A DNA stretch of 64,000 bases from Flavobacteriales bacterium (GTDB taxonomy: Bacteria > Bacteroidota > Bacteroidia > Flavobacteriales_D > Parvicellaceae): contig JAOASC010000048.1 in assembly GCA_025210295.1 (NCBI GenBank), positions 62,001 through 126,000 of the forward strand, given 5' to 3'. The number at the start of each line of letters is the position of its first letter. Within the stretch, counting starts at the first letter, position 1. The position numbers and the translations under genes are program-made. The notes under the pieces were generated by a model that was not told where the DNA came from, did not search any database, and worked only from the letters and a program-made list of their open reading frames with translations. Shown piece after piece: positions 1 through 64,000 of the stretch.

Positions 1-324
1 GGAAAAACAGAAGAGCAAATTAAAGCTTCTGGTAAAGCTTATAAAGTAGGGCAATTTCCAATTAAAGCGTTGGGAAGAGCTAGAGCAAGTATGGACATAA
101 TGGGGGTTGTTAAGGTAATTGCTGATGAAGAAACAGATGAAGTTTTAGGAGTACATATGATTGCTCCTCGTGCAGCTGACTTAATTATGGAAGCTGTTGT
201 TGCAATGGAATACAGAGCATCTGCCGAAGATATTGCTCGTATTTGTCACCCACACCCTACTTATAGTGAAGCTGTAAAAGAAGCTGCTTTAGGAGCTTGG
301 ATGGGAAAACCATTACATATTTAA
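1..324 (+). CDS. lpdA: Dihydrolipoyl dehydrogenase (E3), C-terminal part
   Basis: The reading frame is open from base 1, so the N-terminal FAD and NAD domains lie to the left of the window. The visible 107 residues are the dimerisation domain of a pyridine nucleotide-disulphide oxidoreductase. The segment HPHPTYSEAVKEAAL carries the catalytic base of E3 enzymes (the HxHPTxSE motif), which activates the redox disulphide across the dimer. The enzyme reoxidises dihydrolipoamide of 2-oxoacid dehydrogenase complexes in the cytoplasm with NAD+. A lipoyl-bearing E2 gene lies in the same window at 47156-48472 and could be a partner. A strong hairpin terminator follows. The glutathione reductase-like relatives have a similar C-terminal domain, but the HPHPTYSE wording fits E3 best. 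Confidence 0.93.
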   Translation, partial: GKTEEQIKASGKAYKVGQFPIKALGRARASMDIMGVVKVIADEETDEVLGVHMIAPRAADLIMEAVVAMEYRASAEDIARICHPHPTYSEAVKEAALGAWMGKPLHI

Positions 325-351
325 TTAGAGCATATCACAACTAATATTTTT

Positions 352-385
352 AAAGGCACAATCCGAATTTAGGTTGTGCCTTTTT
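352..385 (+). terminator. Intrinsic terminator after lpdA
   Basis: A perfect 10-bp inverted repeat (AAAGGCACAA at 352-361, TTGTGCCTTT at 374-383) with a 12-base loop ends in a T tract. It sits 27 bases after the lpdA stop codon and before the next plus-strand gene. Confidence 0.85.
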
Positions 386-398
386 AGTATATAACATT

Positions 399-905
399 AT
401 GACCAAAAAAGATTTTTTTATCATTATTATTCGGTTGTTTGGGCTTTATACCCTGATCGGTATTTTGTTTAATATAATCCCTATGAATTTTGCCTTTTTA
501 TGGGAAATTCAACAACCATTTATTATACTCTCTGCTACCTTGTCTATCTTAATACCAATTGGATTATTTCTTTTACTAATTTTTAAAGCAGACAACATCG
601 TCCAACTCTTAAAATTGGATAAAGGTTTTGATACAAAAACAATTAACCTAGGAAACTTGGATGCTAAAACCATTTTAAAAATCTCCATTTTGATTCTAGG
701 TGGACTTCTATTAATTGATAACCTGCCTCTTTTTCTAAAAAGTATTTTATCGGCTCTAGAAATTAGAACACATGGCGGAAATCCACCTAAACATTTCAAT
801 TTTAATTGGTTAGTCACTTTCCTTAAAACAGTAATTGGCTATCTATTTATTACCTACTATGACCATATTGCTCGTCAACTTCTAAAAACTAAGAATATTG
901 ATTAG
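399..905 (+). CDS. Predicted integral membrane protein, unknown function
   Basis: This 168-residue protein has about four hydrophobic segments, near residues 8-28, 39-62, 91-110 and 137-152, with basic residues between and after them. That suggests a four-helix inner-membrane protein with the C-terminus rich in lysine. No catalytic motif or family signature was recognised. The gene starts at an ATG 13 bases after the lpdA terminator and is followed by lgt on the same strand after 64 bases, so it may be co-transcribed with lgt. The long opposite-strand frame at 509-817 is taken as a shadow because the plus-strand translation has a clear membrane-protein pattern. Confidence 0.7.
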   Translation: MTKKDFFIIIIRLFGLYTLIGILFNIIPMNFAFLWEIQQPFIILSATLSILIPIGLFLLLIFKADNIVQLLKLDKGFDTKTINLGNLDAKTILKISILILGGLLLIDNLPLFLKSILSALEIRTHGGNPPKHFNFNWLVTFLKTVIGYLFITYYDHIARQLLKTKNID

Positions 906-969
906 TTATTTTTGAACAACAATAATAATTTAATCCCCATGACAAACACAACGTTTAAAACCTAAATCA

Positions 970-1872
970 ATGTATCCAACCCTCTATCACCTAGTCTACG
1001 ATATTTTCGGAATTGAAATTCATTTCTTCAATCATTTCAACATGTTTGGTTTATTGGTTGCTTTTGCTTTCTTGGGAGCCAATTATTTTTTTACCAAAGA
1101 AGTTCTTCGTAAAGAAAAGGAGGGGTTGATCCCAAACGAAGAAGGAAAAACAACTCCCAAAGAGCATGTGAGCATGCTGACCTTAATTGCTATCATTTTT
1201 GGTTTTATCGGAGCTAAGTTGTTTGCATGGCTCGAAGATCCTGTACCATTGGATGTATTCTTTTCCGACCCCTTTAGCGGATTAACCATATACGGAGGTT
1301 TAATTACTGCTTTTCTTGCTGCTGTAATTTATTTAAGAAAGTATAAAATGCCCTTATTGCATTTTATGGACGCTGTAGCTCCAGGACTCATGCTTTCTTA
1401 TGGAATTGGACGCCTTGGTTGTCATATTAGTGGAGATGGTGATTGGGGAATTGTCAACAACTCCCCAACACCATCTTGGTTTCCTGAATGGTTATGGAAA
1501 TACAACTATCCCAACAACGTACTTAATGAGGGGATAGCTATTCCCAATTGTATCTATAACGATTATTGCTTTCAACTCGCCGAACCTGTTTATCCTACTC
1601 CTCTATATGAAGCTTTTGCTGCCCTTATCTTATTTTTGATTTTATGGAACTTAAGAACTAAAATCAAAATAGCAGGTCAACTCTTCTTTGTTTATTTAAC
1701 ACTCAATGGTCTAGAACGTTTTTTTATTGAAAAAATCAGAGTTAATGCCGTGTATAATCTAGCTGGTTTTTCCATTACTCAAGCAGAAATCATTGCTGTT
1801 CTCTTTATGCTTATTGGAATTACAGGGTACTTTTGGTTAAAAAAACACCACTCCACATCCAGCAGCAGTTAA
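970..1872 (+). CDS. lgt: Prolipoprotein diacylglyceryl transferase (Lgt)
   Basis: Lgt moves diacylglycerol from phosphatidylglycerol onto the lipobox cysteine of prelipoproteins in the inner membrane. The 300-residue protein has about seven hydrophobic segments and the order of conserved blocks of the family: an LTIYGGLI block near residue 105, the GRLGCHISGDGDWG block near residues 148-161, and a C-terminal LNGLERFFIEKIR block near residues 248-260. Length and topology fit the family. The blocks differ from E. coli: the HGG histidine is tyrosine here, and GRxGN reads GRLGC. The window encodes many lipoproteins that would be its substrates, beginning with the next gene. A short low-complexity Ser/His tail ends the protein. 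Confidence 0.92.
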   Translation: MYPTLYHLVYDIFGIEIHFFNHFNMFGLLVAFAFLGANYFFTKEVLRKEKEGLIPNEEGKTTPKEHVSMLTLIAIIFGFIGAKLFAWLEDPVPLDVFFSDPFSGLTIYGGLITAFLAAVIYLRKYKMPLLHFMDAVAPGLMLSYGIGRLGCHISGDGDWGIVNNSPTPSWFPEWLWKYNYPNNVLNEGIAIPNCIYNDYCFQLAEPVYPTPLYEAFAALILFLILWNLRTKIKIAGQLFFVYLTLNGLERFFIEKIRVNAVYNLAGFSITQAEIIAVLFMLIGITGYFWLKKHHSTSSSS

Positions 1873-1978
1873 ATAAAATCGAACATATACCAGTTTTAAA
1901 CTGTTCTTAAAACCAAAAAAACTACTATTTTTAGAGTTTAACTTACTAAAAGCATTACTTTTAAGAAAAATTATAATT

Positions 1979-2518
1979 ATGAAATTAGCCAAATTAATAT
2001 TGATGACCAGTATCGTCCTTGTATTTACGAGTTGCGGTGAAACAACAGAGAACAAAACAGCTGATTCCCATAAAGGAGAGGAGACAACTGTAGAAAATTC
2101 TGAAACAGCGCAATCATCCAACTCCAACGGACATGCGTGCGACTATCTTTCTGAGGAGTACATCCGATCTAAGTTCCCAAATGCTGAAAATATTAAACCT
2201 CATTCATCGGATAGTCCCTACCCTACTTGTTCTTATATTTTTCAAGAGAATGGAGAGCATTATACTATAGGACTTACAATAGCTAGAGCAGTTGGAGATG
2301 TATCTATGCTTGAAACCAGCATGTCTTTTATAAAAATGGACAAAACAGCACTTGAAGGCTTTGGAGAAAAAGCTTATTATATACCTAAATTAGGACAGAT
2401 TTCTCTCTATCAATCAGGTAATTTAATTCATGTTAATTGTTCAGATGGCTTAAAAAACACAGGAAGAGAAGCACTAGCAAAAGAAATTGCTAAGGAGCTT
2501 TTGAGTAAAATGAACTAA
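1979..2518 (+). CDS. Lipoprotein, unknown function
   Basis: The 179-residue precursor begins with a typical SPII signal (MKLAKLILMTSIVLVFTSCGE) whose lipobox cysteine is residue 19. An acidic, Glu/Thr/Ser-rich linker follows to about residue 50. The folded part (about 52-179) begins CDYLSEEYIRSKFP, has a second cysteine in PTCSYIF, and a third near VNCSDG. This CxxL...CxY layout resembles small DUF3558-type lipoproteins, but only by inspection. The gene ends two bases before the next gene starts, so the two are probably co-transcribed. The product is predicted to be in the periplasm or anchored to the outer membrane. Confidence 0.8.
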   Translation: MKLAKLILMTSIVLVFTSCGETTENKTADSHKGEETTVENSETAQSSNSNGHACDYLSEEYIRSKFPNAENIKPHSSDSPYPTCSYIFQENGEHYTIGLTIARAVGDVSMLETSMSFIKMDKTALEGFGEKAYYIPKLGQISLYQSGNLIHVNCSDGLKNTGREALAKEIAKELLSKMN

Positions 2519-2520
2519 TT

Positions 2521-3357
2521 ATGCTAAAAACAAGTCTTCTCGCTTCTCTTTTATTTCTTGGTAACCTTTGCTTTGGGCAAGATAAAATCACGGTTAATTT
2601 TAACGGAAAAGTCTACGACAAGCAGGTCTTCCTTGAGAAAAAATATTCTAATTCTGCAGAACTACTTATCAGTGCATTTGAATTAAAGATTCCCCAAGCT
2701 GAGCTAGTTTCGGATGGCAAACAACAAAAAAAAGGGTTTCGATTCATCTTTTCAATTGACAATCATGAAGCTGTAACTCCACTAAAGAAAGGAGACACAC
2801 TTATACTCGATCGTACGGCATGGGAACGCGAAAAACAAGCCTATGCGCAGCATGAAAAAGCCGCTAAATCTGACGAATACCAAACCTTGAAACAGCAGTC
2901 TGATGCATTAAATCAAAAAGTTGAAGCTAAAACAGAGCGAATGCAAGAATTGGCGCTATTAATCGCTCAAGGTGATCAAAATGCGCTTAAAGAATTAGAG
3001 CAATTAACGAATGAATTAGCAAATGCTGTTGAACAGAGTAGTGTCACAACTGTTAAAGTAACTCCAGAAGACGATCATACTCCTTATTTTAACCTTACTT
3101 TTTACATCCCCTACAAAAATGAGAAAGGAGAAAACTTAGAATATGAACTACAAGTAAAAACAGGTAAAATTGAAGCTTATCAAATAGATCCCCAAACAGT
3201 AGAACTTATTTTTGAAGGTACTGCAGCTATGTTATATGATGATTGGGACACCAACGCCTACGACAAAGATAGAGTTAACCATAGCGACAGTCCTAATTTT
3301 GGAGATCTCATTAAAGAATCTGGAAATATCAAAGGTACTGTCTTGCTTCACTTCTAA
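2521..3357 (+). CDS. Exported protein with coiled coil, unknown function
   Basis: A signal peptide (MLKTSLLASLLFLGNLCFGQ, cleavage after about residue 20) directs this 278-residue protein out of the cytoplasm. Residues about 103-165 are rich in Lys, Glu, Gln and Ala with heptad-like spacing and probably form a coiled coil. The flanking parts look like beta-rich domains. No known family was recognised. The start codon lies two bases after the stop of the preceding lipoprotein gene, which argues for a two-gene transcription unit and perhaps a shared role in the envelope. Confidence 0.75.
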   Translation: MLKTSLLASLLFLGNLCFGQDKITVNFNGKVYDKQVFLEKKYSNSAELLISAFELKIPQAELVSDGKQQKKGFRFIFSIDNHEAVTPLKKGDTLILDRTAWEREKQAYAQHEKAAKSDEYQTLKQQSDALNQKVEAKTERMQELALLIAQGDQNALKELEQLTNELANAVEQSSVTTVKVTPEDDHTPYFNLTFYIPYKNEKGENLEYELQVKTGKIEAYQIDPQTVELIFEGTAAMLYDDWDTNAYDKDRVNHSDSPNFGDLIKESGNIKGTVLLHF

Positions 3358-3508
3358 TTGATAATTTCAGAAGTGTTTTCAAAGTTATTCGCGTTCTTTC
3401 GTTGAAAAAACAAAATAGCCATAAAAATAACGTGGTCTAATTTCAATATCTTTAGTTTCAAATAGCGTCTTAAAACCTTGACGCCTTACATCTTGAGTCT
3501 AAATAACA

Positions 3509-4870
3509 ATGAAAAAAGTACACTTTATAGCTATAGGAGGGAGTGCCATGCACAACCTAGCAATTGCATTAAAACTAAAGAACTATCATGTAACGGGGAG
3601 TGATGATGAAATTTTTAACCCTTCTAAAGGAAGATTAGAAAAATATGGGTTACTGCCTTCTAAAATAGGATGGGATGTCGCTAATATCTCTTCTGAATTA
3701 GATGCTGTAATAGTAGGAATGCATGCTAGAGCTGACAACCCAGAATTATTAAAAGCTCAAGAATTAGGATTAAAGATCTATTCTTACCCAGAATACATCT
3801 ACGAACAAACCAAAAACAAGACCAGGGTTGTAATTGGAGGAAGTCATGGAAAAACTTCCATTACCTCTATGCTTCTTCATGTATTGAATCATTTAGGTAT
3901 TGATCACGACTATATGGTTGGCGCACAACTAGAAGGGTTTGAATGTATGGTTAAACTTTCTAAAGGTGCTGAAATTGCCGTTTTAGAAGGTGATGAATAC
4001 TTGAGTTCCCCAATAGATCGAAGACCTAAGTTTCATTTATATCAGCCTAATATTGCTCTACTAAGTGGAATAGCATGGGATCATATCAACGTGTTTCCTA
4101 CATTCGAAAACTATGTTGAACAATTTGAAATCTTCATCAATAAGATTGAACCAAATGGAAGTATTGTTTATTTTGAGGGGGATGAAAATGTAAAAGCTGT
4201 TTCTGAAAAAGCTAGACCAGATGTTCATCAAGTCCCTTATTCAACTCCAAAATACAGCATCTCCAATGGCATTACTGCTGTTGAAATAGAAGGACAACAA
4301 TATCCTTTAGAAATATTTGGAGAACACAATTTACAAAACTTAAATGGAGCTCAACTCGTTTGTAAAGCATTAAGTGTTAGTACTCAAGATTTTTATACCG
4401 CCATACAAAGCTTCAAGGGAGCTTCTAAGCGACTTGAGCTGGTTAAACGTACATCAAACTTTGCCATGTACAAAGATTTTGCACACTCGCCATCTAAATT
4501 AAAAGCTACCACTAAAGCGGTTAAAGATCAATTTGGAGATCGAACACTTATTGCTTGTATGGAGTTGCATACCTTTAGTAGTTTGAATAAAGAATTTTTA
4601 GCGCAATACAATGGCGCCATGGCTACTGCCGATAAAGCTTTTGTTTATTTTAGTCCTAAAACCTTAGCACATAAAAAATTGGCTACAATTACTCCTGAAG
4701 AAGTTAAAACTGCTTTTGGAACAAAAAATGTAACTGTTTATACTGAGTCAGCAGCATTAATCAATGATTTAAAAGCCATGAGTTGGGAGGATAAAAATTT
4801 ATTGATGATGAGTAGCGGAAACTTTAACGGAGTTGATTTTAATGTATTAGCTGAGGAGTTATTAGCGTAA
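3509..4870 (+). CDS. mpl: Mur ligase, Mpl type (UDP-MurNAc : L-Ala-gamma-D-Glu-meso-Dap ligase)
   Basis: Mpl re-attaches recycled murein tripeptide to UDP-N-acetylmuramic acid in the cytoplasm. The 453-residue protein has the Mur ligase plan: an N-terminal UMP-binding fold (HFIAIGGSAMHNLA, residues 5-18), the ATP loop GGSHGKTS (110-117), the EGDEY block (160-164), a WDHINVFP segment, and a C-terminal domain with the FAHSPSKLKAT stretch. HFIAIGGSAMHNLA rather than the MurC form GIGGxGMxG, the SHGKTS loop and the length favour Mpl over MurC. The gene stands alone, without a division cluster, as expected for a recycling ligase. Peptide specificity is inferred from family resemblance. Confidence 0.82.
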   Translation: MKKVHFIAIGGSAMHNLAIALKLKNYHVTGSDDEIFNPSKGRLEKYGLLPSKIGWDVANISSELDAVIVGMHARADNPELLKAQELGLKIYSYPEYIYEQTKNKTRVVIGGSHGKTSITSMLLHVLNHLGIDHDYMVGAQLEGFECMVKLSKGAEIAVLEGDEYLSSPIDRRPKFHLYQPNIALLSGIAWDHINVFPTFENYVEQFEIFINKIEPNGSIVYFEGDENVKAVSEKARPDVHQVPYSTPKYSISNGITAVEIEGQQYPLEIFGEHNLQNLNGAQLVCKALSVSTQDFYTAIQSFKGASKRLELVKRTSNFAMYKDFAHSPSKLKATTKAVKDQFGDRTLIACMELHTFSSLNKEFLAQYNGAMATADKAFVYFSPKTLAHKKLATITPEEVKTAFGTKNVTVYTESAALINDLKAMSWEDKNLLMMSSGNFNGVDFNVLAEELLA

Positions 4871-4917
4871 TAACTAGCTTTTATTATCCCATAACAAGCT
4901 TATAAAAAAAGAAAAAA

Positions 4918-5388
4918 ATGAACATTACTTACAGAAAAGCGACTGAAGAAGACTTCCCCCAAGTTTTAGCATTAATCAAAGAACTAGCTGTTTTTGAAAA
5001 AGCAGGCGAAAAAGTAACCAACACTGTGGAAAAAATGCGGCAAGAGCAAGCTCATTTCGAGTGCTTTGTTGCGGAATTAGAAACTAAAGAAATTGTTGGA
5101 ATTGCGCTTTGCTTTTATGCTTATTCTACTTGGGTTGGAAACTATTTATTTTTAGAAGATTTAATCGTAAAAGAGCAATATCGCGGAAATAAAATTGGCG
5201 GACAATTAATCAACAAAGTCTTTGAATTAGCTCAAGAAAAAGATGTTGAACGCGTACGTTGGCAAGTCTTAGACTGGAACACCAACGCAATTCAATTCTA
5301 TCAAAAAATTAACGCTACGATTGATCAAGAATGGTATAACTGCGATTTTGATAAAACAGCAATTGAGAATTTTCAGTTTTTAGATTAA
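4918..5388 (+). CDS. GNAT N-acetyltransferase, SSAT-like (diamine/thialysine)
   Basis: This is a complete 156-residue GNAT protein. Acetyl-CoA binding motif A reads QYRGNKIGG at residues 88-96, preceded by the LFLEDLIV strand, and followed by the C-terminal block LDWNTNAIQFYQ. The wording of these blocks, together with the FEK near residue 26 and STWVGNYLFLEDL, is close to the spermidine/spermine and thialysine acetyltransferase group, so a small diamine or amino-acid analogue is the likely acceptor. Substrate is not provable from sequence. The gene follows mpl by 47 bases and may be read from the same transcript. Confidence 0.82.
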   Translation: MNITYRKATEEDFPQVLALIKELAVFEKAGEKVTNTVEKMRQEQAHFECFVAELETKEIVGIALCFYAYSTWVGNYLFLEDLIVKEQYRGNKIGGQLINKVFELAQEKDVERVRWQVLDWNTNAIQFYQKINATIDQEWYNCDFDKTAIENFQFLD

Positions 5389-5401
5389 AAGGTATTGGAT
5401 A

Positions 5402-6232
5402 CTATTTCTTCTTCGTTTTTACTATCGTCCTTTTTGCTCGTTTAATGATATACTGTGTTGATGAAACTGGAGACTCTTTCTCCCATCTTTCACAAAGCTC
5501 TATCACAAAATCAGGACGTGACTTACTTGCATCATTGAGCCAATTCCCTACACTATTTTGAACATACCTAGATGGATCAGCTTTCAATGGTTCTAATATT
5601 GGCAAAGCAAGTTCAGGAGTCTCTTTTAATTGTTGAATGTGCTTACACCAAACTCCCCTTGGTCTTATTACTTCTGTTGCAAACCTCCGAATATTTTCGT
5701 CTTTATTTTTTGACCAACTACTCAAAAAAGAAATAGCTAACTCTAACTCTTTTTCAATTTCAGGCCTCAACGCCATCCAAACAACTTCTCTAACCCCAAA
5801 ATGATGATCAGCGGCTAAGTGTTTCGATTTCTCTAATTTTTCTTCAACACTCAAACTTTCGTCTAACGCTAATAAATAAGGAACATAACAACGTACTGAA
5901 TCCGACAAATGTTTCGAAAAAACTTCTATAAGAACTGAAAACTTTTGATCCTTTTTATAGCATGCAAACAACTGCGTTCCAATAAGTTGAATCACATTCA
6001 TTGTTGACCGTTTCTTCTCCTCTGAAATCACACCAATTATAGCTTCCTCTATAGCTTCCGAGATCTTAAGTTCAGGAAAAACATTGCTGATCAGCCGAAC
6101 ATGGTCTACAGCTAACCATTCTGTTAGATTAACTGTTTCAATTTTCCCGCTATTCAGTAACATCAATACCTCTTCTGGAATATCTTGTTGCTTTCTAGCT
6201 CCTTTTCTTTGTTTAATTTCTTCTGTTACCAT
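5402..6232 (-). CDS. DNA alkylation repair protein, HEAT-repeat (AlkC/AlkD-like)
   Basis: The 276-residue protein is made of alpha-helical repeats of the ALK (HEAT-like) type used by AlkC/AlkD glycosylases to excise positively charged alkylated bases without flipping them. Recognisable blocks are HHFGVREVVWMALRPE (residues 143-158), the IRRFATEVIRPRGVW segment, and RYVQNSVGNWLNDASK near 226-241, which are typical of the AlkC-like branch. A basic tail rich in Lys/Arg could contact DNA. The gene is divergent from an HxlR-type regulator, and the space between holds a good promoter for this gene with a palindrome at its start site. Glycosylase activity is a family inference; some homologues have lost it. 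Confidence 0.85.
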   Translation of the reverse strand: MVTEEIKQRKGARKQQDIPEEVLMLLNSGKIETVNLTEWLAVDHVRLISNVFPELKISEAIEEAIIGVISEEKKRSTMNVIQLIGTQLFACYKKDQKFSVLIEVFSKHLSDSVRCYVPYLLALDESLSVEEKLEKSKHLAADHHFGVREVVWMALRPEIEKELELAISFLSSWSKNKDENIRRFATEVIRPRGVWCKHIQQLKETPELALPILEPLKADPSRYVQNSVGNWLNDASKSRPDFVIELCERWEKESPVSSTQYIIKRAKRTIVKTKKK

Positions 6233-6289
6233 CTCTTTATGTTGTTCAGTTAATATGATGTTCTTATTCTTAAATTATTACTATTTTTA

Positions 6290-6307
6290 GCCCTTAGTAA
6301 TTAGGGC
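6290..6307. promoter_or_regulatory. Imperfect 18-bp palindrome between alkylation repair and HxlR genes
   Basis: GCCCTTAGTAATTAGGGC has five-base perfect outer arms. It lies just downstream of, and touching, the -7 box of the minus-strand promoter, so a bound protein would block transcription of the repair gene. An operator for the divergent HxlR regulator is a reasonable guess. Confidence 0.4.
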
Positions 6308-6337
6308 AAATTTATACAAGCTTATTTAACTAAACAA
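6307..6337 (-). promoter_or_regulatory. Bacteroidota-type promoter for the DNA alkylation repair gene
   Basis: On the minus strand, TTG (6335-6337) is separated by 20 bases from TAAATTTG (6307-6314), matching the TTG-N19/20-TAnnTTTG consensus of the Bacteroidota housekeeping sigma factor. The predicted transcript starts near 6300, about 68 bases before the start codon. Confidence 0.65.
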
Positions 6338-6379
6338 TACCGCATAAATTGGTCACTATGGGAGAAAAAAGTCAATATT

Positions 6380-6712
6380 ATGAATACTAAGGCCTCAACA
6401 GTTCAGAAAAAAGTTTGCCCATTAGAAAAAGCCGTAAATACGATTAGTGGAAAATGGAAAATTGCGATTATCTGGCAAATCAACGAAGGAAAAAAACGCC
6501 CTAGTGAGTTTTTGAAAGGTATAGGCAAAGTTGATCGTAGAGTATTAAATCAACAACTCTCCGAAATGGTAAAAGATGGCCTACTCACTAAACAAACATA
6601 CAACGAAGTTCCTCCAAGAGTAGAATACGAATTAACCAAACGTGGACATGGTCTTGTTAAAATACTTTGGGAGCTTAACGAATGGGGAAAGTCATTAACT
6701 GAAATCCCATAA
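6380..6712 (+). CDS. HxlR-family winged-helix transcriptional regulator
   Basis: The 110-residue protein has the whole HxlR domain: CPLEKAVNTISGKWKIAIIW at the N-terminus (residues 13-32, with the conserved Cys13), followed by the recognition helix region RRVLNQQLSEMVKDGLLTK and the wing/EYELTKRG segment, then the dimerising C-terminal helix. HxlR proteins act as dimeric repressors or activators and often answer to redox or electrophile stress through the N-terminal cysteine. It is divergent from the DNA alkylation repair gene across 147 bases, making that gene a candidate target. It is followed by an antiporter gene after 70 bases. Confidence 0.9.
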   Translation: MNTKASTVQKKVCPLEKAVNTISGKWKIAIIWQINEGKKRPSEFLKGIGKVDRRVLNQQLSEMVKDGLLTKQTYNEVPPRVEYELTKRGHGLVKILWELNEWGKSLTEIP

Positions 6713-6782
6713 AAATTATAATTCAATATTTTTTAACAGAAATAAAGGCTTCTCAAAAAGTACTTTATGTAAATTTACCGCC

Positions 6783-8135
6783 ATGAATCCATATACTTTA
6801 ATTATAGCAGCCTCTTCGATTATTATCTTGAGTTTTTTATTCAATGTATTAGCAAAGAAGACCAATATACCAAGTGTTCTAATGCTCATTTTATTAGGTG
6901 TAGTCATACAAACTACTTTTTGGGCTCCTGATTTAAAAGGCGAGGACAAAGATTTGATGACTCTTCTTGAAGTATTGGGTAATGTAGGTTTAATTTTTAT
7001 CGTTTTAGAAGCTGCTTTAGACCTTGAATTAAAACGGGAAAAAGCTGGACTAATTACCAAAAGTTTTATCGTTGCTCTTGTGGCCTTACTCGCCTCCTCT
7101 TTCTCCATAGCTGGACTCTTTATGCTCCTATGGAAAGTTAGCTTATTTAACGCTCTAATGTATGCTGTACCGCTTTCAATTATGAGTAGCGCAATTATTA
7201 TTCCTAGTGTGAGTTCATTGAAAGAACACAAAAAGGAGTTTATGATTTACGAAAGTACCTTCTCCGACATCTTAGGTATTATGTTCTTTTATTTCTTAAA
7301 AGGAAATGCACATGCCTCAAGTACACAAGAAGTTTTTATGGGCGTTACAGGAAATATTGCCATCACAGTTTTAATTGCGATTGTAGCCAGTTATTTACTT
7401 GTTATTTTATTTCAACAATTACAAATGCACGCTAAATATTTCTTAATGTTTGCTGTACTATTATTGTTATATGCAGTTGGAAAATCATTCCACTTATCTT
7501 CTTTATTAATTATTCTATTCTTTGGACTTGTGCTTAACAATAGTCAAATCTTTTTTAGAGGCCCTTTAACAAAATACGGTGATAAATCTATGATGAAAGA
7601 ATCGTTACATGAACTGCACGTTATCACACTGGAAACTGCATTTGTATTGCGAACATTCTTCTTCGTTATTTTTGGTATTACGATATCTTTAGCTTCATTA
7701 ATTGATTGGAAGCTGGGGCTAATTAGTATTGCTATTGTAGGCTTATTATTTGGTGTTCGTTTTATTTTCTTAAAACTCTTTGTTCGAGAGGATATCATCC
7801 CTCAACTTTGGATTGCTCCTAGAGGGTTGATTACTGTACTATTATTCTTTGCCATACCCAATGGAATGGTAGATTCTCATGGAGAAATGCTAGATGCTTA
7901 CGATCCACACATGGATTTTACCATCCGACAGTTTGATCAAGGAATCTTGTTGTTTACGATTCTAATTACCAGTGTAATCATGACTGTTTCTCTGATTATG
8001 AATAGAGGTGATAAGGTTACAGATGTATTACTTGATTCGATTAAAATGAAACCAAACGACAACAATATCGTTGATCAAATCGAAGGCTCGTTAGCAGACG
8101 GACATGAACCAAAAGAAAACTTAGAAGAAGAGTAG
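6783..8135 (+). CDS. Cation:proton antiporter (monovalent cation/H+ exchanger family)
   Basis: The 450-residue protein has about twelve hydrophobic segments covering residues 1-405 and a short acidic cytoplasmic tail. The blocks NIPSVLMLILLGVVIQ (N-terminal), VLGNVGLIFIVLEAALDLEL, and the mid-protein IMSSAIIIPSVSSLK resemble the Na+/H+ exchanger domain of the CPA superfamily, where acidic residues in the core helices bind the exchanged ions. RxxIPQLWIAPRGLITVLLFF near residues 337-358 carries the conserved arginine-glycine helix. Such carriers regulate pH and sodium or potassium. No TrkA-like domain is attached. The exact cation cannot be told. Confidence 0.83.
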   Translation: MNPYTLIIAASSIIILSFLFNVLAKKTNIPSVLMLILLGVVIQTTFWAPDLKGEDKDLMTLLEVLGNVGLIFIVLEAALDLELKREKAGLITKSFIVALVALLASSFSIAGLFMLLWKVSLFNALMYAVPLSIMSSAIIIPSVSSLKEHKKEFMIYESTFSDILGIMFFYFLKGNAHASSTQEVFMGVTGNIAITVLIAIVASYLLVILFQQLQMHAKYFLMFAVLLLLYAVGKSFHLSSLLIILFFGLVLNNSQIFFRGPLTKYGDKSMMKESLHELHVITLETAFVLRTFFFVIFGITISLASLIDWKLGLISIAIVGLLFGVRFIFLKLFVREDIIPQLWIAPRGLITVLLFFAIPNGMVDSHGEMLDAYDPHMDFTIRQFDQGILLFTILITSVIMTVSLIMNRGDKVTDVLLDSIKMKPNDNNIVDQIEGSLADGHEPKENLEEE

Positions 8136-8138
8136 TCC

Positions 8139-8747
8139 CTACTCTTCTTTATAAAAATTGAGCGACCACTCGTTTCGAATAGCTAAATATCTAATAACAA
8201 TAACTGTAGCAATTGCAACAACGATATTGAGGTTCGTGAATGTACTTACATTAGTCAAGAGCACATAAACTAATCCTCCTGCAAAGCAAGCAGTAGCGTA
8301 AATCTCTTTTCTAAAAATCAGTGGGATTTCATTGGTCAACACATCTCTAGTCACACCTCCAAAACATGCTGAAATCACCCCCAATATAATACTATACTCT
8401 ATACTTAAATCATAGTCTAACGCTATTTCTATCCCCAATATTGTAAACAAACCTATACCTATGGTATCAAATAAAAACATACTTCGTTTCCATTGAATAA
8501 TCTTGTTTTTAAAGCTATAAGCGACAACATACCCTATCACTATGGCGATAAGGTAACTTCTATTTTGCAACCATCCTACAGGAACTCTTCCAATCAATAA
8601 ATCTCTTATTGTCCCTCCTCCTATAGCAGTAACAAAACCTATGATTAAAGTTCCTACGATATCAAATTTCTTCTGCATAGCTGTTAACACTCCAGAGATT
8701 GCAAAAACACTTGTTCCAAATAAATCAACAAAATAAATCCAATTCAT
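8139..8747 (-). CDS. TRIC-family (UPF0126) cation channel
   Basis: A 202-residue membrane protein of about seven helices with an internal duplication. Each half carries the family motif: GGGTIRD at residues 43-49 and FGGVTRD at 129-135. This is the hallmark of bacterial trimeric intracellular cation channel homologues (YadS/YicG type), which conduct K+ or Na+. The gene is convergent with the antiporter gene (the stop codons are 3 bases apart), and it follows hemW on the minus strand by 16 bases to 143 bases depending on the true starts, so it may be read with hemW. Confidence 0.88.
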   Translation of the reverse strand: MNWIYFVDLFGTSVFAISGVLTAMQKKFDIVGTLIIGFVTAIGGGTIRDLLIGRVPVGWLQNRSYLIAIVIGYVVAYSFKNKIIQWKRSMFLFDTIGIGLFTILGIEIALDYDLSIEYSIILGVISACFGGVTRDVLTNEIPLIFRKEIYATACFAGGLVYVLLTNVSTFTNLNIVVAIATVIVIRYLAIRNEWSLNFYKEE

Positions 8748-8763
8748 ATCCTATTATTGATTA

Positions 8764-9891
8764 CTACTCTACAAATAAATCACTTGCGACACGATCTGCA
8801 AAAAGTTTTCCTTGAGGAGTAAGGTAAAATTTATTGTTGTTTAAATGGATCATTCCCAGTAGTTTTTGATGTTCCAATTCTTTAAGAAAACCTTGATAAA
8901 AACGCCCCTCTAATTGTCTCTGAATAACTTTTAAATCACATCCCCAAACGGTTCGTAGACCAATTAACAAATGCTCATTCACTCGATCAATATTTGTTAA
9001 TTCCTCCTGTTCAAAATAGGAATTACCATTGTTAACTGCATCGATATAACGTTTATTATTGGCGATATTCCACTGTCTGGAAATCCCATTATACGAATGA
9101 GCTGAAGGTCCTATTCCCAAATATTTTTTTCCTCTCCAATAAGCGGAATTATGTTTAGAATAGGCTTCTTCTTTTGCAAAGTTCGATGTTTCATACTGTT
9201 GGTATCCCGCCTTTTCTAAAATAGCTATTAACATCGAAAACTGTTCCGCTCCTTTTTCATCAGATGGAGCTTGATAAACACCTTTCTTGACAAAATGTGC
9301 ATAGGCCGTTTGTTCTTCCATTGTTAGGTTATAAGCAGAAATATGCCCAACTCCTAAAGCTATTGCTTTTTGAATGTTCATCTCCCATTCCTCATTTGAA
9401 AGGTTAGGCATTCCGTAAATTAAATCTAAGGTAATGTTTTTAAATCCTAATTCTGTTGCTGTTTTGATACATGTCTCACTTTCTGAACTAGAATGCGCTC
9501 TATTCATCCATTCTAGATGTTCATCAAAAAAAGATTGTACACCAATACTTAATCGGTTGATTCCTATTTCTTTTAACTCTAATAGCTTTTCTCGAGTTAA
9601 ATCATCAGGGTTAGCTTCTAAAGTTATTTCAGGACATTCTACAACTTGATAATTATCTCGAACTTGGTTTAACAACTCTTTTAATTCATCTTTAAGCAAT
9701 AAACTTGGGGTACCACCTCCAAAATAAATTGTTTCAATCTCTTCATCTTCAAGGTAAGCTACTTGCTGTTCTATTTCTTTTGACAAAGCGTTTAATAACT
9801 CCGCTTTAAATCTTAGAGATGTTGAAAAATGAAAATCGCAATAATGACATGCTTTTTTACAAAAAGGAATATGAATGTAGATTCCAGCCAT
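8764..9891 (-). CDS. hemW: Radical SAM haem chaperone HemW
   Basis: HemW binds haem and delivers it to cytochromes; it was formerly annotated as oxygen-independent coproporphyrinogen III oxidase. The start was set at the ATG at 9891, giving MAGIYIHIPFCKKACHYCDF, because the family begins here; an upstream ATG at 9918 would add nine residues not seen in the family. The [4Fe-4S]-binding cysteines form CxxxCxxC at C11, C15 and C18. SAM-binding blocks YFGGGTPSLL and RLSIGVQSF follow. The C-terminal HemN-C-like domain is present (to residue 375). It lacks the N-terminal extension of true HemN. It lies downstream of the FKBP cluster on the same strand. Confidence 0.93.
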   Translation of the reverse strand: MAGIYIHIPFCKKACHYCDFHFSTSLRFKAELLNALSKEIEQQVAYLEDEEIETIYFGGGTPSLLLKDELKELLNQVRDNYQVVECPEITLEANPDDLTREKLLELKEIGINRLSIGVQSFFDEHLEWMNRAHSSSESETCIKTATELGFKNITLDLIYGMPNLSNEEWEMNIQKAIALGVGHISAYNLTMEEQTAYAHFVKKGVYQAPSDEKGAEQFSMLIAILEKAGYQQYETSNFAKEEAYSKHNSAYWRGKKYLGIGPSAHSYNGISRQWNIANNKRYIDAVNNGNSYFEQEELTNIDRVNEHLLIGLRTVWGCDLKVIQRQLEGRFYQGFLKELEHQKLLGMIHLNNNKFYLTPQGKLFADRVASDLFVE

Positions 9892-9897
9892 AATTAA

Positions 9898-9919
9898 TGT
9901 ACAATATGCTTTGTACAAT
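9898..9919. promoter_or_regulatory. Paired TGTACAAT boxes upstream of hemW
   Basis: TGTACAAT occurs at 9898-9905 and again at 9912-9919, a period of 14 bases, just before the hemW start codon. The palindromic TGTACA cores suggest a protein-binding site overlapping the translation start region. No regulator is known from the sequence. Confidence 0.3.
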
Positions 9920-9942
9920 GTATTAAGTTATACATTTTGTTT

Positions 9943-10416
9943 TTACCTTATATCCAATAACTCTACCTCAAAGATTAGTGTGGTAAAAGGCTTAATACTA
10001 CTATTCCCTTTTTCTCCATAGGCTAAGTGGTAAGGGATAAACAATTTCCATTTTGAACCTACTGGCATTAATTGTAAAGCTTCTGTCCAACCTTTTATGA
10101 CTCCATTTACAGGAAATGTAGCTGGCATACCTCTATCTACAGAACTATCGAACACTGAACCATCAATTAATGTTCCATGGTAATGTGTTGTTACTCGACT
10201 CGTTAGTGTCGGTTTGGGTCCATCTCCTTCCTGTAACACTTCATATTGCAAACCACTAAGCAAGGTCGTAACTTCAGGACGCTTTCCATTATCACTAAGA
10301 AACTGCATTCCTTGAATCATTCTTGCTTCATTTTGAGCTCTTTTCTTTTTGCTTTGTCCATAGCCCAATCCTACAAACAATAACAAAAGGATGCTTAGTC
10401 CAACTATCTTTTTCAT
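9943..10416 (-). CDS. FKBP-type peptidyl-prolyl isomerase, exported, short form
   Basis: FKBP isomerases speed cis/trans isomerisation of X-Pro bonds during protein folding. The chosen start (10416; MKKIVGLSILLLLFVGLGYGQ) gives a clear signal peptide cleaved near residue 21. An ATG lies one codon upstream at 10419. A short charged linker is followed by one FKBP domain (about residues 55-155) with FDSSVDRG, VIKGWTEALQLMPVGSKW and AYGEKG, the active-site blocks. Unlike its two upstream neighbours it has no FKBP_N dimerisation helices. Its core closely resembles theirs, so the three are paralogues by local duplication. The terminator between it and the middle copy suggests its own promoter. Confidence 0.9.
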   Translation of the reverse strand: MKKIVGLSILLLLFVGLGYGQSKKKRAQNEARMIQGMQFLSDNGKRPEVTTLLSGLQYEVLQEGDGPKPTLTSRVTTHYHGTLIDGSVFDSSVDRGMPATFPVNGVIKGWTEALQLMPVGSKWKLFIPYHLAYGEKGNSSIKPFTTLIFEVELLDIR

Positions 10417-10435
10417 CATAAATCTAAGGTACAAA

Positions 10436-10465
10436 AAAAGGCTTCAATTAATTGAAGCCTTTCTA
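10436..10465 (-). terminator. Intrinsic terminator after the middle FKBP gene
   Basis: The perfect inverted repeat AAAGGCTTCAATT/AATTGAAGCCTTT is followed on the minus strand by a run of T. It lies 20-48 bases beyond the stop codon of the 10485-11435 gene and just before the next FKBP gene. Confidence 0.8.
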
Positions 10466-10484
10466 AAGTTATTTTACGTTCTTC

Positions 10485-11435
10485 TTACTTTGTTATTTCT
10501 AACAATTCTACGTCGAAAATCAACGTTGAATATGGACCAATTTGAGCTCCTGCTCCTCTTTCTCCATAAGCTAAATTGTAAGGAACATACAATTTCCATT
10601 TTGAACCTACTGGCATCAACTGCAATGCTTCTGTCCAACCACTAATTACTCCACTAACAGGGAATTCTGTTGGCTCACCTCTATCTACAGAACTATCGAA
10701 TACAGTTCCATTGATTAACGTTCCATGATAATGTGCCAATACTGAATTCATCATTGTAGGTTTCTCTCCATTTCCTTCTTTGATAATTTCATATTGTAAA
10801 CCACTAGGTAAAGTCGTAACTTCAGGGCGCTTTCCATTTTCAGCTAAGAATTGTTCTCCCTCTGCAATTACTTCAGCAAAGTTTGCTTTATTCTTTTCTG
10901 CTGCAATAGCTTGTTGTTTTTGCATAAAGCTCTGTAAGATATTTAACGCTTTTGCTCCATCTATTGAAGTTGTATTTGCGCTAAAATCAGCAAAACCTCT
11001 TGCTAAAATGCTTCCATTTAAACCATCAACCCCTTGCATTTTAAATGTTTCAGAGATATTAACTCCTAATGCATAACTTAAAGAATCTAACTTTCCTTGG
11101 CTATAGTTAGGTTGGTTTAATGTATCTAAAGCACTTAACTGATGCGTTCTCATAAAATCTTGAATGTAATTAACACATTCTGTTCCTTGAATAGCGTTAG
11201 ATCCTGCTAAAAAATCATTAAACCCTTTTGTCATTTCCGCTGTAGAAATCCCTTCTATTTTCTGTTTAGAAAACCCTTCAGAAATATTAATTCCTAACGC
11301 ATAACTAACAGAATCAATCTCAGAAGCTAAAGCTACTGGAGCTTCGTGAACCTCTGCTTCTTCTTTCTTTTCCTCTCCTCCACAGCTTACCATCGAAAGT
11401 GCTAAGGCACCTCCCAAAATCCATTGTAACTTCAT
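10485..11435 (-). CDS. FKBP-type peptidyl-prolyl isomerase lipoprotein with two FKBP_N segments
   Basis: The 316-residue precursor has an SPII signal (MKLQWILGGALALSMVSCGG, lipobox Cys18), so it is a lipid-anchored folding catalyst of the periplasm or outer membrane. Two copies of the FKBP_N helical dimerisation segment follow: DSVSYALGINISE near residue 41 and DSLSYALGVNISE near residue 117. One catalytic FKBP domain (about 200-315) with FDSSVDRGEP and GWTEALQLMPVGSKWKLYVP completes the protein. Duplication of the FKBP_N segment within one protein is uncommon in Mip/FkpA-type enzymes, which have one. It begins six bases after the stop of the upstream FKBP gene, so they form an operon. Confidence 0.92.
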   Translation of the reverse strand: MKLQWILGGALALSMVSCGGEEKKEEAEVHEAPVALASEIDSVSYALGINISEGFSKQKIEGISTAEMTKGFNDFLAGSNAIQGTECVNYIQDFMRTHQLSALDTLNQPNYSQGKLDSLSYALGVNISETFKMQGVDGLNGSILARGFADFSANTTSIDGAKALNILQSFMQKQQAIAAEKNKANFAEVIAEGEQFLAENGKRPEVTTLPSGLQYEIIKEGNGEKPTMMNSVLAHYHGTLINGTVFDSSVDRGEPTEFPVSGVISGWTEALQLMPVGSKWKLYVPYNLAYGERGAGAQIGPYSTLIFDVELLEITK

Positions 11436-11441
11436 GTTCTA

Positions 11442-12155
11442 TTATTTAGCAATTTCGATTAATTCGATATCAAAAACCAATGTCGAATAAGGTCCTATTT
11501 GAGCTCCTGCTCCTCTTTCTCCATAAGCCAAGTCATAAGGAATATATAATTTCCACTTTGAACCTACTGGCATTAATTGTAAAGCTTCTGTCCAACCTTT
11601 GATCACACCTCCAACTGGAAATGTAGCTGGTTGACCTCTTTCTACAGAACTATCGAAAACAGTTCCATCAATTAACTTTCCTGTATAATGTGTTGTAACT
11701 TGATCTGAAGCAGTTGGGATTGCTCCTGTACCTTTCTCAATGATTTCATACTGTAACCCACTTGGTAAAGTTGTTACTTCTGCTCTTTTTCCATTTTCTT
11801 CTAAGAACTTTTTCCCTTCTTCAATGACACCTTTTGCTTTTTCCTCAGCTTTTTTCTGCATATAAGCGTTTAACATTGCGCCAATCTCAGACTCTTGTAA
11901 CTTTAAATCGTTTCCACTAAACACATCCTCTACACCTTTCGTTAATGCAGCTGCATCTAACTCAGTAATACCTTGTCCTTTTAAGTTTTGAGCGATACTA
12001 ACCCCCAATCCGTAACTAATTGAATCTAATTCTGTTTTTAATTCCATTGTTTTGTTATTCTTACATTTTTTCTTTTTACAACACTTCTCCTGTGCCATTC
12101 CATCAAAGGCTAAAAAAGAAGTTAATAATAAAGCTGATATTGCTATTTTCTTCAT
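11442..12155 (-). CDS. FKBP-type peptidyl-prolyl isomerase, Mip/FkpA type, exported
   Basis: A 237-residue enzyme with a signal peptide (MKKIAISALLLTSFLAFDGMAQ) and a mature N-terminus that starts with an odd Cys/Lys cluster, EKCCKKKKCKNN. One FKBP_N segment (TELDSISYGLGVSIAQNL, about residues 41-58) and the linker helix precede the catalytic domain (about 125-236; FDSSVERGQP, GWTEALQLMPVGSKW, AYGERGAGAQIGPYSTL). This is the Mip/FkpA layout: a dimeric periplasmic chaperone-isomerase. The three basic-cysteine residues may bind metal or form disulphides. It is the first gene of the FKBP operon, with a consensus promoter upstream. Confidence 0.93.
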   Translation of the reverse strand: MKKIAISALLLTSFLAFDGMAQEKCCKKKKCKNNKTMELKTELDSISYGLGVSIAQNLKGQGITELDAAALTKGVEDVFSGNDLKLQESEIGAMLNAYMQKKAEEKAKGVIEEGKKFLEENGKRAEVTTLPSGLQYEIIEKGTGAIPTASDQVTTHYTGKLIDGTVFDSSVERGQPATFPVGGVIKGWTEALQLMPVGSKWKLYIPYDLAYGERGAGAQIGPYSTLVFDIELIEIAK

Positions 12156-12202
12156 AATTCATTCGTTTGGTTAAATCACTTAACCGACATACAATAAGCA
12201 TA

Positions 12203-12232
12203 CAAATATATGTTTTTTAGACTCAAGACCAA
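12203..12232 (-). promoter_or_regulatory. Bacteroidota-type promoter for the FKBP operon
   Basis: Minus strand: TTG (12230-12232), 19 bases, then TATATTTG (12203-12210), an exact match to TTG-N19-TAnnTTTG. The transcript would start near 12196, about 41 bases before the start codon. Confidence 0.75.
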
Positions 12233-12281
12233 CAGATTCAAGATTAAAAGACTCTAAATTTTGTTAATTTTACAACAAACA

Positions 12282-12317
12282 AAAAGGCCTAGAACTATAT
12301 TTGTTCTGGGCCTTTTC
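12282..12317 (-). terminator. Intrinsic terminator after the M42 peptidase gene
   Basis: AAAAGGCC-AGAAC pairs with GTTCT-GGCCTTTT (one mismatch) around a short AT loop. On the minus strand the right arm runs into five T. It lies about 24 bases after the stop codon of the M42 gene. Confidence 0.75.
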
Positions 12318-12340
12318 TATGATCAGTTTAATGCTTTGCT

Positions 12341-13387
12341 TTATTTAAAGCTCCAATCGTATTGGTCTAAATTCTCTACACACTTTTGTAGTAAATCTAT
12401 ACTATTTCTAATATCTTTTTTGTGTGCCATTTCAATCACTTGATGGATATGACGTGTAGGTATTGATACAGCTCCTGCTATCGAACCTCCAGCAGTCATT
12501 TGTTGGATCCCCATGGTGTCAGTTCCTCCAGCAGTTAATATTTCGGGTTGCCATTCAATATTATTCTTATCTGCTGTTTCTTTCATGTAATTCACCATTC
12601 TATAGTCACAAATAGTTCTTGAATCCATGATTTTTATGGCTGTTCCCTTTCCTAACTCTGTTACTTTTTCATGCCCTGCTGCCCCTGGTACATCAAACGC
12701 AATTGTTGTATCTAATCCAAATCCAAAATCAGGCTGAATTTGTTGAGCAGCTACAGAAGCTCCTCTAATTCCAACCTCTTCTTGAACAGTAAATACTCCA
12801 TAAACATCGTAAGCTGCAGACTCTAATTGTCTGAACATTTCAATTAAGATAAAAACAGAAACTCTGTTATCAATTGACTTACAGTTTACACAATCTCCCA
12901 TTTCTATCAACTCTCGATCTCTTGTAATTGGGTCTCCTACAGCAATATACTTTTCCACCTCTTCTTTAGGCATTCCCATATCGATGAAGTAATCTGTTGT
13001 TTTTGGAACTTTATTTCTTTCCTCTGGCGTCATCACGTGAATAGGTTTAGATCCCATTACTCCAATTAAATCTTTCTTTCCATGAATAATCACACGCTGA
13101 GCAGTTAATGTTTTTGGATCAAAACCTCCTAAAGTATGGAAACGCACAAACCCATTATCATCGATATGTGTAACAATAAAGCCTATTTCATCCATGTGGG
13201 CTCCTATCATTACTTTTTTAGACGAATCTTTTCCTTTTTTTACCGCAACAACATTCCCCATATTATCTATTGAAACGCTATCCACTAAAGGAGTTACCTC
13301 TCTTAAGACAATTTCTCTTACTCTTTGCTCAAAACCTGGCGCACCAGCTACTTCACAAATTTCAGCTAATAATTTTACATCTATCAT
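12341..13387 (-). CDS. M42-family metallopeptidase (glutamyl/deblocking aminopeptidase type)
   Basis: M42 enzymes are cytoplasmic, dizinc aminopeptidases that form large tetrahedral complexes and trim short peptides. The 348-residue protein has all the metal and catalytic blocks in order: MIGAHMDEIGF (metal His and Asp, about residues 60-70), CKSIDNRVSV (bridging Asp), TVQEEVGIRGA (catalytic Glu), GLDTTIAFDVPG (metal Asp), and PTRHIHQVIEM (metal His near the end). The length is usual. Old annotations of this family as endoglucanase are misleading. The start codon lies 15 bases after the pyk stop, so it is probably read with pyruvate kinase. Confidence 0.92.
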   Translation of the reverse strand: MIDVKLLAEICEVAGAPGFEQRVREIVLREVTPLVDSVSIDNMGNVVAVKKGKDSSKKVMIGAHMDEIGFIVTHIDDNGFVRFHTLGGFDPKTLTAQRVIIHGKKDLIGVMGSKPIHVMTPEERNKVPKTTDYFIDMGMPKEEVEKYIAVGDPITRDRELIEMGDCVNCKSIDNRVSVFILIEMFRQLESAAYDVYGVFTVQEEVGIRGASVAAQQIQPDFGFGLDTTIAFDVPGAAGHEKVTELGKGTAIKIMDSRTICDYRMVNYMKETADKNNIEWQPEILTAGGTDTMGIQQMTAGGSIAGAVSIPTRHIHQVIEMAHKKDIRNSIDLLQKCVENLDQYDWSFK

Positions 13388-13401
13388 TTTCCTTATTTAA
13401 T

Positions 13402-14826
13402 TTAGTCTATTGAACTTAGTTTTAACATATTCGTACTCCCCAACTCTTCAATTGGCATACTCGCTGTGTTAATAATCAAATCTCCTTGAGAGAGGTACCC
13501 TTCTTTTTTTAGCATGTACTTGATATCTTCAATCGTATGATCGGTACTTACCATTTTATCGTAAAAGAATGTTTTTACTCCCCATACCAAACTTAGGGTG
13601 GTTAGCAGTTTTTTATTCCCTGAATACACAAAGATTCTAGCTTTAGGTCTTTGACTTGAAATTTTAAACGCTGTATACCCAGAATTTGTCATCGTTACAA
13701 TTGCTTTTGCATCCACTCTTTTTGACAAACGACAGGCATCAAAACAAATAGAATCAGTAATAAAACGCGTTTGATTTTTTACCGGCTCAATATCTTTTGA
13801 GTACAATTCATCAAATTGATCTTCGATACGCATGATAATTTTATTCATCGCATCTATTACAGCTCTTGGATGCTTTCCAACTGAAGTTTCTCCACTCAAC
13901 ATTACAGCATCTGCTCCATCCATAACAGCATTTGCTACGTCATTGACTTCTGCTCTTGTTGGCGAAATATTTTCAATCATGCTTTCCATCATTTGTGTTG
14001 CAACAATCACTGGCTTAGCATGTTCTATCGATTTATTTATTATTTGCTTTTGAATTAACGGTACATTCTCCATTGGAATTTCAACACCAAGATCTCCTCT
14101 TGCTACCATAATACCATCTGCTTGTTTGATGATATCATCTAAATCTTCAATTGCTTCAGGTTTTTCAATTTTAGCTATTACTCGAGTTGATTTTCCTGAA
14201 TTCTTGATGAGATGCTTTAATTCAATAATATCTCTTGCCGAACGTACAAATGATAACGCCACCCAATCAATATCATGTTGTAAAGCCAATTCCAAATCCT
14301 TTCTATCTTTGACCGTTAAACTTGGCTGAGAAATAGATGTATTGGGTAAATTCACCCCTTTTTTAGAAGATAAAATTCCTCCATGTAATACTTTTAACAC
14401 GACCTCATCTTTGTAGTTAGAGGAAACCACTTCAAGCACCAACTTCCCATCATCAACCAACACTTTCTCCCCTGCTTTTACATCTTGAGGAAAAGTTTCA
14501 TAAGTTATCGACACCTTTTTTGCCGTACCTTCAACTTGTTGAGTTGTCATAACTAGTTCTTTTCCTTCAACCAACTCAACACCGTTATCTTTTACTGTTC
14601 CTACTCTAATTTTTGGACCTTGTAAATCGGCTAGTATAGCTATTGGGTAATTGATCTCAGAGATAATCTCACGAATCGTTTTAATCACTTTTACGTGATC
14701 TTCATGAGCACCGTGAGAGAAATTCAAACGACACACATCAACACCTTCTTGAATTAAGTTTTTCAACATTTCTTTACTAGAAGATGCTGGTCCTATAGTC
14801 GCAACAACTTTCGTTCTTCTTTTCAT
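13402..14826 (-). CDS. pyk: Pyruvate kinase
   Basis: The enzyme converts phosphoenolpyruvate and ADP into pyruvate and ATP, the last step of glycolysis. The 474-residue protein has the full fold: the N-terminal RRTKVVATIGPAS, the substrate-binding CRLNFSHG, the catalytic-lysine block VIAKIEKPEAIEDLD (about residues 215-229), MVARGDLGVEIP, and VATQMMESMIENISPTRAEVND, plus the C-terminal allosteric domain ending near SID. A TATATTTG -7 box lies 47-54 bases upstream. The gene downstream of the IPExxxVDY-family gene and upstream of the M42 peptidase gene keeps the arrangement familiar from Flavobacteriia. Confidence 0.97.
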   Translation of the reverse strand: MKRRTKVVATIGPASSSKEMLKNLIQEGVDVCRLNFSHGAHEDHVKVIKTIREIISEINYPIAILADLQGPKIRVGTVKDNGVELVEGKELVMTTQQVEGTAKKVSITYETFPQDVKAGEKVLVDDGKLVLEVVSSNYKDEVVLKVLHGGILSSKKGVNLPNTSISQPSLTVKDRKDLELALQHDIDWVALSFVRSARDIIELKHLIKNSGKSTRVIAKIEKPEAIEDLDDIIKQADGIMVARGDLGVEIPMENVPLIQKQIINKSIEHAKPVIVATQMMESMIENISPTRAEVNDVANAVMDGADAVMLSGETSVGKHPRAVIDAMNKIIMRIEDQFDELYSKDIEPVKNQTRFITDSICFDACRLSKRVDAKAIVTMTNSGYTAFKISSQRPKARIFVYSGNKKLLTTLSLVWGVKTFFYDKMVSTDHTIEDIKYMLKKEGYLSQGDLIINTASMPIEELGSTNMLKLSSID

Positions 14827-14872
14827 GCTTGTTTATTTTGAGTGTAGTAGTGTATGCAAAAGTGCATCTCAA

Positions 14873-14880
14873 CAAATATA
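14873..14880 (-). promoter_or_regulatory. -7 promoter box (TAnnTTTG) upstream of pyk
   Basis: TATATTTG on the minus strand matches the Bacteroidota -7 element exactly and lies 47 bases before the pyk start codon. No TTG was found at the usual distance, so the -33 half is weak. Confidence 0.45.
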
Positions 14881-14946
14881 ACCAATGGTTTTTGTTATCT
14901 CATTAATTTAATGTAAAAAAATAGCTACAGACCTTACAAAAGGTGA

Positions 14947-15363
14947 TTAAAAGATTAGGTTTTCCTTTGATTTTAATTGAGAGACCTCAATTGAAAAAGC
15001 TGTTAAAACAAAACTAATTCTTTTGAGCTTAGCAACTGCCTCAGTTGAGGAAATAATATCATCGCCTTTGATCAACAAAAGATAATCTGCATGTTTTTGC
15101 TCTGGCACCAAATACCCTGACTTACTCCTATTGGCTATTAAGTGGACTTCTTGTTCTGAATCAAAATCAACAATAGAGAATAGGGTATGTCTACTATGGC
15201 GATTGTTTTTTTTATGAAATACTTCTATTACTTTCTCTTGTTTTGAAAGTGCCAAAGCTAGGGAGTGATTCACTCCCCAGCAAACACGATAATCTCTCTC
15301 GTGACAACTAATTCCAACAAGTTGGAAATCGTATTCAAAATCATCTTCTAAAAGGTACTTCAT
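14947..15363 (-). CDS. IPExxxVDY-family protein
   Basis: A 138-residue cytoplasmic protein without signal or membrane segment. It carries a variant of the motif that names the family, here LVPEQKHADYLLLI at about residues 85-98. It also has the conserved N-terminal FEYDFQLVGISCHERDYRVCW block. Function is unknown; the family is confined to Bacteroidota as far as known and is usually encoded just before pyruvate kinase, as here (120 bases). The first residue of the named motif (Ile) is Val here, a conservative change. Confidence 0.85.
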   Translation of the reverse strand: MKYLLEDDFEYDFQLVGISCHERDYRVCWGVNHSLALALSKQEKVIEVFHKKNNRHSRHTLFSIVDFDSEQEVHLIANRSKSGYLVPEQKHADYLLLIKGDDIISSTEAVAKLKRISFVLTAFSIEVSQLKSKENLIF

Positions 15364-15400
15364 TTTATAATAACCCTACTAAAGCTCAGTATTAACGTGA

Positions 15401-17854
15401 TTAGTCAAACTCCACTTTCATCTCTACCCTTCTATTCTTTTGTTTTCCCGCTGCTGTTTTATTGTCTGCTATTGGTTGTGTTTCTCCAAAGCCTTCTACT
15501 GTAAAACGACTTTCGTCTATCCCTTTGGCTTTTAGATAGTTTGCAACTGCTTGAGCTCTATTTTTTGACAACCTCAAATTAGAAGAAGCACTCCCATCAC
15601 TATCGGTATGACCTGATATTTTTAACCTCCAAGTTGGCTTCTTTTCTAGTAATTCTGCCAATGCTTGCAATGAAGGATAAGAAACATCTTTAATAATTGC
15701 TTTTGCCGATTCAAACTCTAGATTATCAAATGCAGTATTTAAGATTTCCTGCTCTTCTTTTTTAATCTCTGGACAACCATCATTTTCGACCAATCCTGGT
15801 GTAGTTGGACATTTATCTTTATCATCAGGAACACCATCTGAATCTGCATCATCCAAAGGACAACCGTCTTTTTCTCTTACTCCAGGAGTTGAAGGACATT
15901 TGTCGACATTATCTTTTACCCCATCGTTATCGCGGTCCCCCCACGGGCAACCATTATTTTCTTTTGCTCCTGCTTCTAATGGACAAGCATCTTTATGATC
16001 AGGGATATTGTCTGAATCTGAATCTGGGCAACCTCTCATATCTTTTGCTCCTACTTTTTCTGGGCATTCATCTTCACTATCTTGAATTCCATCTCCATCA
16101 GTATCTGGACAACCTTTAAATGCTTCAATACCTTTCACATCTGGACAAGCATCATCTTTATCGATAATACCATCCTCATCTTTATCTGGACAACCTCCAT
16201 TCTCTACACTTCCTTTCTCTGTTGGGCAAGCATCTTTACTGTCTTTTACCCCATCTAAATCTGTATCTGGACAACCTTTAAACATCGCAACACCAGGCTG
16301 GCTTGGGCATAAATCTCTATTATCTGGTATACTGTCTTTATCAGTATCAGGACATCCATTAAAAACTGGTAAACCTGCTACTTCTGGACAATCATCGTTT
16401 TTATCTTTGATACCATCACCATCTTTATCTTTATTTTTTCTTCCAAATGTTAGGTTAACCCCTGTTCTCACATGTATATTTTTTGCATTATAAGGATAAG
16501 GTGCTCCATCTCCATCGACTGTAATATTTGCCAAACGTGCTGCCATAATATTATCGGTGACGATATAAAACTGTAAAAACCCTAAGTTTAAGCTCATCCC
16601 TAATCCGAGGTTATTATACCCTCTATTCGTCATCGAGTAAGAAGTTGTAGCTTGTAATACTTTCCCCAAGTTTTGAGTATAAGAAAGTGTTAAAGATGGA
16701 CGGATACTTCCCTTAAATAACTCTCCATGTAGCAATGCTCCAGCTTTTCCGCTAAACTTCTTGGTTTCGTATAGTTTATAGGAACCACTTAAATAGAAAC
16801 GACTCAACAACGAAGTGGTATAGGCTTGGGTATTGTTGGTTACAGAAAAAGAGTTTTCTGCATCTTGTTGGAGTTGTTCAAAGGCAGCATCTATTGAATC
16901 CTGCTGAACAGAATCTGCTGTAAAAATTGCATTAGAGAAATCCACTCCTGTAAACACAAAACTTCCATCATTTGAAACGATATTTTTATTATCATTTTTC
17001 CAACGAACAAAACCTAAATCAACTACACTTGCTGCAACAGTTAATTTATCTGACAAATTGTAAGTTGCCCCCAGATCAATTCCTAAACCTCTATTCTTAC
17101 GTTTTAATAAATAATCAGAAATAGCTTCTGATTCTATATCTGTATTTCCCTCAATTGTATCTGTTAAAGCATACACTCCAGAAGTATTCACAGCAAACTG
17201 CCCATTGATAGTCCAATCAAATGTTTCAGGATCAGTTTGCCAAGTGATATCGCTTTGTTTGGTCTGTATATTTTCCATACCATAGATATATTTCAATTTC
17301 CCTCCAACATTCAATTTATCACTCCACGCTCTTTGAAATCCTAATACGTACTCTCTGTAATGATTAAACTCCACTCCAAACCCAGAAAAATCTAATGTTC
17401 CATCCTCTAATTCAGAACTAGCATTTCCTGTAAAAGGAAAACGCAACATATCGCCCGGCAATGTTAACCTAGAAAAAAGATTTTCGGTTACATTAAAGCT
17501 GAAATAGTTCTTTTTTACAGCAAATCCAAAATGTAAAAGATCATATTTACTTGATAAGCTGATATGATTTTTTTTCTTCCACATTTTTTTCAAATGATCC
17601 ACCCTTAGAGTAGTAGTATTTCCACTCACCTCAAAGAAATCTTTAGGAGTAAAAACATGGTTATAATGATTAAAATAAAAAGAAGATAGACCTGGAAAAC
17701 CGATATTAATTCTAGCTTGTGGTCTTAATGCTGGATTTACATATTGAATTTGTTGAACATTGTCTAAATTCATCAATGTTAAATCTTGTTGAGCTACCCC
17801 TAATAAAGCTGTAGCTGTTAAAACGATAAGGAATATATTTTTTAAATATAACAT
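15401..17854 (-). CDS. OmpA-family outer-membrane protein with eight TSP type-3 repeats (DUF5723-like N-terminus)
   Basis: An 817-residue exported protein in three parts. After the signal peptide (to about residue 21) residues 22-465 form a beta-barrel-like region, DUF5723-like by its VNPALRPQARINIGFPGLSS opening. Residues about 471-695 hold eight calcium-binding thrombospondin type-3 units of 26-29 residues, each DxDxDGIxDxxDxCP...GCPD. Residues about 700-817 are an OmpA domain with ISGHTDSDGSASSNLRLS and NRRVEM, which binds peptidoglycan. The protein would link the outer membrane to the cell wall through a stiff, calcium-dependent rod. The gene follows a large lipoprotein gene by 51 bases on the same strand and is probably co-transcribed with it. 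Confidence 0.88.
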   Translation of the reverse strand: MLYLKNIFLIVLTATALLGVAQQDLTLMNLDNVQQIQYVNPALRPQARINIGFPGLSSFYFNHYNHVFTPKDFFEVSGNTTTLRVDHLKKMWKKKNHISLSSKYDLLHFGFAVKKNYFSFNVTENLFSRLTLPGDMLRFPFTGNASSELEDGTLDFSGFGVEFNHYREYVLGFQRAWSDKLNVGGKLKYIYGMENIQTKQSDITWQTDPETFDWTINGQFAVNTSGVYALTDTIEGNTDIESEAISDYLLKRKNRGLGIDLGATYNLSDKLTVAASVVDLGFVRWKNDNKNIVSNDGSFVFTGVDFSNAIFTADSVQQDSIDAAFEQLQQDAENSFSVTNNTQAYTTSLLSRFYLSGSYKLYETKKFSGKAGALLHGELFKGSIRPSLTLSYTQNLGKVLQATTSYSMTNRGYNNLGLGMSLNLGFLQFYIVTDNIMAARLANITVDGDGAPYPYNAKNIHVRTGVNLTFGRKNKDKDGDGIKDKNDDCPEVAGLPVFNGCPDTDKDSIPDNRDLCPSQPGVAMFKGCPDTDLDGVKDSKDACPTEKGSVENGGCPDKDEDGIIDKDDACPDVKGIEAFKGCPDTDGDGIQDSEDECPEKVGAKDMRGCPDSDSDNIPDHKDACPLEAGAKENNGCPWGDRDNDGVKDNVDKCPSTPGVREKDGCPLDDADSDGVPDDKDKCPTTPGLVENDGCPEIKKEEQEILNTAFDNLEFESAKAIIKDVSYPSLQALAELLEKKPTWRLKISGHTDSDGSASSNLRLSKNRAQAVANYLKAKGIDESRFTVEGFGETQPIADNKTAAGKQKNRRVEMKVEFD
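15770..16440 (-). repeat. Eight in-frame thrombospondin type-3 repeat units
   Basis: The coding stretch repeats the aspartate-rich calcium-binding unit DxDxDGIxDxxDxCP about every 80 bases, ending each time in GCP. Units differ in sequence by many substitutions, so the array is old. The last two units are slightly longer (WGDRDNDG and DDADSDG openings). Confidence 0.85.
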
Positions 17855-17905
17855 GTAACTGTTCTTATGTACTTAATAATTTTGTATCAAATCTTGGGGG
17901 TAATT

Positions 17906-19588
17906 TTAGTCTTCTAAATCGATATTAAAATCGATCTTTGCTGAGACTTTAATATCGACATCATATTCTGGAAATATTTTAACATTCTGACCAGAATAAG
18001 CATCATTCGTGAGCCCTCTTGTTTTATAGATCAACTTCTTAGCATTTCCATTGATTAGCTTTTTTATTAAGGCTTGAGAAACCGCTACATCAGTAATTGT
18101 TCGAGTGGACTGTGTCACTTTTCCATGATTAGGATCTGTTAATGGCAATGTAAAATCAACAATTCCATGCTCAAATACATTTTCTATTCCTCCAGGAACA
18201 TTAAACAAAGAGTCGATTACTACAAAATTAGTATCTGCAAAATACAGTTGTAAACCTGCATCTACTGGCAATCCATTATCAACTATTATTCTCAATAAAG
18301 CTTGCTCCACATCTTCAACAGTTAAGTTAGATGTACTATCTATCCCCAAAGCATCAGCGACATCTAAATCTGTAGTATCGGCTAGAGTAAAATCACGAGC
18401 CCATCCAAAAATGGGTAAAACCACCTCTGCTTCACACCAAACTAGCGCATCTCCTAGAACAAAATTATTTGCAAACCCAGATGGATTAGAGGTTGCTGAA
18501 GAGGTATACACAATTTCTCCTGGTCCTTCATCTAAAACATCTGATAATGTTGGAGAAGTATTATTATTATCAATAGTATGGTACGTTATCGTGGTGTCGC
18601 CAGGGTTATTTGCGCGAGTTATTAAAGGTAAACTGGTTAATCCAGCTCCTCCTAGATTAACATTGGTACTATTATCTGGAGCAAAAACAGCTGAAAATTG
18701 TGTTTGAACTTCCAGTCCAGCAGTATTTCCTATCGTTAAATGAATTCTTGGGTCTTCAAAGTGCACTTGCCCCCCAGCTAAATCATCGAACATTGTGATA
18801 TTAGAGGTATCTTGACTTAAAATATTGGTTACTTGTCCTAGGTATCCCCATATAGCATCAAATGCATTGACATCCAACTGCATATCCAAAACCATTTGTT
18901 CTGTACCAGCAATTGGGTTTCCACTACTAGTCACTTGAAAATTAACCGTAACATTAAATGAATTATTGGTCATCCCTCCATTGGTTAAGTCAATTGTATA
19001 CCCTGCTAAATCAATATTTGCGTTATCCAAAACTGGAGTACTTCCTGCATAATTCACATTTAGCGTTTGTTGTAATGGAGTTCCGTTCAGCATTAAACTA
19101 GGGATTGTAAGGTTTACGGTTGCTGAATGCATAAAATCGGAACTTAAATCTATTGTTAAGCTCCCGCTTTGAATAATTACACTATCTAACTGCGCTCCGT
19201 TAGCAACATTAAAAGTAATAGCAGACTGTTGGGTATAACTGGTTGTAAAACCAGCTCCCCCACCAACTAATGCTGTTTGATTTGCTACTGGCATGGTATA
19301 AGTGGTACTGTAATTCTGTGTAGGAATTTGAATAACATCATTTGCAGATAGTTCAAAAATTCGGTCTCTATAAATGATTTCAAAAAGGTTTGAATTGTCG
19401 TTATAAACAAAATTGTTGACATCAAGCTCTCTTTCGATATCTCCTAAGTTTAAATTAGCATAACCAATAGGAAGAGCAAAACTAGGATCCAACACTGGTG
19501 CTTTCAGATTTTCTAAAGCAATCTCTTTCTTCTTACACCCTCCTATGATTAAAGAAAGCGTAGTCAATACAAAAACTATTTTTTTCAT
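17906..19588 (-). CDS. Large lipoprotein, unknown function
   Basis: The 560-residue precursor has an SPII signal (MKKIVFVLTTLSLIIGGCKKKE, lipobox Cys18). The mature protein is rich in Thr, Asn, Val and Asp with many alternating hydrophobic residues, a beta-sandwich-like pattern, and few lysines until the end. No family motif was recognised. It precedes the DUF5723-like/TSP3/OmpA gene by 51 bases on the same strand, so the two products may form an envelope complex. The protein ends with an acidic LED. Confidence 0.75.
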   Translation of the reverse strand: MKKIVFVLTTLSLIIGGCKKKEIALENLKAPVLDPSFALPIGYANLNLGDIERELDVNNFVYNDNSNLFEIIYRDRIFELSANDVIQIPTQNYSTTYTMPVANQTALVGGGAGFTTSYTQQSAITFNVANGAQLDSVIIQSGSLTIDLSSDFMHSATVNLTIPSLMLNGTPLQQTLNVNYAGSTPVLDNANIDLAGYTIDLTNGGMTNNSFNVTVNFQVTSSGNPIAGTEQMVLDMQLDVNAFDAIWGYLGQVTNILSQDTSNITMFDDLAGGQVHFEDPRIHLTIGNTAGLEVQTQFSAVFAPDNSTNVNLGGAGLTSLPLITRANNPGDTTITYHTIDNNNTSPTLSDVLDEGPGEIVYTSSATSNPSGFANNFVLGDALVWCEAEVVLPIFGWARDFTLADTTDLDVADALGIDSTSNLTVEDVEQALLRIIVDNGLPVDAGLQLYFADTNFVVIDSLFNVPGGIENVFEHGIVDFTLPLTDPNHGKVTQSTRTITDVAVSQALIKKLINGNAKKLIYKTRGLTNDAYSGQNVKIFPEYDVDIKVSAKIDFNIDLED

Positions 19589-19643
19589 TGAAGTCTATTT
19601 TAAACACGAATATAGTGTATTTCAAACACTTAAGAACTAAACG

Positions 19644-20150
19644 CTACTTTTTCGTGTATTTTTTTACAGTAAAACTGTGTTTATTTTTTTCGTCCTTAAG
19701 GTGGGTTATCAACACTTCTTCCCTCCATTCTTCTCTATCGAATTCTGGGAAAAAAGTATCTCCATCAAAGGTTTCATGAACATGAGTAATGTACATCTGG
19801 TCGATCAATTGATGTTCCATAACATATTGATAAATCTGCCCTCCTCCAATTACAAAACATTCTTGTTCTCCTCTATCCTTAGCTTCTTGAAATGCTTTTT
19901 CGATAGCGTCTTTAACCACAACTCCCTCTTCAGCATAATTCTTTTGACGTGTTACCACAACGTTCACCCGATCTTTTAAAGGCCTGTATTTAGGCGGTAT
20001 AGATTCGTAATTTTTTCGACCAGTAACTATACAATGGTTCAAAGTGGTCGATTTGAAGAAAGCCATATCTTTTGGCAAATGCCAAATTAAATCGTTGTCT
20101 TTACCGATAACATTATTAGCTGCAACGGCTACAATTAAAGAAACTATCAT
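19644..20150 (-). CDS. folA: Dihydrofolate reductase
   Basis: The enzyme reduces dihydrofolate to tetrahydrofolate with NADPH. The 168-residue protein has the usual length and blocks: [25 protein letters not shown] (residues 3-27; the catalytic acid is the Asp of LPKD), [16 protein letters not shown] (NADPH), [11 protein letters not shown] (about 103-113), and [17 protein letters not shown]. The ATG overlaps the thyA stop codon by four bases (ATGA), so the two enzymes of the thymidylate cycle are translationally coupled. Confidence 0.97.
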
Positions 20151-20971
20151 ATTGAAACGGCAGCTTTTATATGTGGATCAGGATCGTAACCTACCAATTC
20201 AAAATCCTCAAATTTAAAATCAAAAATACTTTTTACTTCTGGATTGATCTTCATTTCAGGCAATTGTTTAGGCGTTCTTTTCAATTGTATTTTAGCCTGT
20301 TCTATGTGATTATTATATAAATGAACATCTCCAAATGTATGTACAAAATCTCCTGGTTCTAATTCGCAAACCTGTGCAATCATCATGGTTAACAATGCAT
20401 AAGAAGCGATATTAAACGGCACTCCTAAAAAGGTATCTGCACTTCTTTGGTATAACTGACAAGACAATTTCCCATCTGCAACATAAAATTGAAAAAAGGC
20501 ATGACAAGGTGGCAAAGCAGCTTTTCCGTTTTTAACGTTTTCAGCAAAAGAAACTCCTCCTTGTGGCAACACACTTGGATTCCAAGCTGAAACTAACATT
20601 CTTCGACTATTTGGATTATTCTTAATGGTATCAATAACCTCTTGGATTTGATCTAAATCTTCGCTATTCCAATTTCTCCATTGATGTCCATATATAGGTC
20701 CCAAATCCCCATTTTCATCTGCCCATTCATCCCAAATACGGACGCCATTTTCTTTTAAATATTGAATATTCGTATCTCCCTTTAAAAACCACAACAACTC
20801 ATGAATAATTGATTTTAAATGCAGTTTCTTTGTCGTTAACACAGGAAAACCTTCTGATAAATCAAAGCGCATTTGATATCCAAAACAACTGATAGTTCCC
20901 GTTCCTGTTCGATCTCCTTTTGCAGTACCATTTTTTAAAATATGGTCTAATAAATCTAAATATTGTTGCAT
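20147..20971 (-). CDS. thyA: Thymidylate synthase (ThyA)
   Basis: ThyA methylates dUMP to dTMP with methylenetetrahydrofolate, giving dihydrofolate that the next gene product (FolA) recycles. The 274-residue protein starts [12 protein letters not shown] and has the phosphate-binding DRTGTGT (about 20-26), the catalytic cysteine Cys156 in [13 protein letters not shown], the folate-binding [20 protein letters not shown], and the C-terminal IKAAVSI tail typical of active enzymes. It is first in the thyA-folA operon. Upstream it is divergent from a small exported protein gene across 109 bases. Confidence 0.97.
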
Positions 20972-21025
20972 GACTGTTTTTCTATTTTCGAGTGCTAAGG
21001 TAACACCATTTTAACAATTATTGAA

Positions 21026-21039
21026 CTTGTTTAAACAAG
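21026..21039. promoter_or_regulatory. Perfect 14-bp palindrome in the thyA-divergent region
   Basis: CTTGTTTAAACAAG reads the same on both strands and lies between thyA and the gene at 21081. It overlaps the -33 part of the candidate promoter for that gene and could be an operator. Confidence 0.35.
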
Positions 21040-21057
21040 AGATTTCAACTACCTTTA
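21027..21057 (+). promoter_or_regulatory. Candidate promoter for the gene at 21081
   Basis: TTG at 21027-21029 is followed after 20 bases by TACCTTTA (21050-21057), one base from TAnnTTTG. It places the start site about 15 bases before the ATG. Confidence 0.4.
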
Positions 21058-21080
21058 ATAAAAAAATAAATTTCAACAAA

Positions 21081-21620
21081 ATGTTCAAAGTTATACTTAG
21101 CCTAATTCTAACCACTTTATTTTTGAACTTCTCTGCACAGCGTATTCGATTTGATTTAATTCAACAAGCGTTAAATGCTCCACAATTTGTAACGCACTAC
21201 AACCAACAAACTGCATTTAACAAAGACAAACCTCTAACGATATATCTTGACAGTAGTCTCATTTACCAAGAGCAATATACTTTTAACCAAAAGCAATTGG
21301 AATACTATGACATTACCGATCCCATTAACAGAATGTCGCCGTCCTATAATTTTATTTTTTCAAAGCTTAGCTTTGGTTCAACGCAAGCCCAAATCGCTTA
21401 TACATTCTTCCCTAATTGGCTTGTTCAATTCAACGGCACTTCTTACCCTAACTATAACAACACAACAGTAATAAAAGTAGATTGTCAACTGGTCAAAAAA
21501 GACAATAAATGGACGATCTCCCAGACTAAAATTACAGATATTTATTTTCCTGATTGGATGTATGAAAAAGGATCTGGATTTGAATATATTAGCAACCACT
21601 ATATACCTTTAAAACCCTAA
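21081..21620 (+). CDS. Small exported protein, unknown function
   Basis: The start at 21081 gives the signal peptide MFKVILSLILTTLFLNFSAQ, cut after about residue 20; an earlier in-frame start at 21021 would put 20 non-signal residues before it. The mature protein (about 159 residues) has many Tyr, Phe, Asn and Gln residues and a basic Lys-rich segment near TVIKVDCQLVKKDNKW. No family was recognised. A secreted or periplasmic location is likely. Confidence 0.65.
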   Translation: MFKVILSLILTTLFLNFSAQRIRFDLIQQALNAPQFVTHYNQQTAFNKDKPLTIYLDSSLIYQEQYTFNQKQLEYYDITDPINRMSPSYNFIFSKLSFGSTQAQIAYTFFPNWLVQFNGTSYPNYNNTTVIKVDCQLVKKDNKWTISQTKITDIYFPDWMYEKGSGFEYISNHYIPLKP

Positions 21621-21748
21621 AAACATTACTTCCCCTGCTATACAAGACACAAAACTGCATTAAAAATGACCTTTAAATAATAAATCCATTTATATTATGC
21701 TTTAATTTGGGATGACTTTTAAGTTTGTTCAACAATAAACTTAATTTG

Positions 21749-22678
21749 ATGAACAATAACATTTTCATATTTTTCTTATCCCTATTATTACTCAACAACA
21801 GCTCCTTTGCTGAATCACCTTCAGATTCTACTTTATTAGAATCAGAATTAGAAGAACTTTTATACCTTCAACACTATTACGATAGTATAGAAGCCACGCT
21901 TAACTATGAACATGGAGAGATCCTCTTAAAAAATGGAATTGCTAAAATTGTTGTTCCCCAAGGTTTTAAATACTTAAATGGAAAAGATAGCGAGATGATT
22001 CTTACCGATATTTGGGGGAATCCTCCTAGTGATTTTCAAGATCGTTCATTAGGGTTATTATTTCCCCAAAATGCTTCTCCTTTTATCGACTCTAGTTATG
22101 CCATTAATATTACTTATACAGAAGACGGTTACGTAGATGATGAAGATGCTAAGAACATCGATTACGATGAACTCCTCACTACAATGCAAGAAGATTGTGA
22201 AAATGCAAATCCTTATCGTAAAGAGCGTGGGTATGAAGCCATATATTTGATAGGTTGGGCTTCTCCCCCTTTTTACGACGAAAAAAACAAAAAATTACAT
22301 TGGGCAAAAGAGCTTCAATTTGGAGATTACGAAGAGCACACCTTAAATTACAACATCAGAATCTTAGGAAGAAAAGGTTATTTACAACTTAATGTTATTG
22401 GTAACATGAATGTCCTTGAAGAAGTAAAAAGAGAAAATGATGTAATTTTAAGTAGTGTTAATTTTACTGAAGGCAATCAATACGACGACTTTAACCCAGA
22501 TTATGATAAGGTTGCTGCTTATGGTATTGGGGCTTTAATTGCAGGAAAAGCAATAGCCAAAGTAGGGATTTTTGCTAAGTTAGGTATTCTTTTAGCTAAA
22601 TTTTGGAAAATTATTGCTGTAGGAGTTGTAGGGTTAATAGCTGGTATTAAAAAGTTTTTTGGCAAAAAAGAAGACTAA
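21749..22678 (+). CDS. DUF2167-family membrane protein
   Basis: The ATG at 21749 is preferred to the earlier TTG at 21725, as it gives a short signal-like N-terminus (MNNNIFIFFLSLLLLNNSSF). The 309-residue protein has a soluble domain in the middle with GIAKIVVPQGFKYLNG and LGLLFPQNASPF, then LQFGDYEEHTLNYNIRILGRKGYL and VKRENDVILSSVNFTEGNQYDDFNPDYDK, and ends in a hydrophobic stretch (about 245-300) followed by a Lys-rich tail, FFGKKED. These are the hallmarks of DUF2167. Function is unknown. The domain is predicted to be outside the cytoplasm with the tail inside. Confidence 0.85.
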   Translation: MNNNIFIFFLSLLLLNNSSFAESPSDSTLLESELEELLYLQHYYDSIEATLNYEHGEILLKNGIAKIVVPQGFKYLNGKDSEMILTDIWGNPPSDFQDRSLGLLFPQNASPFIDSSYAINITYTEDGYVDDEDAKNIDYDELLTTMQEDCENANPYRKERGYEAIYLIGWASPPFYDEKNKKLHWAKELQFGDYEEHTLNYNIRILGRKGYLQLNVIGNMNVLEEVKRENDVILSSVNFTEGNQYDDFNPDYDKVAAYGIGALIAGKAIAKVGIFAKLGILLAKFWKIIAVGVVGLIAGIKKFFGKKED

Positions 22679-22771
22679 AGTTATGCCGCTTATTGGTGGA
22701 TATTCTACCAAGATTATTTTTAATTCCTAAAATAGTATTTATATTCGGTCTGAACAGTAGAGCTAAAAGAC

Positions 22772-23650
22772 ATGAATATCGCCATACTTTCTAGAGACGC
22801 CAACATATACTCCACTTATCGATTAATTCAAGAAGGGAGAGAACGCGGACACAAAATGTTTGTAATTGACCATACACAATGCTGTATGGTTGTTGAAAAC
22901 AACCGTCCAAAAATCTATTTTCAAGATTTAAAAATTAAAGACATAGATGTCGTTATCCCTAGGATTGGAGCCAATGTTACCGATATTGGTGCTGCTGTAA
23001 TTCATCAATTTGAAAGCATGGGAATTCCCTCTACACTTCCTTCTGCTAGCTTAATAAACTCTAGAAATAAAATTAAGTCATTACAACTATTAGCCAGTCA
23101 AAACATTGGAATTCCCAACACCTGTTTTATTAATAAGCTTACCCACTTAAAAACAATTGAAAAAGCGCTGGGAACTCCCCCATGGATAATCAAGATACCT
23201 GAGGGAACACAAGGTATAGGTGTAATATTATCTGACACATTAGATGCTGCAGAATCGACTATAGAAGCCCTAACCAAATTAAATTCCAAAGTTATTGTTC
23301 AGGAGTTTATTCAAGAAAGTAAAGCCACAGATATTAGAGTATTTATTGTTAACGGTAAAATATTGGGAGCCATGAAACGCTCAGCCAATACAGGGTTTCG
23401 TTCGAATTTACACAGAGGCGCAACTGGTGTTCCTGTTTCTCTAACAATTAAAGAACAGCGAATAGCTCTTGAAGCAGTTAAAGCTCTAGGACTCAATATT
23501 GCAGGAGTAGACCTTTTACAAAGCAGAAAAGGGCCATTAATTATGGAGGTAAATTCTTCTCCTGGTTTAGAAGGTATAGAACAAAACTCAGTACATAATA
23601 TTGCTAAAGAGATTATTTTAGCTACCGAAACACTAGTCAAAAACCAATAA
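22772..23650 (+). CDS. rimK: RimK-family ATP-grasp ligase (alpha-L-glutamate ligase-like)
   Basis: RimK enzymes add glutamate to the C-terminus of ribosomal protein S6 or related acceptors, using ATP. The 292-residue protein shows the N-terminal domain with VVIPRIGANVTDIGAAVI (about residues 60-77), the ATP-grasp blocks PWIIKIPEGTQGIGVILSD (about 135-153), VQEFIQESKATDIRVFIVNG (about 177-196), and metal-binding LIMEVNSSPGLEGIE (about 257-271). Length and start fit. Acceptor specificity is not provable. An aspartoacylase-like hydrolase that sits next to RimK-type genes in some bacteria is here at 50604, not adjacent. Confidence 0.9.
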   Translation: MNIAILSRDANIYSTYRLIQEGRERGHKMFVIDHTQCCMVVENNRPKIYFQDLKIKDIDVVIPRIGANVTDIGAAVIHQFESMGIPSTLPSASLINSRNKIKSLQLLASQNIGIPNTCFINKLTHLKTIEKALGTPPWIIKIPEGTQGIGVILSDTLDAAESTIEALTKLNSKVIVQEFIQESKATDIRVFIVNGKILGAMKRSANTGFRSNLHRGATGVPVSLTIKEQRIALEAVKALGLNIAGVDLLQSRKGPLIMEVNSSPGLEGIEQNSVHNIAKEIILATETLVKNQ

Positions 23651-23793
23651 AAATCTTTTTTTTTACAAGCTACCCCACTTTTTCTCACAGCTCAATCAAA
23701 ATAAACACACTTTTTCGACACAACACCCCCTCGCTTTTAATCCTAAAGCAAAATATTTTACATTAAATTAACACTCACCCCCTTGTGTTTTTA

Positions 23794-23801
23794 TATATTT
23801 G
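23794..23801 (+). promoter_or_regulatory. -7 promoter box upstream of glnN
   Basis: TATATTTG matches TAnnTTTG exactly and ends 18 bases before the glnN ATG, a short leader. A clear TTG at the normal spacing was not found, and the upstream sequence is rich in C and T. Confidence 0.45.
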
Positions 23802-23819
23802 CAAAAAAACACCATAAAA

Positions 23820-26009
23820 ATGTCAACTAATCGATTTAAAGCTTTAGAAGCTTCTCAAAAGAGACAACCGCAAACAGTAAACTACCCATCGGATAAAATA
23901 TCTGATTACTTTGGAGAAAATGTTTTTGATATTGGTAAGATGCGTTCTTACTTAACAGAAGCTGCTTATAAAAGTGTAAAAAAAGCTATGTTAGAAGGAC
24001 ATAGAATTGAACGAAACATTGCTGATCAAATTGCAACTGCAATGAAAGATTGGGCCATGTCTAAAAAAGTAACCCACTATACTCACTGGTTCCAACCTCT
24101 AACAGGTTCTACCGCTGAAAAACATGATGCTTTCTTTACTCCAACTGAAGAAGGTCGAGCAATAGAACAATTCGAGGGAAAACTATTGATTCAACAAGAG
24201 CCTGATGCCTCTTCATTCCCAAATGGAGGTATCCGAAACACTTTTGAAGCTAGAGGATATACAGCATGGGATCCAACGTCACCAGCATTTATTATGGGAC
24301 GCACCTTGTGTATACCGACTATCTTTATTTCTTATACAGGAGAAGCTTTAGATTATAAAGCTCCTTTGTTAAAAGCTTTAGATGCTATTGACGAAGCCGC
24401 TACAGATGTTTGCCAATACTTTGACAAGAACATCTCAAGGGTTCGCGCTACTCTTGGATGGGAACAAGAATATTTTTTAGTTGACACAGCCTTATTTAAT
24501 GCCAGACCTGATTTAATTTTATCTGGACGAGCATTAGTAGGACACTCTCCTGCAAAAGGACAGCAATTGGACGATCACTACTTTGGATCTATTCCTGAAC
24601 GAGCAACTGCTTTTATGCAAGATTTTGAGACAGAAGCATACCGATTAGGAATTCCAGTAACGACAAGACACAACGAAGTAGCTCCTAATCAATTTGAATG
24701 TGCTCCGATGTTTGAAGAAGCTGATCTAGCAGTTGATCACAACTTATTACTAATGGACTTATTAGAAAAAGTTGCCGCTAGACATCACTTTGAAGTTTTA
24801 TTACACGAAAAGCCTTTTGCTGGACTCAACGGCTCTGGAAAGCACAACAACTGGTCTTTAGGGACCAATACTGGTGTTAATTTATTACAACCAGGAAAAA
24901 ATCCAAAAACCAACTTAAGATTTTTAACTTTCTTGGTAAACACCATCAAAGGTATTCATGATTATGCAGATGTATTACGTTCAAGTATCGCTTCTGCATC
25001 TAACGATCATAGGCTTGGAGCAAACGAAGCTCCTCCTGCTATCATGTCTGTTTTTATTGGTTCTCAACTTTCTGAGATGCTAGACAAAATCGAGCAATCT
25101 ATTAAAGCTGGAAAAATGACTCCAGAAGACAAAACAGCATTAAAACTGGATATTGGGAAAATACCTCAATTGATGCTAGACAACACAGACCGTAACAGAA
25201 CTTCTCCTTTTGCTTTTACAGGAAACAAATTTGAGTTTAGGGCAGTTGGTTCAACTGCGAATTGTTCTCAAGCAATGATAGCTATAAATACTATCATGGC
25301 TAAACAATTAAAAGCATTTAAAAAATCTGTTGATGCCAGAATAGCTAAAGGGACGAAAAAGGATGAAGCTATCTTAAAAGAGCTTCAAGACTTAATCAAA
25401 GCCTCTAAAAAAATACGCTTTGAGGGGAATGGATATGGTGAGGAATGGGTTAAAGAAGCTGAAAAGCGTGGACTATCTAACCTTAAAGATACACCAAGAG
25501 CTTTAACTCCAATGAAAACCAAAGACTATGTTGATTTATTTGAGAGTCAAGGCGTTTTAACTAAACGTGAAATTGAAGCAAGGCATGATATAGAATTGGA
25601 AGCATACACCATGAAAATCCAGATTGAGGCACGTATTTTAGGTGACCTTTGTAAAACCTATATTACTCCAGCTGTTATCAGATACCAAACAGAGTTACTA
25701 GATAACGTAAAAGGTCTACAAGATGTTTTGGGCGCTAGTGAAGCTAAAAAAGCTGGAAAAGTTCAAATAGAAATCATCAAAGACATCAGCAAACACCTGG
25801 AAGTGATTAAAACTGATGTTGATAAAATGGTAGAAGAACGAAAGAAAGCTAACAAAATTGAAGATACTGAAGAAAAAGCTTTCGCATACTGTGATAACGT
25901 CAAACCTTTTATTGAAGACATTCGTTACCACACAGACAAGCTAGAGCAATTAGTAGACGACTCTTATTGGCCTCTTCCTAAATTAAGAGAATTGCTGTTT
26001 ACCAAATAA
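23820..26009 (+). CDS. glnN: Glutamine synthetase, type III (GlnN)
   Basis: Type III glutamine synthetase makes glutamine from glutamate, ammonia and ATP as a large dodecamer. The ATG at 23820 gives MSTNRFKALEASQ and a 729-residue protein, the usual length. Family blocks visible are HWFQPLTGSTAEKHDAFF (about 93-110), GWEQEYFLVD (about 217-226), TTRHNEVAPNQFECAPMFEE, the active-site GLNGSGKHNNWSLGTN (about 340-355), and NRTSPFAFTGNKFEFR. Two Lys/Glu-rich helical segments near the C-terminus are usual for type III. No other nitrogen gene lies next to it. A hairpin terminator follows. Confidence 0.96.
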   Translation: MSTNRFKALEASQKRQPQTVNYPSDKISDYFGENVFDIGKMRSYLTEAAYKSVKKAMLEGHRIERNIADQIATAMKDWAMSKKVTHYTHWFQPLTGSTAEKHDAFFTPTEEGRAIEQFEGKLLIQQEPDASSFPNGGIRNTFEARGYTAWDPTSPAFIMGRTLCIPTIFISYTGEALDYKAPLLKALDAIDEAATDVCQYFDKNISRVRATLGWEQEYFLVDTALFNARPDLILSGRALVGHSPAKGQQLDDHYFGSIPERATAFMQDFETEAYRLGIPVTTRHNEVAPNQFECAPMFEEADLAVDHNLLLMDLLEKVAARHHFEVLLHEKPFAGLNGSGKHNNWSLGTNTGVNLLQPGKNPKTNLRFLTFLVNTIKGIHDYADVLRSSIASASNDHRLGANEAPPAIMSVFIGSQLSEMLDKIEQSIKAGKMTPEDKTALKLDIGKIPQLMLDNTDRNRTSPFAFTGNKFEFRAVGSTANCSQAMIAINTIMAKQLKAFKKSVDARIAKGTKKDEAILKELQDLIKASKKIRFEGNGYGEEWVKEAEKRGLSNLKDTPRALTPMKTKDYVDLFESQGVLTKREIEARHDIELEAYTMKIQIEARILGDLCKTYITPAVIRYQTELLDNVKGLQDVLGASEAKKAGKVQIEIIKDISKHLEVIKTDVDKMVEERKKANKIEDTEEKAFAYCDNVKPFIEDIRYHTDKLEQLVDDSYWPLPKLRELLFTK

Positions 26010-26030
26010 ATAAACCATACTTTTTATACC

Positions 26031-26064
26031 AAGGCCTTTAGCTTAATAGCTAAAGGCCTTTTTA
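26031..26064 (+). terminator. Intrinsic terminator after glnN
   Basis: AAGGCCTTTAGCT (26031-26043) and AGCTAAAGGCCTT (26048-26060) form a perfect 13-bp stem with a four-base loop, followed by a T-rich tail, 21 bases after the glnN stop. Confidence 0.88.
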
Positions 26065-26184
26065 TTTATAAAAAAAGCACAAAACAACATCTAAAACTAC
26101 CGTTCATACAATAAAAACACAGCTCTCACCCTCCAGAAAACTACAATAGCGAACTTTGTTGCATTAAATCATATTATACCAACA

Positions 26185-26790
26185 ATGAAATTAAAAACTT
26201 TACTTTTTTCACTAATGGCTACAACAGCCTTATTTGCTCAAAACTCTAAAAAGATTGAAGTCGGAACAAAAACAACAAATTCAGAGCGACGAGACGCGAC
26301 TGAGAGAACAACATCTAACACTAGCAAGACATCAATAACCTGGCGTTTTGAAGGTGAAAAATGGAAAATCGCAAAACGCCCAGGTCTTCCTGGAGTTAGT
26401 GATTATTTATCAAAATATGAATCTTCCAATCAATACTTAACACAATCAAAAAAACAATTTAAAATAGGACTAATTGGTACAGGAGCGGTTTATACTGGGA
26501 TAACGATGACTTTTGTTGGTTCATTTATTGAACCTGAATCAAGTACACAAAGCAACAAACCTTCTTTTTTAAACCCTCTAACCATTTCGGGAATCGCTTT
26601 AGCTGTTGGGGGCGCAGCTGTTGGAACGATCTTTAAAACGAAAGGCTTGAACACTTTAAAAAAGTCTGCAAAAGCCTATAATGACGAATTATCGAAATCA
26701 AGTACCATAAGAAAACAACCAGCTACTTATAGTTGTGCTATTGGATCTAGCACAAGCCTTTTAGGTTTAAGTTTTAATGTCAAATTTTAA
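26185..26790 (+). CDS. Exported protein, unknown function
   Basis: A 201-residue product with a signal peptide (MKLKTLLFSLMATTALFAQ). Residues 20-55 are polar and rich in Thr, Ser, Arg and Lys. Two hydrophobic segments around residues 91-113 and 128-150 enclose a Ser/Asn/Pro loop, as in a glycine-rich membrane hairpin. A C-terminal segment ends in a Phe (SFNVKF), the aromatic end usual for outer-membrane proteins. No family was recognised. It precedes a barrel-like protein gene that starts four bases after its stop. Confidence 0.7.
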   Translation: MKLKTLLFSLMATTALFAQNSKKIEVGTKTTNSERRDATERTTSNTSKTSITWRFEGEKWKIAKRPGLPGVSDYLSKYESSNQYLTQSKKQFKIGLIGTGAVYTGITMTFVGSFIEPESSTQSNKPSFLNPLTISGIALAVGGAAVGTIFKTKGLNTLKKSAKAYNDELSKSSTIRKQPATYSCAIGSSTSLLGLSFNVKF

Positions 26791-26794
26791 GAAG

Positions 26795-27823
26795 ATGAAA
26801 CACTATTTTTTACCACTCTTCTTTCTTGTTATCGGAAGCACTTTAACTGGACAAGAGACGATTTTAGCAAAATTCACCAATGGTGAAGAAAAAGAAATAC
26901 AATATTTTGATGATCCATATCGTCTACCAAAATTCGAGGTAGGCTTTAGCCCTTTTACCATTACTTCTATGCCAAGAGTAGTATTCGGTTACAAAATAGA
27001 ACCTCGATTTAGAGTTAATGAAATCCTAAGCTTTGATGGTCACTTTATTTCAGACTATACTGACGACATGAATGAAATGTCGGGAAGATATGACTTCTCT
27101 ACCAAAACTTATGATTTTAGCTTAATGGGACATTATACTTTTGCCAACAAAATATCAAAAGAGAACAAAATGATTCCTGTAGGCTACGATTACGCTAGTT
27201 CTGGCGATTATGAATCTGGCAATGTTATTTATAAAATTGAATTACCTGTTATTAAAAACACAGCCTATAGAGTTGATGGAGGTTTTGGAAAACTTGCCAC
27301 TAATGCCCTTTACTCTGAAAGAGATACTCTCTCCAACTATTACGTTGGTGGACCTATACTAGCATCAAGCCTACAAGTTGGTGCAAGCATATTCAAATCG
27401 AGAAGCTATCAAGTGATTAGCGACGGTGAACGGTTCTCCTACTTTCGAACAACAACGTTTTACACTTATTTAACTTACGCTTTGGCCAATAAATACAACA
27501 TATACCGACAAGATGAGATCAAGCAACCTGATGGTGAGACAGCATACACCTATACAGATGTTACCTCAAACATCTCCGACTTAAAGGAAACTAGAGTTGG
27601 TTTTAGAATTGGTGTATCACACAGCATAGGAATGCGAAATACAGGTATTGCAGCAACAGTAGGTCTCGTTGCTGGAATAACCCCAACTTTTACCTCCTCT
27701 GGCTTTGGATATAACGCCAACAAAACAATGGATCATAAATCAGGCAGCAGTAATACTAGCGGAGCAACTTACTTTGGTTTTAATGTTGGACTTTCTTTTG
27801 GTGACAGTCCATGGAGAAAATAA
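26795..27823 (+). CDS. Outer-membrane-like protein, unknown function
   Basis: The ATG at 26795 gives a signal peptide (MKHYFLPLFFLVIGSTLTGQ) directly after the preceding gene; an earlier ATG at 26777 overlaps that gene and was rejected. The 342-residue product has alternating hydrophobic and polar residues, many aromatic residues at strand ends and glycines (for example VGFRIGVSHSIGMRNTGIAATVGLVAG), typical of an outer-membrane beta-barrel. No family motif is visible. It shares an operon with the previous protein and probably the SPFH gene, 35 bases downstream. Confidence 0.7.
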   Translation: MKHYFLPLFFLVIGSTLTGQETILAKFTNGEEKEIQYFDDPYRLPKFEVGFSPFTITSMPRVVFGYKIEPRFRVNEILSFDGHFISDYTDDMNEMSGRYDFSTKTYDFSLMGHYTFANKISKENKMIPVGYDYASSGDYESGNVIYKIELPVIKNTAYRVDGGFGKLATNALYSERDTLSNYYVGGPILASSLQVGASIFKSRSYQVISDGERFSYFRTTTFYTYLTYALANKYNIYRQDEIKQPDGETAYTYTDVTSNISDLKETRVGFRIGVSHSIGMRNTGIAATVGLVAGITPTFTSSGFGYNANKTMDHKSGSSNTSGATYFGFNVGLSFGDSPWRK

Positions 27824-27858
27824 TAATTTTCGTTACATTTACTGTTAAAACTTAAATT

Positions 27859-28782
27859 ATGCAAGAGTTATACACCTCCTACGGAGTTGGGATCCTCATC
27901 CTAGCCCTACTTATTTACAAGGCAGTCATCATTGTCGATGAAAAGACCTTTTACGTCATTCAACGATTAGGTAAGTTTAACCGAATGGCTGGAGCTGGTT
28001 TTGGAATCATTATTCCCTTTATCGATTCTAAAGTTGGAATTCTTAACATGCGAATTCAGCAATTAGATGTTGATATTGAAACCAAGACCCAAGATGATGT
28101 TTTTGTTCACCTTAGGGTTTCTGTCCAATACCAAGTAATGCAAGATAAACTTTGGGATGCCTACTATTCTCTAGACAATCCACGCCATCAAATTTCTTCT
28201 TACATCTTTGATGATGTTCGAGCGGAAGTTCCTAAAATGGAATTAGATGATGTATTTGCTAAAAAAGATGATATTGCTGATGCGGTTAGAAAAAATCTTT
28301 CTGACTCAATGCATGAATATGGATACATCATTGTAAAAGCACTTATTACAGATATTGATCCTGATGCAAACGTAAAAGAATCGATGAATAAGATTAATGC
28401 TGCTAAGAGAGAAAAAGAAGCAGCTATTGAGGAAGCTGAAGCTCAAAAAATTAGAGTTGTCAAAGCGGCTGAGGCTGATGCTGAATCTAAACGTTTATCT
28501 GGGGAAGGTATTGCTCAACAACGATTAGAAATAGTAAGAGGATTTAAAGATTCTGTAGAAGACTTCCAAAAGACATTGAAAAACATTACTCACGAGGAAG
28601 TCATGCAATTTGTATTGTTAACACAGTATTTTGACACCTTAAACAACATCGGTCAAAATGGGAAAAACACCTCTATTTTGGTCCCTCATTCGCCAAGTGC
28701 AATGAAAGACTTCCAACAACAAATAGTAGAGGGAACCTTGATTGGAAAAAAGCTACAAGAAGCTTCTGATGACGATGATTAA
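27859..28782 (+). CDS. SPFH-domain (stomatin/HflC-like) membrane protein
   Basis: The 307-residue protein has one N-terminal membrane segment (about residues 9-27), the SPFH domain (VIQRLGKFNRMAGAGFGIIIPF, about 34-55, and the DDVFVHLRVSVQYQV strand), then a long Glu/Ala/Lys-rich coiled coil (about 175-225) that drives oligomerisation, and a C-terminal helix rich in Gln. SPFH proteins form ring-like membrane microdomains and guard membrane proteases such as FtsH. The RRxG-like RLGKFNRMAGAGFG segment is typical of the stomatin/paraslipin group. No NfeD partner gene is adjacent. Confidence 0.9.
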   Translation: MQELYTSYGVGILILALLIYKAVIIVDEKTFYVIQRLGKFNRMAGAGFGIIIPFIDSKVGILNMRIQQLDVDIETKTQDDVFVHLRVSVQYQVMQDKLWDAYYSLDNPRHQISSYIFDDVRAEVPKMELDDVFAKKDDIADAVRKNLSDSMHEYGYIIVKALITDIDPDANVKESMNKINAAKREKEAAIEEAEAQKIRVVKAAEADAESKRLSGEGIAQQRLEIVRGFKDSVEDFQKTLKNITHEEVMQFVLLTQYFDTLNNIGQNGKNTSILVPHSPSAMKDFQQQIVEGTLIGKKLQEASDDDD

Positions 28783-28792
28783 AAATAAAAAA

Positions 28793-29536
28793 ATGAAACG
28801 ATTTAACATAACTATTAGTTTAATATTCATTTACAACCTTATTACCTTTTCTCAAACAGACACCATAGTAAGAAAATCTCTTTTTTCTGAAAATAGTGAC
28901 ACAACCGAAGTATTCTTAGTCAATAGAGTACCTAAACCTTTTAAAAATGTTTTTTCATATGACCTACTAGGCATAACATGGGGAGAAAGGAAAATATCTT
29001 ATGATAGACTTATAACAAAATATTTAGCCATTAACTTTTCTGCAGGATATACGAAAGAAGATTTAATTTACAACATGTCTAATGCAGAATCTATTTATGA
29101 ATATAGCTATGACTTTTTAGACGGTGAAGCATCCCATAGAGCCACCCTTGGCTATATGTATTCTTTTGGAATAAAAAGATACTTAAAAACTTCATTTTAT
29201 GGAACATATATCTCTCCAGTAATTAGCATTGCAGAATATAAAGCAAAAGCATACAAACGTCTTAATGGAAGTTACAAAGACGATTATGATTTTACTGATG
29301 AATATAATGTTAATAACAGATCAATAACTGATTTTAAAGTTGAGTTAGGGTATATTTACTATTCAGATAAACATTTTTTTTGGAATGCTAATGTAGCTGC
29401 AGGTTTAAGAAAAAGCAGAGAACAATTCTTTTCTGAAATTGACACTTACCCGCAAACATATACCTACATACAAAATGATGTTTCAACTCTGCTTCCATTA
29501 ATAACATTTGGATTTAAAATCGGAATTGCATTTTAA
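28793..29536 (+). CDS. Exported outer-membrane-like protein, unknown function
   Basis: The ATG at 28793 gives MKRFNITISLIFIYNLITFSQ, a signal peptide, ten bases after the SPFH gene stop; an earlier start at 28742 overlaps that gene and adds a basic stretch. The 247-residue protein has alternating patterns rich in Tyr and Phe (for example KYLAINFSAGY, RATLGYMYSFGIKRYL) as in small outer-membrane barrels, and ends in a Phe (FGFKIGIAF). No family was recognised. It ends convergent with the next minus-strand gene, overlapping its stop region by four bases. Confidence 0.65.
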   Translation: MKRFNITISLIFIYNLITFSQTDTIVRKSLFSENSDTTEVFLVNRVPKPFKNVFSYDLLGITWGERKISYDRLITKYLAINFSAGYTKEDLIYNMSNAESIYEYSYDFLDGEASHRATLGYMYSFGIKRYLKTSFYGTYISPVISIAEYKAKAYKRLNGSYKDDYDFTDEYNVNNRSITDFKVELGYIYYSDKHFFWNANVAAGLRKSREQFFSEIDTYPQTYTYIQNDVSTLLPLITFGFKIGIAF

Positions 29537-31134
29537 TCATTTAATGTCAACTTAGCCCATTTTCGTTTTTTCCCTTTAGCACCCATAATATACAGATTGT
29601 CTTCTTTTTGGAAATACGACAATGGCTTATGTCTAATTTTCACTTCATCTACACCAACAATAGGCATTAAATATCGTTTATCTATGTTACCTTCAGCGTC
29701 TAATTTAACAGAGTAAACTTTAGAGTCTGGATTATTTGTCGTTTCTTTTGCTTGTTTAATTGTTTTTCCATTATTTTTTTCATTTTCGTTAAAAACAAAA
29801 TAAAATTCTTGATTTACCAAATCACTTAAAATTGAAAAACTGGACTGATGCTTCTCTATTGTTCTATCCCACAATATTTTACCTTCTTTTGACAACTTAA
29901 TTACAATTATATTATGCATAGAATTTACGTCCCCATACATACCACCTGTATGTTTCTCACAAGCATAGTCATAACTACTATATGTATGAGGTCTTACGCA
30001 AGCTGATAAAATTTGACCTACCACATAGTAACAATCTTTTGTATTGCTAGTAAAAACATTTGTTATATTAAAATCATGAATACCAAATCCATTTTCATAT
30101 CTTTTTTGCCCTAAATTTTGTACTATAACATCTTTAGATACTTCTTCTGCTTCTTTATTCTCAACATCATGAGTAAACTGGTTAACCCTAAGAAAAAAGA
30201 AAAATCTGACTTTAAGAATACTATTGTAAGAATCTACAATCCCTATACCTGATGAATTAGAGGTTGTTCCAAAAAATAATAGATCATCATGTTCTGTATA
30301 TAGTTCAACTTCGTGTATCTTATTATTGTTAGGAAAATTTAAATCTAATATTTTTGATTTAGACTTTCCTTTATAACAAGAAAATAAGCTAAATCGTTCT
30401 TCCATAGAGTAACCTTGATCAACACCTCCATATTGAGTAATAATAAAATGCAAACTATTCCCATTATTTGGCAATACACATTTTTTAACTTTCATAAGTC
30501 CTGATTGAATTGGAAATACAGACTCTTTTTTCCACAATTGATTAAGTTTATTATCTGTAACCGCATATTCAAACTTAGGAGATGGAAAGTTTTTTGCATA
30601 AACCTTTTTTGTAGAAAAGTTTGTCCTATAAAACACAATTTTTGATTTGTCATCTGAAACAGCATATTTGCACTGAAATGTTATTTCCCCCATAAACTTA
30701 TAGAGCCCATTAAAAGTAGTTATCAATTTACTGTCTTTTTCACTTATCCCTCCATCATCACTTACAATAAAAGCGATAATTTTTAAGGCCTTACTTTTCT
30801 TTTCATAACTGTATGCGAATATATTTAGTTTTTTTTCTATAATTTCAGTTCCAAAATAATAAGTATCCTTGCCTTCTAATTTGGGAAGACTTAATTCTTT
30901 AAAAAAAATTAACGAACCTTGCAGGTCATACTTGTTAACAATAACTTTTTTAGGTTGAACAACACTAAGAGAATAAGGACGTACTGTATAGAAGCAGTCA
31001 GACGCAGACAGTACCCGTCCTAACATAAAGCTTTTTGTCTCTGACAGCTCACCGAAACTAGATGTAAAGTGGCCTTGAGCCCCTAAATCCATTAACGAAA
31101 GAATTAAAATTAAACCTAATAATATCTTTTTCAT
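29533..31134 (-). CDS. Exported protein, unknown function
   Basis: A 533-residue product with a signal peptide (MKKILLGLILILSLMDLGAQ). The mature part has repeated short strands alternating with Lys-rich, Asp-rich turns and phrases like ILWDRTIEKH and DNKLNQLWKK that resemble blades of a beta-propeller, and carries Tyr/Phe in strand positions. No motif was recognised. A TATTTTTG box lies 18-25 bases upstream inside the gldH-gap, a possible -7 element. It is read in the same direction as gldH, 28 bases after it. Confidence 0.65.
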   Translation of the reverse strand: MKKILLGLILILSLMDLGAQGHFTSSFGELSETKSFMLGRVLSASDCFYTVRPYSLSVVQPKKVIVNKYDLQGSLIFFKELSLPKLEGKDTYYFGTEIIEKKLNIFAYSYEKKSKALKIIAFIVSDDGGISEKDSKLITTFNGLYKFMGEITFQCKYAVSDDKSKIVFYRTNFSTKKVYAKNFPSPKFEYAVTDNKLNQLWKKESVFPIQSGLMKVKKCVLPNNGNSLHFIITQYGGVDQGYSMEERFSLFSCYKGKSKSKILDLNFPNNNKIHEVELYTEHDDLLFFGTTSNSSGIGIVDSYNSILKVRFFFFLRVNQFTHDVENKEAEEVSKDVIVQNLGQKRYENGFGIHDFNITNVFTSNTKDCYYVVGQILSACVRPHTYSSYDYACEKHTGGMYGDVNSMHNIIVIKLSKEGKILWDRTIEKHQSSFSILSDLVNQEFYFVFNENEKNNGKTIKQAKETTNNPDSKVYSVKLDAEGNIDKRYLMPIVGVDEVKIRHKPLSYFQKEDNLYIMGAKGKKRKWAKLTLND

Positions 31135-31162
31135 CTTTTCTATAAATTCAACAAAAATACAA

Positions 31163-31651
31163 TCACTTCTCTTCCCACTTTTTCAACTTAAGCCCTACAT
31201 CAGTAACTTCCTCTAAAATAGGCTTACGCATTCCATGCGTTAAAGACACTTTATAACTCCCACTTACAGGGAATTTTCGATGCTGCATAAAAGTTGATGT
31301 GGTAGTAATAATAGTTCCTGAGTTTTTTCCTAACCAATAGCCGTATTCATCTGCTAACTGCACCTCCAATGTATCTCTACGTGTTTTTCCATTTGGGAAG
31401 GTTAAGTCAGAAAATAAATAAATATTACTCCATTGATAGTTTTCGGTATTTCTTACCAAAACAGAAAAATCATAATAATTAATCGTATCCTGAATCTCAA
31501 ATTCGAAATGCAAAGTATCTGCCTCTCCCCATGTTGAATGCTGGATCGTTTTACTCTGATTAAACAGCACCCCTGATTCTCCACAAGAATGTGACAAAAC
31601 AGAGAGTACAGCTAATAGAAATACATTAACTTTTTTTATCTCCTGAAGCAT
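31163..31651 (-). CDS. gldH: Gliding motility lipoprotein GldH
   Basis: GldH is needed for gliding in Flavobacterium and is anchored as a lipoprotein. The start used is the ATG at 31651, giving 162 residues with MLQEIKKVNVFLLAVLSVLS and a lipobox HSCGE (cysteine near residue 24). The frame is open much further upstream but only as an antisense-free shadow of the RicT tail, so a longer start is rejected. The mature part has the GldH pattern FEIQDTINYYDFSVLVRNT, YQWSNIYLFSDLTFPNGK and DEYGYWLGKNSG. The start overlaps the end of the RicT gene by 26 bases in another frame, pointing to translational coupling. Confidence 0.9.
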   Translation of the reverse strand: MLQEIKKVNVFLLAVLSVLSHSCGESGVLFNQSKTIQHSTWGEADTLHFEFEIQDTINYYDFSVLVRNTENYQWSNIYLFSDLTFPNGKTRRDTLEVQLADEYGYWLGKNSGTIITTTSTFMQHRKFPVSGSYKVSLTHGMRKPILEEVTDVGLKLKKWEEK

Positions 31652-33059
31652 TTGCATTTCCTTTAGGTTTGTTATTATTTCTATTCTGGTTTGGTTTACG
31701 ATTCCTGTTATTAGGTCTAGCATTTTTCTTTGCTCCATTTTGAGCTTGCCCACCTTCTTTTCTAGGATTACCTCCTTTAGGTTTATTATTATTCCTTGAC
31801 TTATTTGAGTTATTCGCTTTTGGTTTTCTGTTTGAGTTATTGGCCTTGGGCTTATCTTGTCTGTCTTTAGAATTTTGATTTTTATTCCCAGCCTCTGCCC
31901 TACGCTTGTTATTTCTATTTTTAGTGTTTCTATTATTTCTCTTTTTCTTAGCAAACTGCTTATCAAAACGTGTCAAATCATCTTGTCCGACCACATTTTC
32001 ATAAGCTGGTTCTACTTCAACAGCTTCAACTACAGCAAAGCTTTTTAAGTCTTTTGGAATTGTTCCTTTTTTATTCAGTTCTAACAATTCAGTTACACGA
32101 TCAACCTCTAATGGCACGATATTATTTTGTCCTTTTTCAGTTTGAACCAAGTACCACATCATTCTTCTAAAAACATCTGTTTTTATATGAACTGCATTAC
32201 CATTTTTCGTTTTAATTTGTTTACGGGTATCAGGAAACATTTTTAAAGCATCTGCATATTGATCTAGCTCAAAATTTAAGCAACACTTTAACTTTCCGCA
32301 CTGACCTGCTAACTTCTGAGGATTTAAAGACAGCTGTTGATAACGAGCTGCACTCGTAGAAACCGTTCTAAAATCAGTTAACCAAGTAGAACAACACAAC
32401 TCTCTACCACAAGAACCGATCCCACCTAAACGACCTGCTTCTTGCCTTGCTCCGATTTGCTTCATTTCTACTCTTACTTTAAAGCGATCGGCGATTACTT
32501 TTATCAACTCTCTAAAGTCTACACGTTGATCGGCTGTATAGAAAAATGTTGCTTTCTTACCATCAGCTTGATACTCTACGTCACTAATTTTCATCTCGAG
32601 ACCTAGCTTGATGGCCATTTCTCTTGTTTCGTGCATTGTTTCGTATTCTCTTCCTCTTGCTTCTTTCCAAGCACTAAGATCTTGTTCGGTAGGTTTTCGA
32701 TAAATCTTTTTTAGTTCTCTATATTGAGTTTTTTCTTTTTTACGTTTCATTTGGTGGCGCACCAACTCACCTGTGGTCATAACCACTCCTACATCTACTC
32801 CTGGAGCTCCTTCAACAACCACAGAGTCTCCTTTGTATAGCAAAAAAGATTTATCATTTCTATAGAAGCCTTTTCTTCCATTCTTAAAGCTTACTTCTAC
32901 AACATCGAACCCCTTTTTCCCATTTGGCGCTGGCAAATCAGCCAACCAATTAAACACCGACATTCTTTCACAGCCTCCAGATGAGCAATTTCCATTGCTT
33001 TTACATCCATTTGGCACTCCATCTGCCGTTTTATTATTTGAACATGAACTACATCCCAT
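31626..33059 (-). CDS. ricT: RicT-family (PSP1-domain) iron-sulphur regulatory protein
   Basis: This 477-residue protein has a PSP1 domain related to Bacillus RicT (YaaT), which forms a [4Fe-4S]-bearing complex affecting RNA processing. Two cysteine groups are visible: C3, C6, C19, C25 and C30 at the N-terminus (unusual addition) and the family CGRELCCS and CGKLKCCLNFE blocks near residues 217-265. Residues about 375-477 are a tail of Asn, Lys, Arg and Gly repeats (RNNNKPKG-like), likely disordered and able to bind RNA. It is placed directly before gldH, an arrangement common in Flavobacteriia. No RicA or RicF gene is seen. Confidence 0.9.
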   Translation of the reverse strand: MGCSSCSNNKTADGVPNGCKSNGNCSSGGCERMSVFNWLADLPAPNGKKGFDVVEVSFKNGRKGFYRNDKSFLLYKGDSVVVEGAPGVDVGVVMTTGELVRHQMKRKKEKTQYRELKKIYRKPTEQDLSAWKEARGREYETMHETREMAIKLGLEMKISDVEYQADGKKATFFYTADQRVDFRELIKVIADRFKVRVEMKQIGARQEAGRLGGIGSCGRELCCSTWLTDFRTVSTSAARYQQLSLNPQKLAGQCGKLKCCLNFELDQYADALKMFPDTRKQIKTKNGNAVHIKTDVFRRMMWYLVQTEKGQNNIVPLEVDRVTELLELNKKGTIPKDLKSFAVVEAVEVEPAYENVVGQDDLTRFDKQFAKKKRNNRNTKNRNNKRRAEAGNKNQNSKDRQDKPKANNSNRKPKANNSNKSRNNNKPKGGNPRKEGGQAQNGAKKNARPNNRNRKPNQNRNNNKPKGNANASGDKKS

Positions 33060-33155
33060 GATTATTATCTCTCTTTTATACTAAAGCTATTTAAAATTAA
33101 TAGTTTCAGTAAAATAACGTCATTGTTTTTATTACAAAACAATCATACATTTAAA

Positions 33156-33181
33156 CATCATCTCTTCAACCTGAGATGATT
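33156..33181 (-). terminator. Possible hairpin after rseP
   Basis: ATCATCTC (33157-33164) and GAGATGAT (33173-33180) form an eight-bp stem with an eight-base loop, 17 bases after the rseP stop. The T run after it is poor, so termination is uncertain. Confidence 0.35.
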
Positions 33182-33196
33182 TGCTAAGTTAAACAT

Positions 33197-34528
33197 TTAT
33201 TCTGCAATTATTCCTAGGACTTTCAAAATATCCAATCCATTCGAATACAGAAACAGCCCCAACACAATTACCAAGCCCACCATTTGAGCATTCATTAAAA
33301 ACTTCTCACTTGGTGGTCTTCCTGCAATCATTTCATAAGTCAAAAAGACAATATGCCCTCCATCCAACATTGGTATAGGTAACAAATTAAGAAAAGCCAA
33401 CATTATTGATAAAAAGGCTGTTATACTCCAAAAAGCATCCCAATGCCATTCTGCTGGAAACAGCCTTCCTACTGAGGCAAAACCTCCTACAGCAGTAGAA
33501 CCTTTCTTTGTAAAAACAAACTTAAATTGAGCGATATAATCTTTCAAAGTCCAGTAAGCTTGACTTACCCCTCCTGAAAGACTTTCCATGAGGGTATAAT
33601 TTTTATTATGTACTTGAAATTTATCGAGTACATCTGTTGGCAAAACTCCTATCCTCCCTAAAGAATCAGGTTGTATCGTTAACAACTCTATTTGCGCTCC
33701 TCTTTTAACCTTAATAGCTACTTCTTCATTTTTTTTATCCTTTAGGTTTTTACGAATGTCACTCCAATAATTGATCGGAGTATCATTTATCGCCACAATC
33801 TCATCTCCTTGTTTAAGACCTGCTTTTGCAGCTGGAAGACTATCCACAACAATAGCTATTGCACTACGGTAACGAGGCATAAAAGGCATTTGTATATCTT
33901 TTTGAAACATCATTTGATCGGTATTCTCGGGTAAAACAATCGTTTCTACATTTCCATTTTCATGTTCTACCTCTAACACTCTAGCTCCTCTAAGAAACAA
34001 ATGTTTATTGACATCTAGCACAGATAACAGCGCTTCTCCATCAACCTTTAAAATTTTATCCCCATCTCTAAATCCATATTGTTCAAATTCTTCATGAACC
34101 GTCATCCCATGTGTTAAGTCATCGTTTGCAATATAATCTTCCCCCCAAACAAACAATAACATCGCATAGAGGACAATAGCCAAAATAAAATTAACAACTA
34201 CACCTCCAGACATTACAATTAACCTTTGCCAGGCAGGCTTTGAGCGAAACTCCCAATCTTCGGCTGGTTTCGATAAGTGATCTGTATCCATACTCTCATC
34301 TATCATTCCCGCTATTTTTACATAACCTCCAAGTGGTAACCAACCTATTCCGTATTCTGTATCTCCCTTTTTAAACTTAAACAGAGAAAAACCTGCATCA
34401 AAAAATAAATAAAACTTTTCAACCTTTATTTTAAATAGGCGAGCAGGTATAAAATGTCCTAGCTCATGTAATATTACTAATATTGATAAGCTCAATATTA
34501 ATTGAGCTGCTTTTATCCAAAAATCCAT
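33197..34528 (-). CDS. rseP: RIP metalloprotease RseP (site-2 protease)
   Basis: RseP cleaves membrane-bound anti-sigma factors and leftover signal peptides within the inner membrane. The 443-residue protein has the zinc motif HELGH at residues 21-25 in the first helix and the second metal motif LPIPMLDGGHI near 386-396. Two PDZ-like regions lie between them (about residues 130-200 and 215-290, with AGLKQGDEIVAINDTPI). Four membrane segments are visible. A TATATTTG -7 box occurs 33 bases upstream (34561-34568). Its usual neighbour, a dxr gene, is not present here. Confidence 0.95.
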   Translation of the reverse strand: MDFWIKAAQLILSLSILVILHELGHFIPARLFKIKVEKFYLFFDAGFSLFKFKKGDTEYGIGWLPLGGYVKIAGMIDESMDTDHLSKPAEDWEFRSKPAWQRLIVMSGGVVVNFILAIVLYAMLLFVWGEDYIANDDLTHGMTVHEEFEQYGFRDGDKILKVDGEALLSVLDVNKHLFLRGARVLEVEHENGNVETIVLPENTDQMMFQKDIQMPFMPRYRSAIAIVVDSLPAAKAGLKQGDEIVAINDTPINYWSDIRKNLKDKKNEEVAIKVKRGAQIELLTIQPDSLGRIGVLPTDVLDKFQVHNKNYTLMESLSGGVSQAYWTLKDYIAQFKFVFTKKGSTAVGGFASVGRLFPAEWHWDAFWSITAFLSIMLAFLNLLPIPMLDGGHIVFLTYEMIAGRPPSEKFLMNAQMVGLVIVLGLFLYSNGLDILKVLGIIAE

Positions 34529-34560
34529 ATTCTAAACTTACTCTTCACAAAAAAGAAGAG

Positions 34561-34568
34561 CAAATATA
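34561..34568 (-). promoter_or_regulatory. -7 promoter box upstream of rseP
   Basis: On the minus strand TATATTTG matches TAnnTTTG exactly, 33 bases before the rseP start codon. No clear TTG was found at 19-21 bases upstream. Confidence 0.4.
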
Positions 34569-34613
34569 ACTTTAATCCATTAGATAATTTGTTAAGTTTT
34601 TTTAATTCATAAA

Positions 34614-34646
34614 AAAGCCGTTGTTGACAAGATCAAACAACGGCTT
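34614..34646 (-). terminator. Intrinsic terminator after cytochrome c peroxidase gene
   Basis: AAAGCCGTTGTT and AACAACGGCTTT form a 12-bp stem around a nine-base loop. On the minus strand the stem ends in a run of six T. It lies 22 bases after the stop of the peroxidase gene. Confidence 0.85.
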
Positions 34647-34667
34647 TATAATTATTTTGCTCGCTTT

Positions 34668-35708
34668 TTAATACATTTTAGGTGCTTGCTTATATTTTGC
34701 TGGAACCTCACCAGTTAACGAGTTTAAAAAAGCTGTTATATTTTCGATTTCCGAAGAAGATAATGTTTTCCCTAATTGTGTTCTTGCCATTATTTGGACT
34801 GCATCTTCTAATTGATCAACGCTACCATCATGAAAGTAAGGAGCTGTCTTTTCAATATTTCTAAGAGACGGAACTTTAAAGATAAACTTATCTTTTTCTT
34901 CACCTGAACTTTGGTACTTTCCATAATCTACATGCTCACTCCCAGTTAGGGAAACATACTCTTCAAACAATCCAAACTTTTGCAACTGCTGCCCACCTAA
35001 AACAGCCCCTGAATGACAAGAAACACATCCTACTAAGTTAAAAGAAATAAACCCTTTCTTTTCCTGTAAAGATAATGCACTGTCATTTCCTGCCAAGAAC
35101 TCATCAAAACGAGAGGGAGTAATGAGCTCTCTCTCAAACACTCCTATTGCCTTTTGAAGGTTTTGATAGGTCAACGCTTCTTCCTCTTTTGGATATGCTG
35201 CTTCAAAGGCTTTAACATAGGCTGGAATTCCTTTTAATCGAGTAACTAAAAACTCCTCATTAGGAATCGCCATCTCAACAGGGTTCAATATTGGCATCCC
35301 CGCTTGTTCTTCCACATCTTTAGCTCTACCATCCCAAAACTGACTGGCATGAAGTGCTGCATTTAAGACTGTTGGAGAATTTCGATCTCCATTCCCCCCT
35401 GCATCACCAGTTGATGTAGCCTTATTATCGACACCATAGGTTGCTAGATTATGACATGAATTACAACTGTTATTCCCCTCCAAAGACAACCTTGTATCAA
35501 AATACAAATGATGACCTAATTCAACTTTATTCGTTGTTCTTTTATTTTCTGTATTGATTGACTGAGTAGGAAGCTCCTCAAAATTTTCGGTATATTTTCT
35601 TGCTGACAAATCATAGGCTAAATGAGGGCTGACAGCTGTAATAGCACTTTCTTCTCCACAACTCACCAAACCTAAAGCTACTCCTAGTATTAAAATTATC
35701 TTTTTCAT
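34668..35708 (-). CDS. Dihaem cytochrome c peroxidase (CcpA/MauG family), lipoprotein
   Basis: The enzyme reduces hydrogen peroxide to water with electrons from cytochrome c in the periplasm. The 346-residue precursor has an SPII signal (LGLVSCGEE, Cys17), so it is lipid-anchored. The two c-type haem sites are C82xxC85H86 (CNSCH) and C228xxC231H232 (CVSCH). The VELGHHLYFDTRLS, NSPTVLNAALHASQFWDGRA and RDNIEKTAPYFHDGS-like blocks follow the family order. A full consensus promoter (35733-35763) and a terminator flank it, so it is probably monocistronic. Confidence 0.93.
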   Translation of the reverse strand: MKKIILILGVALGLVSCGEESAITAVSPHLAYDLSARKYTENFEELPTQSINTENKRTTNKVELGHHLYFDTRLSLEGNNSCNSCHNLATYGVDNKATSTGDAGGNGDRNSPTVLNAALHASQFWDGRAKDVEEQAGMPILNPVEMAIPNEEFLVTRLKGIPAYVKAFEAAYPKEEEALTYQNLQKAIGVFERELITPSRFDEFLAGNDSALSLQEKKGFISFNLVGCVSCHSGAVLGGQQLQKFGLFEEYVSLTGSEHVDYGKYQSSGEEKDKFIFKVPSLRNIEKTAPYFHDGSVDQLEDAVQIMARTQLGKTLSSSEIENITAFLNSLTGEVPAKYKQAPKMY

Positions 35709-35732
35709 CTGTTTTTATTTTTTCTTACATGA

Positions 35733-35763
35733 CAAAATTATGACAGACAAAGCAATCAATCAA
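35733..35763 (-). promoter_or_regulatory. Bacteroidota-type promoter for cytochrome c peroxidase
   Basis: Minus strand: TTG (35761-35763), 20 bases, TAATTTTG (35733-35740), an exact TTG-N20-TAnnTTTG match. The start site would be near 35726, about 18 bases before the start codon. Confidence 0.7.
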
Positions 35764-35803
35764 ATAGATAGTTTTTATAATACTATAAATATTTTTTATA
35801 ACG

Positions 35804-36601
35804 TTATTTCTTATAAACCTCCACTTCTTTATTCAACAACCAATCGAGTGCTAAAGCACTGTTTCCTGTTATTTTTGTAAGATAATAGCTATAACTAATA
35901 AAAGCTTCTGCATCTTGAATTGGCTCCAACATGACTCGATTTTCTAGATAATTCGAATGCAAGAAAAAAGCATTTCCCTCCTTTACATATAAATACCCCA
36001 CATGCGCGTCTAAACCAACAAAATACAATCCATCTGAGAAATCTAAGAAAAACGACCATTTTATTGGTTGAGTATCACGTTCTATTGCAACGACTAAAGT
36101 TGTATCTATTGCTAGGCTTTTGGCTTCATTATAGGGGCCCTGTTGTGCTAGCCAATAACGATTTAGTTTTATTCCCATATGTTTTAACGTTGTAGACACA
36201 AAGTAACCACACGCAATACTCCCTTGTTGAGGCACAGCAGTATGCCCCTCAAAACCCCATTTGGTTCCATACCAATGCGGAACAATGTTATTTAATAAGA
36301 CTTGGCTAAAAATCTCTGAAACAGTGTCTAAAAATTGTTCTTTAGCCACTGAGTCTTTTATTCCTAGATAAACTGCTTTTAAGCTGTCTCTAATTTGAAC
36401 GGCTTTACGCTTTGCTCTTGAATAAGTAGACTCTGTACTAAATACTAATCCAGATGCCGTCGAGTCGATTACTCCTCTTTGCTGAAGACTTAATATACCT
36501 GCTTGATTTTTACCAACGAATTGTGGACTATTATAAAAATCGGAACATGAATAAAGGTTGAATGGAATCAAAATCGAGAGCAATACCTTAACTAACATCA
36601 T
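35804..36601 (-). CDS. Lipoprotein with an NlpC/P60- or CHAP-like Cys/His arrangement
   Basis: The 265-residue precursor has an SPII signal (IPFNLYSCSDF, lipobox Cys19). The middle contains GSIACGYFVSTTLKHMG with Cys131, and later GLDAHVGYLYVKEG with His200 and AFFLHSN with His215 and Asn217. A cysteine at the start of a helix followed about 70 residues later by HxGYL on a strand and a third polar residue is the layout of NlpC/P60 and CHAP cysteine peptidases, which cut peptidoglycan peptides. This is my reading of the pattern, not a family match. It may hydrolyse cell wall or another substrate in the periplasm. The next upstream gene encodes a MORN-repeat protein. Confidence 0.6.
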   Translation of the reverse strand: MMLVKVLLSILIPFNLYSCSDFYNSPQFVGKNQAGILSLQQRGVIDSTASGLVFSTESTYSRAKRKAVQIRDSLKAVYLGIKDSVAKEQFLDTVSEIFSQVLLNNIVPHWYGTKWGFEGHTAVPQQGSIACGYFVSTTLKHMGIKLNRYWLAQQGPYNEAKSLAIDTTLVVAIERDTQPIKWSFFLDFSDGLYFVGLDAHVGYLYVKEGNAFFLHSNYLENRVMLEPIQDAEAFISYSYYLTKITGNSALALDWLLNKEVEVYKK

Positions 36602-36659
36602 AAAATAATTTATTATGCTAATTCAATAAAGTTCAATTGGTACGCTCCTACCTTTTGAC

Positions 36660-38435
36660 TTAATACTCTAAAAGGTTCTTTTTAAGGCTTCCGTTTTTAT
36701 ATAGTTTGTGAGCGATGAGCTTACGGCCTTTTGAATCATAGACTTTCATTTCCCCATGCTTTTTTCCCTCTTTGTAGCCAATTTCTGTTTGATTTTTACC
36801 TCTTCTTGTATAAGTTTTCGAAACTCCATCTAGCTTTCCATCTTTAAAGCTATTTTCTGTAGCAACAATCTTTCCCCCTGGATAATAAAACTTCCAAACT
36901 CCATTTTGCTTTCCATAGCTATATACACCTTCACTAGCTAAAGCTCCACCTTGAGGATCATAAGACAACCATTTCCCATGTTTATAACTTTGTACGGCAG
37001 GACTTGAATTGGCAATTACAATCGTATTCTTTTTCTTTGGCTTTTTTAGAGCGGCATATACCCCTTCATCTTTCAACACTCCTTTATCGGTCCAAAACAA
37101 CCACTTTCCATCTTTCATATCCTCTTTGTAGCTCCCCTCGTACCTTTTTTTATCATTAGGATACCACCCTGTCCAAGTAGCAGTCATCTTACCTTTATCA
37201 TAAGAACCTCGATCTTTCATGATTCCATTTTCATACCACGAAGTCCAAACTCCTTGCTCTAGTCCTAAGGTATACTTCCCCTCAAAAGCTTCTTGGCCGT
37301 TTTCAAACCACGAAGTCCACAAACCTTCCTTAAAATCATTTTCATAAGTCCCAGTTTTCCATGGCTCTCCATTATTATAAAAGAAATTCCACTCGCCTGT
37401 TTTTTTTCCATTCTCATAATCTCCTTTGTAGTACAATTGCCCATTAGGATACCAATAATCCCAATGCCCATGTTGTTCTCCATCTTGAAAAGGGCCTATC
37501 ATATCTTTGTTTCCATCGTTAAAATAATAACTCCATACTCCATGTTTTTCCCCTTCTTTATAGATTCCATCAATTACCAGTACTTCATTGGGATTATATT
37601 CTTTAAATACGCCATCTTTCTCTCCCTCTTTATAGGTCGTAATTTGATACAATGTATGTGACACAAAGTTCCACATTTTCCATTCTCCATCTTTTAACCC
37701 ATTGACATACGCTCCCTCTAGCCTAACAGTTCCATTGGCATTCCATTCTACATACTTCCCATTTAACAATCCATTTTTGTAGTTCTTTTCAACTTTTGGC
37801 CTTTTTGAGGTATACACTTCTTTTATACTTCCGTTTCCTCCAATTACGGTTTGTTTTCCCTCTTTATCCCAATAGCTTAATAAATACTCTCTTGCATCAT
37901 TTTTTTTATACTCCAATGTCATTTTAGGTCTACCATCTGCATGAAAATATTTCCATTGACCTATTTTCTCTGGTTCTATATACGCTAACTGTCCCCAATA
38001 TTTATATGGTTGCAGTAAAATACTATCGGGCAATTGGGCAAACGCTCCTTTTTCTTGAACTTGTCCGTTCTCGTAATAACTTGTAAAAACACTGTCTTGA
38101 ATTCCAAACTTAAAGTAACCTACATGTTTTATTTTCTCATTGGGATACAACTGAGTTACTTTACCATGGTATTTTCCATTGACATAAATTGATGATTCTT
38201 CTACCGCCCCATTTTTATACCAATAAGTCCATCGCCCTGTTTTTTGACCTACTCCCGAAAAACCACTCACATTATAATGTCCTCGACTTCTTAGCATCGT
38301 ACTATCTCTATCCCAAAAAGTAGTGACTAATGTACGTTCTAGTCCTCCTTTAGTAAAATCTTTATCTGTTTGGGCATAAAAATTAATGACCAACAGGTGA
38401 ATAACCAAAAATGCTATTAAACTTACTAATTTCAT
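36660..38435 (-). CDS. Exported MORN-like (YwqK-type) repeat protein
   Basis: Starting at 38435 (MKLVSLIAFLVIHLLVINFYAQ) gives a signal peptide; an upstream ATG at 38480 would add 15 residues ahead of it. The 591-residue protein is almost wholly made of 20-24-residue units of the form GxWxxWYxNGxxxxEGxYxxGxKxG, roughly twenty of them. This matches the repeat of MORN motifs and of proteins labelled YwqK-family antitoxin, but it has a secretion signal and no toxin neighbour, so an antitoxin role is not supported. The repeats suggest an elongated beta-sheet surface outside the cytoplasm. It follows the exonuclease gene by 57 bases. Confidence 0.85.
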   Translation of the reverse strand: MKLVSLIAFLVIHLLVINFYAQTDKDFTKGGLERTLVTTFWDRDSTMLRSRGHYNVSGFSGVGQKTGRWTYWYKNGAVEESSIYVNGKYHGKVTQLYPNEKIKHVGYFKFGIQDSVFTSYYENGQVQEKGAFAQLPDSILLQPYKYWGQLAYIEPEKIGQWKYFHADGRPKMTLEYKKNDAREYLLSYWDKEGKQTVIGGNGSIKEVYTSKRPKVEKNYKNGLLNGKYVEWNANGTVRLEGAYVNGLKDGEWKMWNFVSHTLYQITTYKEGEKDGVFKEYNPNEVLVIDGIYKEGEKHGVWSYYFNDGNKDMIGPFQDGEQHGHWDYWYPNGQLYYKGDYENGKKTGEWNFFYNNGEPWKTGTYENDFKEGLWTSWFENGQEAFEGKYTLGLEQGVWTSWYENGIMKDRGSYDKGKMTATWTGWYPNDKKRYEGSYKEDMKDGKWLFWTDKGVLKDEGVYAALKKPKKKNTIVIANSSPAVQSYKHGKWLSYDPQGGALASEGVYSYGKQNGVWKFYYPGGKIVATENSFKDGKLDGVSKTYTRRGKNQTEIGYKEGKKHGEMKVYDSKGRKLIAHKLYKNGSLKKNLLEY

Positions 38436-38491
38436 ATGAGTTGTATAACTGTATTTTAAAGATAAGGTTACAAATCCCATTCCTTTTCACC

Positions 38492-39262
38492 TTATTGAGA
38501 CTTTAACGACTTCCAAATTGTTGTAAAATGCTTTTTTGTTTCATAGGAAAAATCAGCATTCATTAGCCAACCATAGTACCCTGGCTCTTGTTTAAACACC
38601 TCTGTTACTAACTTACCTTTATGTTTCCCAAAATTAACAATAGGGTTATTCTGTTCATCTAAAGCAATACGTTGTGCAAAATCTAACGTTTTATTGCCCA
38701 TTTGAGTAAATTCACTTAAAAAATCTACATTATTTTCTAGTTCAGAATAACGCTCCAGTTGTGCTTCTAAAACTTCTACTGTAGCTAAGATATCAGCTTC
38801 AGCTGAATGGGCATTCTCGATTTCTTTTTCGCAATAAAATTTGTAAGCAGCAGATAATGTTCTTTGTTCCATTTTATAAAAAACATTTTGAACATCAACT
38901 GTTTTTCTATTCTTCATTTCAAACTCAAATCCAGCTCTGTAAAACTCTTCCAACAGCAATGGTATATCAAATCGATTGGAGTTGTACCCTGCCAAATCAG
39001 CATTTGCGATAAAGTCAATTAGTTCTTGCCCTATTTCTTTAAATGTTGGTGCATTAATCACATCAACATCATAAATTCCGTGTATTTCAGAAACTTCAAG
39101 GGGAATAGGAATTGTTGGGTTTATTTTTTTGACGTAAGTTTCTTTTTCGCCACTTGGATAAACCTTTACAATACCGATTTCTACAATTCTATCTTGTGCT
39201 ATATTCAACCCAGTTGCCTCTAAATCGAAAAAAACAATTGGTTTTTGAAGTTGTAAATTCAT
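38492..39262 (-). CDS. DnaQ-family DEDDh 3'-5' exonuclease (ExoX-like)
   Basis: The 256-residue protein has the DEDDh exonuclease domain: FFDLEATGL (Asp13, Glu15), YNSNRFDIPLLLEEF (third acidic residue, about residue 100), and HSAEADILATVEVL (catalytic His and Asp, about 151-158). The C-terminal block VNFGKHKGKLVTEVF with GYYGWLMNADF matches the small domain that follows the nuclease in exodeoxyribonuclease X-like proteins. It probably degrades or proofreads single-stranded DNA 3' ends or trims RNA. No polymerase subunit is next to it. Confidence 0.9.
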   Translation of the reverse strand: MNLQLQKPIVFFDLEATGLNIAQDRIVEIGIVKVYPSGEKETYVKKINPTIPIPLEVSEIHGIYDVDVINAPTFKEIGQELIDFIANADLAGYNSNRFDIPLLLEEFYRAGFEFEMKNRKTVDVQNVFYKMEQRTLSAAYKFYCEKEIENAHSAEADILATVEVLEAQLERYSELENNVDFLSEFTQMGNKTLDFAQRIALDEQNNPIVNFGKHKGKLVTEVFKQEPGYYGWLMNADFSYETKKHFTTIWKSLKSQ

Positions 39263-39324
39263 TCGTTTTAATATTTACAACAAAGGTCTATTTTTTTAGG
39301 AAATTAGCAAGGTTATTCTTTCCC

Positions 39325-40848
39325 TTATTTACTCAAGGTAAATGTTTTCATATTCATCCCTTTGTCGCTATCAAATTCAGAAACTTTAAGTGTTTGTGTT
39401 CCTAATTGATATCCTGCTGCTTCTATTTCAAGCGAATAAACTCCTGGTTCTAAAATCACTGTAAAGCTTCCATTTGGGCTTGCTTTGTATTCTCCTACAA
39501 TTTCATCATTTTTATCAAAAATTATGATAAAACCATCTTTAATTGCTGCGCTAGACGTTGCATCTTTCACATTAAAGATAAACAATGCAGGTTTTTTTTC
39601 AACCTCTTCTAATGTAACACGATAAATATCTCTATCTCCATACCCCTCTGGTCTAACAGCAGTAAGGTAAGCATGTTTCATATCGTCTGAAAATTGGATG
39701 ACTTTATCATCGTATGAGGAGTTTAAAGGATACCCTAAATTTTGTGGAGACTTCCAACGATTAGTTTTGGGATCCCATTCGGTTTTATAAACATCATACC
39801 CTCCAAGACCAGGATATCCGTTAGAGGCAAAATAAAGCGTTTTACCATCTTTAGATAAGAAAGGAAAATCTTCATTCCCGTCTGTATTTAATGAGTTTAT
39901 TGGTTGAGATTCTGCCCAAGACCCATCTGGTAATTTCCTGGTCATAAACAGATCTAACCCTCCTTTACCACCTGGCTTATTACTTGCAAAAAGCAACGTA
40001 TTTCCATCAGCAGATAAAGATGAAGCTGTTTCAACAGCCTTTGTATTTACCCCTTCTTTTATTTTCTTTTTACGAGCATAGTTGGCTCCACTCTTTTTAG
40101 ACTCATAAATATCTCCTGCATCTTCAATATTATCGAAATAAATAAACATGTGTTGACCATCATCAGAAAGACTAACACATTGCTCATCATAACTTGTATT
40201 TAATGATGTCACAGGCTTAGCTGGTGAGAAACTAAACCCATTAAACTTAGTCATAAAAATATCTGAAGGGTAATATCCATCAAACTCTTTTCCTCCTTTA
40301 CTTTCTTTTCGACGCGAGGTAAACACTAAAATCTTTTCATCTTTAGATACAAATGGAAAATAATCTGGATATTCTGAATTAATTTTCTCTCCCATATTTT
40401 CAAATTTTACTGGGATTGGATTTTCGTACAACTCCTTAGCTAATTCATATCCAAAAATTAAACTTTCTACCTTATCCCCAAATTCACCTGGTGACTTTTT
40501 ATATTCTTTCAATGCAGCAATTGACTTATCGTATTCATAACGATGGGTATATGCTTGCGCTAGGTAATAATAATATTCTTTATCTTTCTTCTTTAACTTC
40601 CCCAATTTTTCTAAGTAATGCACTGCTCTACTCCTATCGATCTCTGTTCTCAAATAACAAAGCGCAAGATTAAACAGATACTTCCCATTGGTCGGATCAA
40701 CTTTCAACAGCTTTTTATATTGCGGAATCGCATCTAAATAATTCGTTGTTTTAAACAAGTCATCAGCTAAACGTGGGTCTACCTGACCACGAATCATAGA
40801 AAAACTAGAAAAAACAATGAAGACGATATATAGTATTTCTTTTTTCAC
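39325..40848 (-). CDS. PorE-like protein without OmpA domain (TPR, PD40 propeller, CRD)
   Basis: A 507-residue exported protein: signal peptide (MKKEILYIVFIVFSSFSMIRGQ), TPR-like helices (about 23-125; YLDAIPQYKKLLKVDPTNGKY), a WD40-like PD40 propeller (about 140-400, blades such as DGKTLYFASNGYPGLGGYDVY), and a C-terminal carboxypeptidase-regulatory-like beta domain (about 415-500; PGVYSLEIEAAGYQ). This matches the first three parts of PorE (PG1058 in Porphyromonas gingivalis), a T9SS-associated envelope protein, but the peptidoglycan-binding OmpA part is absent. It is third in a tandem row of three such genes and separated from the second by a terminator. Confidence 0.85.
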   Translation of the reverse strand: MKKEILYIVFIVFSSFSMIRGQVDPRLADDLFKTTNYLDAIPQYKKLLKVDPTNGKYLFNLALCYLRTEIDRSRAVHYLEKLGKLKKKDKEYYYYLAQAYTHRYEYDKSIAALKEYKKSPGEFGDKVESLIFGYELAKELYENPIPVKFENMGEKINSEYPDYFPFVSKDEKILVFTSRRKESKGGKEFDGYYPSDIFMTKFNGFSFSPAKPVTSLNTSYDEQCVSLSDDGQHMFIYFDNIEDAGDIYESKKSGANYARKKKIKEGVNTKAVETASSLSADGNTLLFASNKPGGKGGLDLFMTRKLPDGSWAESQPINSLNTDGNEDFPFLSKDGKTLYFASNGYPGLGGYDVYKTEWDPKTNRWKSPQNLGYPLNSSYDDKVIQFSDDMKHAYLTAVRPEGYGDRDIYRVTLEEVEKKPALFIFNVKDATSSAAIKDGFIIIFDKNDEIVGEYKASPNGSFTVILEPGVYSLEIEAAGYQLGTQTLKVSEFDSDKGMNMKTFTLSK

Positions 40849-40918
40849 AATGCTCTGTTTTTATGGGTAAATAATAAATGGTTTATTGCAATTAAGATAC
40901 CAAAATTTTATTTACAAA

Positions 40919-40947
40919 AAAACCCCTAGGCGAAGCTAGAGGTTTTA
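40919..40947 (-). terminator. Intrinsic terminator between PorE-like genes
   Basis: AAAACCCCTAG and CTAGAGGTTTT form an 11-bp stem (one wobble) around a six-base loop. The minus-strand arm ends in a T tract. It lies 27 bases after the stop of the 1168-residue protein gene. Confidence 0.8.
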
Positions 40948-40973
40948 AATATACAATTTTTTCAATAAAAACA

Positions 40974-43900
40974 CTACATAATCGTTATTGTGTAGGCTGT
41001 TTCATTAGATTGAAAGCTAAACTCACATCTTCTGTTTAACTGTCTATTTTCTTCATTATCTGATCCATCTGGGTTTGCATTAGGAACCTTAGGTTGAGAT
41101 TCTCCATACCATTTAATAACTAGATCATTCTCACTTATCCCTTTCTTTTTCAAATAATTAAACGCACTTAGTGCTCTTTTCTTAGAAAGTTGCATGTTAT
41201 AATCTTCTGTTCCGATCCAATCGGTATGCCCAACAATCTCTAATGAGAAATCTGGATGAGACGACATGTAGTCATAAATTTTATCTAATACATCTTTAGA
41301 ATTTAACCTTAAGAAGAACTCATCAAAATCGAAGTATATTGGGTTCAATTCAAAATTAGTCGTACTAACTTCTGCTACATCAGTCTTCTCTTTTGACGTT
41401 TCTGTTTCTGTCTCAGTTTCTGTTTCTGCCTCAGTTACAGCCACTACTGCTGCTTCTTCAATATTCAATAAGTCTCTAACAATGGTATAAAACTCATTTT
41501 CACTGGTATCTATTGTACTTAAATAATCTGAATACAATTCATCTTCGTCAGTTAATTTCACTTGATAAGTAAAGGTACGTTCTTCTTTTCCATCTTCAGA
41601 AGACACATTATCTATCACAAACTCTCCCTCTTCATTTGAGACTACTGTTGCAACCATTTCTTTTTTATCATTGACTAACATTGCTTCTATACCGGTTAAT
41701 TTTTCTTCACTAACAACCGAACCACTCTCTACTGTTTTCCCCAATAATATTCCTTTAGCCATCACACTATTTTCAGAGTTATTAGGCTGGTTTCCATAAT
41801 AGCTCATCTTTAAATCTTTTTCATTGATTAATAGTCCATAACCACTTGTTTCTTCAAGCTGACTAAAGCTAAAACCACCATCTTTATCTGTTCTTGTAAT
41901 CTGTACAATTTCATTTTGTGCATTTACCAAAGATACTTCAACATCAGCTGTTGTTAGGACATCATTATGAACTAATTTTCCATAAATCCCCTTATTAGCG
42001 TTAGCTTTTTGAGCTGTAATTCCTTCTTCAAAATTAGTCAACCCAAAAGTTCGCATTGTTTCTGCTTTTACATCAAACATTGCATTTTGGAAAACAGCTT
42101 CTTTAGCAACTAATTGTTCTTGCTCATTGACATCATTAAAGTGTACTTCTTGGAACAATTGGTATACCTCACATTGTTTTGGTATCTCTATGGTATCTCT
42201 AAATGGTCTACTCAAATCCCAATCTGGATTGGTAATTTCTAAATAGTAAGTATTATTAGGCGGCAATACCATCAAGTATTTTCCTGATCTACGATCTGAC
42301 TCCCATTGCCCCACTTCCATTCCTGTTTTTGCATCATAAGCCTTGATTGTAACAAAAACTGGCTGATTAAATTCTCCAACATACGCTAAACCTCTAATCT
42401 CTGTATTGGCAATATTATCACAATCATCTGGAAATTGATCTCCATGTTTCACCCATTTCTGTCCATCAGAAACGTAAATATCATCTCCTGACTTATCGTA
42501 ATAAATTGTTCCTTTAGCTGCAATTTCTTTTGGAGGCCCTTTTGTTTCTAGCAACCCTTTATCTACAACTTTCCAAGCTGAGCCATCACTAATATACATA
42601 TCTCCATTTAATGAATTTAAGTACAAGTCTCCACTTCTTCCAGCTGTTTCAGGTGTCCCCTCTCCTTCTTCTAATCCTCCTTTTTTATTTTGCCATCTCT
42701 TCCCATCAAAAACGTAGGTGTTCCCTGTTCTTACATTTACGAATACAGAACCTTTATCTGCGATTTCATTAGGAATACCTCGACCAATGGTTACATCGCC
42801 TTTTTGCGGCTTCCAATTTCCTAATTCATAGACATAAGTTTTTCCTGTTTCCTTATCGACATAGATATCACCACTTCTTCCTTCTTTGACTGGTAAACCA
42901 CTCCCGTAATCAATTCCGCCTCCATAATCTTTCCATTGATTATCTTCTTGTCTAGCAAAAATATTCGCGTTATCAGTATTAATATAAATATTTGCTGGTA
43001 TTACTGGAGGTTCTACAGGAACCCCAGCTCCTGATGCAATTCTTTGTTTTTTGACTGCCCAGACTCCATCTTTACTTTCATAAATATCACCTGTAGCTTT
43101 ATCTAAATAAACAGCATCGTTCTTAACTTTATAAGCAGGTTTACCTAATCCAGCAAACAGCTGCATTTCATTTCTTGCAGGAGTTGGATAAAACTTATAA
43201 ATATCAACATCACCATATCCATTCGCTCTACTTGAAGAAAAGTAACCTACATTGTCTACACTGTCTTGAATATAGTAAATATCATCTCCCCCAGAGTTGT
43301 ATGTAAGACCTACATTTTCTGGTTTAGACCACTTTCCGTTCTCCATTTGAGTGGATTTAAAAATATCATATCCACCAACCGAGTTGTGTCCTTGAGAGGC
43401 AAAGAATAACTCTTTCCCATCGTTAGACAAATAAGGTGCATCTTCGTTCAACGCTGTATTTAAAGTACTCATATTAACAGGTTCAGACCAGCTGCCATCT
43501 GTTTGTTGAGTTGCATAATACAAGTCCAAACCTCCTTTTCCTCCTTTACGAGAACTTGAGAAGAAAATAGTTTTCCCATCTTTAGTTAAAAACGCACTTG
43601 GCTCTCTTCCTGTAGAATTTACGGTCTTTAGCTCAACTGGCTTTCCATACTTTCCATCTTTTTTGGTAGAGACTAATACTCCATTATTTTGATAGATATA
43701 TAATTTTTCATCGTTATCTGAAAATCCAATTACTCCATCATGTTTTTTGGTATTAATTTTACTTGAAAAGAAATGATTCGCTGAATCAACATTTACTTTA
43801 TCGACCCATTTTCTATCCTTTTTAGTACTGATATAAATGTCCTCATATTTTTTATTATCGTGATACAATTGGTCTCCTGTATTCTCACGATCTCTTGTTG

Positions 43901-44480
43901 TAAATAGCAAAGCATCACTTTTAGAATTTACAATCTGACCATATTCGGCATATCTAGAATTAATTCTACCTCCAATATTTTCTGCCGTAATGTGTTCGTT
44001 TGCCTTAGTTTCTTGAAGCGCAACCCCATTATTACACATTTCAATTAAATGGTCTACTTCTAACAAAATAAAAGAACCTTCTCTATTTAATTTTGTAAAC
44101 TTTTTAAAGGTATTGTAATGCTCTATTGCTGTAGAAAAATTATTTAAATACTGGTGTGTTTTCCCCAAATAGAGAAAAATTTCAGAAATGGTATCTTTCT
44201 TAGAGTAAGCTAACGCATTATTAAACATCTCCAAAGCTTTTTCTCTTTGGTAGTATGAGTTATAATGCGCTAACCCTGACTCAAAATAGTACAAAGATTG
44301 TTTACCATCTAACTTTATTAAGTTTGAATAAGCAAGTTTTGCATTTTCGTAGTTCCCCTGCGTTAACTCCTTTCTTGCTTTTTTCAATATTTTTTTTTCT
44401 TCTGATGATTGAGCAAATATCCCACTGCTCAACATAACAAAAATTAAAATTAATAAACTGTAGTTAGATAATAATTTCAT
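40974..44480 (-). CDS. PorE-like OmpA-family protein with inserted tail-fibre-like repeats
   Basis: The 1168-residue protein reads: signal peptide (to residue 24), TPR-like helices (25-165), PD40 propeller (about 170-430; DGKTIFFSSSRKGGKGGLDLY), six repeats of about 40 residues (447-683) with core GxxYVxxxTGxxYVxDGxxW, a carboxypeptidase-regulatory-like domain, a second beta region, a TE-repeat linker, and a C-terminal OmpA domain (about 1040-1165; VGHTDWIGTEDYNMQLSKKRA, NRRCEF). Except for the inserted repeats this is the PorE layout for T9SS-linked envelope proteins. The OmpA domain would bind peptidoglycan. It is second in the tandem group. Confidence 0.88.
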   Translation of the reverse strand: MKLLSNYSLLILIFVMLSSGIFAQSSEEKKILKKARKELTQGNYENAKLAYSNLIKLDGKQSLYYFESGLAHYNSYYQREKALEMFNNALAYSKKDTISEIFLYLGKTHQYLNNFSTAIEHYNTFKKFTKLNREGSFILLEVDHLIEMCNNGVALQETKANEHITAENIGGRINSRYAEYGQIVNSKSDALLFTTRDRENTGDQLYHDNKKYEDIYISTKKDRKWVDKVNVDSANHFFSSKINTKKHDGVIGFSDNDEKLYIYQNNGVLVSTKKDGKYGKPVELKTVNSTGREPSAFLTKDGKTIFFSSSRKGGKGGLDLYYATQQTDGSWSEPVNMSTLNTALNEDAPYLSNDGKELFFASQGHNSVGGYDIFKSTQMENGKWSKPENVGLTYNSGGDDIYYIQDSVDNVGYFSSSRANGYGDVDIYKFYPTPARNEMQLFAGLGKPAYKVKNDAVYLDKATGDIYESKDGVWAVKKQRIASGAGVPVEPPVIPANIYINTDNANIFARQEDNQWKDYGGGIDYGSGLPVKEGRSGDIYVDKETGKTYVYELGNWKPQKGDVTIGRGIPNEIADKGSVFVNVRTGNTYVFDGKRWQNKKGGLEEGEGTPETAGRSGDLYLNSLNGDMYISDGSAWKVVDKGLLETKGPPKEIAAKGTIYYDKSGDDIYVSDGQKWVKHGDQFPDDCDNIANTEIRGLAYVGEFNQPVFVTIKAYDAKTGMEVGQWESDRRSGKYLMVLPPNNTYYLEITNPDWDLSRPFRDTIEIPKQCEVYQLFQEVHFNDVNEQEQLVAKEAVFQNAMFDVKAETMRTFGLTNFEEGITAQKANANKGIYGKLVHNDVLTTADVEVSLVNAQNEIVQITRTDKDGGFSFSQLEETSGYGLLINEKDLKMSYYGNQPNNSENSVMAKGILLGKTVESGSVVSEEKLTGIEAMLVNDKKEMVATVVSNEEGEFVIDNVSSEDGKEERTFTYQVKLTDEDELYSDYLSTIDTSENEFYTIVRDLLNIEEAAVVAVTEAETETETETETSKEKTDVAEVSTTNFELNPIYFDFDEFFLRLNSKDVLDKIYDYMSSHPDFSLEIVGHTDWIGTEDYNMQLSKKRALSAFNYLKKKGISENDLVIKWYGESQPKVPNANPDGSDNEENRQLNRRCEFSFQSNETAYTITIM
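41397..41437 (-). repeat. Six-base microsatellite coding for Thr-Glu repeats
   Basis: The plus strand reads as TCTGTT/TCTGTC-type hexamers, coding on the minus strand for alternating Thr and Glu (about ETETETETET). The unit length is a multiple of three, so gain or loss of copies would change the linker length without a frameshift. Confidence 0.75.
42431..43140 (-). repeat. Six ~40-residue in-frame repeats within the PorE-like protein
   Basis: Translated units share the frame GD[IL]Y[VL][DN]xxTG[KD]xYVxDGxxW, then a Gly/Pro-rich turn, for example GDIYVDKETGKTYVYELGNW and GSVFVNVRTGNTYVFDGKRW. Period is about 120 bases. Units are well diverged at DNA level, so the array is not a recent expansion. 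The pattern resembles repeats in tail-fibre- and collagen-stalk-like proteins. Confidence 0.75.
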
Positions 44481-44489
44481 AATTAGTTT

Positions 44490-46913
44490 TTAGAATGCCT
44501 TGATCATGATGTATTGAAATTTGGCATACTTTTCTGTCTTTTTGAAGTCCATTGAATACTTTGGCCCTTGAACCACTGAATTCACTGACAACAATTTAAC
44601 CTTTGACAGGTCTACGCCATTATCTTTCAATACTTTTAATAAAATTTCTTTTGCTTCTTCACTTCTTTTCTTTGCCAATAAGTTATTGTTTTTGAATGTT
44701 CTTGTAGGAACGGTAGATGCACTTCCTTCTACTTCTACATTCGCATAACCTCTTTTAGCGATAATATCTTCCACTCCTTTAACGAAAGCTTTAAATCTTT
44801 GCTCTTCTGTTCCAATTCCTTTTTCGTTATAACCATAGAACTTTTGGAAAGAAACTTTTTGTACTACAACATCTTCAACACATGGTATTGGCTTAGTATA
44901 AGTACTTACCACCTTACCTGATTCATCTAACTTTTTAATTATTAAATTTCCACAAGCAGAATTATCTTTTAAATCAGCTTCAAAAGCAGGCTCATTTCCT
45001 GATGGCAATGCTTTGTCTGCAAAGAATCCATTCTCATCCAATACTTGATAAAATACGACCTTATCTCCATCTAAGAAATTCACTCTACCTTTATTCGTAT
45101 ATGGTTGATCATTTACGAACAACTGGTATTTAAATTTACTAGTTGTTTCCAATTCATTTACAGGAACTTTTGTTTTATCAACAACGTCTACAATATCTGT
45201 ATTATTTGGCTTGTTAATTTGATCTAACGCAACCCCATCTAAAGAAATAACTTTATTAATTTCTTGGTACCCTGATCCACAAGGCACTTTCATTTCTGTC
45301 TCATAGAATGTTTTTTCATCCCTAGTATACTCTACAAAATACTCATGACAAGGTGTTAAGTTAAACACATAGGCTCCGTTTCTTCTATTAGGCTTATATT
45401 CAATTGGATCGCCATCTTCGGTAATATCTGTTACCCAAATCACAATTCCATCAGGAATCTGCCCCTCTGTTCCCGCATCGATATAACCTTTCAAAATGGC
45501 AACTTGTGGCTGTTCTTTTCTTTTTAAATCAATGGTATAAATATCTTTTTCTCCAATACCTCCAGACTTAGCTGATGAAAAATATCCTCTTTGCCCATCT
45601 GCTGTTGTTGTAAAAAAGATATCATCATTAACTGAATTTAATGGGTATCCTATATTGAATGGAGTAGACCATTTATCTCCTTCTATGTTGATTGAATAGA
45701 AGATATCAAACCCTCCCATACTGTTTTTACCATTAGAACTAAAGTATAGTGTTTTTCCATCTGGGTGGAAGAATGGTGCGTCCTCATCATAAGGTGTATT
45801 AATTGGAGCTCCAATATTTAATGCTTTACTCCATTCACCTGTTGGCAATTTAACACTTCTATAAATATCTCTTCCTCCCATTCCTCCTGGTCGGTCACTT
45901 ACAAAATATAATGTTCTTCCATCTGCTGATATTGTAGCATGTGTTTCCCAGCTATCGGTATTTATATCTGAGTGCATTTCTCCTTTCCCCATAGAAACAG
46001 GCACTGAATATCCATCACCTTCTCTTTGAGACACATAGATATCTCCATTACCAACAGATCCTTTGTAAATAAACAATTGTTGCCCATCTCCTGACACACT
46101 AATTGTAGCTTCGTTTGTTTCAGGTTTTCTGTCTCTACTAATTTCGCCTAGTATCTCAGGCTCCATCCATTTTCCTGTTTTTAAATCTTTGTAAGAAACA
46201 TAAACATCTTCAAAATATTTACCATCTTGATAACTGTACAAGCCAAGGTTTGTAGAATCCTTTCTTAATCTACGTGTTGTAAAGAACATCGCACTTTCAT
46301 CTAATGTAACTACAGGACTATACTCATCATATTTTGAATTTAAACCATCTTGTATTAACTCTATCTTAAAGTTTTTAGGATCCCCAACCATTTTCTTAGC
46401 AATTTGAGCTTGAGCAACCCCTAAAGCTGCTTCTGGTTGCAACACATGTTTGCTGTGTGCTGTCTTTTGATAAATAGCATAAGTTTCCAAAGCTTTATCT
46501 AATTGTTGGTTAATGTGATAAGCTTTACCTAAGTAATAGTAAGTTTCAACTGGAGCTTTTTTCTCCATAAAAGAAAAAGGATCGTATGATTTTGAAATAT
46601 CTTTTTCTGCATCTTGTAAATATGGCAATGCTTTTTCTCTTTCGTTCGCGATGTTTAAGTAACACAACCCTGCCTTATAATTCACATTTCCATTCCCCTC
46701 TCCGCTTTCTATGATATTGGTCCATATTTTTGCTGCATATACATACAAATTTTCAGACATCAACCTACTGGCTGTTTCAAACTTTTCTTTATAATTTGCT
46801 GATTCTAAAGATTTCTCTAGTTTTTCTGGATCGAAATCCTGAGCTGTAGAATTAGAGATAACACCAAAAAATAGTGCTAATAGTGTTAAGATGTTTAAAA
46901 TGTAAGTTTTCAT
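44490..46913 (-). CDS. PorE-like OmpA-family protein (TPR, PD40, CRD, OmpA-like)
   Basis: An 807-residue exported protein with a signal peptide (to about residue 25), TPR-like helices (30-170), PD40 propeller (about 190-460; DGRTLYFVSDRPGGMGGRDIY), a carboxypeptidase-regulatory-like domain (470-560), and a C-terminal alpha/beta domain (690-807; VEGSASTVPTRTFKNNNLLAKKRSEEAKEILL) that looks like an OmpA-type fold. The usual GHTD motif is replaced by EGSAS, so peptidoglycan binding may be altered. It is first in the row and its promoter is strong. The stop is ten bases before the next gene start, pointing to an operon. Confidence 0.87.
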   Translation of the reverse strand: MKTYILNILTLLALFFGVISNSTAQDFDPEKLEKSLESANYKEKFETASRLMSENLYVYAAKIWTNIIESGEGNGNVNYKAGLCYLNIANEREKALPYLQDAEKDISKSYDPFSFMEKKAPVETYYYLGKAYHINQQLDKALETYAIYQKTAHSKHVLQPEAALGVAQAQIAKKMVGDPKNFKIELIQDGLNSKYDEYSPVVTLDESAMFFTTRRLRKDSTNLGLYSYQDGKYFEDVYVSYKDLKTGKWMEPEILGEISRDRKPETNEATISVSGDGQQLFIYKGSVGNGDIYVSQREGDGYSVPVSMGKGEMHSDINTDSWETHATISADGRTLYFVSDRPGGMGGRDIYRSVKLPTGEWSKALNIGAPINTPYDEDAPFFHPDGKTLYFSSNGKNSMGGFDIFYSINIEGDKWSTPFNIGYPLNSVNDDIFFTTTADGQRGYFSSAKSGGIGEKDIYTIDLKRKEQPQVAILKGYIDAGTEGQIPDGIVIWVTDITEDGDPIEYKPNRRNGAYVFNLTPCHEYFVEYTRDEKTFYETEMKVPCGSGYQEINKVISLDGVALDQINKPNNTDIVDVVDKTKVPVNELETTSKFKYQLFVNDQPYTNKGRVNFLDGDKVVFYQVLDENGFFADKALPSGNEPAFEADLKDNSACGNLIIKKLDESGKVVSTYTKPIPCVEDVVVQKVSFQKFYGYNEKGIGTEEQRFKAFVKGVEDIIAKRGYANVEVEGSASTVPTRTFKNNNLLAKKRSEEAKEILLKVLKDNGVDLSKVKLLSVNSVVQGPKYSMDFKKTEKYAKFQYIMIKAF

Positions 46914-46975
46914 TATACTTTAATTTTTGTCTTGTGCTTCTAAATCAATTTCAGTTTCAGACTTCTAATCAGATT

Positions 46976-47005
46976 CAAAATTAGAGATTGATTTTTTGAT
47001 TACAA
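46976..47005 (-). promoter_or_regulatory. Bacteroidota-type promoter of the PorE-like cluster
   Basis: Minus strand: TTG (47003-47005), 19 bases, TAATTTTG (46976-46983), an exact TTG-N19-TAnnTTTG match. The start site would be near 46969, leaving a leader of about 56 bases before the first gene. Confidence 0.75.
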
Positions 47006-47101
47006 GAGGTTATGGTTTGGATTTTCAACAGTTAATTGTTGTAAAACCTGTTTTTTCTTTTATAATTGAGGCGTTAGAGGTAAGTTAGTAGCCCTATATA
47101 A

Positions 47102-47141
47102 CGAGAAAAACAGCTATTATTTACAACAGCTGTTTTTCTCG
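47102..47141 (-). terminator. Intrinsic terminator after the E2 gene
   Basis: CGAGAAAAACAGCT (47102-47115) and AGCTGTTTTTCTCG (47128-47141) form a perfect 14-bp stem with a 12-base loop, starting 14 bases after the E2 stop. It has T runs inside the arms and could work in both directions. Confidence 0.75.
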
Positions 47142-47155
47142 GTTGATTTTTTTGA

Positions 47156-48472
47156 CTAAAGTTCTCGATTGATGTCAAATTGCTCTAAATAATCGGCTAC
47201 TCTTTTTACAAAGCTACCACCTAAAGCTCCATCTACAATTCTATGATCATAAGAATGAGATAAGAACATCATGTGTCGAATTCCTATAGTATCACCTTGA
47301 GGCGTTTCGATTACTGCTGGTTTCTTGCGTATCGCCCCTAAAGCTAAAATTGCACTTTGAGGTTGATTGATAATTGGTGTCCCCATTACATTTCCGAATG
47401 TTCCTACATTAGTTACAGTATAGGTACCTCCTTGAATTTCATCTGGAGAAAGCTTATTGTTTCTGGCATTATTTGCCAACCCATTTACTTTCTTAGCTAG
47501 ACCTGTTAAATTCAACTGATCTGCATTATGAATTACTGGAACAATTAAATTTCCAGACGGAAGAGCTGTAGCCATTCCTAAATTAATATCTTTTTTAATC
47601 ACGATATGATCTCCATCCAATGCTGAGTTCACCATTGGGAAATCTTTTAAAGCTTTTATTACAGCTTCCATAAACAATGGAGTGAATGTTAACTTTTCAC
47701 CTTCCCTCTTTAAGAACTCATCTTTCATTTTATTCCTCCACATCACGATATTGGTCACATCAGCTTCGACAAATGAAGTAACATGTGGCGATGTTTGAAC
47801 AGAGTCAACCATGTGTGTAGCGATTAACTTCCTCATTCGGTCCATTTCAACGATTTCATCATTTGGACCTGCTTTAACTGGATATTTATTGGCTACTTGA
47901 GGTTTAGGTGCTGGCGCAGCTTCTGCTTTAGGTTGAGCAGCAGGCTTAGACTCTACTTTTTGAACTTGAACATCAGAACGATTCTCTAAATAACTTAGGA
48001 TATCTCTCTTTGTCACTCTATTCCCTTGTCCTGTTCCTTGAATTTGTTCTAGTTCTGTTTGTGAAACCCCCTCTTTTTGAGCGATACTCCTTACTAATGG
48101 AGAAAAGAACTGTCCATTACTTCCACTTTTAGCAATTGTATCATTTGAAGCAATTGGTGCCATTAATTCTTCCTCGACCTTTTCTTCCACTACAGTTTCC
48201 TGAGGCGCAACATTCACTACTGTTTCTTCTCCTTCAGCTCCAATAATAGCAAACACAGCTCCAACCTCAACAACATCTCCCTCATTATATTTTTTCTCTA
48301 CTAGAATTCCCGAAACTGGTGCAGGAACTTCAGAGTCAACTTTATCTGTAGCAATTTCTACAATTGGCTCATCCTCCTCTATTTTATCTCCAACTTCTTT
48401 CAACCAAGTGGTAATTGTTGCTTCAGCAACACTTTCTCCCATTTTAGGTAGTAAAACATCAATGTTTGCCAT
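47156..48472 (-). CDS. 2-oxoacid dehydrogenase E2 (dihydrolipoyl acyltransferase)
   Basis: The 438-residue E2 chain holds one N-terminal lipoyl domain with the lipoylated Lys44 in EIATDKVDSEVPAPVSG, a Glu/Val-rich linker, the small E1/E3-binding domain (about 122-165; SPLVRSIAQKEGVSQTELE and TKRDILSYLENR), a Pro/Ala linker, and the catalytic acyltransferase domain with SYDHRIVDGALGG (active-site His and Asp near residues 411-415). A single lipoyl domain and the EIATDKVDSEV motif match the branched-chain or 2-oxoglutarate type more than pyruvate E2. An E3 gene ends at the left edge, far away. A consensus promoter is just upstream. Confidence 0.93.
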   Translation of the reverse strand: MANIDVLLPKMGESVAEATITTWLKEVGDKIEEDEPIVEIATDKVDSEVPAPVSGILVEKKYNEGDVVEVGAVFAIIGAEGEETVVNVAPQETVVEEKVEEELMAPIASNDTIAKSGSNGQFFSPLVRSIAQKEGVSQTELEQIQGTGQGNRVTKRDILSYLENRSDVQVQKVESKPAAQPKAEAAPAPKPQVANKYPVKAGPNDEIVEMDRMRKLIATHMVDSVQTSPHVTSFVEADVTNIVMWRNKMKDEFLKREGEKLTFTPLFMEAVIKALKDFPMVNSALDGDHIVIKKDINLGMATALPSGNLIVPVIHNADQLNLTGLAKKVNGLANNARNNKLSPDEIQGGTYTVTNVGTFGNVMGTPIINQPQSAILALGAIRKKPAVIETPQGDTIGIRHMMFLSHSYDHRIVDGALGGSFVKRVADYLEQFDINREL

Positions 48473-48520
48473 TTTTTTATCTCTTATTATTTGTTATATT
48501 CTTAACTTAAACTAGTCTCG

Positions 48521-48551
48521 CAAAAATAGTCTTTTTTTTATGACTTAACAA
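48521..48551 (-). promoter_or_regulatory. Bacteroidota-type promoter of the E2 gene
   Basis: Minus strand: TTG (48549-48551), 20 bases, TATTTTTG (48521-48528), an exact TTG-N20-TAnnTTTG match. The start site would be near 48514, about 42 bases before the E2 ATG. Confidence 0.7.
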
Positions 48552-48589
48552 CTAAAACAGAAACAAATATCTCGCTAAAACCAAACGAC

Positions 48590-50527
48590 TTAACCTCCCA
48601 AAAACCTTAGATTCCCTAATACTATCTTTAAATCTGTTGAAACATTATAATCTTTGGCATAAATCATATTCAATTTATAAAGCCTTTCTGGAGATTGCTC
48701 CTTTTCACGGGTTGTTATTTTAAGCACTCCCTCTTTGATTTTTGGCAACTTTAAATCCTCTCCTGTAACATTAAAACCTACCCATGTCCTTTTACCAACA
48801 AATACCTGAAAGCAATTTAAAACAAAACCTATGGGTTTTCTTTGAATCAACATCACTACTGGAAAAAGAACAAACAGAAAAGCTGAAACAAGCATATCAA
48901 ACACCCTTTTATTCCTAACATTTTCTGGTTTTGTAATATTATTTAAATCCAATAAATAAATATCTCCTGAGGTGTGGATCGAGTTACTCCCAATTAAAAA
49001 CAAACTATTGGGTTGCGCTATTTTGAAGTCGACATTTTCTTCAACACTAACATTAGACATTTGGTGAATAATTTGTTGTGCAGTCATGTCTTTTGCACAA
49101 AAAATAACTTCATTAATTTTATTGATATGAATAAAATCCTCTAGTTGATTAATGATTCCGTCATATTGAGCGTCCTGATTCTGATTAGTCGGAGATATAT
49201 TGGCTAAATAACCAATATTCGATGTTTGCTCCAATATTGTTTTTACACGTTCTGTTTCTTCGACACTACCGACAATCACAAACCTTTTTTTTGTTTCTGC
49301 GCTTAAGTCAAATCCTTTGACCTTAAAGAGATGTAACAAACCTCTTGTCCCTATATAAGCAAAAACGGTCGTTAAAAACCCTACAATAATGATCAACCGA
49401 GAAAACTGTACCGTTTTAGGCAACAAACCATAAACCATTAATATTACAGCTGTTCCAACCACCCCTCCTTTTAATATCTTTAGTAATTTTACAGGTTTAT
49501 CATACCCCCCCATAAAGAACATTGCTAACAACCAAACCAACCCATAGATGGGCAATGCTATATTTAGCAAGGACTGCTTAAGCTCGACAGGCTTAACTTC
49601 TTGATAAAAGTAAGCGACCACAAACAACAACGCAACAGAAAGTGCATAATCAAACAAAGGTAAACTTAGTTTTTTTACAATTCGATTCAGAATAGCAATA
49701 GAAGCTCGAAAATAAATGGCTATTTTAATCAAAAAAGAAAACGTATTTGCATGAGATGAAGAAAAGTGTTTTTTCGCAAAAATGATCATCGCATTATAAA
49801 ATACAAACACATAGTTCACTGAACTTTTTTTGGTACTTTCTCCTTTGTAATGTATTATTTTAGTTTTGGGATAATAATAATTTTTATACCCTCCTAATAT
49901 GATTCGATAGGATAAATCTATATCTTCTCCATACATAAAGAAATCTTCATCAAGCAAGCCTACTTTATCGAGGGTTTTCCTCCTCATCAACATAAAAGCC
50001 CCAGATAAAACCTCAATTTCATTCACTTCATCTTTATCTAAATACCCTAAGTGATACCTCCCAAACTTCTTTGATTTAGGAAACAAATTGGAAAGTCCAA
50101 AAATTTTATAAAACGCGACATTTGGAGTCGGCAATCCCCTTTTTGACTCTGGTAAAAACACTCCTTTTCCATCAATCATTTTTACCCCAAGGCCTCCAGC
50201 ATCTTTATGCTCATCCATAAAGGCAACTACTTTTTCGAAAGTATCTTCTTCAACAACAGTATCAGGGTTTAACAACAATACATACTCTCCTTTTGAAACT
50301 CTTATTGCCTGATTATTTGCTTTTGAAAAACCTACATTTTGTTTGTTCTCAATCAAAATAACCTCAGGAAACTTCTCTTTGACCATTTCTACAGAACCAT
50401 CTATAGAGATGTTATCTACCACATAAACTTCAGTTGCTACATTTTGGGATGCCTGCCTAACAGATAACAAGCACTGCTCTAGGAAGTGCTCTACATTATA
50501 ATTGACTATAACGACTGTTAGTTTCAT
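48590..50527 (-). CDS. Glycosyltransferase family 2 fused to a degenerate sugar-transferase-like membrane domain
   Basis: The chosen ATG (50527; MKLTVVIVNYNVEHFLEQCL) gives the GT2 start; an upstream ATG at 50554 adds nine basic residues. Residues 1-245 form a GT-A domain of the rhamnosyltransferase-like group, with VVDNISIDGS, LLLNPDTVVEE and GEDIDLSYR, using nucleotide sugars. About 250-410 hold several membrane helices. About 420-535 look like the Rossmann-type CoA-binding-like domain of WcaJ-type proteins (RFVIVGSVEETERVK). The rest begins NKRVFDMLVSAFLFVLF as in undecaprenyl-phosphate sugar transferases but lacks the KFRSM-type catalytic stretch. It may act in exopolysaccharide or O-antigen synthesis. 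Confidence 0.8.
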   Translation of the reverse strand: MKLTVVIVNYNVEHFLEQCLLSVRQASQNVATEVYVVDNISIDGSVEMVKEKFPEVILIENKQNVGFSKANNQAIRVSKGEYVLLLNPDTVVEEDTFEKVVAFMDEHKDAGGLGVKMIDGKGVFLPESKRGLPTPNVAFYKIFGLSNLFPKSKKFGRYHLGYLDKDEVNEIEVLSGAFMLMRRKTLDKVGLLDEDFFMYGEDIDLSYRIILGGYKNYYYPKTKIIHYKGESTKKSSVNYVFVFYNAMIIFAKKHFSSSHANTFSFLIKIAIYFRASIAILNRIVKKLSLPLFDYALSVALLFVVAYFYQEVKPVELKQSLLNIALPIYGLVWLLAMFFMGGYDKPVKLLKILKGGVVGTAVILMVYGLLPKTVQFSRLIIIVGFLTTVFAYIGTRGLLHLFKVKGFDLSAETKKRFVIVGSVEETERVKTILEQTSNIGYLANISPTNQNQDAQYDGIINQLEDFIHINKINEVIFCAKDMTAQQIIHQMSNVSVEENVDFKIAQPNSLFLIGSNSIHTSGDIYLLDLNNITKPENVRNKRVFDMLVSAFLFVLFPVVMLIQRKPIGFVLNCFQVFVGKRTWVGFNVTGEDLKLPKIKEGVLKITTREKEQSPERLYKLNMIYAKDYNVSTDLKIVLGNLRFLGG

Positions 50528-50603
50528 GGTCTCTTTTTTACCTACTTTTTTCAAAATAGACTACAAAAAAACGAATAATATTTTATTATAGTATATTCCT
50601 CGG

Positions 50604-51533
50604 TTATTTTATAGCCACATGAAATAACGCATCCCCTTTTACAACTACAGGATTATTACGATGCCCTATTAATTTACCTTTGTATTTTGAACGAATTATT
50701 TCTTTTTTTGAGCTATTTATTTGATTAACTTCTCCTAACACTTCTCCCTTTTCCACGTAATCTCCTGCTTTCTTCAATAATAAAAACACTCCTGAAGAAG
50801 GACTTCTCATCCACTTAGACTCTTCAAAAACTTCAGACTCATCTTTAATAAGCTTCCCCTCTATCACTCCATAGTGCATCAGTATATTATTGATAATTTT
50901 AAGTCCCTCTGCTATTGAAAAATTGTCTAACCTTAATGACTCCCCTCCTTCATACACCACCAAAGGTTTATCGTTAAGCAACGCCTGTTTACGGTGTGAT
51001 TTTGCTATTGCATTCTTTTTAATTATCAGTGGTACTCCAGAAGCCTTAGCTAGGGCTAGCGCCTCTTCATCTTCTTTGGTGACTCTTAACTGAGGGTAAT
51101 TATACAGACTTGCTCCTCCCGTATGGAAGTCCACTCCAAAATCAACCCACGGCAATATTTCGTTAGTGATTTCATAAGCAATCAACGAAGCTAAAGACCC
51201 TGATTTTGAACCTGGAAAACTACGATTAACATCTTTCCCACTTGTTTCTCGAGCGTAATTTATAAACCCCAATGTATTAATTAAGGGGATAGCAATGACC
51301 GCCCCTTTTTTTAGGTTAGAAAAACTCTTTTTTTCTATTGCTTGCCTTACAATTTCTACCCCATTAATTTCATCACCATGCAATCCACCAGCAAACAAAA
51401 CAGTTGGTCCATTTTCTTTTGCTAAAAAAACATGCACATCAATCGTCAAACTCGTACCTGAAGGCAAGGTTGAAATTGGAATTTGAACACATTTATACGT
51501 TCCTTTTTTTATTTTTTCTCCATTTATTTCCAT
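50604..51533 (-). CDS. Succinylglutamate desuccinylase/aspartoacylase-family zinc hydrolase
   Basis: The ATG at 51533 (MEINGEKIKKGTYKC) is preferred over the TTG at 51542. The 309-residue protein is of the M14-like AstE/AspA group: LFAGGLHGDEINGVEIVR holds the zinc-binding His and Glu, a second metal His is in VDFGVDFHTGGASLYNYPQLR (split by my reading), and a catalytic Glu lies later in VVYEGGE. The C-terminal domain (about 225-309) is beta-rich with lipoyl-like KAGDYVEKGEVLGEV. Such enzymes cleave amide bonds of N-acyl amino acids. Substrate is not provable. Related genes often sit beside RimK-type ligases; here they are 27 kb apart. Confidence 0.87.
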   Translation of the reverse strand: MEINGEKIKKGTYKCVQIPISTLPSGTSLTIDVHVFLAKENGPTVLFAGGLHGDEINGVEIVRQAIEKKSFSNLKKGAVIAIPLINTLGFINYARETSGKDVNRSFPGSKSGSLASLIAYEITNEILPWVDFGVDFHTGGASLYNYPQLRVTKEDEEALALAKASGVPLIIKKNAIAKSHRKQALLNDKPLVVYEGGESLRLDNFSIAEGLKIINNILMHYGVIEGKLIKDESEVFEESKWMRSPSSGVFLLLKKAGDYVEKGEVLGEVNQINSSKKEIIRSKYKGKLIGHRNNPVVVKGDALFHVAIK

Positions 51534-51615
51534 AGAATCCAATTTACAATCAAAAACACTTCATCATCACTTAACGACTCTAAAAGTAGCATTTTTATTG
51601 AGGTTACCACCAAAA

Positions 51616-51633
51616 ATCATCAATATTGATGAT
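51616..51633. promoter_or_regulatory. Perfect 18-bp palindrome between divergent genes
   Basis: ATCATCAATATTGATGAT reads the same on both strands and lies in the 152-base space between the zinc hydrolase and the T9SS cargo gene. Both transcripts would start from this area, so it could be a shared operator. No T run makes a terminator less likely, though A and T tracts flank it. Confidence 0.4.
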
Positions 51634-51685
51634 AAAAAAACATTCGTTTTGACGGAATTTAGCACCAGAAATAAAACTAAATATT

Positions 51686-54319
51686 ATGAAAAAACTATTA
51701 CTTATTGTTCTCACAATAATTAGTCTTAATTATTTATTTGGACAAGGCTATTATTATCAGTGGCATCAACAATTAAATCGACTAACCATCACCCAAACGA
51801 CTGAAGATGCCAATGGAAACCTTTATCATATTGGTCATTATTCTATTAATCCAGACTTAGAACCTGGAGCCAATTCAAATAATTACTCATCCAATGGACA
51901 AAATGACTTTTTTATCCAAAAAACAGATAACCTTGGAAATTTAATCTGGGTTAAAACATTTGGAAGTGCTGGTCAAGACTTTGCAGAAGACATTGTTATT
52001 GACAACCTCGGATACATTTATATCACTGGTAGCTTTAGCGGCACATTAGATTTTGACCCTTCAAACAACATATACAACAGAGCATCAAACGGAGGAACAG
52101 ATGTTTTTATACTTAAATTAAATTCTTCTGGAGATTTGACATGGATTAAAACACTAGGAGGAACTGAATATGACGAGGGAAATTCAATAGACATTGACAA
52201 CTCTAACAATGTCTACATTACAGGAACATTCAAAAACAGTGTTTATTTTGATCAAGCGAACTCCGCTCACCAACTTACTGCATCAACATACAATCCCTAC
52301 ATCCTTAAATTGACTTCTGGAGGAAACTTCACATGGGTAAATACATTCAACTGTAGTTCTTTTTCCTATGGTGAACAAATAAAAATCGACAACAATAACA
52401 ATATAATAACATTAGGAAAATTTCAAGGATCTATTGATTTAGACCCATCTTCTTCAACAACCAACATAAACTCTAATGGTTTTTACGATCTATACATCAG
52501 CAAAATTGATGAAAACGGGAACTACATTTGGAGTAACAGTATAGGAAGTAGCGGAAACGAATACCCATACGACATAGAATTAGATAACAACAACAATGTA
52601 TACATACAAGGTGGATTTGGTGGAACTATAGACTTCGACCCTTCTTCTAACACTCACAACATAAACAACTCCATTCAAAACCAAGTTTTCGTTCAAAAAA
52701 CAAATGAAGACGGAAGTTGGAACTGGACTAAATCCCTAGACGGGTGCACCCCTAAAAGACTCTCAATAAACAATGACAAACTATTAGTAAACGGTTTATT
52801 TTCAGGAACAGTAGACTTCGACTACAGCTCAGGAACAGATATAAAAACATCCAATGGAGGAGATGATATTTACTGTGTGAAAATTGACACTGCTGGAAAC
52901 TTCGAACAATCATTCACAATAGGAAACTCCAGTAGTGATGATACTTATGAAATCAACGTTTTTAAAGACTCAAGTTTTATCTTATATGGTTTTTTTCAAA
53001 GTAGTTCAATAGAAGGTAATCCTGAGGGCAACTCCACCCCCATTCTATACTCTGACGGAGGAAGTGTTTTCTTTACAAAATACCAAATATGTACTCCAAC
53101 TAATACAACCATTACTCAAACAGCTTGTGAGTCATATAGCTCTCCAAGCGGCAATTACACATGGAATAGTTCTGGAACTTATTTTGACACCTTAACCAAC
53201 ATATCTGGATGCGATTCTGTAATCACTATCAATTTAACAATTAACAACAGCTCTACATCTACCGACATTCAATCTGCTTGTGGAAGCTATACTTGGATTG
53301 ACGGCAATACTTATACCACCAGTAATAACACTGCTATTTATACCACCACCAATGCTGCAGGGTGTGACTCCATAATCACGCTTGACTTAACTATCTTAAA
53401 CAGTTCAACGTCTACTGATACCCAAACCGCTTGTGGAAGTTTCACTTGGTTAGATGGCAATATTTACACTACAAACAACAACTCTGCTACTTATACCACC
53501 ACCAATGCCGCTGGGTGTGACTCCATAATCACGCTTGACTTGACTATTTTAAATAACACAACGTCTACTGATACCCAAACCGCTTGTGGAAGTTTCACTT
53601 GGTTAGACGGCAATATTTACACTACAAACAACAACTCTGCTACTTATACCACCACCAATGCCGCTGGGTGTGACTCCATAATCACGCTTGACTTAACTAT
53701 TTTAAATAGCACAACGTCTACTGATACCCAAACCGCTTGTGGAAGCTATACTTGGGTTGATGGTAACACTTATACTACGAACAACAACTCTGCTACATAT
53801 ACCACAACAAACACTGCGGGATGTGACTCCATAATTACTTTGAATCTAACGATACATAACGTTGACACCTCTGTTACCCAAAACAACTTAACGTTAACAG
53901 CAAATGCTAGTGGCGCACAATATCAATGGTTCGAATGTAATAACTCCACTGCTCTAATGGGAGAAACGAACATCAGCTTTACCCCAACTACTAGCGGGAA
54001 CTATGCGGTGGAGATCACCACCCTTGAAGGTTGCGTCGATACTAGTAGTTGTTACACCGTTTTGAACACTTCTATTCATGAGATCAATAAGGCTATAAAC
54101 ATATTCCCTCAACCTTTCCAAACGGACTTTAATATTTCTTTTGAAGCCGCAGAAGAAAGAACAATCACATTGTATGATCTCAATGGTAAAATTGTTTTCT
54201 CTAAAATCACAACAGAGCAAGAGATTAACATTAGACCTACTCCAATAACAAGAGGAACCTATATTTTAAACATCATAGACAACAATTCTACCAACAACTA
54301 TACAATTGTTAAACATTAG
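51686..54319 (+). CDS. Large secreted T9SS type A cargo protein with SBBP-like and CGSYTW repeats
   Basis: The 877-residue protein has a signal peptide (to about residue 20) and an SBBP/beta-propeller-like region (about 30-465) with repeated blocks such as DNLGYIYITGSFSGTLDFDPS. Then follow one diverged and four close copies of a 51-residue unit with CGSYTW-x-DGN...AGCDSIITL (about 474-728), a short Ig-like PKD-type part, and a C-terminal T9SS type A sorting domain (about 803-877; INIFPQPFQTDFNISFE, LYDLNGKIVFSK, RGTYILNIID). It is exported by the type IX system and probably attached to the surface. The two cysteines per unit may form disulphides. A terminator follows. Confidence 0.87.
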   Translation: MKKLLLIVLTIISLNYLFGQGYYYQWHQQLNRLTITQTTEDANGNLYHIGHYSINPDLEPGANSNNYSSNGQNDFFIQKTDNLGNLIWVKTFGSAGQDFAEDIVIDNLGYIYITGSFSGTLDFDPSNNIYNRASNGGTDVFILKLNSSGDLTWIKTLGGTEYDEGNSIDIDNSNNVYITGTFKNSVYFDQANSAHQLTASTYNPYILKLTSGGNFTWVNTFNCSSFSYGEQIKIDNNNNIITLGKFQGSIDLDPSSSTTNINSNGFYDLYISKIDENGNYIWSNSIGSSGNEYPYDIELDNNNNVYIQGGFGGTIDFDPSSNTHNINNSIQNQVFVQKTNEDGSWNWTKSLDGCTPKRLSINNDKLLVNGLFSGTVDFDYSSGTDIKTSNGGDDIYCVKIDTAGNFEQSFTIGNSSSDDTYEINVFKDSSFILYGFFQSSSIEGNPEGNSTPILYSDGGSVFFTKYQICTPTNTTITQTACESYSSPSGNYTWNSSGTYFDTLTNISGCDSVITINLTINNSSTSTDIQSACGSYTWIDGNTYTTSNNTAIYTTTNAAGCDSIITLDLTILNSSTSTDTQTACGSFTWLDGNIYTTNNNSATYTTTNAAGCDSIITLDLTILNNTTSTDTQTACGSFTWLDGNIYTTNNNSATYTTTNAAGCDSIITLDLTILNSTTSTDTQTACGSYTWVDGNTYTTNNNSATYTTTNTAGCDSIITLNLTIHNVDTSVTQNNLTLTANASGAQYQWFECNNSTALMGETNISFTPTTSGNYAVEITTLEGCVDTSSCYTVLNTSIHEINKAINIFPQPFQTDFNISFEAAEERTITLYDLNGKIVFSKITTEQEINIRPTPITRGTYILNIIDNNSTNNYTIVKH
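53258..53869 (+). repeat. Four tandem 153-bp coding repeats
   Basis: Four in-frame units of 153 bases (51 residues) start at 53258, 53411, 53564 and 53717. Units 2 and 3 differ at only about three or four bases by inspection, showing recent duplication or gene conversion; the others are more diverged. A looser unit precedes the array (about 53105-53257). In-frame copy-number change would lengthen the surface protein. Confidence 0.9.
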
Positions 54320-54327
54320 TCCCCCAT

Positions 54328-54377
54328 GCTGGCTAGCTATACTTTACACAAAACATAAATGCTAGCCAGCTATTTTT
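54328..54377 (+). terminator. Intrinsic terminator after the T9SS cargo gene
   Basis: GCTGGCTAGC (54328-54337) and GCTAGCCAGC (54361-54370) form a perfect 10-bp stem with a 23-base loop, followed by a T-rich tail. Confidence 0.75.
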
Positions 54378-54397
54378 TTATCTTAAAAACTTAAATC

Positions 54398-54871
54398 ATG
54401 CAAGAAAACATCGACTACGTAATTGCTCAAAATGCTACTTCAGCTGGGCAGGCTGGGCTAGCTACAGTAAACAAAGGAACGTTTATTGGAACAAAAAACT
54501 ACCTATTTTATATTCCATCAAAAGAAGAGGAACACTCTATGAGAGCAATCACAACCACAACCAACTATTTTGATGGTAAAAGTATTGAAGATTTTCTTAT
54601 CGATAAACTCCATGAAAAAGCTTTAAATGTAAAAGATTTTGAAACTTATATGCTTACTGAATTTTCAAAAGAAATGCCCTCTGCCCTGATTCAGAATCTA
54701 AACGAAGGTATTGAACAACTAAAAGTCACAGCCTCTTGGTTAGGAAGCGGGGTATACACTAATGAAACAACAAGAAAAGTAGGGTGGAAATCTTTCGTTC
54801 AAAAACTGGGTAAAAACAAAAAGGGCATTCAATTATTTTATAGTAATCACAGTAAATTTGTAAAGAAGTAA
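54398..54871 (+). CDS. Unknown soluble protein
   Basis: A 157-residue protein without a signal peptide or membrane segment (MQENIDYVIAQNATSAGQAG). It is mixed alpha/beta by appearance and ends with a strongly basic stretch, KSFVQKLGKNKKGIQLFYSNHSKFVKK (partial), with possible nucleic-acid or membrane-surface contact. No family was recognised. It lies alone between a terminator and the next lipoprotein gene, which starts 31 bases after its stop on the same strand. Confidence 0.65.
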   Translation: MQENIDYVIAQNATSAGQAGLATVNKGTFIGTKNYLFYIPSKEEEHSMRAITTTTNYFDGKSIEDFLIDKLHEKALNVKDFETYMLTEFSKEMPSALIQNLNEGIEQLKVTASWLGSGVYTNETTRKVGWKSFVQKLGKNKKGIQLFYSNHSKFVKK

Positions 54872-54902
54872 AATTACATTTACGTTTATAAACACAATTC
54901 TT

Positions 54903-55724
54903 ATGAAAGTCAATACAATATTTTTATTCCTCTCCTACATCGTTATTAGTTGCGGACCATCTGTTGAAGAAGAAATTAAGAAATATGATGAACTTGCTAA
55001 AAAAGAAGCGGAAGAACATGATAGAGTACTAACGGAATTAACTCATAGTTTCCAAAAAGACAGCCTTGAAATACTTACTAAAGGCCAAAATAGAATTTTA
55101 GAATTAGCTGATATATTCAATGCTTTAACCAACACTACTCCAAAAACCATAAAAAAAGAATTGATCCTTGATGCTACTACCAAAAACAAGAACATTCTTT
55201 TTTACCACAACTCTATATTTGAACTGAACTCACCTAGAACTATTAATAATTTTGACTCTAAAACATTTGATTTAATCACCCATTTTACCCAACAAGGAAC
55301 CTATCCTTTTCAGGCTGATCAAACAGACATCAATTATTCAAAAGAAAATTTTAATGCATTTAAACAAAACTGCAAAACGTTTGTAAATGCTAAATACGCT
55401 TTAATACAATCTGACCTGGAGGTTAAAGCACCACAACTTCAAGACAGCATGTTTACTGAAGGCTATTACAAAGGCCATGCAGCTTTGATAGATATCGATA
55501 GTAAAACTGTAATTGATAATTTTGTTTTTGAAGCCAAAAGCAGTACAGAAATACAAAATAACAAATACTATATAAATGGTAAGAGCGCTGACGAATCTAA
55601 CATTAGTGATGAGCAGGCCTTAATCAATGATTATTTTGAAAACATTTACTTAGCTCTAGACAAAGAAATTAGTGAACGCTACACACTTAATGGAGCCTTA
55701 CCTAAACTAATCGTCAACAATTAA
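54903..55724 (+). CDS. Lipoprotein, unknown function
   Basis: The 273-residue precursor has an SPII signal (MKVNTIFLFLSYIVISCGPS; lipobox Cys17). The mature N-terminus is acidic and rich in Lys/Glu (EEEIKKYDELAKKEAEEH), probably a short helical linker or coiled coil, followed by a helical soluble domain with no visible active site. No family was recognised. It ends convergent with the small membrane protein gene on the minus strand, the two stop codons overlapping by two bases. Confidence 0.7.
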   Translation: MKVNTIFLFLSYIVISCGPSVEEEIKKYDELAKKEAEEHDRVLTELTHSFQKDSLEILTKGQNRILELADIFNALTNTTPKTIKKELILDATTKNKNILFYHNSIFELNSPRTINNFDSKTFDLITHFTQQGTYPFQADQTDINYSKENFNAFKQNCKTFVNAKYALIQSDLEVKAPQLQDSMFTEGYYKGHAALIDIDSKTVIDNFVFEAKSSTEIQNNKYYINGKSADESNISDEQALINDYFENIYLALDKEISERYTLNGALPKLIVNN

Positions 55725-55894
55725 AAAAACAAATAACTCCAAAGCCCCAGTATTAAACCAGACATTCCGATCCAACCAAATAAAAATGTTTGAAAAAAGG
55801 AATGCCCTTGGTTTTTCTGGTAGTTAGCAGAAATTAACGCCAATACTAAAGCCATTCCTAAACCTACTATTAGGAAATATGTAGGCACTTGCAT
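55721..55894 (-). CDS. 57-residue small membrane protein, unknown function
   Basis: A complete frame of 57 residues starts MQVPTYFLIVGLGMALVLAL and ends WSYLFF. It has two hydrophobic segments (about residues 5-22 and 37-56) separated by a polar loop, SANYQKNQGHS, an ordinary two-helix hairpin. It is the last gene of the TPR/barrel operon: the stop of the SemiSWEET-like gene is only three bases upstream of its ATG. Spacing, codon pattern and hydrophobic hairpin make it a real gene. No family was recognised. Confidence 0.7.
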   Translation of the reverse strand: MQVPTYFLIVGLGMALVLALISANYQKNQGHSFFQTFLFGWIGMSGLILGLWSYLFF

Positions 55895-55897
55895 AAG

Positions 55898-56125
55898 CTA
55901 AGCTTCCTTTTTCAATAAGTAATAAGCATTAACAACCAATATCGCTACATTGGTTACTATAATTGGAATCGACCCCAACATAAAACCATACGCCACAAAC
56001 AAAGCGCATCCCACAGAATTCACAACTCTCAACACCTTAATGTCTTTCATTAAAAAAGACACTAACACCCCCAGAGAAGCCGCATAACCTACCCACTCTG
56101 TTAGTGTAATTCCAAATATTTCCAT
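55898..56125 (-). CDS. SemiSWEET/YgjV-like three-helix membrane protein
   Basis: A 75-residue protein with three hydrophobic segments (about residues 8-26, 31-48 and 50-70). The order of blocks WVGYAASLGVLVSFL, a polar VLRVVNSVGCALFVAYG, and SIPIIVTNVAILVVNAYYL closely parallels SemiSWEET transporters (GYxAA...SFxPQ...NxxGxxLWFxYG...PIxxxN), which work as dimers that move small sugars, and the YgjV inner-membrane family. The PQ motif of SemiSWEET is absent, so transport is uncertain. It lies 11 bases after the barrel gene and three bases before the 57-residue gene. Confidence 0.7.
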   Translation of the reverse strand: MEIFGITLTEWVGYAASLGVLVSFLMKDIKVLRVVNSVGCALFVAYGFMLGSIPIIVTNVAILVVNAYYLLKKEA

Positions 56126-56136
56126 TTTTTTATTTT

Positions 56137-57888
56137 TTAAAAACTATATGTTACCCCTCCTAACAAATTAAATGTATAAACAGGGTATTCTAACCAATGC
56201 TGGTATTTTTGACCAACGATGTTATTTAAATCTAAGAAAGCCGACAGCCTCTTATTATAACGGTATTCAATACCTAAATTTGCATCAAAATAAGGTTTTA
56301 AATCCGTAATGTATTTTCCTTCTGAATTTGGAGTGACTCCTTCTATTGGATTTAAACTATAAACTTTTCTACTCCCTACCAATCTAAAATTAGCTTTTGC
56401 AACAATCTTATCTGCTAAATCGTACATTCCCAAAATAGCCACTTCATAATTGGGCAGATTCCAAGCATGCGCCTCTTTAAGGGTAGAATAATTGTAATAA
56501 TCTCCTTTTAAATACAGCTTGATTTTTTCGTGAAGATGGTACCCTAATTGTGCTGATAAAGTTGTTTTATCTATAGAGTCATATTCTACGTTAAACTTAT
56601 TTTCGTAACTAAACATTGTATCATTAACAAACAAAGCAACATTTCCTAATTTTTCGTATTGAGCTTTTAAGTTAAATGAAACTGTAGCACTAACCGACCC
56701 TTTGAACCCACCATATAAATTAATGCGTTGGTTGGTATTTCTAAACCCAACTGTTTGACCTAAATAATTGGTAGAAACACTTTCTAGAACATAAGGATTT
56801 ACCTTTCTAAAAACATTAAAACTATTTTGTTGCAGCCCTCCTGTAATCCCTGCATAAGGAACTAAAATATCATTGAACAAACTATAGCTAGCACTCAAAT
56901 CTGGATAAAAGAAAAAACGTGCTTCACTAGTCACCTCCATGTGAACTCCAACTCCTGCCTTTGCTAGCAACTTCCCTCTTCTTGTTTTTATAAAGGGATT
57001 GATTTTGAAAACCGCATTTCCGTATTTCGTTTGGGTATCAGGAGAAAGAACCACCGTATTTATCGGACTAAAAACAGGCTGTTGGAGATGATTAATACCT
57101 AAACTTACGTCTGCACCTGCTTCTTCTCTACCTACATATTTATAGATATTCGATTTTATTTTAAAATTATTTTCAGCAATTCCTGTTTGCCCATTCAAAT
57201 AATAATAATCGACATGAGAGGTATGACTTACCTTAGCACTATCTTTATGCATACTCTTTAAAGTCCCAGAATAACGAATCGTTTGGTACACTTGTTTAGT
57301 CGTATCATCGTTTGTGCGATAAACTTCTGGAATTAAAGTATCTGAACTTGAGAATCCATAATAATGATATTTATTACGTTCATAATTAATGCGATTATCG
57401 AAGGTATATTTTTTAAAAAAGTGCTTATAATATCCCCCAAACTCATTATCACTAAACAGGTTTGCTCCTACATTTTTAAGGTTAGTTAATGAACTATGGT
57501 GCTTAACATTTACCCCCCATGAATTTCTTTTTGAACGATTCGAGCTATAATAAGCATCTAAAAACGGCATGGTGTAAGTTCCCAAACCTACTTTCACATA
57601 TCCATTATATAGTTTATCTAATGGTTGACTAATTTTCAACTTAGCGGCTTTTATCGGCTTTGTCTCAAAAGTAACTTCATGATAAGTGGGCTCGATATAA
57701 TACTTTACTTCAGGGATTTCTATTACAGAATCATTTAATTGAGGTAATGTATTTACTTTTTCTGATTTGGTAATGGTACGCTGATAATCATCCACAGCGA
57801 TATGCTCATTATTTCCCTGAGCATAAAACCAAGTAGTTGTAAACAAAACAACTACGACAGTAACGATAGTTAGTTTAACCTTTCTCAT
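56137..57888 (-). CDS. TonB-receptor-like outer-membrane beta-barrel protein
   Basis: The ATG at 57888 (MRKVKLTIVTVVVVLFTTTWFYAQ) gives a signal peptide and avoids the overlap of the 57906 start with the upstream gene. The 583-residue mature protein has long alternating hydrophobic and polar strands with many aromatic residues, such as VKVGLGTYTMPFLDAYYSS and FLDLNNIVGQKYQHWLEYP, and ends VTYSF, the aromatic C-terminus of an outer-membrane barrel. A TonB plug domain and TonB box are not evident. The upstream TPR gene is read into it, so the two products may work together, for instance as barrel and periplasmic scaffold. Confidence 0.78.
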   Translation of the reverse strand: MRKVKLTIVTVVVVLFTTTWFYAQGNNEHIAVDDYQRTITKSEKVNTLPQLNDSVIEIPEVKYYIEPTYHEVTFETKPIKAAKLKISQPLDKLYNGYVKVGLGTYTMPFLDAYYSSNRSKRNSWGVNVKHHSSLTNLKNVGANLFSDNEFGGYYKHFFKKYTFDNRINYERNKYHYYGFSSSDTLIPEVYRTNDDTTKQVYQTIRYSGTLKSMHKDSAKVSHTSHVDYYYLNGQTGIAENNFKIKSNIYKYVGREEAGADVSLGINHLQQPVFSPINTVVLSPDTQTKYGNAVFKINPFIKTRRGKLLAKAGVGVHMEVTSEARFFFYPDLSASYSLFNDILVPYAGITGGLQQNSFNVFRKVNPYVLESVSTNYLGQTVGFRNTNQRINLYGGFKGSVSATVSFNLKAQYEKLGNVALFVNDTMFSYENKFNVEYDSIDKTTLSAQLGYHLHEKIKLYLKGDYYNYSTLKEAHAWNLPNYEVAILGMYDLADKIVAKANFRLVGSRKVYSLNPIEGVTPNSEGKYITDLKPYFDANLGIEYRYNKRLSAFLDLNNIVGQKYQHWLEYPVYTFNLLGGVTYSF

Positions 57889-57898
57889 AATTGTTTTT

Positions 57899-60800
57899 TT
57901 AATCATTATTTAAATCTAATTCCTCAATATCTTCTTCACCACTTTTATTTTGGTTCTGACTTTCCAAAGCATCGATATAATCAATTCGATCTTGGGCTTT
58001 TTGCTTAATTTCTACATCATCTTTTCCCTCGTAATTATCAATAACACTTTGTAAACTAGATCGTGCATTATAATAGTCTTCAAGCGCAATAAAGTTTTCT
58101 CCCAACAACAAGATTGCTTTTGCTATCCAGTAGTCGTAACTTGGTTTCTGATTCACCAACTCCATAATCTCTAATTCACACTCCTCATAATTAGCTTCTT
58201 CATATAAAATTTCGGCTACATAATACTTTGCTTCTGCTCCTTTTATACTCTTCGTTTTATTATTACACGCTCTCAATACAGCTTTGGCATTTTCGTAATC
58301 TCTGGTCTCTCTTAAAGAAAGCCCTTTAATCCTTAAAGCTTCTACCTCTGTTACGTCCTCTAATCCAGAAAGCGCCAACACTTTATCTGCATAAGCAATT
58401 GCATTAGGATAATCATTCAATTTCCAATTACACCACATTTGCTGGATAATTGCTGTGGTTATATTATCTGTATTGGCGGCAACAGACTCCAACTTATTAT
58501 AGTTCGTTTTGGCTGTTTCATAATCTCCATTAGCATAGCTAATTTGAGAACCATACTGTAAGGCTTCTTCATAATACTCATTATTTGGCTTACTAATCAC
58601 AAAATTATAATGTTCCAAAGACTTGTTCTGGTCGGTTGTATAATAACATGTTGCTAGGTAAAAATGAGCACTTATTTGATGTACTCCATTAGGCACTTTT
58701 TGCAAGTAAGTCTGACTCTCTCGCTCTATCAAATTACAATCCCCTTTATTCCACGCCATGTATACTGGTTCCCACAATGCAGAATCTACTTCTGCCGATT
58801 CTACACTAACCCCTCTACGTTTCAACCAATCATAATACCCTGGCAAATCATCTCTCCCAATAAAAACACTCTTCATTTGCGCAATAGCAGACTCTTTTTC
58901 AATGGTAGCAGAAGGATATTCATCCAGCACTCTTAACAAATAAACTTCAGCCTCATTATAGTTTTTCTCTCTCACATAAATACCACCTAAATTGACCATC
59001 ATTTCAGGAACATATCGATTATTCGGATAGTCTTTAATGAAATCTTTATACACCTTAATTGCTTTATCATTATTCCCTTGCTGCTGGTATGCTTGGGCTA
59101 ATTCTCTAAGTGAAAGTACTTGATAAGTCGATTTTGGATATTTATCTGTTAAAGCTTTAAGAGTTTTTGCTTTTCCTTTAATATCCCCCAATAAACCTTG
59201 TGATTTTGCCTTTTGAAAATAAGCGTACGCCATATTCCCTTGACCTATATTTATTGCTTTGGAATAATTAGCTACCGCCAACTTATCATCTGGAAGTAAG
59301 TAATAGCAATCGGCTAATCTTAAATAGGCATCTTCAAGTTTTTTAGCATCAACACGATCCTTTAACTGAATAAAGTTTCTAAATGCTGTAATCGATTTTT
59401 CTAAATTCGACTTTCTAGCTGCTCGGTTCTCACTACTCACATTCAATTCACCATCCTTAAATGGGTGTGCTTTCATAAAATATGCATAAGCAACACTATA
59501 ATCAGCTTCTCTAAAAACATTAGTTAAAGCTGCTCCTGGCTCTAACCTAAACTCAACAAATTTATCAATAGCTTGTTCGTAATCTTTCTTTTTATAATAA
59601 GCTTCACCAGTCCAATATAAACTTGCCGCATTCGTCTTTTTATCAAAAGGATACTTCTCTACTTGTTTAAAACGTACAATAGCCTCATCGTATTGATTAT
59701 TTTGAAACAACTCTATTCCTCTGTTAAAAGCGATATTTTGATATGCTTGTTTTATTCGATTATCTTTTCGTTTTATTTTTTCTATAGACGCTAAAGCTTC
59801 ATCATATTTCTTAGTCGTCATATAACCTTTAATTAAAAATTCATAAGCCTCGTCCAACTGTTCTGACTTTGGATATTTATCTATATATTCTAAAAATGCT
59901 TCTGTTGATTCACTGTATGGACCATCTATTTGATAAGCTAGTTTTGCATAATTGAATAAAGCATTCTCTTGAATTTCTGGATCAAAATGTAATTTACTTG
60001 CTGCCTTAAACGCTATTCTAGCCTCCAATCGGTTATCAAACTGTAAAAAACAATCTCCCAATTGATACATTGCTATTTGAGAAAGCGTATCTCTCCTAGA
60101 AGAAACTCTTTTATAATTATTAACTGCATTCTGATAATCTTTTGTTTGATAATATGCGTATGCTAATTGATAATTGGATATTCTTGTTGATTTTGCTCCT
60201 TTTTTAAACTCTTTTAAATAAGGAATGGCCTCCTTATACCTTTTTTCAAAATAATAAGCATCTCCTATCAACTTCGCATATTCTGCTCTTCGTTTTTTAC
60301 TAATTGTTTCAAAATACTGCGGTGCATAATCAATGAGTTCCTCATACTTCTTTTGTTTATGATAAATTTGCGCCACGTAATAAGGCACTATATTTTTAAA
60401 CATTTCCGAATCAGAAATTTGCTTAAAACCATTTAATGCTGTTTGGTAGTTTTTTTCAGTATAAGCAATATGGCTGTAGTAATAAAGCGCTGGTGTTTGA
60501 TAACTTGAAGATTCATCTTTAATTGCTGCAAAATGTACTTTAGCTTCTGAATACTTCTTTACATAAAAATAACTGTATCCTAATTTGAATTCATATTCTG
60601 TTTTTTCGTTATCGGACAAATAATAAGGATCCACTTGCTCAAAATACTCAATAACTGATTTAAACTTTTTTAATCTATATTTTTGTAAACCTAACTGAAA
60701 ATAGACCGTTTGAGCTTTAGAATGTTCTGGATGTTCGACGGCAAAACGACTCAATAAATATTCTGCATCTTGATGAAATAATTCTAACGCGCAAATAGCA

Positions 60801-61039
60801 TAATAGTACTCTGCATTTATTTTGGTCTCATTTTGAGGTGTTTTAATTGCATTAATAACCTCTAAAAACTTTTCCTGAGCTGGACTAAATTTTTCTTTAT
60901 CAAAGAGTTCTTGCGCCTCTCTATAAGCCACATACTCATCGGTATAAACTCCAGTTTTTTGAGCCCAACCAAACAACGTAACGATCAGAAAAAGAAACAG
61001 CAAAAACGCTTTCACTCTTATATTATTGATAAACATCAT
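57899..61039 (-). CDS. Large exported TPR protein
   Basis: The 1046-residue protein begins with a signal peptide (about residues 10-26; AFLLFLFLIVTLFGWAQ) and is otherwise nearly all tetratricopeptide repeats, roughly two dozen, with the usual Y..A...YF positions and D/E-rich helix ends (for example YSEAKVHFAAIKD, YDEAIVRFKQVEKYP). It is probably a periplasmic scaffold and may hold partner proteins of the outer-membrane barrel encoded next. The C-terminus is acidic (EEDIEELDLNND). It is first in a four-gene operon with the barrel, SemiSWEET-like and 57-residue genes. A TATCTTTG -7 box lies 56-63 bases upstream. Confidence 0.87.
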   Translation of the reverse strand: MMFINNIRVKAFLLFLFLIVTLFGWAQKTGVYTDEYVAYREAQELFDKEKFSPAQEKFLEVINAIKTPQNETKINAEYYYAICALELFHQDAEYLLSRFAVEHPEHSKAQTVYFQLGLQKYRLKKFKSVIEYFEQVDPYYLSDNEKTEYEFKLGYSYFYVKKYSEAKVHFAAIKDESSSYQTPALYYYSHIAYTEKNYQTALNGFKQISDSEMFKNIVPYYVAQIYHKQKKYEELIDYAPQYFETISKKRRAEYAKLIGDAYYFEKRYKEAIPYLKEFKKGAKSTRISNYQLAYAYYQTKDYQNAVNNYKRVSSRRDTLSQIAMYQLGDCFLQFDNRLEARIAFKAASKLHFDPEIQENALFNYAKLAYQIDGPYSESTEAFLEYIDKYPKSEQLDEAYEFLIKGYMTTKKYDEALASIEKIKRKDNRIKQAYQNIAFNRGIELFQNNQYDEAIVRFKQVEKYPFDKKTNAASLYWTGEAYYKKKDYEQAIDKFVEFRLEPGAALTNVFREADYSVAYAYFMKAHPFKDGELNVSSENRAARKSNLEKSITAFRNFIQLKDRVDAKKLEDAYLRLADCYYLLPDDKLAVANYSKAINIGQGNMAYAYFQKAKSQGLLGDIKGKAKTLKALTDKYPKSTYQVLSLRELAQAYQQQGNNDKAIKVYKDFIKDYPNNRYVPEMMVNLGGIYVREKNYNEAEVYLLRVLDEYPSATIEKESAIAQMKSVFIGRDDLPGYYDWLKRRGVSVESAEVDSALWEPVYMAWNKGDCNLIERESQTYLQKVPNGVHQISAHFYLATCYYTTDQNKSLEHYNFVISKPNNEYYEEALQYGSQISYANGDYETAKTNYNKLESVAANTDNITTAIIQQMWCNWKLNDYPNAIAYADKVLALSGLEDVTEVEALRIKGLSLRETRDYENAKAVLRACNNKTKSIKGAEAKYYVAEILYEEANYEECELEIMELVNQKPSYDYWIAKAILLLGENFIALEDYYNARSSLQSVIDNYEGKDDVEIKQKAQDRIDYIDALESQNQNKSGEEDIEELDLNND

Positions 61040-61094
61040 ACGACTTTATTTATTATTTAAAAAGCTTCAACAAAGTGAAACTTTTCTAATTTAT

Positions 61095-61102
61095 CAAAGA
61101 TA
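61095..61102 (-). promoter_or_regulatory. -7 promoter box upstream of the TPR/barrel operon
   Basis: On the minus strand TATCTTTG matches TAnnTTTG exactly, 56 bases before the start codon of the TPR gene. No TTG occurs at the usual spacing, the nearest being eight bases too far, so the match is partial. Confidence 0.4.
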
Positions 61103-61226
61103 ATAAGGTGGTTTTCGGTTTCTTGGGGATCAAGAATATTTTGTTAACGCATAAGTGTTTATTTTGTTACATTAAAATCCCTTTTCGAAATTAACCTATA
61201 TTAACGAATAGCTTTCTATTTATCCA

Positions 61227-61234
61227 TATCTTTG
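61227..61234 (+). promoter_or_regulatory. -7 promoter box upstream of the YceI lipoprotein gene
   Basis: TATCTTTG matches TAnnTTTG and ends 19 bases before the ATG, in the 214-base divergent space shared with the TPR operon. The -33 half is weak. Confidence 0.45.
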
Positions 61235-61253
61235 CAAAAAACAATTATAAACC

Positions 61254-61919
61254 ATGAAAAAAATATTTATTACAGGTTTTGCTTTCGCTGCACTTTTAAG
61301 CTCATGTGGTGAAGCAGAAAACAAGATTGAATCGCACGAAGCAAAAGAAGTAAAACATGAAGAAGTAAAAGAAACTTCTGTTAAGTACACTACTATTCAA
61401 GAAGGAAGTGTTGTGAAGTGGATGGGATCTCATATTGGAGGTGTAGGAGCTCATAATGGAACCGTTTCTGTTTCTGAAGGAGAACTTACAGTTACTGATG
61501 GAAAATTGGCCAATGGAAAGTTTTCTATTGATATGTCAACTATTCATGTTGAAGATTTAGAAAAAGACTCTGAAGATTACGGAAAACTAGTTGGGCACTT
61601 AGAAAATGAAGACTTTTTTAATGTTGCTAAATTTACTAATGCTACATTTGAATTAACAGAAGTTACTCCTCTTGAAGAAGGTGATTTTAACTCAAAAATA
61701 ACTGGAAACTTATCTTTATTAGGAGTTGAAAGAAGCATTTCTTTTGATGCTAAAATTGACATTGCTGATAATGAAGTAACCATTAACTCTCAAACATTTA
61801 CAATCGATAGAACACAATGGGGGAATGAGTACAACAAAGAAGGAGCTGAAGGAGTTCCTGCTGATTATATCATTAGCAATGATATCACACTGACCATAGA
61901 AACTTCTATTGGAAAGTAA
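61254..61919 (+). CDS. YceI-family lipoprotein
   Basis: The 221-residue precursor has an SPII signal (MKKIFITGFAFAALLSSCGE; Cys18), then a Glu/Lys-rich linker to about residue 43. The YceI fold (about 45-220) shows the family blocks VVKWMGSHIGGVGAHNGTVSV, LANGKFSIDMSTIHVEDLE, FNVAKFTNATFELTEV and DFNSKITGNLSLLGVERSISF, ending ISNDITLTIE. YceI domains form a beta-barrel pocket that binds long isoprenoid chains or lipids. The lipid anchor places it in the periplasm or on the outer membrane. Ligand is unknown. Confidence 0.9.
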   Translation: MKKIFITGFAFAALLSSCGEAENKIESHEAKEVKHEEVKETSVKYTTIQEGSVVKWMGSHIGGVGAHNGTVSVSEGELTVTDGKLANGKFSIDMSTIHVEDLEKDSEDYGKLVGHLENEDFFNVAKFTNATFELTEVTPLEEGDFNSKITGNLSLLGVERSISFDAKIDIADNEVTINSQTFTIDRTQWGNEYNKEGAEGVPADYIISNDITLTIETSIGK

Positions 61920-61970
61920 GTTTTGATGTGAGTAATCTAAACACTCACTAATCATATATTAATTGGTTAA

Positions 61971-61999
61971 AAAAAGAGGGCTAAACGCCCTCTTTTTAT
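61971..61999 (+). terminator. Intrinsic terminator between YceI and PorP genes
   Basis: AAAAAGAGGGC (61971-61981) and GCCCTCTTTTT (61987-61997) form an 11-bp stem with a five-base loop. A and T tracts on both sides allow it to work for the convergent gene as well. Confidence 0.85.
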
Positions 62000-62029
62000 T
62001 TTCCTTATTTATATACTATCAAAATACGT

Positions 62030-62962
62030 TTAAAAATATCTAGCTCCTCTTTTCCCCCCTTTTAATCCATTTCTAGGCGCAATTCTGTAGGTTAGATGTA
62101 GTTCGTGCGAACCGTTACTATACGTCTTAATATTAGATGTCGTTACATCGTAAGAATACCCAAACTCAACTCCTGAATAGTTAAAACCAAACATCGCCAC
62201 AATTGCATCTTGATGCCTATATGAAGCCCCTACCCAATACTTATTTTCATAAATAAATCTAGAACTAATATCAAACTGCATCGGTAATGCTTCTATCGCT
62301 TGCACTAAAAAACCTGGTTGAATTGTCAACACATCACTTGCATCAATATTTACCCCTCCCATTAGGTAATAGTTCCTCACAAAATTATTCTTAACATCAT
62401 TAGCTATATTATAAATATCAGTTTGAGTTTGAATAAGGTTAACAATAGATAGCGCGACAAAGTATTTATCTGCATTATGATAATAAGCTCCAAAAGTTGC
62501 ATCTGGCAACAATTGATTATCATAAGCTGCTATTATTGTAGGATCATCTGGTAAATACGTCTCTAATTTCTTTTTATCCAAAGCGTGTTGACTCAAAGTA
62601 CCTGACAGTCCTAATGACAGCTGATGATGATTCTCACCAGATTTAAACAATGAAAACTGATACGCTCCAGCTAAACCTAATCCAGTTCTTCGAGTTGGCC
62701 CTGCTGCTTCATTATAAAGCGTAATTCCTGCACCTAAACCACCAAATATATTCATATTAGTAGACAAATACTGTGTTGCTGGCGCCTCTTTGATTGCTGA
62801 CCATTGTCTGCGCACTCCTATGTGAACAGGAATTCCTTTTTGCGTACCAGCAAAAGCTGGATTAATAGTAAACTTATCAAACATATACTGACTTTGCAAA
62901 GCCAATTGTTGTCCAAAACTTACAAAAGAGGCAAATAATGATATTAAAAATAGATATTTCAT
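62030..62962 (-). CDS. PorP/SprF-family type IX secretion membrane protein
   Basis: The 310-residue protein has a signal peptide (MKYLFLISLFASFVSFGQQ) and the PorP/SprF pattern: QSQYMFDKFTINPAFAGTQKGIPVHIGVRRQWSAIKEAPATQ at the start of the mature part, then barrel-like strands, and FGFNYSGVEFGYSYDVTTSNIKTYSNGSHELHLTYRI near the end (quoted in part). These outer-membrane barrels hold T9SS cargo with type B C-terminal domains at the surface. It lies three bases after the stop of just such a cargo gene, so the pair is a matched SprB/SprF-like unit. Confidence 0.92.
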   Translation of the reverse strand: MKYLFLISLFASFVSFGQQLALQSQYMFDKFTINPAFAGTQKGIPVHIGVRRQWSAIKEAPATQYLSTNMNIFGGLGAGITLYNEAAGPTRRTGLGLAGAYQFSLFKSGENHHQLSLGLSGTLSQHALDKKKLETYLPDDPTIIAAYDNQLLPDATFGAYYHNADKYFVALSIVNLIQTQTDIYNIANDVKNNFVRNYYLMGGVNIDASDVLTIQPGFLVQAIEALPMQFDISSRFIYENKYWVGASYRHQDAIVAMFGFNYSGVEFGYSYDVTTSNIKTYSNGSHELHLTYRIAPRNGLKGGKRGARYF

Positions 62963-62965
62963 AGT

Positions 62966-64000
62966 TTATCGTACAATTGTTACAGGACCTGTATAAACAG
63001 CATCATCAATAATTCTTATTGAATAATAATAGGTTGCGGCAGGTAAATGCTTTCCATTAAACATTCCATCCCAAGGAGCGGAATATCCTATAGATTCAAA
63101 CACCACTTTACCCCATTTGTTATATATTATCACTTCACACTCAGGGTAGAGTTCTATATGCTCTAAATACCATGTGTCATTATACCCATCTCCTTCTGGA
63201 GTAAAAGCAGAAGGCGGGGTTAAACATGGCTGCTCATTAACGGGCACTACTATTGTAGTGTCTTTAGTACAATTTAGAATATCGGTAACTGTTAGGGTGT
63301 AATCTCCACTATACAAATCATAGATATTAGGCCCTGTTTCATTGTTATAATCCCAATCAAAAGCAAAGCCACCATTTCCTCCTGTTGGTTCAGTCTCAAT
63401 TGCGGCATCTGCAATATCTCTACAACTCAAAGGGAATAACTCATAATGAATCACAATTGGTTCTGGCTCATGCACCACACCTCTTACATAAACTTCACAC
63501 CCTTTGGTATCATAAACGGTTGCTTCATAAACACCAGGAGGTAGATTTTCAATAATTTGAGTCGTGTCTCCATTATTCCATGGGTAAAAATACCCCCCAC
63601 TATTTCCTCCTGTAATAATAGCCTCTATTCTCCCGTCGTTTTCGCCATAACAAGTTACATCTTGTACATCTAATTCTCCCTCTAACAATGGCGGCTCACT
63701 AATTACTATAGTTCTGTATGCTTCACAAGCATTAGAATCTATCACTTGTACAATATATTCATCTGCTGGATAGTTCACTAAATCTTCAGTATTGACACTC
63801 AACTCATAAGTAGAATTTGTCCAAGAATAATCATACCCTATTGTCCCCCCTGTTACTGTAACATCTATAGCTCCGTCTGAAAGCTCAAAACACGAAACAT
63901 CCGTCACTACAGAATCGATCATTAACTGATCAGGTTGTGTTACAATAACCGTATCGATCAAAACACAATTATGGTCATCTGTAGTGGTACAAATCAAGGT
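62966..64000 (-). CDS. SprB-repeat T9SS type B cargo protein, C-terminal part
   Basis: The frame continues beyond the right edge, so only the last 344 residues are seen. Three SprB-like repeat domains of about 75 residues (openings such as DVSCFELSDGAIDVTVTGG and DVTCYGENDGRIEAIITGG) are followed by the T9SS type B (CHU_C) sorting domain, FTPEGDGYNDTWYLEHIE, YPECEVIIYNKWGKVVFES, PWDGMFNGKHLPAATYYY, YTGPVTIVR. The protein is secreted by the type IX system and probably acts as a gliding adhesin or surface fibre. PorP/SprF follows at three bases. Its N-terminus and size are unknown. Confidence 0.93.
   Translation of the reverse strand, partial: TLICTTTDDHNCVLIDTVIVTQPDQLMIDSVVTDVSCFELSDGAIDVTVTGGTIGYDYSWTNSTYELSVNTEDLVNYPADEYIVQVIDSNACEAYRTIVISEPPLLEGELDVQDVTCYGENDGRIEAIITGGNSGGYFYPWNNGDTTQIIENLPPGVYEATVYDTKGCEVYVRGVVHEPEPIVIHYELFPLSCRDIADAAIETEPTGGNGGFAFDWDYNNETGPNIYDLYSGDYTLTVTDILNCTKDTTIVVPVNEQPCLTPPSAFTPEGDGYNDTWYLEHIELYPECEVIIYNKWGKVVFESIGYSAPWDGMFNGKHLPAATYYYSIRIIDDAVYTGPVTIVR

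Follow-up and report, generated by a model that had tools for sequence, protein, structure and literature searches.

The window (the whole stretch of DNA analysed, 64,000 nucleotides) carries on its minus strand a tandem of three PorE-like genes (507, 1168 and 807 aa; positions 39325-46913), the outer two of which lack a Pfam-recognisable OmpA domain. The middle gene is the subject of this study. The tandem and the parts of the 1168-aa protein are as follows (positions are those of the window):

39325..40848, minus strand: neighbouring PorE-like gene, 507 aa, without an OmpA domain (Pfam, NCBIfam)
40974..44480, minus strand: PorE-like protein, 1168 aa, with TPR, PD40 propeller, six-unit insert, regulatory-like domains and OmpA_C-like domain (ORF and domain scans)
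44412..44480, minus strand: signal peptide-like N-terminus, residues 1-23, without a lipobox cysteine (read from the sequence)
44031..44408, minus strand: TPR region, residues 25-150 (weak TPR Pfam matches; aligns with the T9SS_PorE and CHU_0125 models)
43191..44003, minus strand: PD40 beta-propeller, residues 160-430 (PF07676, E 1.8e-12)
42426..43190, minus strand: insertion, residues about 431-685 (missing in six syntenic orthologues outside the genus)
42111..42422, minus strand: first regulatory-like domain, residues 687-790 (type assigned from the PorE architecture; no Pfam match here)
41850..41951, minus strand: second carboxypeptidase-regulatory-like stretch, residues 844-877 (PF13620, E 4.5e-5, below the gathering score)
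41061..41336, minus strand: OmpA_C-like domain, residues 1049-1140 (PF00691, E 1e-18)
44490..46913, minus strand: neighbouring PorE-like gene, 807 aa (conserved beside the orthologue in outgroup loci)

The first regulatory-like domain begins with C-x-x-I-x-N-T-E-I-R-G, which is conserved with outgroup orthologues, and a GHTD..G...YN..LS..RA motif can be read in the OmpA_C-like domain. The fastest-evolving stretch of the protein spans residues 790-1040. An ETETETET low-complexity linker precedes the OmpA domain (residues about 1010-1030; about 41390-41450, minus strand). Elsewhere in the window lie an SBBP-type beta-propeller protein with a T9SS type A sorting domain (51686-54319, plus strand), an OmpA-family protein of 817 aa that in NCBIfam resembles the outer membrane exchange protein TraB most, at a score below cut-off (15401-17854, minus strand), and a 606-aa protein with repeated NGxxxGxWxxWYxNG-like units, scoring 99 of 250 bits with the LIC20035 adhesin model, below the cut-off (36660-38480, minus strand).

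A PorE-like paralogue

The order TPR, PD40, regulatory-like, OmpA_C is that of PorE; the first and third of these are matched weakly, and an insert of about 255 residues interrupts the series. In NCBIfam, the T9SS_PorE model (NF052230) gives a partial match of 206 bits (cut-off, 600) and the CHU_0125 family one of 226.7 bits (cut-off, 620). The top PorE match of the genome is a different protein (C33:119255-121204, 480 bits). Thus the label "PorE-like" given in a preliminary description of this DNA holds, but does not extend to PorE itself: judged by profile matches, the protein belongs to a numerous set of PorE-like paralogues in its genome. About two dozen ORFs of this kind could be read from such matches in the 4.2 Mb genome, amounting to a large expansion of paralogues.

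Residues 1-60 contain no cysteine at all, and so no N-terminal lipoprotein cysteine. Among the F. johnsoniae PorE homologues, a signal peptide is present in all but one, and no lipoprotein is predicted (PMC7192894). PorE binds PorP and, via its OmpA_C domain, peptidoglycan (PMC9143113, PMC7192894), while CHU_0125 is needed for outer-membrane integrity (PMC5891637). By analogy, the paralogue probably tethers the outer membrane to the cell wall. The T9SS motor gene gldM was found in the genome, making a type IX secretion system likely here.

Six units inserted in one genus

Residues 444-685 (window 43151 down to 42426) are filled by six units of 40-42 residues, each supported by the unit HMM and a leave-one-position-out profile:

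43032..43151, minus strand: unit 1, residues 444-483
42906..43031, minus strand: unit 2, residues 484-525, the most divergent
42786..42905, minus strand: unit 3, residues 526-565
42666..42785, minus strand: unit 4, residues 566-605
42546..42665, minus strand: unit 5, residues 606-645
42426..42545, minus strand: unit 6, residues 646-685

The consensus reads G-x-G-x-P-(x)6-G-x-I-Y-x-[DN]-(x)3-G-D-x-Y-V-x-D-G-x-x-W, its P and W being invariant in an alignment of 34 distinct units of the genus. For the repeat test, each unit was held out, scored with a profile built from the other five positions, and compared with 500 shuffles of itself. Units 1 to 6 scored 21.3, 11.8, 37.4, 39.6, 36.7 and 24.7 bits, whereas the best shuffles reached 5.9-10.8; every unit exceeded all of its own shuffles, the weakest being unit 2 (11.8 versus 8.6). 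These results confirm the six repeats of about 40 residues noticed in the preliminary description, and their placement between the PD40 propeller and the regulatory-like domain (Pfam, orthologue alignment), with the boundaries moved from residues 447-683 to 444-685. DNA matches among the units are short and amino-acid identity between positions is about 29%, indicating that they are not recent copies. No curated model covers the units in Pfam, NCBIfam or PHROGs, which answers the concern that an annotated domain might account for them, and no description of the unit as a named family was found in the open-access literature.

The array is present, with exactly six units, in the orthologues (about 1160-1180 aa) of all seven genomes of the genus, the window's included and one of them cut by a contig end. 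In six outgroup orthologues (L016-L021, about 900 aa long), which come from other genera of the family in two cases and from other families of the order in four, the alignment covers residues 1-430 and 686-1168, and only a few residues separate the two blocks. Gene order bears out the orthology seen in sequence: a relative of the upstream 807-aa PorE-like gene adjoins them too, with 35-54% identity over the compared part. The array is thus a clean, genus-specific insertion into the linker that joins the PD40 propeller to the regulatory-like/OmpA part. No full-strength array was detected outside the genus in an order-wide sample of 299 genomes or in a phylum-wide sample of 395 (partly overlapping), and a scan of genome contigs returned six loci, all from Flavobacteriales MAGs and with the same insert. 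Viral contigs yielded no relative of the whole insert. The earlier remark that no PorE protein with such units was known is in line with these searches: the overlapping samples of order, class and phylum (299, 395 and 395 genomes) hold no PorE-type carrier outside the genus, although such carriers may exist beyond them.

Units at the same position in different orthologues are on average 69% identical, against 29% for units at different positions, implying that all six units were in place before diversification of the genus began and that they have not been homogenised. Values of dN/dS in the insert (0.05-0.12) are somewhat higher than in the flanking domains and lower than in the 790-1040 linker (0.21-0.31, from more divergent pairs), all of them rough as dS is near saturation in the compared pairs. 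By these sequence comparisons, the insert is under purifying selection, with length and sequence both maintained.

Kinship of the units with fibre and collagen-stalk proteins

Several lines of evidence support a relationship with the spacer units of phage tail fibres and collagen stalks, a resemblance first noted in the preliminary description. Alignment of the window units with fibre units by hhalign gives a probability of 96.7 (E 3.9e-10), and the unit HMM matches phage tail fibres at 4e-9, 4e-7 and 5e-5 (best domains; six proteins searched). A tblastn search of phages with the insert gave nothing significant. In sequence, the kinship becomes visible only through profiles and a collagen-type form of the unit, L054, a weak match from the order-wide search which, used as query, finds tail-fibre proteins including that of Erwinia phage Hena1. 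The other weak matches L052 (a Reg_prop-like protein), L053, L007 and L008 were judged unrelated on reading. The PfN, Pf2 and PfC domains of E. coli prophage collagens (PMC3368898) gave no match in the Pfam scan.

Across 395 genomes of the class, a mixed profile picked up carriers in 34. Runs of at least five Gly-X-Y triplets occur at least once in 27 of the 34 other Bacteroidota carrier proteins and are absent from seven; none of the 34 has TPR, PD40, regulatory-like or OmpA parts akin to those of the window protein, which itself has no run of three or more Gly-X-Y triplets. A profile search with the unit, as the preliminary description had proposed, leads to fibre- and collagen-like proteins. 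Alternation with Gly-X-Y collagen appears typical of the spacer unit, if not strictly defining. Four carriers from Flavobacteriia with an IPR-type N-terminal module (L059, L060, L061 and L062) have one or two such units and no collagen; L061 runs on into long alternating repeats. Together, the HMM and hhalign matches, the Foldseek matches given below and the Gly-X-Y company of the carriers identify the module as the spacer unit of fibre- and collagen-like proteins, here directly repeated and placed in a new host protein.

Predicted structure, proposed role and known systems

The AlphaFold2 model of the insert, built on a shallow alignment of seven closely related rows, has an overall pLDDT of 71 (mostly 80-88 in the middle) and a pTM of 0.66, with strands in every unit, three to four in each. 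Foldseek searches of BFVD match this model to collagen-like proteins of giant viruses (E from 1.8e-15 to about 1e-6) and to phage tail fibres (for instance Hena1 at 2.8e-8). Probabilities are near 1 and TM-scores only 0.12-0.21, as would fit units strung together with no fixed overall superposition. A two-unit model (pLDDT 77) has as its first PDB match VP88 (8hif, probability 0.91), the anchor protein of Singapore grouper iridovirus (PMC10090177). VP88, also matched by profile (E 0.003), is the sole solved relative by both sequence and fold. The single-chain model of the insert is matched by viral collagen-like and fibre proteins and not by a closed propeller. Nor does it look like a plain continuation of the protein's own propeller, or a duplication of its PD40 blades: the unit profile scores just 1.4 bits on these, and no closed propeller was matched.

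The reading we favour, which we hold to be about evenly balanced between right and wrong, is that the array is an elongated spacer of fixed length between an outer-membrane-side head and a peptidoglycan-binding end. A genus-specific insertion has placed six small beta-units in the interdomain linker of a PorE-like protein. These would form an elongated string, a shape suggested by the low TM-scores of the model, and would part the TPR-propeller head, which might interact with partners at the outer membrane, from the presumed peptidoglycan-binding OmpA_C domain. The array would thereby lengthen the tether between outer membrane and cell wall, acting as a spacer and not as a catalytic part. The constant number of six units could reflect a length constraint or, just as well, a domain that is closed or packed in a specific way; of the two, the model speaks for a length constraint.

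One such closed domain would be a second, six-bladed beta-propeller, formed by the units and sitting on top of the PD40 propeller. Units of 40 residues with three to four strands each, always six in number, could be blades, and the strongest PDB sequence matches of the insert profile are indeed designed Cake propellers (E 5e-14). The strength of this match, however, comes from the perfect repeats of the targets, and with single units it shrinks to a 19-residue hairpin (E 0.0024). The AlphaFold2 model has TM-scores of 0.09-0.16 to every propeller listed by Foldseek in the PDB, a comparison that is not final given the shallow alignment. For these two reasons the propeller was dropped as the main reading, and we consider it the least likely of those weighed here. 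Reg_prop blades, another candidate for the identity of the unit, fall far behind fibre units in hhalign (probability 54.6, E 1e-4, versus 96.7, 3.9e-10) and were set aside.

The fibre kinship itself raises the prospect that the six units form trimers, like those of tail fibres and collagen stalks, and so give a trimeric tether with three peptidoglycan-binding ends. Collagen runs stand beside the unit in most other Bacteroidota carriers, the phage carriers are annotated as tail fibres, and lower PDB matches of the two-unit model include collagen XV/XVIII trimerisation domains (probability 0.23-0.44), Mtd and tailspikes. Yet these matches are insignificant (E about 0.5-1.7), the window protein is without a Gly-X-Y run, and the single-chain model is already moderately confident. 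VP88, moreover, is one chain in the deposited capsid asymmetric unit, which suggests that the unit may not need to trimerise. We regard trimerisation as rather unlikely, and as more doubtful still the stronger version in which the tether domesticated a phage or giant-virus fibre-stalk module whose six copies act as a trimeric ruler of fixed length in the envelope. No greater likelihood attaches to a surface that binds a ligand or partner (such as a glycan, peptidoglycan or T9SS cargo) through aromatic residues and DG loops. The Trp is invariant, the Tyr nearly so and the D-G loops are conserved in what is an envelope protein, and the units occur in fibre-type proteins of Flavobacteriia; but all units, and unrelated fibres too, have these residues at matching places, as would be expected of residues that maintain the fold, and no catalytic or lectin family was matched in Pfam, PHROGs or PDB sequence searches.

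The clean insertion should change the reach or the assembly of an envelope tether, and the orthologues with and without it are a natural pair that makes the spacer idea testable. Beyond this protein, a widespread and as yet uncurated fibre-stalk unit is now linked to a cellular scaffold protein, and the unnamed repeat family deserves a profile of its own.

Among the closest known systems are viral proteins matched to the insert by Foldseek: an Orpheovirus collagen-like protein (E 1.8e-15) and a 238-aa Tupanvirus protein (3.6e-11). Like VP88, these are viral structural proteins, differing from the window protein in host architecture and having low global TM-scores. Collagen-like and fibre-like proteins of Bacteroidota (L066-L094, L059-L062) have the unit in common, in one to seven copies, without the TPR, PD40, regulatory-like and OmpA parts. 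Tail fibres of Erwinia phage Hena1, Agrobacterium phage Atu_ph07, Sinorhizobium phage Phosso and Xanthomonas virus PB119 carry the unit as GxGxP...GDxYxDxxTGDxYxKxxGxW, single or 54-96 residues apart with mostly Gly-X-Y between, whereas the window array has six in direct tandem at 40-42 residues and no Gly-X-Y. With PorE the protein shares TPR, PD40 propeller, regulatory-like and OmpA_C-like domains in identical order (PMC5053529, PMC7192894), differing in its length (1168 aa versus about 670), its six-unit insert and its want of a lipobox. It is a new combination of known parts, fibre-stalk units set in a PorE-like cellular protein.
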